Source: a virus
IMG/VR virus record: IMGVR_UViG_3300012209_000029
Coordinates: 1-21,856 of that record
DNA length: 21,856 bases
Reading direction: 5' to 3' (one strand)
Shown: positions 1 to 21,856 of the stretch, piece by piece
Position numbering within the stretch: the stretch's first letter is position 1
Layout: each line of letters opens with the position of its first letter
Notes under the pieces: generated by a model
The model's input: only the letters and a program-made list of their open reading frames with translations
Databases searched by the model: none
Told to the model about the DNA's origin: nothing
Made by a program: the position numbers and the translations under genes

Positions 1-118
1 CAATTATCCAGGTAAGGAAACGCCGACACCTCAGACTGTAAAATCTGTTGAGGCAAAACCTCTAGACCGTAAGATCAAAGATAAAGAACTTGGTGTAAAT
101 GGACGATTGGGGAATTAA
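1..118 (+). CDS. C-terminal end of an unidentified gene (partial)
   Basis: An open frame enters from the left edge (codons in phase from base 2) and stops at TAA 116-118, two bases before the next ATG. The visible 38 residues are hydrophilic and rich in Lys and Pro, and end in GRLGN. The tight spacing to the following gene suggests the same late operon. No domain is visible, so no function is given. Confidence 0.7.
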   Translation, partial: NYPGKETPTPQTVKSVEAKPLDRKIKDKELGVNGRLGN

Positions 119-120
119 CA

Positions 121-441
121 ATGTCTTTAACTCAGGTCATAACAGTCGGTGTTAATTTTACGACTACAGGAAGCAACATCATCGTTGCTGCAAGTACAGC
201 ATCGCAGATTTTTCTTGTTGGTATGGGTTTGATTATAGCAGGTGCAACAACTATTTCTTTCCCTGGGCAAGAAAGCACATTCGGACCATTTATCATACCT
301 GCGGCTGGGGGAAGTATAACTTTGACTGATGTGTATCCAGGCCAAACTCCATATGCAGAGTTTCCAGTTGGAACCGCTTTAGTAATTAGCCAAACCGGCG
401 CGGTCCAGTTTTCAGGATTCTTAAGATACTCTTTAGGGTAA
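121..441 (+). CDS. small beta-rich virion-type protein, unidentified
   Basis: This 106-residue protein is dominated by Thr, Ser, Ala, Gly, Val and Ile with very few charged residues (for example SLTQVITVGVNFTT near the N-terminus). That composition is typical of phage decoration, fibre or head-surface subunits. There is no signal peptide or catalytic motif. The ATG lies two bases after the preceding stop and the next gene begins seven bases after this one ends. It belongs to a run of similar genes up to base 5304. The virion role is inferred from composition and neighbourhood only. Confidence 0.75.
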   Translation: MSLTQVITVGVNFTTTGSNIIVAASTASQIFLVGMGLIIAGATTISFPGQESTFGPFIIPAAGGSITLTDVYPGQTPYAEFPVGTALVISQTGAVQFSGFLRYSLG

Positions 442-447
442 TAAGTC

Positions 448-1074
448 ATGAGTGCTATTTCTATTGGATCAGCGGGAATTTACAACACGATTATGCCCAG
501 CCCTGTGGTGGGTGGTGCTGTACCGTTGCAAGTAGATTCTACCGGCGCTCAGTATACAAATAATGGCGGTCGAAAGCATACATATGCTGCTGTCTCTAAC
601 TCAACCACGATAGCAACATTTACGGCAGCGGCTGGCGATATCGCGACCTTGTCTGGTTCCGCGTCCCAGATCATTCGTGTGTCTCGCATCGAAGTGAGCT
701 TGAGCACGTCAGGAACAGCGGCTCTGGAAACAGTTTCTCTGATTAAGCGGAGTACGGCGAACAGCGGTGGAACATTTTTGTCCATGATTGCGGTTCCACA
801 TAACTCAGTTTTCCCGGCAGCTACAGCTTCGGCTTTGCTTTATACTGCCGCCCCGACCCTGGGAACAGCAGTTGGGTTTTTGCGTAGTGTTCAGTTCAAC
901 GACCAATCGGCTGCGGCCCCTGGTTCGGCTACATGGATATGGACATTTGGCGACGGTCGCGGCGGTTCATCGGCTCCTCTTCTTAACGGAGTAGCTGAAT
1001 CTATTTGTGTGAACTTGTCTGGTGTGGTTGCGACTCAGTCTGCGGCAGTTTCTTTTGAGTGGACGGAGGAATAA
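448..1074 (+). CDS. beta-rich virion-type protein, unidentified
   Basis: 208 residues, almost entirely small and beta-prone residues, ending in an SFEWTEE tail. Residues around 21-35 (GGAVPLQVDSTGAQYT) resemble the opening of the 575-aa protein at 2796 (GDPIPLQVDTAGNLKV), so the two may share an N-terminal virion-attachment segment. The aromatic-acidic ending also resembles the GWVER ending of the 4534-5304 protein. It is probably a surface or decoration subunit, but no named family is recognised. The next gene starts three bases after the stop. Confidence 0.75.
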   Translation: MSAISIGSAGIYNTIMPSPVVGGAVPLQVDSTGAQYTNNGGRKHTYAAVSNSTTIATFTAAAGDIATLSGSASQIIRVSRIEVSLSTSGTAALETVSLIKRSTANSGGTFLSMIAVPHNSVFPAATASALLYTAAPTLGTAVGFLRSVQFNDQSAAAPGSATWIWTFGDGRGGSSAPLLNGVAESICVNLSGVVATQSAAVSFEWTEE

Positions 1075-1077
1075 TCT

Positions 1078-2376
1078 GTGGCTCTCCCAGTTAGAGTCAA
1101 CGGATGGGTTAGTTCTCCTACTAACGTAGCGAGCACATCCAACACGGTTAATTTTGTTAGTCCTGGTGCGGGTCATGCGCTTGTGGTGTGGATATTCAGT
1201 ACCGCAGCCGTATCGACTATTTCTGATGGGGTCAACGACTTCTATCTTGTTCAAGGCGCGATTAGTGGCAGTTTGAATATTGCGCTGTATACGACGGGGC
1301 CACGCAGTTCAAAAGCAGGCTCGAATCTTACAGCGACGGTTACTTTTGCGTCATCCTGTCAAAGTTCAATAGCTGTCACGGAGTGGTCAGGCGTCAAGGC
1401 TTTCGGTGGTCATGGTGCTCAGAGTGGAACGAGCACGACCCCCACGTACAACTTGCAGTCCACGACAAACAATAACAATGTTATAGAGTGTGGATTCGGG
1501 GTCATAGGAACTCAAATTTGGAGCGGCCAGTTGCCCTCGTCTGTGGACTTGACGGAGCAAGGGGCTAGTGGCGGCGCGACGCCGGGTTTCGGTATATTCT
1601 ATAACTCGTCTCCGACTCCAGCAGCCATTACCGTTTCGGGTAATCTTGATTCTTCAGGAACATGGGATGGAATCGGAATTGAGTATCGCTCGGAAGGCAT
1701 CGTAGCGGAATTAGGCGGAACGAGCACTTCGGATTCCACGTCCAGCACAACCCGAACCATCGCCTCAGCACATATTGGAGCGGACCAAACTGTCGTCGTC
1801 TCGTGTGTGGCCGGTGTCGGCGCGGGTCATATCACCGCAGTTAGTGACACGCTCGGAAATACTTATTCTTCTCTGGTCCCTTTTGCTACCAATACAACAG
1901 GGGAAACAATAGACATGTGGGGCTTGTTGCAGGCTGCAAAAGGCGGCACAACAACCATCACGATCACATTAAGCGCCGCCTCTACTAGTCACGCGGCTTT
2001 CCAGACGTACTCTGGTGTAACGTCATTTGGGGCTAATTCGAATGCGGTGGGGTCTAGCAGTACTCTTTCGTTAGGATTACCGATTCAAGACAGTGGTAAT
2101 TTCATCGTAGACGGTGGTGGGGCAATCGGCACGTCAGATTATACGGGGACTGTTGGAACCGTGCGCTGGCACGTACCGGGCGCGGGCTCAGCCATCCCCG
2201 GTATTTTGATAATGGATAATAAAGCAGTAACTTCTCAGACTGTAACGAATACGGCTACGATCACATCGAGTCAGTTAGAAGGATTTTTGGGTATTGAATT
2301 ACGAACGGGGATAGCTTTTCCCGCTTCCGGTAGTCGTGCTATAGGCTATCAATTTTTCCCCGGCTGGGGTCGATAA
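1078..2376 (+). CDS. virion-type protein with two tandem homologous beta domains
   Basis: 432 residues starting at GTG 1078, with GGAGG at 1065-1069 inside the end of the preceding gene. The sequence reads as two related halves of about 200 residues. Each has an early GAGH segment followed by a TISD or AVSD element, a central WSGVKAFG or YSGVTSFG motif, and a closing G-IGIEYRS or LGIELRT strand. Few charges and many Ser/Thr/Gly suggest repeated beta-sandwich domains, as in phage fibres or adhesins. An internal duplication is the simplest origin. Receptor or carbohydrate binding is possible but unsupported by any visible motif. Confidence 0.75.
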   Translation: MALPVRVNGWVSSPTNVASTSNTVNFVSPGAGHALVVWIFSTAAVSTISDGVNDFYLVQGAISGSLNIALYTTGPRSSKAGSNLTATVTFASSCQSSIAVTEWSGVKAFGGHGAQSGTSTTPTYNLQSTTNNNNVIECGFGVIGTQIWSGQLPSSVDLTEQGASGGATPGFGIFYNSSPTPAAITVSGNLDSSGTWDGIGIEYRSEGIVAELGGTSTSDSTSSTTRTIASAHIGADQTVVVSCVAGVGAGHITAVSDTLGNTYSSLVPFATNTTGETIDMWGLLQAAKGGTTTITITLSAASTSHAAFQTYSGVTSFGANSNAVGSSSTLSLGLPIQDSGNFIVDGGGAIGTSDYTGTVGTVRWHVPGAGSAIPGILIMDNKAVTSQTVTNTATITSSQLEGFLGIELRTGIAFPASGSRAIGYQFFPGWGR

Positions 2377-2386
2377 GGATATAGTG

Positions 2387-2785
2387 ATGGATAATGTACA
2401 ATTGGAAGCGGCGGTTCAGGAACTTAAAGCCGAGATCGTTTTGCTGCACTCCGAAATTCATTTACTTGAACGTCAGCAGAGTTCGAGACGCGGACCCGAA
2501 GGCGCCCGTGGCCCACAAGGTGAACCTGGTATTTCAAATATTCCAGGACCCGCAGGACCTGTAGGATCAACTGGTCCTAAAGGCGACGCATCAACTGTAC
2601 CTGGACCTCAAGGTATTCAAGGTATTCGCGGATTGACCGGCCCCCAAGGCGAGCAGGGAGAAAAAGGTGATCTTGGAGAACAAGGTTTTCAGGGTAGACC
2701 TGGACTAGATGGTATAACCCCAGATATAGAAGAGATTGTTGAGAAGGTGGTTTTCGTAATGGGAGCCCGTCTACAGCGATCTTAA
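2387..2785 (+). CDS. collagen-like phage protein
   Basis: About 132 residues. Residues 1-31 form a likely coiled coil with heptad-spaced Leu/Ile/Val and Glu (QELKAEIVLLHSEI). Residues 36-109 are Gly-X-Y triplets such as GPQGEPG and GEKGDLGEQG, interrupted twice. A short helical tail follows (EEIVEKVVFVMGAR). Coiled coil plus collagen triple helix is a classic trimeric fibre or stalk design in tailed phages. I chose ATG 2387 because AAGGAT at 2375-2380 is well spaced; an in-frame GTG lies one codon upstream at 2384. It probably trimerises and carries or spaces neighbouring fibre subunits. Confidence 0.85.
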   Translation: MDNVQLEAAVQELKAEIVLLHSEIHLLERQQSSRRGPEGARGPQGEPGISNIPGPAGPVGSTGPKGDASTVPGPQGIQGIRGLTGPQGEQGEKGDLGEQGFQGRPGLDGITPDIEEIVEKVVFVMGARLQRS

Positions 2786-2795
2786 GGATTGATGT

Positions 2796-4523
2796 ATGGC
2801 TGGATCGAGAGTAAGCATTCCTTATATTTTTGGTGGCCTCTTCAATGTTGTGCCGCCTACGGGTAGTGATGGGGACCCAATACCGTTACAGGTTGATACT
2901 GCCGGTAATCTTAAGGTAACATTTACTGGTGGGAGCGCGAGTAATCCTGCAGCCTCTCCTACAGGCGCAGCCGTTCCCTCAAGTGCCAGTTATAATGGCG
3001 TAAGCATTGCCGGAATCCTGACCGGACAAACAGGATTCTCATTAACAAATGCGGTCCCAGCGGCTGTTGCAATCGTCGATGGCAGTGGAAACCAGATCAC
3101 AAGTTTTGGCGGTGGCACCCAGTACGCATCTGGAGCTACCGTAGCCACCCCAACCGGCACACAAGTTATTGCCTGGGACGGAACAAAAGTTTGGGGGGTC
3201 TCGGCTGCACATTTAACAAATGCGAATGCATTAGCGGTCGAGATAGTAGATGCCAATGGAAATCAGATTACTTCATTTGGCGGTGGAATACAGTTTGCGG
3301 ATTCTGCTGCTTCTGGTGCTACCCCTACCGGCACTCTCGCGATGGGTTGGGATAGTGTCAACTCTAAGATTCGGGCGTTCAAGGTAGACGCGAGCCAAAA
3401 TCTTTTGGTTAATGTATCGAATGCTTCGATAGCGGTCACCGGCACCTTTTTTCAAGCAACCCAGCCAGTGTCGGGTACTTTCTTTCAAGCCACTCAACCT
3501 GTCTCTATTGCGGCGACAGTGACCGTCGCAGGTTCGCAGACTCCGACTGACTCTTATGCGAATCCGACAGACGCTCAAGATATTTTTGCTCTTCTTGGCG
3601 GCTGGGATGCCACGAATTCAAAGTGGCAGCGTGTTCAGGTTGACGCCGCAACTGGTACATTGAAGGTTGATCCTGGCACTGTTGCAGTTACAGGAACGTT
3701 TTTCCAAGCAACACAGCCAGTCTCTATTGCAGCGGCTATTGATGTCTCTGACCGTGCAGCGAGATTACTTGGGGTTGTTTACGGCTCTCAGGCACAGCAA
3801 CTGAAGCAGACCGCAACTAATTTCAACCTACAAGTTGAGTTAGCAACTGGCGGCACGCTTTACGATGCTCGTCAAATTCGAGTCTTGACTTCTTCTGACG
3901 TAGTGGATGTCTCTGATCGTTCCGCAAGGCTGCTTGGGCACGTCACAGTTGACAACGCTTCTATTGCGGTTACAGGAACATTCTTCCAAGCTACTCAGCC
4001 TGTCTCTGGCACAGTAACGGCGAATCAGGGCACAGCGAATACGCTGGCAAACAAATGGCCTGTTCAAGTAACGGATGGCACGAATGCTATGCCGACCGGC
4101 GATGTAATCGCTCGGGCTCTGTTTCACGAGATCACGGATGGCACGAACGGTCCCGTAGCGGTCAAAGCTGCTAACATAGCAGCGGTCGCAGCGGACCCGG
4201 CACTCGTGGTTGCGATTTCGCCGAACAATCCAATTTCAATTGCATTCACCGACCCCGCCGAAGGCGTTGTAGGAACCGCAACTCAACCAGCTAGTGCAAT
4301 TCAGGTAGGTGGTTGGGACGGCATGAATTTTAGAGTTCCAGCTATTTATTCTGATTGGTTGAAAAACCAAACGGAAGTTCGGGTTTCAAAACTTGAGCAG
4401 ATGATTCAGGCTTTTGATCCGCTGATTCTCGGAGAACTTCAAGCAATTCGTTATGGTATCGGAAAGTTGATTGGCGAGATGTTAGTTCCCGGTTATAAAG
4501 CTGACGGCATGTTAGCCGCATAA
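2796..4523 (+). CDS. 575-aa repeat-containing virion/fibre-type protein
   Basis: The protein opens with a hydrophobic segment and an IPLQVDTAGNLKV element seen in several phage structural proteins. It then contains several internal repeats: ITSFGGG-Q-A twice near residues 100-170, ATPTGT---WD twice, VSDR-ARLLG twice, and four copies of a GTFFQATQPVS motif, three of them with a leading AVT. The C-terminus (about 510-575) is more helical and charged (VRVSKLEQMIQAFDPL), suggesting an attachment end. FFQATQPVS-like repeats are common in annotated phage virion proteins, but their function is not settled. A tail or head fibre role is inferred from repeats and position. Confidence 0.8.
   Translation: MAGSRVSIPYIFGGLFNVVPPTGSDGDPIPLQVDTAGNLKVTFTGGSASNPAASPTGAAVPSSASYNGVSIAGILTGQTGFSLTNAVPAAVAIVDGSGNQITSFGGGTQYASGATVATPTGTQVIAWDGTKVWGVSAAHLTNANALAVEIVDANGNQITSFGGGIQFADSAASGATPTGTLAMGWDSVNSKIRAFKVDASQNLLVNVSNASIAVTGTFFQATQPVSGTFFQATQPVSIAATVTVAGSQTPTDSYANPTDAQDIFALLGGWDATNSKWQRVQVDAATGTLKVDPGTVAVTGTFFQATQPVSIAAAIDVSDRAARLLGVVYGSQAQQLKQTATNFNLQVELATGGTLYDARQIRVLTSSDVVDVSDRSARLLGHVTVDNASIAVTGTFFQATQPVSGTVTANQGTANTLANKWPVQVTDGTNAMPTGDVIARALFHEITDGTNGPVAVKAANIAAVAADPALVVAISPNNPISIAFTDPAEGVVGTATQPASAIQVGGWDGMNFRVPAIYSDWLKNQTEVRVSKLEQMIQAFDPLILGELQAIRYGIGKLIGEMLVPGYKADGMLAA
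3432..4007 (+). repeat. four coding copies of the TGTFFQATQPVS repeat
   Basis: Copies lie at 3432-3473, 3474-3506 (lacking the AVT lead), 3684-3725 and 3966-4007. The first two are directly adjacent and the others are separated by unique sequence containing VSDR-ARLLG repeats. The peptide is nearly identical in all copies while codons differ at many third positions. The repeat is therefore maintained at protein level rather than being a recent DNA duplication. Confidence 0.85.
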
Positions 4524-4533
4524 GGAAAAGAGT

Positions 4534-5304
4534 ATGGCTACCGAAATTTTGATTAAAGGAAATCCTTCTCGCGCACTACCAATACCGCAAGTGGATAACC
4601 AGCGTGAAGGGGTGCCTTTTCGTACTAAGAAGTATGGAGATTTTCTTGACCCCATCTTCACAAAGCACGCACTTGCCGATGAAGGTTGTTATTTTACGGG
4701 GTCTATGACTCCCTCGCAAGGTGCATTAACTTACGGCATAAATGCTACCTTTTCAGATACAGCGGGATTCATCGAAATTCAAAATACGGATTTGACGCTT
4801 CCAACTGGTACTGGAAAGCGCATCTTTCTTGATTACTTGAAATTCATTATTTCCACAGCGCCAGCGAGCGCAACAGCAGCATGGATGGCTGTTAAGACTG
4901 ATAACGCACGGACTCCATCGGCTAATTCTCTACTTATTACGCCGAGCAATGTGAACATGGATTCTGGCACTCCTTCAATTTCAAAACTCTGGTTTCCGAC
5001 TGGTGGTACGCTTACTCTTCCCGCAGTTGTGGCACCGCGATTGATTACTGGTAACCTTAACCTCCGAACGACTATTCCTGTCGTAAGTGACGAATACTTT
5101 ATTAGTTTTGGTGGTACAGATTTCACGCAGACACCGGGCGCAAACTTGCCTGCTGCGTTGGCGACAGTCGCTAGTATGCGTTATACAGCCCCACCTTTTG
5201 TTGTGGGACCGGGCCAATGCGGACTTATTTATTTGTGGTTTCCGGGCAATATAACGACAGGAGCTTTCTTTAGCAATATCGAGGTCGGGTGGGTTGAAAG
5301 GTAA
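4534..5304 (+). CDS. virion-type protein, unidentified
   Basis: 256 residues with a start 10 bases after the previous stop and AAGGAAAAG just upstream of the ATG. The N-terminal 45 residues are charged and proline-rich (NPSRALPIPQVDNQREGVPF). The rest is a Thr/Gly/Ala-rich beta protein ending in SNIEVGWVER. The layout of an N-terminal arm followed by a beta-sandwich resembles phage decoration or fibre subunits, but no named family is recognised. It closes the block of large structural genes before the tRNA island. Confidence 0.75.
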   Translation: MATEILIKGNPSRALPIPQVDNQREGVPFRTKKYGDFLDPIFTKHALADEGCYFTGSMTPSQGALTYGINATFSDTAGFIEIQNTDLTLPTGTGKRIFLDYLKFIISTAPASATAAWMAVKTDNARTPSANSLLITPSNVNMDSGTPSISKLWFPTGGTLTLPAVVAPRLITGNLNLRTTIPVVSDEYFISFGGTDFTQTPGANLPAALATVASMRYTAPPFVVGPGQCGLIYLWFPGNITTGAFFSNIEVGWVER

Positions 5305-5311
5305 AATTGAA

Positions 5312-5473
5312 ATGAATATCACCATCGAGCAGTTGATGGCGACAATCGGTCGCCTCCACGTAACTATTGATCTTCAAGCGGCTGAGATTCAGACGCTGAA
5401 GAACACGGTTGAGTCCACGACCCCGAAGCCAGTAAAAGATGAAACCCCGAAGCCAGTACTTGCATCTAACTAA
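5312..5473 (+). CDS. 53-aa coiled-coil small protein
   Basis: A small frame from ATG 5312 to TAA 5471-5473, seven bases after the preceding gene. Residues 1-32 (EQLMATIGRLHVTIDLQAAE and onward) look like an amphipathic helix or coiled coil. The tail contains a duplicated TPKPV unit (TPKPVKDETPKPV). The composition fits a small phage accessory or chaperone-type peptide, but no family is recognised. Coding is supported by the tight gene spacing and the GGAGAG site for the next gene right after its stop. Confidence 0.65.
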   Translation: MNITIEQLMATIGRLHVTIDLQAAEIQTLKNTVESTTPKPVKDETPKPVLASN

Positions 5474-5482
5474 GGAGAGAAC

Positions 5483-5647
5483 ATGATTCACTTGATTGGA
5501 ATTCCCGTGCTCTTGCTTGTTGGTGGTCTCTTAACCAGTTACGCAGAGTACAAACTCAATTATAACTTGATCGACACGATCAAGGACGTTTTCGGATACG
5601 CGAAGGCTGATGTTCAGACAGTCGTGTCCGACGTGAAAAAGATTTAA
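5483..5647 (+). CDS. 54-aa single-pass small membrane protein
   Basis: ATG 5483 follows a strong AAGGAGAG site at 5472-5479. Residues 3-18 (HLIGIPVLLLVGGLLT) are a hydrophobic helix, then an amphipathic, weakly charged region ending in SDVKKI. It is probably membrane-inserted with a cytoplasmic or periplasmic tail. It ends four bases before the first tRNA and so closes the structural operon. Function unknown; a lysis accessory role is possible but unsupported. Confidence 0.65.
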   Translation: MIHLIGIPVLLLVGGLLTSYAEYKLNYNLIDTIKDVFGYAKADVQTVVSDVKKI

Positions 5648-5651
5648 GTAA

Positions 5652-5725
5652 GCCCGATTAGTTCAAAGGTAGAATGCGAGCTTGGTAAGTTCGCGACCTG
5701 GGTCCGATACCCAGATTGGGCTCCA
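5652..5725 (+). tRNA. tRNA-Thr(GGT)
   Basis: Acceptor GCCCGAT pairs with ATTGGGC (one G-T). The anticodon stem CGAGC/GTTCG holds loop TTGGTAA, giving anticodon GGT. The T stem CTGGG/CCCAG has loop TCCGATA, with C at 55 in place of the usual T. Discriminator T and CCA are encoded. It is the first tRNA of the island and directly follows the small membrane protein gene. Confidence 0.9.
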
Positions 5726-5727
5726 AC

Positions 5728-5801
5728 GCCTTGTTGGTCTAGTGGTATGACGCCAATCTCGTACATTGGTTGCGGGTGTTCGATTCACCCACGAGGCTCC
5801 A
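5728..5801 (+). tRNA. tRNA-Thr(CGT)
   Basis: Acceptor GCCTTGT/ACGAGGC, anticodon stem CCAAT/ATTGG with loop CTCGTAC giving anticodon CGT, T arm GGGTG-TTCGATT-CACCC, discriminator T and encoded CCA. It is separated from the preceding tRNA-Thr by only two bases. It would read ACG. Confidence 0.93.
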
Positions 5802-5836
5802 GAAATTTAGTTTGAAATTAGAAGATTCTTTGAGGG

Positions 5837-5880
5837 AGTACAGGCCCCCGAAGGAGGAAAAGTGAAATCTTGCCTGTACT
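5837..5880 (+). promoter_or_regulatory. inverted repeat enclosing the RBS and start of the HNH gene
   Basis: AGTACAGGC (5837-5845) and GCCTGTACT (5872-5880) form a perfect 9-bp stem. The 26-base loop contains the strong Shine-Dalgarno AAGGAGG (5851-5857) and the GTG start (5862). The 3' arm lies within the first codons. In an mRNA this would place the initiation region in a hairpin loop and could restrict translation. Regulation is inferred; the inverted repeat is directly visible. Confidence 0.6.
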
Positions 5881-6284
5881 GCGCGGCATTATTGCGTCCG
5901 CGACAAAAGAGATATTGTAGTAGACAGTGTTTTGTTTCAGCCCGACAGATTCGATGGATTGAGTTATGGCTTGCTGGTAAAGAATCTGGTGTTATTATAA
6001 ATAAAGGGGCTAATCGAACGTCCTCTCGAATTCGAAATTATCTTATTCGGACACGAGGAGAGAAATGCGAGCGGTGCGGTTGGGGAGAAGTTAATCCGCT
6101 TACGGGGCGTTCTCCAGTTGAGTTAGAACATATAGACGGTCATTGGGATAATAATCGAATTGAGAATTTGATTTTGTTATGCCCGAACTGTCATTCTCTA
6201 ACCCCAACCTATAGAAGTTTAAATGCCGGAAACGGCAGACGAATTCGCAGGATTGGCTCAGCGGCGACAGCAGCAGTTTTGTAA
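5862..6284 (+). CDS. HNH endonuclease (putative homing endonuclease) in the tRNA island
   Basis: 140 residues from GTG 5862 behind AAGGAGG. An N-terminal zinc-finger-like pair (C4-x2-C7 and C19-x3-C23, with CSRQCF) precedes a basic helix-turn-helix-like region. The HNH domain follows: C69-x2-C72 and C107-x2-C110 as structural zinc ligands, catalytic H90 in ELEHIDG, N98 and N102 in DNNRIENL, and H111 after CPNC. This architecture is common for free-standing phage HNH homing endonucleases, which nick or cut DNA at related sites and spread by repair. The last 13 codons and the TAA lie inside the following tRNA gene, the stop falling in its anticodon loop. That fits insertion between tRNA genes. 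Confidence 0.9.
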   Translation: MKSCLYCAALLRPRQKRYCSRQCFVSARQIRWIELWLAGKESGVIINKGANRTSSRIRNYLIRTRGEKCERCGWGEVNPLTGRSPVELEHIDGHWDNNRIENLILLCPNCHSLTPTYRSLNAGNGRRIRRIGSAATAAVL

Positions 6285-6330
6285 ACTGCCGGGAAAACCC
6301 ACGGAAGTTCGAGTCTTCCATCCTGCTCCA
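6247..6330 (+). tRNA. tRNA with TGT anticodon (Thr) and a class II-like variable arm
   Basis: Acceptor GCAGGAT/ATCCTGC is perfect, the D stem is GCT/AGC, and the anticodon stem GCAGT/ACTGC has loop TTTGTAA giving TGT. The variable region is 13 bases (CGGGAAAACCCAC, able to form GGG/CCC), followed by T arm GGAAG-TTCGAGT-CTTCC, discriminator T and CCA. Bacterial tRNA-Thr has a short variable loop, so the long arm is anomalous. The T73 matches the other two Thr tRNAs here. It overlaps the HNH gene by 38 bases. Confidence 0.85.
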
Positions 6331-6340
6331 GAAATTCTAT

Positions 6341-6416
6341 GGTGGCTATGGTGTAATGGAAGCACTGTTGCCTGTGACGCAATCGGAGAGGGTTCGATTT
6401 CCCTCTAGCCACCCCA
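6341..6416 (+). tRNA. tRNA-His(GTG)
   Basis: An extra 5' G pairs opposite C73, the hallmark of tRNA-His. Acceptor GTGGCTA/TAGCCAC, D stem GTG/CAC, anticodon stem GTTGC/GCAAT with loop CTGTGAC giving GTG, T arm GAGGG-TTCGATT-TCCCTC-like and encoded CCA. The two ends closely match enterobacterial tRNA-His. Confidence 0.93.
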
Positions 6417-6455
6417 AGCTGGTCTTGTCCCGCAAGGATCGGGCGAGCACCTTTC

Positions 6456-6545
6456 GGAGAAGCGGCGAAGTTGGAGTGTCGCAGCAGTCTGTAAAACTGT
6501 CGGCCCTTGCGGTCATAGTCGGTTCGAATCTGACCTTCTCCACCA
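6456..6545 (+). tRNA. tRNA-Tyr(GTA)
   Basis: Acceptor GGAGAAG/CTTCTCC-type helix, D stem GCGA/TCGC, anticodon stem GCAGT/ACTGT with loop CTGTAAA giving GTA. A long variable arm of about 18 bases is present, as expected for bacterial tRNA-Tyr. T loop TCGAATC region, discriminator A and CCA are encoded. This is the normal class II tRNA to compare with the anomalous ones in the island. Confidence 0.93.
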
Positions 6546-6636
6546 GTTACATTAATCGCGCTGTCCGATTGTACTCTGGACCCGGAGTAATGGGCATGAT
6601 AGAGGAAGCTCCTAATAAGAGAAGCCGACAGCAATT
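6546..6636 (+). other. 91-bp spacer with terminal inverted repeat, no tRNA found
   Basis: The spacer between tRNA-Tyr and tRNA-Pro contains GCTGTC near its start and GACAGC at its end, which could close a stem. A TACTC/GAGTA hairpin lies inside. There is no T-loop (no GTTCRA-like segment) and no CCA, so I do not call a tRNA. It may be a decayed tRNA or a processing spacer. Confidence 0.35.
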
Positions 6637-6710
6637 CGGGATATGTTGTAGCGGTAGCATCTATGTTTTGGAAACATAGGGTCTTGGTTCAACTCCAGGT
6701 TTCCCGACCA
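6637..6710 (+). tRNA. tRNA-Pro(TGG)
   Basis: Acceptor CGGGATA/TTTCCCG with C1-G72 (typical of bacterial tRNA-Pro) and one T-T mismatch. Anticodon stem TATGT/ACATA has loop TTTGGAA giving TGG. T arm CTTGG-TTCAACT-CCAGG, A73 and CCA are encoded. The D stem is weak (TTGT/GCAT). Confidence 0.88.
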
Positions 6711-6714
6711 TTTT

Positions 6715-6788
6715 GGGCTGTTAGTTTAACGGCAGAATTCTAGTCCTGCACACTAGAGATGCGAGTTCGATTCTCGCACGGTCCACCA
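6715..6788 (+). tRNA. tRNA-Ala(TGC) with C33
   Basis: Acceptor GGGCTGT/ACGGTCC contains the G3-U70 wobble pair that defines alanine identity, with A73 and CCA. The anticodon stem CTAGT/ACTAG holds loop CCTGCAC, giving anticodon TGC. Position 33 is C rather than the nearly universal U. T arm GCGAG-TTCGATT-CTCGC is normal. Confidence 0.9.
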
Positions 6789-6790
6789 CT

Positions 6791-6864
6791 CGCTGTCTAG
6801 CACAATGGAAGTGCTCTCGTTTGAAGCACGAGCAATGTCAGTTCGATTCTGACGGCAGCGGCCA
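6791..6864 (+). tRNA. tRNA-Phe(GAA)
   Basis: Acceptor CGCTGTC/GGCAGCG, D stem GCAC/GTGC, anticodon stem CTCGT/ACGAG with loop TTGAAGC giving GAA, T arm GTCAG-TTCGATT-CTGAC and encoded CCA. Discriminator G and G37 are unusual for tRNA-Phe, where A is typical at both. Confidence 0.88.
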
Positions 6865-6976
6865 AAACAATAAGCAAGCACATGGGCGGCATTTAATCGC
6901 CACATTCACTCGGGGCGTCTCGGTTTGATTGAGCGGGGCCGTACGCTTTGTACGAGAAAATTAAAGGATAAAGATT
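6865..6976 (+). other. spacer/leader before the structural gene in the tRNA island
   Basis: This 112-bp stretch separates tRNA-Phe from the next coding gene. It includes a GGCG/CGCC pairing around 6886-6902, a GTAC-GCTTT-GTAC element near 6940 and the ribosome-binding site AAAGGATAAAG just before ATG 6977. No tRNA or ORF is seen. Confidence 0.4.
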
Positions 6977-7414
6977 ATGGCAGCAAACACACAGGTATCA
7001 CAAGATCAGTATCTTGATCAGGGAACTGATATTTTTCAATTGATAGGACAGGGCGGTAACGTTCTGTGGAGTATCAACAACAAGGGGGGCGTGCAGGTAG
7101 TCCCACAGCCTATCACGGCATCAGGCGCGATTAATCCCCGTCTTCCTGGTTTCTATGTAATCACGAAAGCTGGTGTTGCAGCCATGACTTTGGCTGCTCC
7201 TACAGCAACAACCGATGATGGTTTGGAAATCGAAGTTTCATCTACCACAGCCTTTGCGCATTCGTTTACCGCAACAGGTTTGCTGTTGACAGCATCGGCG
7301 GCTGTTAACTCAATCACTATGCCAGCGTTTGCTGGTGCTACTGTTTATTTCACTTCTTACCAGGGTAAGTGGGTAGTTGCAACTGGTGGTTTGGGAACAT
7401 ACGTAGCAGCGTAA
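6977..7414 (+). CDS. virion-type protein encoded within the tRNA island
   Basis: 145 residues from ATG 6977 with AAAGGATAAAG upstream. The N-terminal third is polar (QVSQDQYLDQGTDIFQLIGQ, then a VLWSINNKGGVQVVPQ-like strand pair). The remainder is Ala/Thr/Val/Gly-rich beta sequence (TATGLLLTASAAV). The GNVLWSINNKG segment resembles N-terminal connector strands of phage fibre or capsid-surface proteins. It resembles the structural genes outside the island in composition, although tRNA genes flank it on both sides. Unidentified family. Confidence 0.75.
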   Translation: MAANTQVSQDQYLDQGTDIFQLIGQGGNVLWSINNKGGVQVVPQPITASGAINPRLPGFYVITKAGVAAMTLAAPTATTDDGLEIEVSSTTAFAHSFTATGLLLTASAAVNSITMPAFAGATVYFTSYQGKWVVATGGLGTYVAA

Positions 7415-7598
7415 TTGGATTTACATCACTCTTCGCTGGCGAGACGCCAGCGCTCTGCAGGGCAAATCTGGCGAAGAGTTTATGACTGTTGCCACTATCG
7501 GGTCCGCAAGACTTTGGTAGTGTCTATCATAGGTTGGTCACCCGTTCACGCGAAGGCGTCCGGTTGCAAACGTTTGCGTGGATGAATACATTTTCTGA
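7415..7598 (+). other. structured 184-bp non-coding segment
   Basis: ACTCTTCGC (7428-7436) can pair with GCGAAGAGT (7471-7479). A competing hairpin CGCTGGCG-AGA-CGCCAGCG occupies 7434-7452 and shares three bases with the outer helix. A second hairpin, CACTATC/GGTAGTG with an inner GTC/GAC, spans 7493-7522. A GCAAACGTTTGC palindrome lies at about 7565-7576. No T-loop or CCA is present, so these are not tRNAs. The segment may be the 3' end of the 6977 mRNA, a processing element or a small RNA. Confidence 0.5.
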
Positions 7599-7673
7599 TG
7601 CGGGTTAGACTTCGAGGAAGTCTTCAGCCTCATAACCTGAACTAGCCAGATGCAACTTCTGGACCCGCAACCA
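7599..7673 (+). tRNA. tRNA with CAT anticodon (Met or Ile2), copy 1
   Basis: Acceptor TGCGGGT/ACCCGCA is perfect, with A73 and CCA. Anticodon stem TCAGC/CCTGA has a C-C mismatch at 31-39 and loop CTCATAA giving CAT. T stem CCAGA/TCTGG has an atypical loop TGCAACT with G at 55. T1-A72 pairing rules against the usual bacterial initiator, which has C1xA72. It could be elongator Met or, if modified to lysidine at C34, Ile reading AUA. Confidence 0.85.
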
Positions 7674-7674
7674 T

Positions 7675-7748
7675 CGCTGGGTCGCCAAGTGGGAAGGCGC
7701 AAGACTCATAACCTTGTATCGTGTGTTCGATTCACACTCCAGCGACCA
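7675..7748 (+). tRNA. tRNA with CAT anticodon (Met or Ile2), copy 2
   Basis: Acceptor CGCTGGG/TCCAGCG, D stem GCC/GGC, anticodon stem CAAGA/CCTTG with an A-C mismatch at 31-39, loop CTCATAA giving CAT, T arm GTGTG-TTCGATT-CACAC, A73 and CCA. C1-G72 is a normal pair, so initiator features are absent. It starts one base after the other CAT tRNA but differs throughout, so it is not a recent tandem copy. Confidence 0.87.
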
Positions 7749-7816
7749 CTCCCTAATGGGATGGTGAAAGCCGACCGTGACCAAACTAGGCTTGACGGAT
7801 ACGAGAGTGTAGCAAT

Positions 7817-7890
7817 GCGGGTATGGTATATGGGCTGTGCCCAGGTCCTCCAAACCTGTGAAGAGTGTTCGAGTCACTCTATCCGCTCCA
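7817..7890 (+). tRNA. tRNA-Gly(TCC) with C33
   Basis: Acceptor GCGGGTA/TATCCGC, anticodon stem CAGGT/ACCTG with loop CCTCCAA giving TCC, T arm GAGTG-TTCGAGT-CACTC, T73 (usual for bacterial tRNA-Gly) and CCA. The 5' third (GCGGGTATGGTATA) is close to enterobacterial tRNA-Gly(TCC), whose loop is CTTCCAA. Position 33 is C here. A 68-bp spacer without tRNA features precedes it. Confidence 0.9.
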
Positions 7891-7892
7891 AC

Positions 7893-7966
7893 GCGATTGT
7901 AGTTTAATGGCAGAACATGACGTTGCCAACGTTATAGTGGCGGTTCGATTCCGCTCAATCGCTCCA
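7893..7966 (+). tRNA. tRNA-Gly(GCC)
   Basis: Acceptor GCGATTG/CAATCGC, anticodon stem TGACG/CGTTA with loop TTGCCAA giving GCC, T arm GGCGG-TTCGATT-CCGCT type, T73 and CCA. Position 33 is the normal T, unlike the neighbouring Gly(TCC). Confidence 0.92.
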
Positions 7967-8030
7967 GATTTGAGAGACACAGTGCGTCAACGCTGAGGTC
8001 GCGGGTCCGAATCCCGCATCGCTGAATCCA
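7967..8030 (+). pseudogene. tRNA remnant with intact T arm
   Basis: A perfect T arm (GCGGG-TCCGAAT-CCCGC, about 8001-8017) is followed by ATCGCTGAATCCA, ending in CCA at 8028-8030. Only about 64 bases lie between the previous tRNA and this CCA. No 7-bp acceptor partner or canonical 7-base anticodon loop can be found upstream; CAGTG/CGCTG encloses a 6-base loop. This looks like a tRNA that lost part of its 5' half. A functional but highly reduced tRNA is less likely. Confidence 0.55.
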
Positions 8031-8120
8031 AAACCACTTTGACGAGTGTAGGGACCGGCGATTTCAGGAAGACCTAGTCTCAACGAGCCCGAAAGGGCGT
8101 GAAACCTACGTCAATGGTTT
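8031..8120 (+). ncRNA. predicted structured RNA (multibranch) inside the tRNA island
   Basis: AAACCA-CT-TTGACG at 8031-8044 pairs with CGTCAATGGTTT at 8109-8120, leaving only a CT bulge. TAGG/CCTA continues the helix inward. Inside are TTTCA/TGAAA, a small AGAC-CTA-GTCT hairpin and GCCC-GAAA-GGGC closed by a GNRA tetraloop. No T arm, anticodon arm or CCA is present, so it is not a tRNA. No known RNA family is recognised. Pairings were found by eye without energy calculation. Confidence 0.5.
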
Positions 8121-8143
8121 GACCGAGGGAGAGACCTCTTTAT

Positions 8144-8219
8144 TGGCATGTGGTCCAATCGGTAGGGCGCCTGACTGTTAATCAGGACGGTGTGGGTTCG
8201 AATCCCACTGTGCCAGCCA
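8144..8219 (+). tRNA. tRNA-Asn(GTT)
   Basis: Acceptor TGGCATG/TGTGCCA, anticodon stem CCTGA/TCAGG with loop CTGTTAA giving GTT, T arm GTGGG-TTCGAAT-CCCAC, G73 (typical for Asn) and CCA. Confidence 0.93.
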
Positions 8220-8221
8220 AT

Positions 8222-8296
8222 GTCTCTGTAGCTCAACGGATAGAGCACCTGTCTACGAAACAGGTAATGGGAGTTCAATTCTCCCCAGGGACTCCA
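8222..8296 (+). tRNA. tRNA-Arg(ACG)
   Basis: Acceptor GTCTCTG/CAGGGAC, D stem GCTC/GAGC, anticodon stem CCTGT/ACAGG with loop CTACGAA giving ACG, T loop TTCAATT, T73 and CCA. In bacteria A34 of this tRNA is deaminated to inosine by TadA, so use by the phage implies the host enzyme acts on it. Confidence 0.92.
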
Positions 8297-8299
8297 AAT

Positions 8300-8378
8300 G
8301 GTCTGTTGGAGGAGCTTGGCTATCCTCGCGTCCCTGTCACGGATGAGATCACGGGTTCAAATCCCGTACAGACCGCCA
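8300..8378 (+). tRNA. tRNA-Asp(GTC)
   Basis: Acceptor GGTCTGT/ACAGACC, anticodon stem CGTCC/GGATG with loop CTGTCAC giving GTC, T arm ACGGG-TTCAAAT-CCCGT, G73 (Asp determinant) and CCA. It is separated from tRNA-Arg by three bases. Confidence 0.92.
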
Positions 8379-8380
8379 AC

Positions 8381-8456
8381 GGCCCTATAGCTCAATGAAC
8401 AGAGTACTCCGTTTCTACCGGAAGGGTTCGGGGTTTAAGTCCCCGTAGGGCCTCCA
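8381..8456 (+). tRNA. tRNA-Arg(TCT)
   Basis: Acceptor GGCCCTA/TAGGGCC, D stem GCTC/GAGT, anticodon stem CTCCG/CGGAA with a 27-43 mismatch and loop TTTCTAC giving TCT. T arm CGGGG-TTTAAGT-CCCCG has T at 56 instead of C. T73 and CCA are encoded. It reads AGA/AGG codons. Confidence 0.9.
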
Positions 8457-8459
8457 TTT

Positions 8460-8534
8460 GGGCTTATCGTCTAACGCATAAGGCATCCGTCTTCGAAACG
8501 GAATATCGGGGTTGGATTCCCCGTAGGCCCTCCA
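8460..8534 (+). tRNA. tRNA-Arg(TCG)
   Basis: Acceptor GGGCTTA/TAGGCCC, anticodon stem TCCGT/ACGGA with loop CTTCGAA giving TCG, T stem CGGGG/CCCCG with loop TTGGATT. G at 56 replaces the conserved C, which may weaken the D-loop/T-loop contact. T73 and CCA are present. Confidence 0.9.
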
Positions 8535-8536
8535 GA

Positions 8537-8625
8537 ATTGGAACGAGATGGTTCTCCCAACCCTCTTATAAAGGGTCGCACTAGATCAGTGCTTGGCAAG
8601 AGTTCGATTCTCTTTTCCAATACCA
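8537..8625 (+). tRNA. tRNA with TAT anticodon (Ile) and a class II variable arm
   Basis: Acceptor ATTGGAA/TTCCAAT is perfect, with A73 and CCA. Anticodon stem ACCCT/AGGGT has loop CTTATAA giving TAT. The variable arm of about 20 bases contains a GCACT/AGTGC hairpin. T arm AAGAG-TTCGATT-CTCTT is normal. The D arm is short (GAGA-TGGT-TCTC). Isoleucine tRNAs are class I in bacteria, so the long arm points to a Leu- or Ser-type body with an Ile anticodon. A73 matches leucine identity, and no other Leu tRNA is seen in this window. Confidence 0.85.
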
Positions 8626-8629
8626 GTTT

Positions 8630-8705
8630 CGATCTATAGCTCAATGGCTAGAGTACCTGGCTCTTAACCAGCGGGATGAAGGTCCGAATCCTTCTAGATC
8701 GACCA
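8630..8705 (+). tRNA. tRNA-Lys(CTT)
   Basis: Acceptor CGATCTA/TAGATCG, D stem GCTC/GAGT, anticodon stem CCTGG/CCAGC with a C-C mismatch at 27-43, loop CTCTTAA giving CTT. T loop TCCGAAT has C at 55. A73 and CCA are encoded. Confidence 0.92.
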
Positions 8706-8708
8706 AAT

Positions 8709-8783
8709 GGCCTCATCGTCTAGCGGCAAGGATGCGTCGTTCTCAACGATGCGACGTGGGTTCGACTCCCACTGAGGCTACCA
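8709..8783 (+). tRNA. tRNA-Glu(CTC)
   Basis: Acceptor GGCCTCA/TGAGGCT with a terminal G1-U72 pair, TCGTCTAG-type D region as in bacterial tRNA-Glu, anticodon stem CGTCG/CGATG with loop TTCTCAA giving CTC, T arm GTGGG-TTCGACT-CCCAC, A73 and CCA. Confidence 0.92.
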
Positions 8784-8785
8784 AT

Positions 8786-8860
8786 GGCCTGATCTTCTAA
8801 CGATCAGGATACTTCCCTTTCAAGGAAGAGATGAGGGTTTGATTCCCTCTCGGGCCACCA
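8786..8860 (+). tRNA. tRNA-Glu(TTC)
   Basis: Acceptor GGCCTGA/TCGGGCC, anticodon stem CTTCC/GGAAG with loop CTTTCAA giving TTC, T arm GAGGG-TTTGATT-CCCTC with T at 56, A73 and CCA. It starts two bases after tRNA-Glu(CTC). Confidence 0.92.
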
Positions 8861-8862
8861 AG

Positions 8863-8937
8863 AGCCTGTTGGCAGAATGGCACATGCACTGGTCCTACAC
8901 ACCAGCCATAGGGGTTCGATTCCTCTACGGGCTACCA
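8863..8937 (+). tRNA. tRNA-Val(TAC) with C33
   Basis: Acceptor AGCCTGT/ACGGGCT, D stem GCA/TGC, anticodon stem CTGGT/ACCAG with loop CCTACAC giving TAC, T arm TAGGGG-TTCGATT type, A73 and CCA. Position 33 is C, and the loop differs from the Ala(TGC) loop only in the anticodon itself. Confidence 0.9.
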
Positions 8938-8940
8938 AAT

Positions 8941-9016
8941 GCCAGGAATGTCGAAGCGTCGAGACGGCAATCTGCAAAATTGCTCTTAGCGAGTTCGAGT
9001 CTCGCTCCTGGCTCCA
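8941..9016 (+). tRNA. tRNA-Cys(GCA)
   Basis: Acceptor GCCAGGA/TCCTGGC, D stem GTC/GAC, anticodon stem GCAAT/ATTGC with loop CTGCAAA giving GCA, T arm GCGAG-TTCGAGT-CTCGC, T73 (cysteine determinant) and CCA. Confidence 0.93.
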
Positions 9017-9039
9017 AGTATTAATGTTTATATTTATAT

Positions 9040-9115
9040 AGGTCGGTAAGATAGTGGCTATTCGGCGCGTCTCCAAAACGCTGCAACGTGAGTTCGAGTC
9101 TCACCCGCCCTGCCA
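9040..9115 (+). tRNA. tRNA-Trp(CCA)
   Basis: Acceptor AGGTCGG/CCGCCCT with one T-C mismatch at 4-69. Anticodon stem region CGCGT/ACGCT has loop CTCCAAA giving CCA, flanked by GTCTCCAAAAC as in bacterial tRNA-Trp. T arm GTGAG-TTCGAGT-CTCAC, G73 (Trp determinant) and encoded CCA. The D stem is A/T-rich and weak. Confidence 0.88.
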
Positions 9116-9229
9116 GAATACACAGCACGAGAGAGTCTCGCAGTTTATAGGCTCTCCCGGAGATTGAGAAACGAAGATGAAGTCATCAACCAAATGCTCT
9201 AGTCGTAGCAAATGCTACGAGAAAAGTTT
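9116..9229 (+). other. 114-bp spacer with two hairpins
   Basis: CGAGA-GAG-TCTCG at 9128-9140 and a perfect 7-bp hairpin TCGTAGC-AAAT-GCTACGA at 9203-9220 lie between tRNA-Trp and tRNA-Ser. There is no T-loop or CCA. The second hairpin is followed by GAAAAGTTT, too poor in T for a confident terminator. These may be processing signals. Confidence 0.4.
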
Positions 9230-9319
9230 GGAGGGGTGACGGAATCCGGTAACGTAGTGGCCCGCTAAGCCAACGTCGAGTTCACGCTCGTCAGGGTTCA
9301 AATCCCTGCCCCTCCGCCA
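9230..9319 (+). tRNA. tRNA-Ser(GCT) with C33
   Basis: Acceptor GGAGGGG/CCCCTCC, long variable arm with CGAG/CTCG pairing, G73 (Ser) and CCA. Anticodon arm TGGC/GCCA plus a mismatch holds loop CCGCTAA giving GCT. The corresponding enterobacterial loop is CTGCTAA, so position 33 is U-to-C. T arm AGGG-TTCAAAT-CCCT is normal. Confidence 0.9.
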
Positions 9320-9322
9320 ACT

Positions 9323-9414
9323 GGAGAGCAGCGCTGAATGGTCGGCCACGGTCCCGAAAACCGAGACACGTCACTTTGTGGCGTGACAGAGTTCGATTCT
9401 CTGGCTCTCCTCCA
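9323..9414 (+). tRNA. tRNA-Ser(CGA) with C33
   Basis: Acceptor GGAGAGC/GCTCTCC, long variable arm with GTCAC/GTGGC-type pairing, anticodon stem CGGT/ACCG plus an A-A mismatch, loop CCCGAAA giving CGA. T arm CAGAG-TTCGATT-CTCTG is normal; T73 and CCA are encoded. Position 33 is C where bacterial tRNA-Ser(CGA) has T. Confidence 0.9.
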
Positions 9415-9416
9415 AT

Positions 9417-9492
9417 GGGTCTGTAACTCAATGGATAGAGCACCCGCCTTTTAAGCGGAGGAATGTCAGTTCGACTCTGACCAGACCCACCA
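9417..9492 (+). tRNA. tRNA-Lys(TTT)
   Basis: Acceptor GGGTCTG/CAGACCC, D arm ACTC/GAGC, anticodon stem CCCGC/GCGGA with a 27-43 mismatch, loop CTTTTAA giving TTT, T arm GTCAG-TTCGACT-CTGAC, A73 and CCA. Confidence 0.93.
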
Positions 9493-9582
9493 TCTTGAAT
9501 TTCGCCGTGACCATGGATCGGCGATAGCGCCCGCAGTGAGGAAGTCGCACTGTCGCCCGAGGCGTAAAAAATATCGGCCTAT
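9493..9582 (+). other. 90-bp spacer with hairpins, no tRNA found
   Basis: CGCCG (9503-9507) pairs with CGGCG (9519-9523), and GCGATAG (9521-9527) with CTGTCGC (9550-9556); the two stems share three bases. An A-run follows at 9566-9571. There is no T-loop or CCA. Possibly a decayed tRNA or processing element. Confidence 0.35.
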
Positions 9583-9657
9583 TGGCTTGTCGTCTAATCG
9601 GTAGGACAGCAGTCTTTGAAACTGTGAATACACGTTCGAGTCGTGTCGAGCCAGCCA
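9583..9657 (+). tRNA. tRNA-Gln(TTG)
   Basis: Acceptor TGGCTTG/CGAGCCA, D stem GTC/GAC, anticodon stem GCAGT/ACTGT with loop CTTTGAA giving TTG, T arm ACACG-TTCGAGT-CGTGT, G73 (Gln determinant) and CCA. Confidence 0.93.
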
Positions 9658-9666
9658 TTACAATAT

Positions 9667-9741
9667 TGGCCGATAGTGCAATCGGTAGCACGGCGCTCTC
9701 TGAAAGCGCAAGTCTTGGTTCGAATCCAAGTCAGCCAGCCA
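9667..9741 (+). tRNA. tRNA-Gln(CTG)
   Basis: Acceptor TGGCCGA/TCAGCCA with one C-A mismatch, D stem GTGC/GCAC, anticodon stem GCGCT/AGCGC with loop CTCTGAA giving CTG, T arm CTTGG-TTCGAAT-CCAAG, G73 and CCA. It is the last tRNA of the island. Confidence 0.92.
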
Positions 9742-9746
9742 TATAA

Positions 9747-9774
9747 CACGGCCAAGTGAATTATCACGGCCAAG
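9747..9774 (+). repeat. pair of CACGGCCAAG direct repeats
   Basis: CACGGCCAAG occurs at 9747-9756 and 9765-9774, 18 bp apart start to start, between the last tRNA and the zinc-ribbon gene. It could be a protein-binding site or a chance duplication. No promoter hexamers are evident nearby. Confidence 0.4.
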
Positions 9775-9818
9775 ATACGACCCCGCGCGGTCAATCCCAC
9801 GGAGCCCCTGGAGGCTTT

Positions 9819-9917
9819 ATGTGGGAGAAAAAGTGTCCGCAGTGTGGAACGATTTTGAAGAAGCCGCGTCAAGGCGACGGCATAGTCAAGTGTGGGTGTG
9901 GGTGGATTTGGAAATGA
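9819..9917 (+). CDS. 32-aa zinc-ribbon micro-protein
   Basis: ATG 9819 opens a 32-codon frame containing CPQCG near the start (C6 and C9) and CGCGW near the end (C27 and C29), a plausible four-cysteine zinc ribbon. A GGAGG at 9808-9812 provides a Shine-Dalgarno. Its TGA overlaps the ATG of the next gene (ATGA at 9914-9917), supporting translational coupling. Small zinc-ribbon peptides are frequent in phages, with roles from RNA polymerase binding to unknown; no role can be assigned here. Confidence 0.65.
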   Translation: MWEKKCPQCGTILKKPRQGDGIVKCGCGWIWK

Positions 9918-10135
9918 AATACGTTCGCACATTTTTCGTTATTGCCGGATTCCTAATTCTTTGTCTTGGCGTAGAGCATGGTGTGTTTTCGATGAAGGCT
10001 CAAGAACCAATGAAGTTGCATTCTGTTGAAGTGGGTATGAATTCGGTTCTTCCACCAGGGCAGGTTGTAGGATTCGCATGTGGCGCCGGGTTGGCCGATC
10101 CTCAGGTTCGGTGCTTTGCTCTCGTGAAAGAATAA
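9914..10135 (+). CDS. 73-aa signal-anchored small protein
   Basis: The protein starts MKYVRTFFVIAGFLILCLGV, a positively charged N-terminus followed by a hydrophobic helix at about 6-20, which is a signal anchor or signal peptide. The C-terminal part holds two cysteines (FACGAGLADPQVRCFALV) that could form a disulfide outside the cytoplasm. LILC resembles but does not match a lipobox. I prefer ATG 9914, coupled to the zinc-ribbon gene by ATGA, over an upstream in-frame GTG at 9821 that would bury the hydrophobic segment. Function unknown. Confidence 0.7.
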   Translation: MKYVRTFFVIAGFLILCLGVEHGVFSMKAQEPMKLHSVEVGMNSVLPPGQVVGFACGAGLADPQVRCFALVKE

Positions 10136-10152
10136 GTTTTGTAGTTAAATCA

Positions 10153-10181
10153 TCCGACTCTAATTTAGGTCGCTAGTCGGA
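10153..10181 (+). promoter_or_regulatory. hairpin in the leader of the 282-aa gene
   Basis: TCCGACT (10153-10159) and AGTCGGA (10175-10181) form a perfect 7-bp stem with a 15-base loop, 17 bases upstream of ATG 10199. There is no T-run after it, so an RNA-stability or translational role is more likely than termination. Confidence 0.4.
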
Positions 10182-10198
10182 CGGCCTCAAGGTGAAAC

Positions 10199-11047
10199 AT
10201 GACGTACAAACGTAACTTCGTAATTGCAGTAAAAGTTGGGGGTAAGGTTCTCCGTGAGAACGGGGATGAGGTTCAACTTCCTTTTGGGAGTGAATACTCT
10301 GTGCTTTTGAAGAATACGAATAGTGTTCGAGCTATGGCTCAGATCAGTATCGATGGCGTCTCAGCCGGACCCTGGTATATTCTGGGTCCAAATTCAAGTG
10401 TTGAGATTGAGCGTTTCAACAACAGTGGGAACCAAGAGCGCGGAAATAAGTTCAAGTTTATTGAGCGAACGCAAGCGGTGGAGACTCATCGCGGAATCAA
10501 GATCGAGGATGGTTTGGTTCGCGTCGAGTTCAAGAAAGAAAAGGTGTGGGAGCCGCCGAAGACGGTAGAGCACCATACCTATCATCACCATCAGTATGAT
10601 TATCACCCATGGCGATATATTCCGTCGCCATCATGGCCTTCATATCCGTCTCCATACATTATATGGTGTAATACCTCGATTCATAACCAGAGTCAGCAGA
10701 ATACGTCGTATAAAAGTATAGCGGCTACTACTCGTGCATCGGGTTCAGTTCAACCGATGGCTATGAACATGATGTCGGTGAATATGCAGTCATCTTCGAT
10801 CCCAAACGAGGCTGGCATCACCGTCCCTGGCAGTGAAAGTAGACAAGCCTTTACAAGTGTTTGGGGATTCGACACCGAACCCCAGACTGAAGTGCTTACG
10901 TTGAAGTTGATAGGTCGCAGTGGGCCGGTTGCGGTAGAGAAGCCGGTTACGGTGGACCTTCGAGCAGTTTGTCAAACATGTGGCAAGCGGGCAAAAGGCG
11001 ATGCGAAGTTTTGTTCGCGTTGTGGAACTAGTTTGATATTGATTTAA
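10199..11047 (+). CDS. 282-aa protein with N-terminal beta domain, His/Tyr/Pro linker and C-terminal zinc ribbon
   Basis: AAGGTGAAAC precedes ATG 10199. Residues 1-115 form a beta-rich domain (FVIAVKVGGKVL, then AQISIDGVSAGPWYILGP). Residues 124-153 are an extreme His/Tyr/Pro/Trp stretch (HHTYHHHQYDYHPW). Residues 175-250 contain a low-complexity part and a second beta segment. A short zinc ribbon closes the protein (C258-x2-C261 and C272-x2-C275, ending FCSRCGTSLILI). Such terminal zinc ribbons are widespread and often bind nucleic acid or protein. A strong terminator follows, so this gene ends a transcript. Phage proteins of this layout are usually unassigned; a structural role is a guess. 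Confidence 0.8.
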   Translation: MTYKRNFVIAVKVGGKVLRENGDEVQLPFGSEYSVLLKNTNSVRAMAQISIDGVSAGPWYILGPNSSVEIERFNNSGNQERGNKFKFIERTQAVETHRGIKIEDGLVRVEFKKEKVWEPPKTVEHHTYHHHQYDYHPWRYIPSPSWPSYPSPYIIWCNTSIHNQSQQNTSYKSIAATTRASGSVQPMAMNMMSVNMQSSSIPNEAGITVPGSESRQAFTSVWGFDTEPQTEVLTLKLIGRSGPVAVEKPVTVDLRAVCQTCGKRAKGDAKFCSRCGTSLILI

Positions 11048-11076
11048 GCATTCGAAAGTACGAAAGAGTTTCGAGA

Positions 11077-11106
11077 AGCCCATCGCTGATGGGCTTTTTG
11101 ATTTTA
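11077..11106 (+). terminator. intrinsic terminator after the zinc-ribbon gene
   Basis: AGCCCATC (11077-11084), loop GCT, GATGGGCT (11088-11095), then TTTTTGATTTT. An 8-bp GC-rich perfect stem followed by a T-run is a textbook rho-independent terminator. It lies 30 bp after the stop codon at 11047. Confidence 0.9.
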
Positions 11107-11135
11107 GGGCAACATAAACCTTAGGGGTGTTGCTC
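11107..11135 (+). other. second hairpin directly after the terminator
   Basis: GGGCAACA (11107-11114) pairs with TGTTGCTC (11128-11135) with one G-T, 8 bp in all, with a 13-base loop. It begins right after the terminator T-run. It may be an mRNA 5' structure of the next transcript. Confidence 0.4.
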
Positions 11136-11173
11136 TTCGTAGGCCTGTAGGGAACGGATACTGGAGCGAAAGC

Positions 11174-11188
11174 TTGACAGCCTGTCAA
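11174..11188 (+). promoter_or_regulatory. 15-bp perfect palindrome upstream of gene 11227
   Basis: TTGACAG-C-CTGTCAA is a perfect 7+1+7 dyad, 38 bp before ATG 11227 and downstream of a terminator. TTGACA equals a sigma70 -35 hexamer, but no convincing -10 lies 16-18 bp downstream. It could be an operator for a promoter of the 11227 gene. Confidence 0.4.
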
Positions 11189-11226
11189 CTCTGCGGACAC
11201 CTGAGGAAACACATAAGGAGAAGCAA

Positions 11227-11859
11227 ATGATTTTAGCAGATTATCAGGTTAACGGGCAGAGCCCATCTAAAGTAGCAACGGCTGGCACCGGGCAGGTGTT
11301 TTTTCCTCGGTTGCTAGGTACAAATTTTGGTGTTGCGCCTAGCACCCCAACATTAACAAACGCAACAGGTCAATTGAACTTACCTGGATCGCAGTATTTT
11401 GCCGCGACAAACGGTACTCGCCTTCGGTTTATCGCTTCAGGAACGGTTACAACTGGTGCAGTTACGATCACCCCAACAATTACAATGTCGGTTAATACCG
11501 GAACTTTGACAACTCCGCTTTACACTACAGTTGTCTCTGTCGCCCAAGCCCAGGCTACTGCATCTACGGCTTCTTGGTTCTTGGAAGCACACGTAGTTAT
11601 CGGTGGCTTGACTGTGGTTACAGCCGGAAATTTTGCGGGTGCAATTGTTTCCGGTCAGCAGACCGCTATGGGTATCGGGATGTCGAATAATCTTCCGGCA
11701 GTTCCGGCATGGGCTGCTGCTGCAGCTACGACAAATCCCATTTCTTGGGTGAATACGGCTACGCAATCAGTAAGCGGTTTGGTGGTCGGTGTAACCTTCG
11801 GTACAGCTAATGCTGCAAATGCAGCAACTTTGAATGAGTTCGTTATTCTAGGCGATTAA
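11227..11859 (+). CDS. beta-rich virion-type protein, unidentified
   Basis: 210 residues with AAGGAGAAGCAA before ATG 11227. After a short polar start (MILADYQVNGQSPSKVATAG) the sequence is nearly all Thr/Ala/Val/Gly/Ser, with sparse charges and a closing NEFVILGD. Its composition matches the proteins at 121-5304 and 6977. It is isolated between two intrinsic terminators, suggesting its own highly expressed transcript, as for an abundant decoration protein. No family is recognised. Confidence 0.78.
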   Translation: MILADYQVNGQSPSKVATAGTGQVFFPRLLGTNFGVAPSTPTLTNATGQLNLPGSQYFAATNGTRLRFIASGTVTTGAVTITPTITMSVNTGTLTTPLYTTVVSVAQAQATASTASWFLEAHVVIGGLTVVTAGNFAGAIVSGQQTAMGIGMSNNLPAVPAWAAAAATTNPISWVNTATQSVSGLVVGVTFGTANAANAATLNEFVILGD

Positions 11860-11878
11860 CTCAAAGTTGAAAGAGTTC

Positions 11879-11911
11879 GGGGCGGCTCTAGAAACCGCCC
11901 CACATTTTCTT
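11879..11911 (+). terminator. intrinsic terminator after gene 11227
   Basis: GGGGCGG (11879-11885) and CCGCCCC (11895-11901) form a perfect 7-bp GC stem with a 9-base loop, followed by ACATTTTCTT. The next gene's ribosome-binding site (AAGGAGAT) comes directly afterwards. Confidence 0.8.
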
Positions 11912-11922
11912 AAGGAGATAAA

Positions 11923-12657
11923 GTGAACAATCCGATAATTGATAACGCTGTCGTGAACTCGTCCATGACTCAGATCACGGTTTCAGGTAGTGGCTTCAGC
12001 CCACAATCTCAGGCGCCGCAGGTTCGGTTTAATGGTTCGGCAATAACAGTGACCTCGTTTTCGGATACTCAGTTTGTCGCCACCCTTCCAAACGGTTTGA
12101 GTGCGGCTACGTATTTACTTGAAGTAAGCACACAGGACCCTTTTGAGAAGGTTGAAGAGTTTGATGTAACCATAGGCGTTGTCGGACCACAAGGTCCTGC
12201 GGGGCCAACCGGACCTGTCGGTCCACAAGGTATTCCAGGGTCGGCTGGGTTTATTTCAAACAGTGTCCCAGGCGGTAATGTATTTTACGGGTGGGCTAGA
12301 AATCTTCCTGTTAGTACTACGCCTTTAAATGTAGCAGCTTTTGGTTCGGAAACCTCAAGTGGGATTATTCACCCTAATTATGGGGGAACAACAGCAGGTG
12401 GTCCGGCGCCAACTGTTTTAACTGATCCTTTGAATGCGCTCGGTGATTTGTGGGTTTCTTTAGTTAATAAAACAACAAACCAGCAGAGTGTTATAAGAGT
12501 ATTTCACCCAGGAGAGCAAGACCCTACTTCTGCTGATTTACCCGGCACTAACTTAAACTCCAACGGTACCATTCGATGTCAGGGTGGGGATGTGGTTTTT
12601 ATTCAGTTTCAGTTGGCGGCTGGCTCGGCTGTCATTCCATTTATATATTGGCAATAA
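11923..12657 (+). CDS. IPT/TIG-domain plus collagen-like fibre-type protein
   Basis: GTG start at 11923 behind TAAGGAGATAAA. Residues 1-85 fit an IPT/TIG immunoglobulin-like fold (ITVSGSGFSPQSQAPQVRF, then a LPNGLSAATYLLEV strand). Residues 88-109 are a short collagen stretch (GPQGPAGPTGPVGPQGIPG). The remaining 135 residues are a beta-rich C-terminal domain ending VIPFIYWQ. IPT domains occur in phage tail and fibre proteins, and short collagen segments trimerise them. The arrangement suggests a trimeric fibre with a distal binding domain; the ligand is unknown. Confidence 0.82.
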   Translation: MNNPIIDNAVVNSSMTQITVSGSGFSPQSQAPQVRFNGSAITVTSFSDTQFVATLPNGLSAATYLLEVSTQDPFEKVEEFDVTIGVVGPQGPAGPTGPVGPQGIPGSAGFISNSVPGGNVFYGWARNLPVSTTPLNVAAFGSETSSGIIHPNYGGTTAGGPAPTVLTDPLNALGDLWVSLVNKTTNQQSVIRVFHPGEQDPTSADLPGTNLNSNGTIRCQGGDVVFIQFQLAAGSAVIPFIYWQ

Positions 12658-12663
12658 GAGATC

Positions 12664-12780
12664 GTGGCTGACCTTGGCGGTACGCTGATTATTAAGCGAC
12701 CCCAGCAGCCCGACAATCCTCCTGTGGAATTCAGGGTTAGCATCCGTCATAACCGGAGCATTCTAGAAGGGAGCCCATAA
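12664..12780 (+). CDS. 38-aa hypothetical protein
   Basis: GTG 12664 follows the previous stop by six bases and the frame runs 38 codons to TAA 12778-12780 (start MADLGGTLIIKRPQQPDNPP). It is proline- and arginine-rich with no motif. Its last codons form the 5' arm and loop of the hairpin before the endonuclease gene. Coding is plausible from spacing but unproven. Confidence 0.45.
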   Translation: MADLGGTLIIKRPQQPDNPPVEFRVSIRHNRSILEGSP

Positions 12781-12810
12781 CTCCCTTCTCGATTCTTTAT
12801 GGGAGAATCG
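12765..12810 (+). promoter_or_regulatory. two back-to-back perfect hairpins before the endonuclease VII-like gene
   Basis: AGAAGGGAG (12765-12773) with CTCCCTTCT (12781-12789) is a perfect 9-bp stem with loop CCCATAA. CGATTCT (12790-12796) with AGAATCG (12804-12810) is a perfect 7-bp stem with loop TTATGGG. The second stem ends two bases before ATG 12813, and the only Shine-Dalgarno-like GGGAG lies in its loop and 3' arm. The first could terminate transcription, though its T-run is poor. The second could block translation of read-through mRNA. Confidence 0.65.
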
Positions 12811-12812
12811 AA

Positions 12813-13253
12813 ATGAGAACAAAAGAAGAGAAACTTGCCTACGATAAACGTTGGCAAAAAGAGCACCAACCTGAAGTTAATAAGTATCACAGAAACTACA
12901 GGAACGGCCACCCTGAGTATTGCGAAAAGCAAAATGATGCGCGAAAGCGCCGATCAGAACGTGATCATCAACGATACGAGGGAAATCCTCTTCGGTTTAT
13001 ATCTGCTACTCGGAAGCGAAAGTATGGAATAACTCAAGAGGAGTTTGAAGCTCGAATAGACGCACAGAAAGGTCTTTGTGCCATTTGTTTTAAGCCAATG
13101 GTCGTTCCTCATATAGACCATAATCACGCAACGGGTAAGAATCGAGATTTGTTGTGTAAGAATTGTAACACGGCATTAGGTTTGTTTTGTGAGAGCGTGG
13201 ATATCTTGAGTGGTGCTATAAAGTACCTCCAACGACACACTACTCAGGTTTGA
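12813..13253 (+). CDS. recombination endonuclease VII-like HNH endonuclease
   Basis: 146 residues. The N-terminal 75 are Lys/Arg/Glu-rich helices (TKEEKLAYDKRWQKEH) leading to KYGITQEEFEA, a signature before the endonuclease VII fold. The zinc-bound beta-beta-alpha motif follows: C89-x2-C92, then HIDHNHATGKNRDLLC with D102 and H103 matching the catalytic pair, and C115-x2-C118 with N119. T4 endonuclease VII resolves branched DNA, but many relatives scattered in phage genomes behave as homing-type nucleases. The isolated position behind two hairpins, among unrelated small genes, favours the selfish reading. Both roles remain possible. Confidence 0.88.
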   Translation: MRTKEEKLAYDKRWQKEHQPEVNKYHRNYRNGHPEYCEKQNDARKRRSERDHQRYEGNPLRFISATRKRKYGITQEEFEARIDAQKGLCAICFKPMVVPHIDHNHATGKNRDLLCKNCNTALGLFCESVDILSGAIKYLQRHTTQV

Positions 13254-13258
13254 TTTCT

Positions 13259-13609
13259 ATGGTTGCTCCTCCTACACTTGTTCATGAACTAATTAAATGG
13301 GCTACGATATTCACTAGCATTGGAAGTGCTTTAGCTGGAGTTTATCATTTTGGTATAAAAGTCTGGACTTGGATTATGGCGCCGCGCAGAATTATCATGG
13401 CGCTTACAACGAATCATTTCCCTCATCTTACAGCCACATTGCAAGAACATACTGAAGCGCTGATCGCGATGCAGTCAGATATTCGAAACCTGGATACACA
13501 GGTTTCTGGTTATAGTCAGCGTCTTGATGATACTAAGACAGCCGTGGAAAGTCTAACTACAAAGTTTATTGAGCATCTGGATAAGGTTCCCCATGCCAGC
13601 GGAGTCTAA
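13259..13609 (+). CDS. small membrane protein with coiled-coil C-terminus
   Basis: 116 residues from ATG 13259; an in-frame TTG at 13250 overlapping the endonuclease stop is an alternative start. A hydrophobic helix spans about residues 14-41 (WATIFTSIGSALAGVYHFGI) and is followed by a basic PRR segment. A long heptad-type helix fills 60-110 (AMQSDIRNLDTQVSGYSQRL). One membrane segment plus a coiled coil could be a spanin-like, holin-accessory or injection-related protein. No lysis partner (o-spanin lipobox, endolysin) is seen here, so the role is open. The next gene begins within its 3' end. Confidence 0.72.
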   Translation: MVAPPTLVHELIKWATIFTSIGSALAGVYHFGIKVWTWIMAPRRIIMALTTNHFPHLTATLQEHTEALIAMQSDIRNLDTQVSGYSQRLDDTKTAVESLTTKFIEHLDKVPHASGV

Positions 13610-13931
13610 AGCACAACGGATAGCGATGGCGATTGCGGAACATCACCCGGAAGACCTTTACGAACGCAATAAGGGTCTGAAGAAGATGACGCATACGCAA
13701 CTCCATGATTTTGCGTCCACTTCTGAAAAGGGTCTACCCGAACACGTGAAGAAAATGCACGATGGCGGTGTTGTTCCTGAAGACGGAATTTTTGAGTTGC
13801 AAAAAGGGGAATTAGTTATTCCTACTTCTCCTGCTCCTGAAGGGCCGACTCTGGTTCCGACACACCAATCTCCTTACCAGAATCATGAGTATTCTCGGGC
13901 GTCATATAAGATGGCGATGCGGAAGAGTTAA
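13593..13931 (+). CDS. conserved-type small phage protein with C-terminal ASYKMA motif
   Basis: I start this gene at ATG 13593, with AAGG at 13583-13586, overlapping the previous gene by 17 bases. The 112-residue protein opens MPAESKAQRIAMAIAEHHPE, resembling small phage proteins that begin MPAxSKAQ and contain a DFAST-KGLPEHV segment (residues about 41-53 here). A glycine turn and acidic segment (DGGVVPEDGIFELQKGE) follow. The tail EYSRASYKMAMRKS shares its core with the protein at 16622. It ends in a TAATG overlap with the next gene. No enzyme motif is visible; probably virion-associated or an assembly factor. Confidence 0.78.
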   Translation: MPAESKAQRIAMAIAEHHPEDLYERNKGLKKMTHTQLHDFASTSEKGLPEHVKKMHDGGVVPEDGIFELQKGELVIPTSPAPEGPTLVPTHQSPYQNHEYSRASYKMAMRKS

Positions 13932-14263
13932 TGGCTGAGAAAAAGAGTTGGTTAAAAATTATTGGGCGGCTGAAGCGACTTATTAATGAGGTTGGGGGTT
14001 TGTGGCAAGGAACCTCTCTTTCCGGTTATGAAGAACACGGACCCTATCATTGTGAAGATTGCTCGTTTTTGAAAGGTCAAAAAGCCGGTGAGATTTTTCG
14101 GGATGTAGATGGAAAAGGTCGTTGTAATCATCCCGCCGTGATCGCCGACCCAAAAGTTGAAAAAGATCAAAAAACAGGATTGGGGATCGTCCATATCGAA
14201 CGTGGATGTTGCGCTTTTGTGGATCAACCAAAAGAGCACAAAGGCAAGGAATCTGAAGTTTAG
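13931..14263 (+). CDS. cysteine-rich small protein, unidentified
   Basis: 110 residues from ATG 13931 in a TAATG overlap. The N-terminal helix is basic (WLKIIGRLKRLINEV). The core carries C41-x2-C44 (YHCEDCSFLKG), C65 with H67 (GRCNHP) and C93-C94 (ERGCCAFVD), a set that could bind zinc or an iron-sulfur cluster. The tail is charged. No named family is recognised. It lies in a run of short overlapping genes that are likely co-translated. Confidence 0.72.
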   Translation: MAEKKSWLKIIGRLKRLINEVGGLWQGTSLSGYEEHGPYHCEDCSFLKGQKAGEIFRDVDGKGRCNHPAVIADPKVEKDQKTGLGIVHIERGCCAFVDQPKEHKGKESEV

Positions 14264-14272
14264 GAGATCGGC

Positions 14273-14557
14273 ATGGCAGAAGAAAAGAAGAAGTTAAAGC
14301 ACCACAAGACGAGTGGGCATCATACTACAACTGTTCGTCATCATGAAGATGGTAGCCACACCGTACGCCACGATCATGAAGACGGCTCCTCTAAAGAGTA
14401 CGGCGTTGCAGACCATGATGGCATGATGGACGGTATGATGCAGCACACAAGTATGCCAGATGAGGAAGAGGCGTCTGCTGACTTGGGTGAACATGGTATT
14501 CCTGATGACATAGCCCAGAAAGCCGGGATGTCGGGGCCACGGCCTACAGGAGCATAA
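14273..14557 (+). CDS. His/Asp/Met-rich acidic small protein
   Basis: 94 residues with GGAGAT before ATG 14273. It has a Lys-rich start, then a His-rich amphipathic repeat (HHTTTVRHHEDGSHTVRHDH) and a Met/Asp-rich central part (DGMMDGMMQHTSMPDEEE). The tail is GIPDDIAQKAGMSGPRPTGA. The alternating His pattern could bind metal. Predicted largely disordered; function unknown. Confidence 0.7.
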   Translation: MAEEKKKLKHHKTSGHHTTTVRHHEDGSHTVRHDHEDGSSKEYGVADHDGMMDGMMQHTSMPDEEEASADLGEHGIPDDIAQKAGMSGPRPTGA

Positions 14558-14558
14558 T

Positions 14559-14753
14559 ATGGCACGAGTAAAGAATCCATCGCTATATCGAGCGCTTCAT
14601 AAACTTCGTAAGGGTGGTTTGCATCGAGCTTTGGGTGTTGCCGAGGGCGAGAAGATTCCGGCTGCGAAGCTGGAAGCCGCACGTAATTCAAAGAATGAGC
14701 ACGTGCGTAAGATGGCAAATTTTGCTCACACGATGAAGTCATGGAAACACTAA
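14559..14753 (+). CDS. 64-aa basic helical protein, unidentified
   Basis: The start lies one base after the previous stop, with ACAGGAG at 14546-14552. The protein is Lys/Arg/His-rich and helical (RALHKLRKGGLHRALGV, then KLEAARNSKNEHVRKMANFA). I recall similar short proteins annotated as hypothetical in phages. It may bind DNA or act in virion assembly. It overlaps the next gene by 13 bases. Confidence 0.72.
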   Translation: MARVKNPSLYRALHKLRKGGLHRALGVAEGEKIPAAKLEAARNSKNEHVRKMANFAHTMKSWKH

Positions 14754-14944
14754 ACAAGATTCTCGACGCTTTAACTAATCGGTTTCACTTGATCCTTGCC
14801 ACGATGTGTCAAGGTGCAATCGTTGTTTACCATTTCAAGACCGGGCATGATCTCGGTCCTGGGGTTGTGAACACGGTCTACGCATTTTATGCGTTGTTGG
14901 CCGGACATGCTTTTACTTATCAAAAATATCCAGATTCGCAGTAA
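14741..14944 (+). CDS. 67-aa two-helix membrane protein (holin-like layout)
   Basis: The protein has two hydrophobic helices, about residues 15-31 (FHLILATMCQGAIVVYHF) and 40-58 (PGVVNTVYAFYALLAGHAF), joined by a short KTGHD turn, with a charged end. Size and topology fit class II holins or small phage membrane proteins. No endolysin or spanin is adjacent, so holin is only a possibility. It is translationally coupled to the upstream gene by overlap. Confidence 0.68.
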   Translation: METLNKILDALTNRFHLILATMCQGAIVVYHFKTGHDLGPGVVNTVYAFYALLAGHAFTYQKYPDSQ

Positions 14945-15011
14945 CGCCGAACAGAGGGTCCCTTAGGGAACGGCGGGCGATTGCTTATGCTCTGTTAAGA
15001 GGGATCGCGGA
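14945..15011 (+). promoter_or_regulatory. structured leader before the protease gene
   Basis: CGCCG (14945-14949) pairs with CGGCG (14971-14975) around an inner TCCC-TTA-GGGA hairpin, while ACAGAG and a later CTCTGT could form an alternative helix. There is no T-run for termination. It could be an mRNA 5' structure separating the small-gene operon from the protease gene. Confidence 0.4.
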
Positions 15012-15018
15012 TAAGAAC

Positions 15019-15993
15019 ATGAAACTTGTCAAGTATGCTATCGCATTGATGTTGGTGCTTTCTCTTGGACTCCGTGCGGATCGTCAGGTTAGCATTCAAC
15101 CACCAAAAGGTTTTGAAGGCGATGTATATAAAGCAACGTTTGCTTTATATGAACATCGCGGTAAGCAAGAGCAGTTCATTTGTACAACTGAAGCTTATGA
15201 GAAGATTGGTGGTGGTTACCATTTGATTGGGGCAGGACACTGTGCCGACCCCAAAGCTGATTATTTTGCGGTAGCAGAAGATATCGGCGGTCCCGAGACA
15301 AAGGTAACTGTCATTAAATCGGAGTTAGATAAGAACGCCGACCTTGCTGTCTTCGAGATGAAAACGGATAAAGTTTACCCTGTGATTCCAATGGGGACAA
15401 TAGATGGGGAGCGCATTGGGGATGCCGTCATCAATGTAAACTTTGCAGTTGGTATCGCGAAACAGTTGAGCGAAGGCAAAATTTCAAGTGGAGTTATAGC
15501 ACCCACGGATGACAAATCTACCGATGTGTTTATAGCACAGATTTTCGGTGCTGGTGGATCATCAGGTTCTGCTGTTGTGTCTGTGAATACACATAAGATC
15601 ATTGGAATCGTAATTTATGGGTTTCAAGACGATAACAATGATGGTTTTATACCAGTGCCCTTGAATATCGGTATGGGTATTGAGCCAATCGATAAGTTTG
15701 CGGCGTTCTTGAATCGTCCAGGGTCACCGCTACCAGCAACAATCACTGACCAAGAGATGAAAGATAGTTTCGGACCAGAGCATTCCTTCATGCTTATGGT
15801 TCGTGGGGCGAGCCCAATCTTTGTCCAATCTGGATACAAGTTCAAAGTGGACATTAGCGGGTTTGAGTTGAGTGATGAAGTTTATTACGATGTCCCTGTC
15901 TACATCATCAAAGATGACAGCGGTAACTATCGCTTAGTTAGCACAGCGGAGCCCCATTACGGGGTAGATATCGACCTTATCGGAAAGCAATGA
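15019..15993 (+). CDS. secreted trypsin-like serine protease
   Basis: 324 residues. Residues 1-20 (MKLVKYAIALMLVLSLGLRA) are a signal peptide or anchor. The catalytic triad of a chymotrypsin-fold protease is visible: H74 in GAGHC, D108 in NADLAVF, and S182 in GGSSGSAV, close to the GDSGG pattern. C55 and C75 flank the His as in the classical disulfide. Residues about 255-324 form an extra C-terminal beta domain. The signal peptide argues against a cytoplasmic prohead protease and suggests an exported or envelope-acting enzyme, for example host-surface or lysis-related. The next gene overlaps it by ATGA. Confidence 0.85.
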   Translation: MKLVKYAIALMLVLSLGLRADRQVSIQPPKGFEGDVYKATFALYEHRGKQEQFICTTEAYEKIGGGYHLIGAGHCADPKADYFAVAEDIGGPETKVTVIKSELDKNADLAVFEMKTDKVYPVIPMGTIDGERIGDAVINVNFAVGIAKQLSEGKISSGVIAPTDDKSTDVFIAQIFGAGGSSGSAVVSVNTHKIIGIVIYGFQDDNNDGFIPVPLNIGMGIEPIDKFAAFLNRPGSPLPATITDQEMKDSFGPEHSFMLMVRGASPIFVQSGYKFKVDISGFELSDEVYYDVPVYIIKDDSGNYRLVSTAEPHYGVDIDLIGKQ

Positions 15994-16619
15994 AGTCAAC
16001 CCATTATATTCGACCAGTATCTTATTTCGTTCGTCACGGGGAAACCGATCTAAACGATGAGAATGTTTTTCGTGGAGACCTGGACATACCTCTCAACGAT
16101 GAGGGTAAAAAGCAGGCTCAGGAAATAGTGCAATTTTTTAAAAGCAAAGACCTCGGTCGAATCTACGGCAGTGATAGAAAGCGCGTGATCGAGACTTTGG
16201 CGCCGTTGGCTAAAGCTAAAAAGATGAAGATTGTTGTTCTTAATGATCTTGAATCTTTAAACACCGGGGATTTTTCTGGGAAGCCGAAGTCGAAAGAGAA
16301 TTTGAAAGCGATCAAATGGTATAACGAGCATCCTGAGGTTATGATCCCTGGCGGGGAAACCGTTAGAGGTTTTCGAGAGCGCGTCGATCCAGTTTTGATG
16401 AAGACTATTCACGTTGGAGATGATAATGGAATCCCTACCGTTGTTGGCGTTCACGGGTCGGTTTTGAAAGAGCTTTATAGAATGCTTTACGGAACCATTG
16501 AGAGTAAGGCCCGAGTTGAGCCAGGCGGAATTGTGGCTATCTTCAAAGGCAGTCACGGATACGAAGCCATTCCGGTTCTTGGAGAAAAGGATCGGGAGGA
16601 TATCCGGCCAGGGAGCTAG
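15990..16619 (+). CDS. histidine phosphatase (phosphoglycerate-mutase-like fold)
   Basis: 209 residues starting in the ATGA overlap with the protease stop. R15-H16-G17 in VRHGETD carries the phospho-accepting His. SDRKRVIET (61-69) matches the second substrate-binding motif with R65. E88 lies in LESLNTGDFSG, and H155 in GVHGS is the second catalytic His. All core residues of the histidine phosphatase superfamily (branch 1) are present, so the enzyme is probably active. The substrate cannot be read from sequence; sugar phosphates, nucleotides and phosphoproteins are all known in the family. Translational coupling to a secreted protease is unusual. Confidence 0.85.
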   Translation: MKSTHYIRPVSYFVRHGETDLNDENVFRGDLDIPLNDEGKKQAQEIVQFFKSKDLGRIYGSDRKRVIETLAPLAKAKKMKIVVLNDLESLNTGDFSGKPKSKENLKAIKWYNEHPEVMIPGGETVRGFRERVDPVLMKTIHVGDDNGIPTVVGVHGSVLKELYRMLYGTIESKARVEPGGIVAIFKGSHGYEAIPVLGEKDREDIRPGS

Positions 16620-16621
16620 TG

Positions 16622-16837
16622 ATGCCAGATATATTAGAAGATGTAAAGCGAGTACAAGAAGTCGCGGATAGACCCGGTAAGACCTCCCCGACTCCTGTAC
16701 CATCGGGATTGCGTAATGAGTTTTCAAACGCATCCTATAAGATGGCAGCACCAAAGAAATCAGCCACGCCAAAGGATGAAATGAGCAAGTCTTTGGATTG
16801 GAACGCTCAACAGCGTAAGGTAGCTGAAGAGCAATAA
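16622..16837 (+). CDS. 71-aa small protein with ASYKMA motif, upstream of terminase
   Basis: ATG 16622 follows GGGAG at 16611-16615; an in-frame GTG at 16619 overlaps the previous stop and is an alternative start. The N-terminus is helical and charged (DILEDVKRVQEVADRPGK), the middle Pro/Ser-rich, then EFSNASYKMAAPKK, and an amphipathic tail. It shares the E-aromatic-S-x-ASYKMA core with the protein at 13593. Its position right before the large terminase invites comparison with a small terminase, but it is short and lacks a clear helix-turn-helix, so I do not call it that. Confidence 0.7.
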   Translation: MPDILEDVKRVQEVADRPGKTSPTPVPSGLRNEFSNASYKMAAPKKSATPKDEMSKSLDWNAQQRKVAEEQ

Positions 16838-16848
16838 ACGGAGTTCCA

Positions 16849-19098
16849 ATGTCCATATCAGTCGAGGAAGCAGCGCGTCTAGGTTTTAAATTGACTGAGA
16901 CAGAAGCGAAAGTAATTGTTCGCGAGACGCTTGAGAACAACTTCCTGGATCGTATGAAGGCGTTGGATGCGGGTAACCAAGCCTTATCGCTTACTCCTGA
17001 AATACGTGGAAGCCAAGGAAAAGTATACGGACCTACAGATGAATGGGTCCAATTTGTTTTGGGGTTAAAGCGTAAGGAAGATGGTATCTATCCATGGCAC
17101 TTATCTGAGGCCGCTAATTGGTATCATCTTGGGCAAACTTTCGTTGGTCGTGAATGGCTTGGACCGGAATCTGAGGAAGAGTCTGAGGATGAAGAGGAAG
17201 AGATAGTCCGTCGCGCCAGCAAAAAGAAAAGTAAGAAAAAATCTGATACCTATAACCATATACCCGTTCCTTATAGAGTTCAGATTCTAGGTCAAGAGTC
17301 TTCATTTGTGGAGTGGTTGAGCTTACGTGATAAGGCCCGCAAGGATTTGTTTTGGCTTGGGGTTTCGGTTCTTAAGAAGAATTGGGTAGCGGAGACACAT
17401 CAGCAAGTTTGCGATCAGTTCGTGCAGAAGAACTTTGATGGTGTTTATCACTCAGGTTACAATCTGACCGATGTTCAGAATGCTTTTGATTCCCAGAAGC
17501 GATTCGATGGTGAGGGTCGCCCAACAAAAGAAATGATCTTGTTGGACTCCCGAGGTTTTTTCAAATCGACTATCGATGGTGTCGATTGCATTCAGTGGAT
17601 GTTGAATGCTCCTGATATTCGAATCATGATCGTTACGGCTACGAAAGAGTTGGCCCGTGGCTTCATGAAGGAAATCAAGAACTACTTGTTTTATCAGCCG
17701 CATAATGAGGAAAGTACTTCTCTGGATTTGCATCTGTTGTTTCCAGATTACATCCTCTCGAAGGCGCCGTCTGAGAATAATACGCCGTTGCTGTTACGCG
17801 TGCGTAAGCACTGGCAAAAAGATAAGAGTGTTGCGATCTCTTCGATGGAGTCAGGTCAGGCGGGCGCTCACTGTGACGTGCTGAAGCGTGATGATTGCAC
17901 TAACGAACAAAATTGTACTCCCGGCACACCAAAGCCGACGCTGGCGTTATTGAATTCAAAGATTAATACTACCGGCAACATTCCGATGCCGTGGGGTTTT
18001 ATTGATAACATCGGAACTCGTTATCGAGTTGATGATTGGTTTGGACATAGAATTGCGTTGTTGGCGGTGAGCCCGGCGAAGTATTTTTGTCGAGCTTGCT
18101 GGGTTGTAAAAGACCAGTTTAAGATCGTTCCTTTGAAACAGATTACGGAAGAGATGGTGATTTTAAACTTCCCTAAGCTTTCAAAAACAGCTTTTCAGGA
18201 TTTGCGAAAGAAGTTGGCGGAAGACGAGATGGTTTTTCGTTGCCAACAGCTTAACGAACCCGCTATGGAGGCTGAGGAAGACAAGTTTAAGATTGCATTT
18301 ATTTTGGATGAGCTTCGTCGGGCTACGATCCATCCCGCAGCAGCCGCCAAAGAAGGCAATATTTATATTGCCTGGGATACTGCTTACTCGAAGAATAAGC
18401 AGAGTGATTATTCGGCTGGCGCCGCTTCTCGAAGATTTAAACGTGCTGATGGTCGTTGGGGTCTAGAAATACTTGAAATTCGTCATGGTAAGTGGACATC
18501 TTCCGAATTAGCACAACAGATTGCCCAGATGGACAAGGATTGGAATCCAGTCCAGACCATCATTGAAAAAACAGTTAATGCAGAGCTTTTAGAGCTTCGA
18601 CTCCAGGAATGGTATAAGCGTTTAGATTTCTTGCCACGAATTTGGTGGAGAGAGCCAAACCCAGAACCGGATGCGAAGAGAAACAGAATCAAGCAGCTTG
18701 AGATTTTGTTGGTCGCGGATTTGTTGAAGTTTGTTTTTGGGGTAGCTAAAAAGCAACTTGATTGGATCGATCCAACATTTGACCAATTGACTGCATATAC
18801 AGGTGAGAGAAAGAATCGCGGACGTAAGGACGATATCCCGGACGCGATGTCGATGTTGTGGTATTTCTTGCCCCTACACATTCCGACTCCACAAGAGATT
18901 GAGATGACGCAGAAGCGCGTGGAGTTGCTATGGCAAGCGGCGGCTCGACAGTCTTGGCAAAAATCGGTATTTGGTGGATGGGGAACACAGAAGCCACAAC
19001 AGGCTTCGTTGATACCTAACATGTCATCAGTGGACTCGCGCCGGAGTCCTATGACCGATGCAGGGCGACGAATAATGGGTCCTGGATTTCGGGTGTGA
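16849..19098 (+). CDS. terminase large subunit
   Basis: 749 residues, long for the family. Residues 1-230 are an N-terminal extension with an acidic tract (105-118, SEEESEDEEEE) followed by a Lys-rich tract (124-131). The ATPase follows: Walker A-like DSRGFFKST (233-241), the IMIVTATKELA segment (259-269) and Walker B-like DVLKRDDC (343-350). The RuvC-like nuclease shows D510 in IYIAWDTAYS, E573 in IIEKT and D665 in DDIPDAM. This enzyme cuts concatemeric DNA and pumps it through the portal into the prohead. It is directly followed by the portal gene, the usual order. A distinct small terminase is not evident. Confidence 0.93.
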   Translation: MSISVEEAARLGFKLTETEAKVIVRETLENNFLDRMKALDAGNQALSLTPEIRGSQGKVYGPTDEWVQFVLGLKRKEDGIYPWHLSEAANWYHLGQTFVGREWLGPESEEESEDEEEEIVRRASKKKSKKKSDTYNHIPVPYRVQILGQESSFVEWLSLRDKARKDLFWLGVSVLKKNWVAETHQQVCDQFVQKNFDGVYHSGYNLTDVQNAFDSQKRFDGEGRPTKEMILLDSRGFFKSTIDGVDCIQWMLNAPDIRIMIVTATKELARGFMKEIKNYLFYQPHNEESTSLDLHLLFPDYILSKAPSENNTPLLLRVRKHWQKDKSVAISSMESGQAGAHCDVLKRDDCTNEQNCTPGTPKPTLALLNSKINTTGNIPMPWGFIDNIGTRYRVDDWFGHRIALLAVSPAKYFCRACWVVKDQFKIVPLKQITEEMVILNFPKLSKTAFQDLRKKLAEDEMVFRCQQLNEPAMEAEEDKFKIAFILDELRRATIHPAAAAKEGNIYIAWDTAYSKNKQSDYSAGAASRRFKRADGRWGLEILEIRHGKWTSSELAQQIAQMDKDWNPVQTIIEKTVNAELLELRLQEWYKRLDFLPRIWWREPNPEPDAKRNRIKQLEILLVADLLKFVFGVAKKQLDWIDPTFDQLTAYTGERKNRGRKDDIPDAMSMLWYFLPLHIPTPQEIEMTQKRVELLWQAAARQSWQKSVFGGWGTQKPQQASLIPNMSSVDSRRSPMTDAGRRIMGPGFRV

Positions 19099-19104
19099 TA
19101 AAGA

Positions 19105-21231
19105 ATGGCTGAACTGGAAAAAGCAAGCAGCAGTGAACTTGATGCATCTTTGGCTGCGAAATTCATTGATCCCGCCTCCGAGATCACTGTCGATAGCCTG
19201 ATTACAGACTCTGAGACCGATACGATCATGTTCCAAGATCGCGAAGCGGTCATGCTTGTAATTAAGGACGCGGAACGTGCAGATCAGTGGTTAAACATAA
19301 ACCAGTGGCCCAGTGGTTGGACTCTTGCTGACACCATTTATCAGTCACCGGCTGCTAATTCGGCATTCGATGGTGGTCAGGTTGCGCAAGCTAACGTTCC
19401 AAAGTTTACGGTTTCGAATCATATCAGTTCAATTGTACCGAAAATTATGGGTGGTATCTTCTATGAGAAGCCACCGTTTGAACTTCGGCCACGTCCTGGA
19501 ACGGATAGGATTACTGTTGACGCCAAGAGATCATTATTTACAACTCAACTCGATCTAATGCATTTTGAGGAAGAGACAGAACGTGCTGTTGAGCAGCAGG
19601 CTCTTCTTGGAACTTGTATTATGAAGTGGGGTTATACCGAATACAAGCGCAAACAAAAGCGTTATGTTCGTAAGGGCGAGCAACATCAATATATTCCTGC
19701 TACCGGCCAAGTCGAGATGGTCGATACGCCGGAGTCAGATTCTTTTGAAGTAGTAATCGACAACATTGTGGAGTCACATCCCTGGATTAAGTATTGTGAC
19801 ATTCGTACTGTTCTCGTGGACCCAGGAACTCGTGTTGGTGACATTCGTAAAGCAAAGTGGGTTGTATATCGAGATTATGCGACCTACGATGACTTGGATA
19901 ATTTGCGTGGGGTTCAAGGCTATAAGATTCCTTCAGAGGCCGAGCTTAAGAATTTGTTTTTGAGTAAGCCTACATCAGGTCCAGATAACATCACCCTTAC
20001 AATTCCTGAAGGAATGTATGGATATTTGCAGCATGCTTTGCCTCGTAGTTACAAGACGAGTGCGAATCCGCTTGATACACCTCTTGAGATTCTAGAGCGT
20101 TGGGATAATGATCGTGTTATCGTGATTTTGTCGTTTAGTGGACACAATCTTTTAATTCGTAATGAAGTCAACCCTTACGGAAAGATTCCGTTCCTCTCCG
20201 CCAATTGGCGAAATATTCCTGATTGCTTCTATGGGCAGGGTCTTGGCATTTTGTTGGGACCGGATCAATTGGTTGAACAAGGTGTAACCAACCTTTCTTT
20301 GGATTTGTTGGCTTTTTGTCTACAACCTCCTGCCGTTAGAAAGAAGGGTTTCAATACTCTTCAGCAGAATCAGAGATGGTCTCTCGGCGGCATTATTGAC
20401 GTTGATGAAGACGTAGATAAGGCTTTCAGATTTTTAGAAATGCCTCGACCACCTTCAGAAGCCTTTGCGGCTATTGCCCAAAGTCAAGCCTCGGCTGCAG
20501 CATCCTCGGGTGCTAATGAGAATTTTGTTCAAGGAGCCGCATCTTCTGGGTCTAGGTCTACTGGTGCTCGCTCGGGGACCGGCGCCGCCGCCGTTATCCA
20601 AGCTAATGCCTCCCGTCTAGATAGTCCTATGGGTCGGTTCATTCGCCAGGTCTTTGAGCCGTGGCTTCAGATTATGGATGAGTTGAACAATGATTTATTG
20701 CCAACATCTGTGTTGAAGCGAGTTCTTGGTGAAGAATTAGGGCCACAGTTTAAGATCGATCATATTCAGTTCCGAGAAGCAGAGCTTGAGTTTGAGGTAT
20801 TAGCTGGGGCTCATCTTGGAGCTAAGAAAGAGATGACGCAATTTTTGCCAATCATGGTGCAGTTGATGACGGCGCCAGCTTTTAATACAGGTCTCGCTCA
20901 AGCCTACATGAAGTGGGATTCCGTAGCTATTTTCAAGGCATTTGCGGAAGCCGCAGGCTGGAAGTACAGTCAAAATTTCTTAGTCAAGATGACTGATGAA
21001 GAGAAGCAGCAGGCTAAGCAGAATCAGCCAGCCGCTATCCAAGCACGGCAGGCTCAGGCACAGCAAGCACAGTCGCAGCAGAAATTCCAGCAGGATCAAC
21101 AGAAAGAAGCCCAGGAACAACTGGGTAAGGCCCAAAACGAAGTAATGCGTGGTGCTGTTGAACACGCCCTTCAATCGGAAGAGACCGGAGAACCAGCTAA
21201 CACTGGATTCGGTAGCACAACCGAACTCTAA
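19105..21231 (+). CDS. portal protein
   Basis: 708 residues, six bases after the terminase stop. The N-terminal third contains the typical portal wing/clip region (SSIVPKIMGGIFYEKPPFEL, then a TERAVEQQALLGTCIMKWGY segment). The central part includes PYGKIPFLSANWRN and GPDQLVEQGVTNLSLDL. The C-terminus is a long Gln/Ala-rich helix of about 40 residues (QARQAQAQQAQSQQ) resembling the barrel helices of P22-type portals. Twelve copies form the ring at one capsid vertex through which terminase packages DNA. Assignment rests on size, segment style and position after terminase. Confidence 0.88.
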   Translation: MAELEKASSSELDASLAAKFIDPASEITVDSLITDSETDTIMFQDREAVMLVIKDAERADQWLNINQWPSGWTLADTIYQSPAANSAFDGGQVAQANVPKFTVSNHISSIVPKIMGGIFYEKPPFELRPRPGTDRITVDAKRSLFTTQLDLMHFEEETERAVEQQALLGTCIMKWGYTEYKRKQKRYVRKGEQHQYIPATGQVEMVDTPESDSFEVVIDNIVESHPWIKYCDIRTVLVDPGTRVGDIRKAKWVVYRDYATYDDLDNLRGVQGYKIPSEAELKNLFLSKPTSGPDNITLTIPEGMYGYLQHALPRSYKTSANPLDTPLEILERWDNDRVIVILSFSGHNLLIRNEVNPYGKIPFLSANWRNIPDCFYGQGLGILLGPDQLVEQGVTNLSLDLLAFCLQPPAVRKKGFNTLQQNQRWSLGGIIDVDEDVDKAFRFLEMPRPPSEAFAAIAQSQASAAASSGANENFVQGAASSGSRSTGARSGTGAAAVIQANASRLDSPMGRFIRQVFEPWLQIMDELNNDLLPTSVLKRVLGEELGPQFKIDHIQFREAELEFEVLAGAHLGAKKEMTQFLPIMVQLMTAPAFNTGLAQAYMKWDSVAIFKAFAEAAGWKYSQNFLVKMTDEEKQQAKQNQPAAIQARQAQAQQAQSQQKFQQDQQKEAQEQLGKAQNEVMRGAVEHALQSEETGEPANTGFGSTTEL

Positions 21232-21251
21232 TCCAATAATCGGAGTACCCA

Positions 21252-21632
21252 ATGTCAGAACCTTTGTTATATGACGAGTTGACCCCGCAGCAACGGCAGA
21301 TGCTGGCAGCATTATCAAAGCATCCCGGCTGGGAAGTGCTCGTTATGGTTTTTCATAAGTCTTGCGACATGGTCAATGCACGATTAGTCAGTATTAATCC
21401 TATGTCTGAAGGCTATGAAAAGAAGTTAGCGTTTGCTCATCTGCAGTCCCGGACTGTGAATGAGTTTTGTTCGGCTGTCAAGAAGTCTGTTGAATTTCAT
21501 TCGCAACTAGAATCTATTCAAAGAAAAGTAACAGAAGAAAGTATTCGTAGAGAACTTCAAGACGCCGAGTCTCAATTGCGTGCGGGAAATCCAATCCCAA
21601 CGTATCTGGTTGAATCCAATTCAAAGGAATAG
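21252..21632 (+). CDS. 126-aa helical protein after portal, unidentified
   Basis: GGAGTACCC precedes ATG 21252. The protein is predicted mostly alpha-helical with balanced charge (LTPQQRQMLAALSKHPGWEV, then a KKLAFAHLQSRTVNEFCSAV helix) and has a coiled-coil-like end (IQRKVTEESIRRELQDAESQ). In many phages a small helical protein sits between portal and scaffold or protease genes. It could be a head-assembly or adaptor factor, but no family is recognised. Confidence 0.75.
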   Translation: MSEPLLYDELTPQQRQMLAALSKHPGWEVLVMVFHKSCDMVNARLVSINPMSEGYEKKLAFAHLQSRTVNEFCSAVKKSVEFHSQLESIQRKVTEESIRRELQDAESQLRAGNPIPTYLVESNSKE

Positions 21633-21638
21633 AATCCC

Positions 21639-21856
21639 ATGTCAACTCAGCAATCTGCACTTCGTGGTGAGAAACTTCCTTTCTCTCCTGAAGAAGTTTT
21701 GAAGTTAATGCCTGGTTTACGCACTAAAGCGGATGTTTATAAACTGCCTAACGAAGACCTTACACGTTTGATGAAAACGGAAGAAGGGTTGGCAGCAATT
21801 AATGCCGCTTTGAATGCGACTCCTGATAATCCGGTTGTAACCCCGGAAGAGATAGC
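21639..21856 (+). CDS. N-terminal part of a head-region gene (cut by the window end)
   Basis: ATG 21639 starts six bases after the previous stop and stays open for 72 codons to the window edge. It begins MSTQQSALRGEKLPFSPEEV and includes a LKLMPGLRTKADVYKLPNED segment. The start context is tight and collinear with the packaging operon. By position it may be a scaffold, protease or head gene, but nothing in the visible part decides. Confidence 0.65.
   Translation, partial: MSTQQSALRGEKLPFSPEEVLKLMPGLRTKADVYKLPNEDLTRLMKTEEGLAAINAALNATPDNPVVTPEEI

Follow-up and report, generated by a model that had tools for sequence, protein, structure and literature searches.

C33 in place of U33 is a recurring, rule-bound exception among the tRNAs of tRNA-rich phages

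The window analysed here, the whole stretch of 21,856 nucleotides from the virus record IMGVR_UViG_3300012209_000029, a fragment of a soil phage, carries on its plus strand an array of 28 tRNA genes (5652..9741; called with ARAGORN and Rfam RF00005, with Cys-GCA recognized by eye), which is interrupted by an HNH endonuclease gene (PHROGs HNH match) and a small ORF. On the same strand lie the gene for the terminase large subunit (16849..19098; phrog_38, E 1e-32), which was used as the query for finding the phage family, and the gene for the portal protein (19105..21231), which is 35% identical to that of Tunturiibacter phage Tunturi_3, a likeness suggesting an Acidobacteriota host. A search for relatives of the protein encoded at 6977-7414 rendered none. 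The total of 28 tRNAs comprises 27 ARAGORN calls plus tRNA-Cys(GCA) (about 8942..9017, plus strand, T33), which ARAGORN missed in the window and whose counterpart is present in the relative L003 at 2114-2190. One of the ARAGORN calls, a 'Pyl-CTA' at 8759-8860, is an overlap artefact on tRNA-Glu(TTC) (8786..8860, plus strand, T33; RF00005 55.5 bits). The initial annotation had counted 29 tRNAs, 24 of them with T33; since there are 28 in all, 23 T33 tRNAs, and not 24, stand beside five with C33.

U33 is taught as near-universal, and all five of these tRNAs, encoded on the plus strand, depart from it: tRNA-Ala(TGC) (6715..6788; loop CCTGCAC, C33 at 6746; RF00005 57.1 bits), tRNA-Gly(TCC) (7817..7890; CCTCCAA, C33 at 7848; 41.9 bits), tRNA-Val(TAC) (8863..8937; CCTACAC, C33 at 8895; 49.0 bits), tRNA-Ser(GCT) (9230..9319; CCGCTAA, C33 at 9263; 49.3 bits) and tRNA-Ser(CGA) (9323..9414; CCCGAAA, C33 at 9354; tRNA-Sec model, 37.9 bits). 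ARAGORN placed these loops, all of 7 nt, where they had first been described, and covariance-model alignments agreed, setting C, not T, opposite the consensus U33 in Ala, Val, Ser-GCT and Ser-CGA. Gly-TCC was not recovered in a covariance rerun of a short stretch with fast filters, and therefore its C33 placement rests on ARAGORN and a 5-bp stem. The RF00005 gathering score of 29 was exceeded by Ala, Gly, Val and Ser-GCT. Ser-CGA was reported solely as tRNA-Sec, under the threshold of 47 of that family, any overlapping match to the tRNA model being masked by clan competition; its long variable arm is probably why the tRNA-Sec model won. In other respects the five are as sound as had been claimed, with CCA encoded in all of them and anticodon stems paired at 5/5 positions in Ala, Gly and Val and at 4/5 in both Ser tRNAs (ARAGORN), and a search of the array for second copies of these isotypes with T33 found none. 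The five are real elongator tRNAs that probably work.

Position 33 varies among the nine members of the phage family. Val-TAC has C33 in five of the nine, L003 included, and has gained or lost C33 at least three times on the terminase tree. Ser-CGA retains C33 in L003, whose tRNA is 98.9% identical, and has T33 in L633, while Ser-GCT has T33 in L003 (an 89% relative) and C33 again in the distant relative L632; both Ser-GCT and Ile-GAT show C33 twice, in separate lineages. T33 is found in Gly-TCC in all eight relatives, and in Ala-TGC in those relatives that possess this tRNA. The window has the highest count of C33 tRNAs (5 of 28), with 0-2 in the other members.

A first scan was selected for C33 and was left out of the rate estimates, for which a neutral survey was therefore used, consisting of IMG/VR tRNA arrays chosen in three T-arm scans without regard to position 33. 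This set of 3,151 tRNAs contained 86 with C33 (2.7%), 3 with A33 and 5 with G33. The C33 rate was about 1.2% under 45% GC and about 15% over 60%, a clear trend (rho 0.45, p 9e-8), and C33 clustered within phages (pair statistic 168, versus a permutation mean of 47 and a maximum of 100 in 5,000). For pooling, tRNAs matching the search pattern, C33 and T33 alike, were first dropped from the C33-selected loci. The pooled rate was 3.3% in arrays of at least 10 tRNAs, giving a probability of 0.002 for five or more C33 among 28, and the neutral sample at 45-50% GC (5/240 with C33) gave about 3e-4 for the window by hand calculation, both values being descriptive, as the window was chosen for its C33 trait. 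With five C33 tRNAs at 48% GC, the window has unusually many for its base composition. GC alone is indeed a poor predictor, since Tunturi 5, a cultured model for the likely host phylum with an Acidobacteriota host and 58% GC, had no C33 among 38 scored tRNAs (42 predicted, 150 kb covered). C33 is also found, in one to three tRNAs each, in the finished genomes of the cultured phages phiCbK, CcrColossus, KVP40 and mycobacteriophage Erdmann, and is therefore accessible to experiment; T5 and one Streptomyces phage had none. A search of open-access papers found nothing on C33 in phage tRNAs.

The C33 tRNAs are not a random draw from their arrays. Compared with expectations from shuffling C33 labels inside each array, they had a purine at position 35 in 142 cases against 99.8 expected, a value that none of 4,000 shuffles reached. 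The excess persisted without Val and Ile (86 against 65.5) and in the neutral set only (62 against 42.4); isotypes being few, the effect depends on rather few independent classes. Within arrays C33 was enriched in Val (z 9.3), Ile (z 4.7), Pro and Glu, and in family-box tRNAs (z 4.8), and was avoided in Arg, Asp, Trp, Met, Gln and Phe, with none in 35 Arg-ACG (4.6 expected), 57 Asp (6.4 expected) or 38 Trp, and 3 in 85 Gln (10.8 expected). The purine-35 rule is incomplete, in that Phe, Met and Leu-TAA, with A35, rarely have C33, and Glu, with U35, is enriched. C33 was linked neither to the GC strength of the anticodon (z 0.27) nor to the presence of a T in it, as a U-specific nuclease would want. 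The survey shows that C33 is a recurring, rule-bound exception of tRNA-rich phages, and neither decay nor an artefact.

Chromosomes were compared by narrow sequence-pattern searches. A test in Pseudomonadota (GTCC/GTCT) was dropped, as its T33 matches were nearly all Trp or Cys, which seldom have C33 even in phages and therefore make a poor baseline. It was replaced by Ile-GAT in 100 Actinomycetota, which rendered no real C33 against about 97 T33, and by Val-TAC in 99 Acidobacteriota genomes, with no C33 against 35 T33. Three apparent C33 matches to Ile-GAT in Actinomycetota were the variable arm of a T33 tRNA-Leu.

The reading that we favour, to which we give a probability of roughly 0.6, is a recurrent, tolerated swap of U33 for C33 in redundant phage tRNAs, bounded by the chemistry of the U-turn and by enzymes that require U33. 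Tolerance had been one of three explanations initially offered, and of the three it is the best fit. Phage tRNAs, which we take to be extras beside the host's own set, would be under weaker selection at position 33 than chromosomal ones because they duplicate that set, and GC-biased mutation would push T to C. The loop would still have to form a U-turn, in which N3-H of U33 bonds phosphate 36 (PMC8080527); loss of this bond may be least damaging with a purine at 35, whose N7 could keep a bond to the 2'-OH of residue 33. C33 would be avoided in tRNAs whose charging or modifying enzymes presumably depend on U33, such as TadA on Arg-ACG, or GlnRS; in yeast, U33C in tRNA-Gln leads to a pseudohyphal phenotype interpreted as poor decoding or charging (PMC3664417). 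The expected outcome is a position that alternates between T33 and C33, Val and Ile being the hot spots, in tRNAs that would be charged and used. A counterpoint to tolerance is that some phages, though few, carry five to seven C33 tRNAs.

Editing of C to U, another of the initial explanations, would give U33 in the mature tRNA and so square the many C33 genes with the universal U33 rule. It would also cancel the cost of C33, so that no purine-35 or isotype bias would be expected, whereas both the purine-35 preference and a dearth of C33 in Arg-ACG, Asp, Trp and Gln are observed; no such editing at position 33 of bacterial or phage tRNAs was found in the open literature searched, and we consider it extremely improbable. 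It is very unlikely that the C33 genes are decaying or non-functional copies, or artefacts of annotation or assembly, and random decay had rightly been doubted from the outset. ARAGORN scores them about 4 points lower, a deficit to which the missing T33 may itself contribute, but they average 1.06 stem mismatches against 1.30 in their T33 neighbours, a pyrimidine is retained at 33 (86 C against 8 A or G in the neutral set), and C33 occurs in finished genomes of cultured phages and is conserved in L003 in Val and Ser-CGA.

The isotypes attacked by the well-known anticodon nucleases are those for Lys, Tyr, His, Asn, Asp, Arg, Trp, Ser, Leu, Cys, Gln and Met. The third initial explanation was escape from anticodon nucleases, of the host or of a rival, that depend on U33. 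C33 would block recognition or cutting by such a nuclease, so that phage translation would go on while host tRNAs are destroyed. Clustering by phage is what a host-linked pressure would give, Tunturi_3 has genes for RNA ligases and an RNA 2'-phosphotransferase, resistance to VapC, PrrC and colicins is predicted for phage tRNAs with changes in the anticodon loop (PMC10264068), and cells struck by PARIS are rescued by T5 tRNAs that are altered close to where cleavage occurs (PMC12409363). We nevertheless regard such escape as unlikely, and as a general driver it is not supported: target isotypes, on this incomplete list, had C33 in 66 cases against 119.6 expected, escape does not predict that C33 tracks purine 35 and GC, and Tunturi 5, with its Acidobacteriota host, lacks C33. 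Room is left for particular tRNAs. Unlikely, too, is a wider adaptive reading, in which C33 would be a functional alternative to U33, gained and lost adaptively, that hides chosen tRNAs from a U33-reading host factor while purine 35 preserves the U-turn; that factor would be a novel nuclease or modification enzyme, perhaps with Val, Ile, Pro or Glu tRNAs as targets. Decidedly unlikely is that C33 tunes decoding, reshaping or slightly weakening anticodon-codon pairing in chosen tRNAs and adjusting wobble, accuracy or frameshifting to the needs of phage genes. The strong preference for Val, Ile and family-box tRNAs within arrays and the repeated gain of C33 in the same isotypes would agree with it, but this preference is equally accounted for by where C33 harms least, GC-rich, strongly pairing anticodons are unlinked to C33, and the codons that the window's five C33 tRNAs read are ordinary in their usage (for example, GTA makes up 19% of Val codons, GCA 26% of Ala codons and TCG 18% of Ser codons).

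The phage tRNAs described by van den Berg et al. 2023 (PMC10264068) likewise lie in arrays and have loop bases differing from those of the host, and T5, KVP40, phiCbK and the C1 mycobacteriophages have the same kind of array as the window. A mycobacteriophage of C1, a cluster studied in that work, has C33 in two Val tRNAs; position 33 is unmentioned in its main text, and the isotype pattern of C33 runs opposite to the classic nuclease targets. In the evasion of PARIS and retrons (PMC12409363, PMC11555353), phage tRNA variants replace host tRNAs depleted by the defence; PARIS AriB cleaves the anticodon stem, and dependence on base 33 is unreported in the passages covered. No PARIS- or retron-type defence system was identified here. 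The vertebrate cytosolic initiator is likewise a working tRNA with C for U33 beside a purine-35 anticodon (PMC8080527, which records C33 for the mammalian one), whereas the five tRNAs of the window are of the elongator type, with anticodons TGC, TCC, TAC, GCT and CGA instead of the CAU of an initiator.

Annotation tools that reward T33 may score genuine phage tRNAs too low. Moreover, with so many natural elongator tRNAs that have C33, some of them in cultured phages, the role of U33 could be tested directly, by asking which isotypes can do without it, whether a purine at 35 restores the U-turn, and whether it is to dodge host enzymes that phage tRNAs differ from those of the host.

The tRNA array of the 21,856-base IMG/VR fragment extends from position 5652 to 9741 and is followed by small genes, the terminase and the portal. 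After correction of the ARAGORN calls it comprises 28 tRNAs, not the five with C at position 33 (C33, next to the anticodon) plus 24 others of the initial annotation: the Pyl-CTA call is really Glu-TTC, and Cys-GCA was overlooked by ARAGORN. C33 in place of the near-universal T33 was borne out in Ala-TGC, Gly-TCC, Val-TAC, Ser-GCT and Ser-CGA, ARAGORN and covariance-model alignments being concordant where both exist (for Gly-TCC the basis is ARAGORN and a 5-bp stem), and all five encode CCA, as had been stated. HNH and endonuclease VII genes (5862-6284 and 12813-13253) lie in or near the array, and a tRNA-like remnant with a good T-arm, perhaps a decayed tRNA, follows Gly-GCC (7967-8030).

Close relatives include two fragments with a terminase identical to that of the window, which end short of the array. 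Another relative, L003, has a terminase 89% identical and 20 tRNAs called by ARAGORN; between its tRNAs are extra ORFs (790-1110, 1390-1800 and 2735-3060) that resemble HNH-type homing endonucleases on inspection by eye. A broader terminase search rendered 40 loci, several with full arrays. The window portal matches one cultured phage, Tunturi_3 (35% identity over 82%), which infects the acidobacterium Tunturiibacter, so that the host is likely to belong to the Acidobacteriota. The genes of Tunturi_3 (record 49001-97608) include two annotated as RNA ligases, one for an RNA 2'-phosphotransferase and one for a protein with an RF-1 domain, a set that hints at RNA repair; one of its predicted tRNAs has an 8-base anticodon loop (gaaa).

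Among nine family phages, window included, the five tRNAs differ in their history at position 33. Val-TAC has C33 in five (window, L003, L631, L633 and L634) and T33 in four; Ser-CGA has C33 in the window and L003 and T33 in L633; Ser-GCT has C33 only in the window and L632, and Gly-TCC and Ala-TGC only in the window. Ile-GAT, for which there is no call in the window, has C33 in L630 and L634. On the terminase tree, Val-TAC switched at least three times and Ser-GCT and Ile-GAT twice each, since in each case a sister phage has T33. The window has the highest C33 count (5/28), the other family phages having 0-2.

A single tight pattern for C33 tRNAs has at least 120 matches in IMG/VR. When tandem tRNAs were sampled by T-arm patterns blind to position 33, the 3,151 distinct tRNAs among the matches listed included 86 with C33, 3 with A33 and 5 with G33; this survey is based on ARAGORN calls and IMG/VR fragments, its matches are not random draws, and collapsing identical tRNAs removed related phages only in part. 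In 130 arrays of at least 10 tRNAs, C33 was found in 76 of 2,276, clustered by phage (statistic 168, against a permutation mean of 47 and a maximum of 100 in 5,000) and increasing with GC (rho 0.45, p 9e-8), from 20/1,639 below 45% GC to 27/176 above 60%. The window, at 48% GC, is far over its own GC class (5/240). Five bacterial genome contigs also carry C33-rich arrays (8 of 12 tRNAs in one) and are likely to be phages or mobile elements that ended up in genome bins. Apparent amber-suppressor-type (CTA) tRNAs with C33 and the loop CCCTAAA appear in seven phage or genome contigs; ARAGORN artefacts may account for at least some of them.

With GC and phage controlled for by shuffling C33 labels only inside arrays, there was enrichment (observed vs expected) in Val (34 vs 8.8), Ile (22 vs 9.2), Glu (22 vs 11.7) and Pro-TGG (15 vs 7.5), and depletion in Arg (5 vs 16.9), Asp (0 vs 6.4) and Trp (0 vs 4.3), as well as in Met, Gln and Phe. 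A purine at position 35, the middle of the anticodon, was strongly favoured (142 vs 99.8) and C35 shunned (13 vs 42.1), with few isotype classes and statistics that are not tree-aware; the purine effect persists without Val and Ile, and in the neutral sample alone. Three of the window's five have purine 35 (Ala, Val and Ser-CGA), and the other two (Gly and Ser-GCT) combine C33 with C35, which is unusual with respect to the survey.

Cultured phages also carry C33: phiCbK and KVP40 in Ile-GAT, CcrColossus in Pro-CGG, Pro-GGG and Ile-GAT, and the C1 mycobacteriophage Erdmann in Val-CAC and Val-GAC. It was absent from the tRNAs checked in T5, JustBecause and PAU, and from the 38 scored in Tunturi 5. 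With narrow patterns, rather than a full census, chromosomal Ile-GAT in 100 Actinomycetota genomes gave about 97 copies with T33, spread over 87 genomes, and not one genuine C33 (three apparent matches were tRNA-Leu variable arms), and Val-TAC in 99 Acidobacteriota gave 35 T33 and 0 C33. A chromosome-type exception is tRNA-Leu(TAA) of Frankia, Parafrankia and Pseudofrankia, with C33 (GCTGT CCTAAAA ACAGC) in at least nine records; the Streptomyces tRNA that bears this anticodon is bldA, which regulates development. Five Bacteroidota records (Chitinophagaceae and Pedobacter) have Cys-type tRNAs with C33, in some of which the anticodon reads ACA rather than GCA.

That C33 tRNAs are decaying copies or artefacts is disfavoured, in agreement with the initial annotation, which held random decay to be a poor explanation: their stems are as sound as those of T33 tRNAs from their own arrays (1.06 against 1.30 unpaired positions), and conserved positions 54, 55, 56 and 58 are retained about equally. 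Moreover, C far exceeds A and G at position 33, which is therefore still selected as a pyrimidine, with the caveat that mutation itself also favours T-to-C transitions. Escape from anticodon nucleases, an idea published for phage tRNAs (PMC10264068) and supported for PARIS by experiments (PMC12409363), may account for single tRNAs such as Ser-CGA; however, it does not predict the GC or purine-35 trends, and the isotypes attacked by known nucleases, on an incomplete target list, are depleted in C33 (66 vs 119.6 expected). The isotype pattern speaks against C-to-U editing to U33 in the mature tRNA, since no isotype should pay a cost for a C33 that is edited.

The 2'-OH of residue 33 bonds N7 of purine 35, a contact that C33 can still make and that would account for the preference for purine 35. 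Within the U-turn, the N3-H of U33 also makes a bond to the phosphate of residue 36 (PMC8080527). C33 does not have this hydrogen. TadA, the enzyme that turns A34 of Arg-ACG into inosine, is thought to read U33. So is GlnRS (a point cited in PMC3664417). The scarcity of C33 in Arg-ACG (0/100) and in Gln (3/205) in the survey matches these two enzyme needs. In yeast, U33C in tRNA-Gln is viable, with a pseudohyphal phenotype (PMC3664417). Given the U-turn chemistry, the match with enzyme needs and the viable yeast mutant, C33 looks like a slightly costly yet workable state, which would be permitted in phage copies that are presumably redundant and under weaker selection, and toward which GC bias would push.
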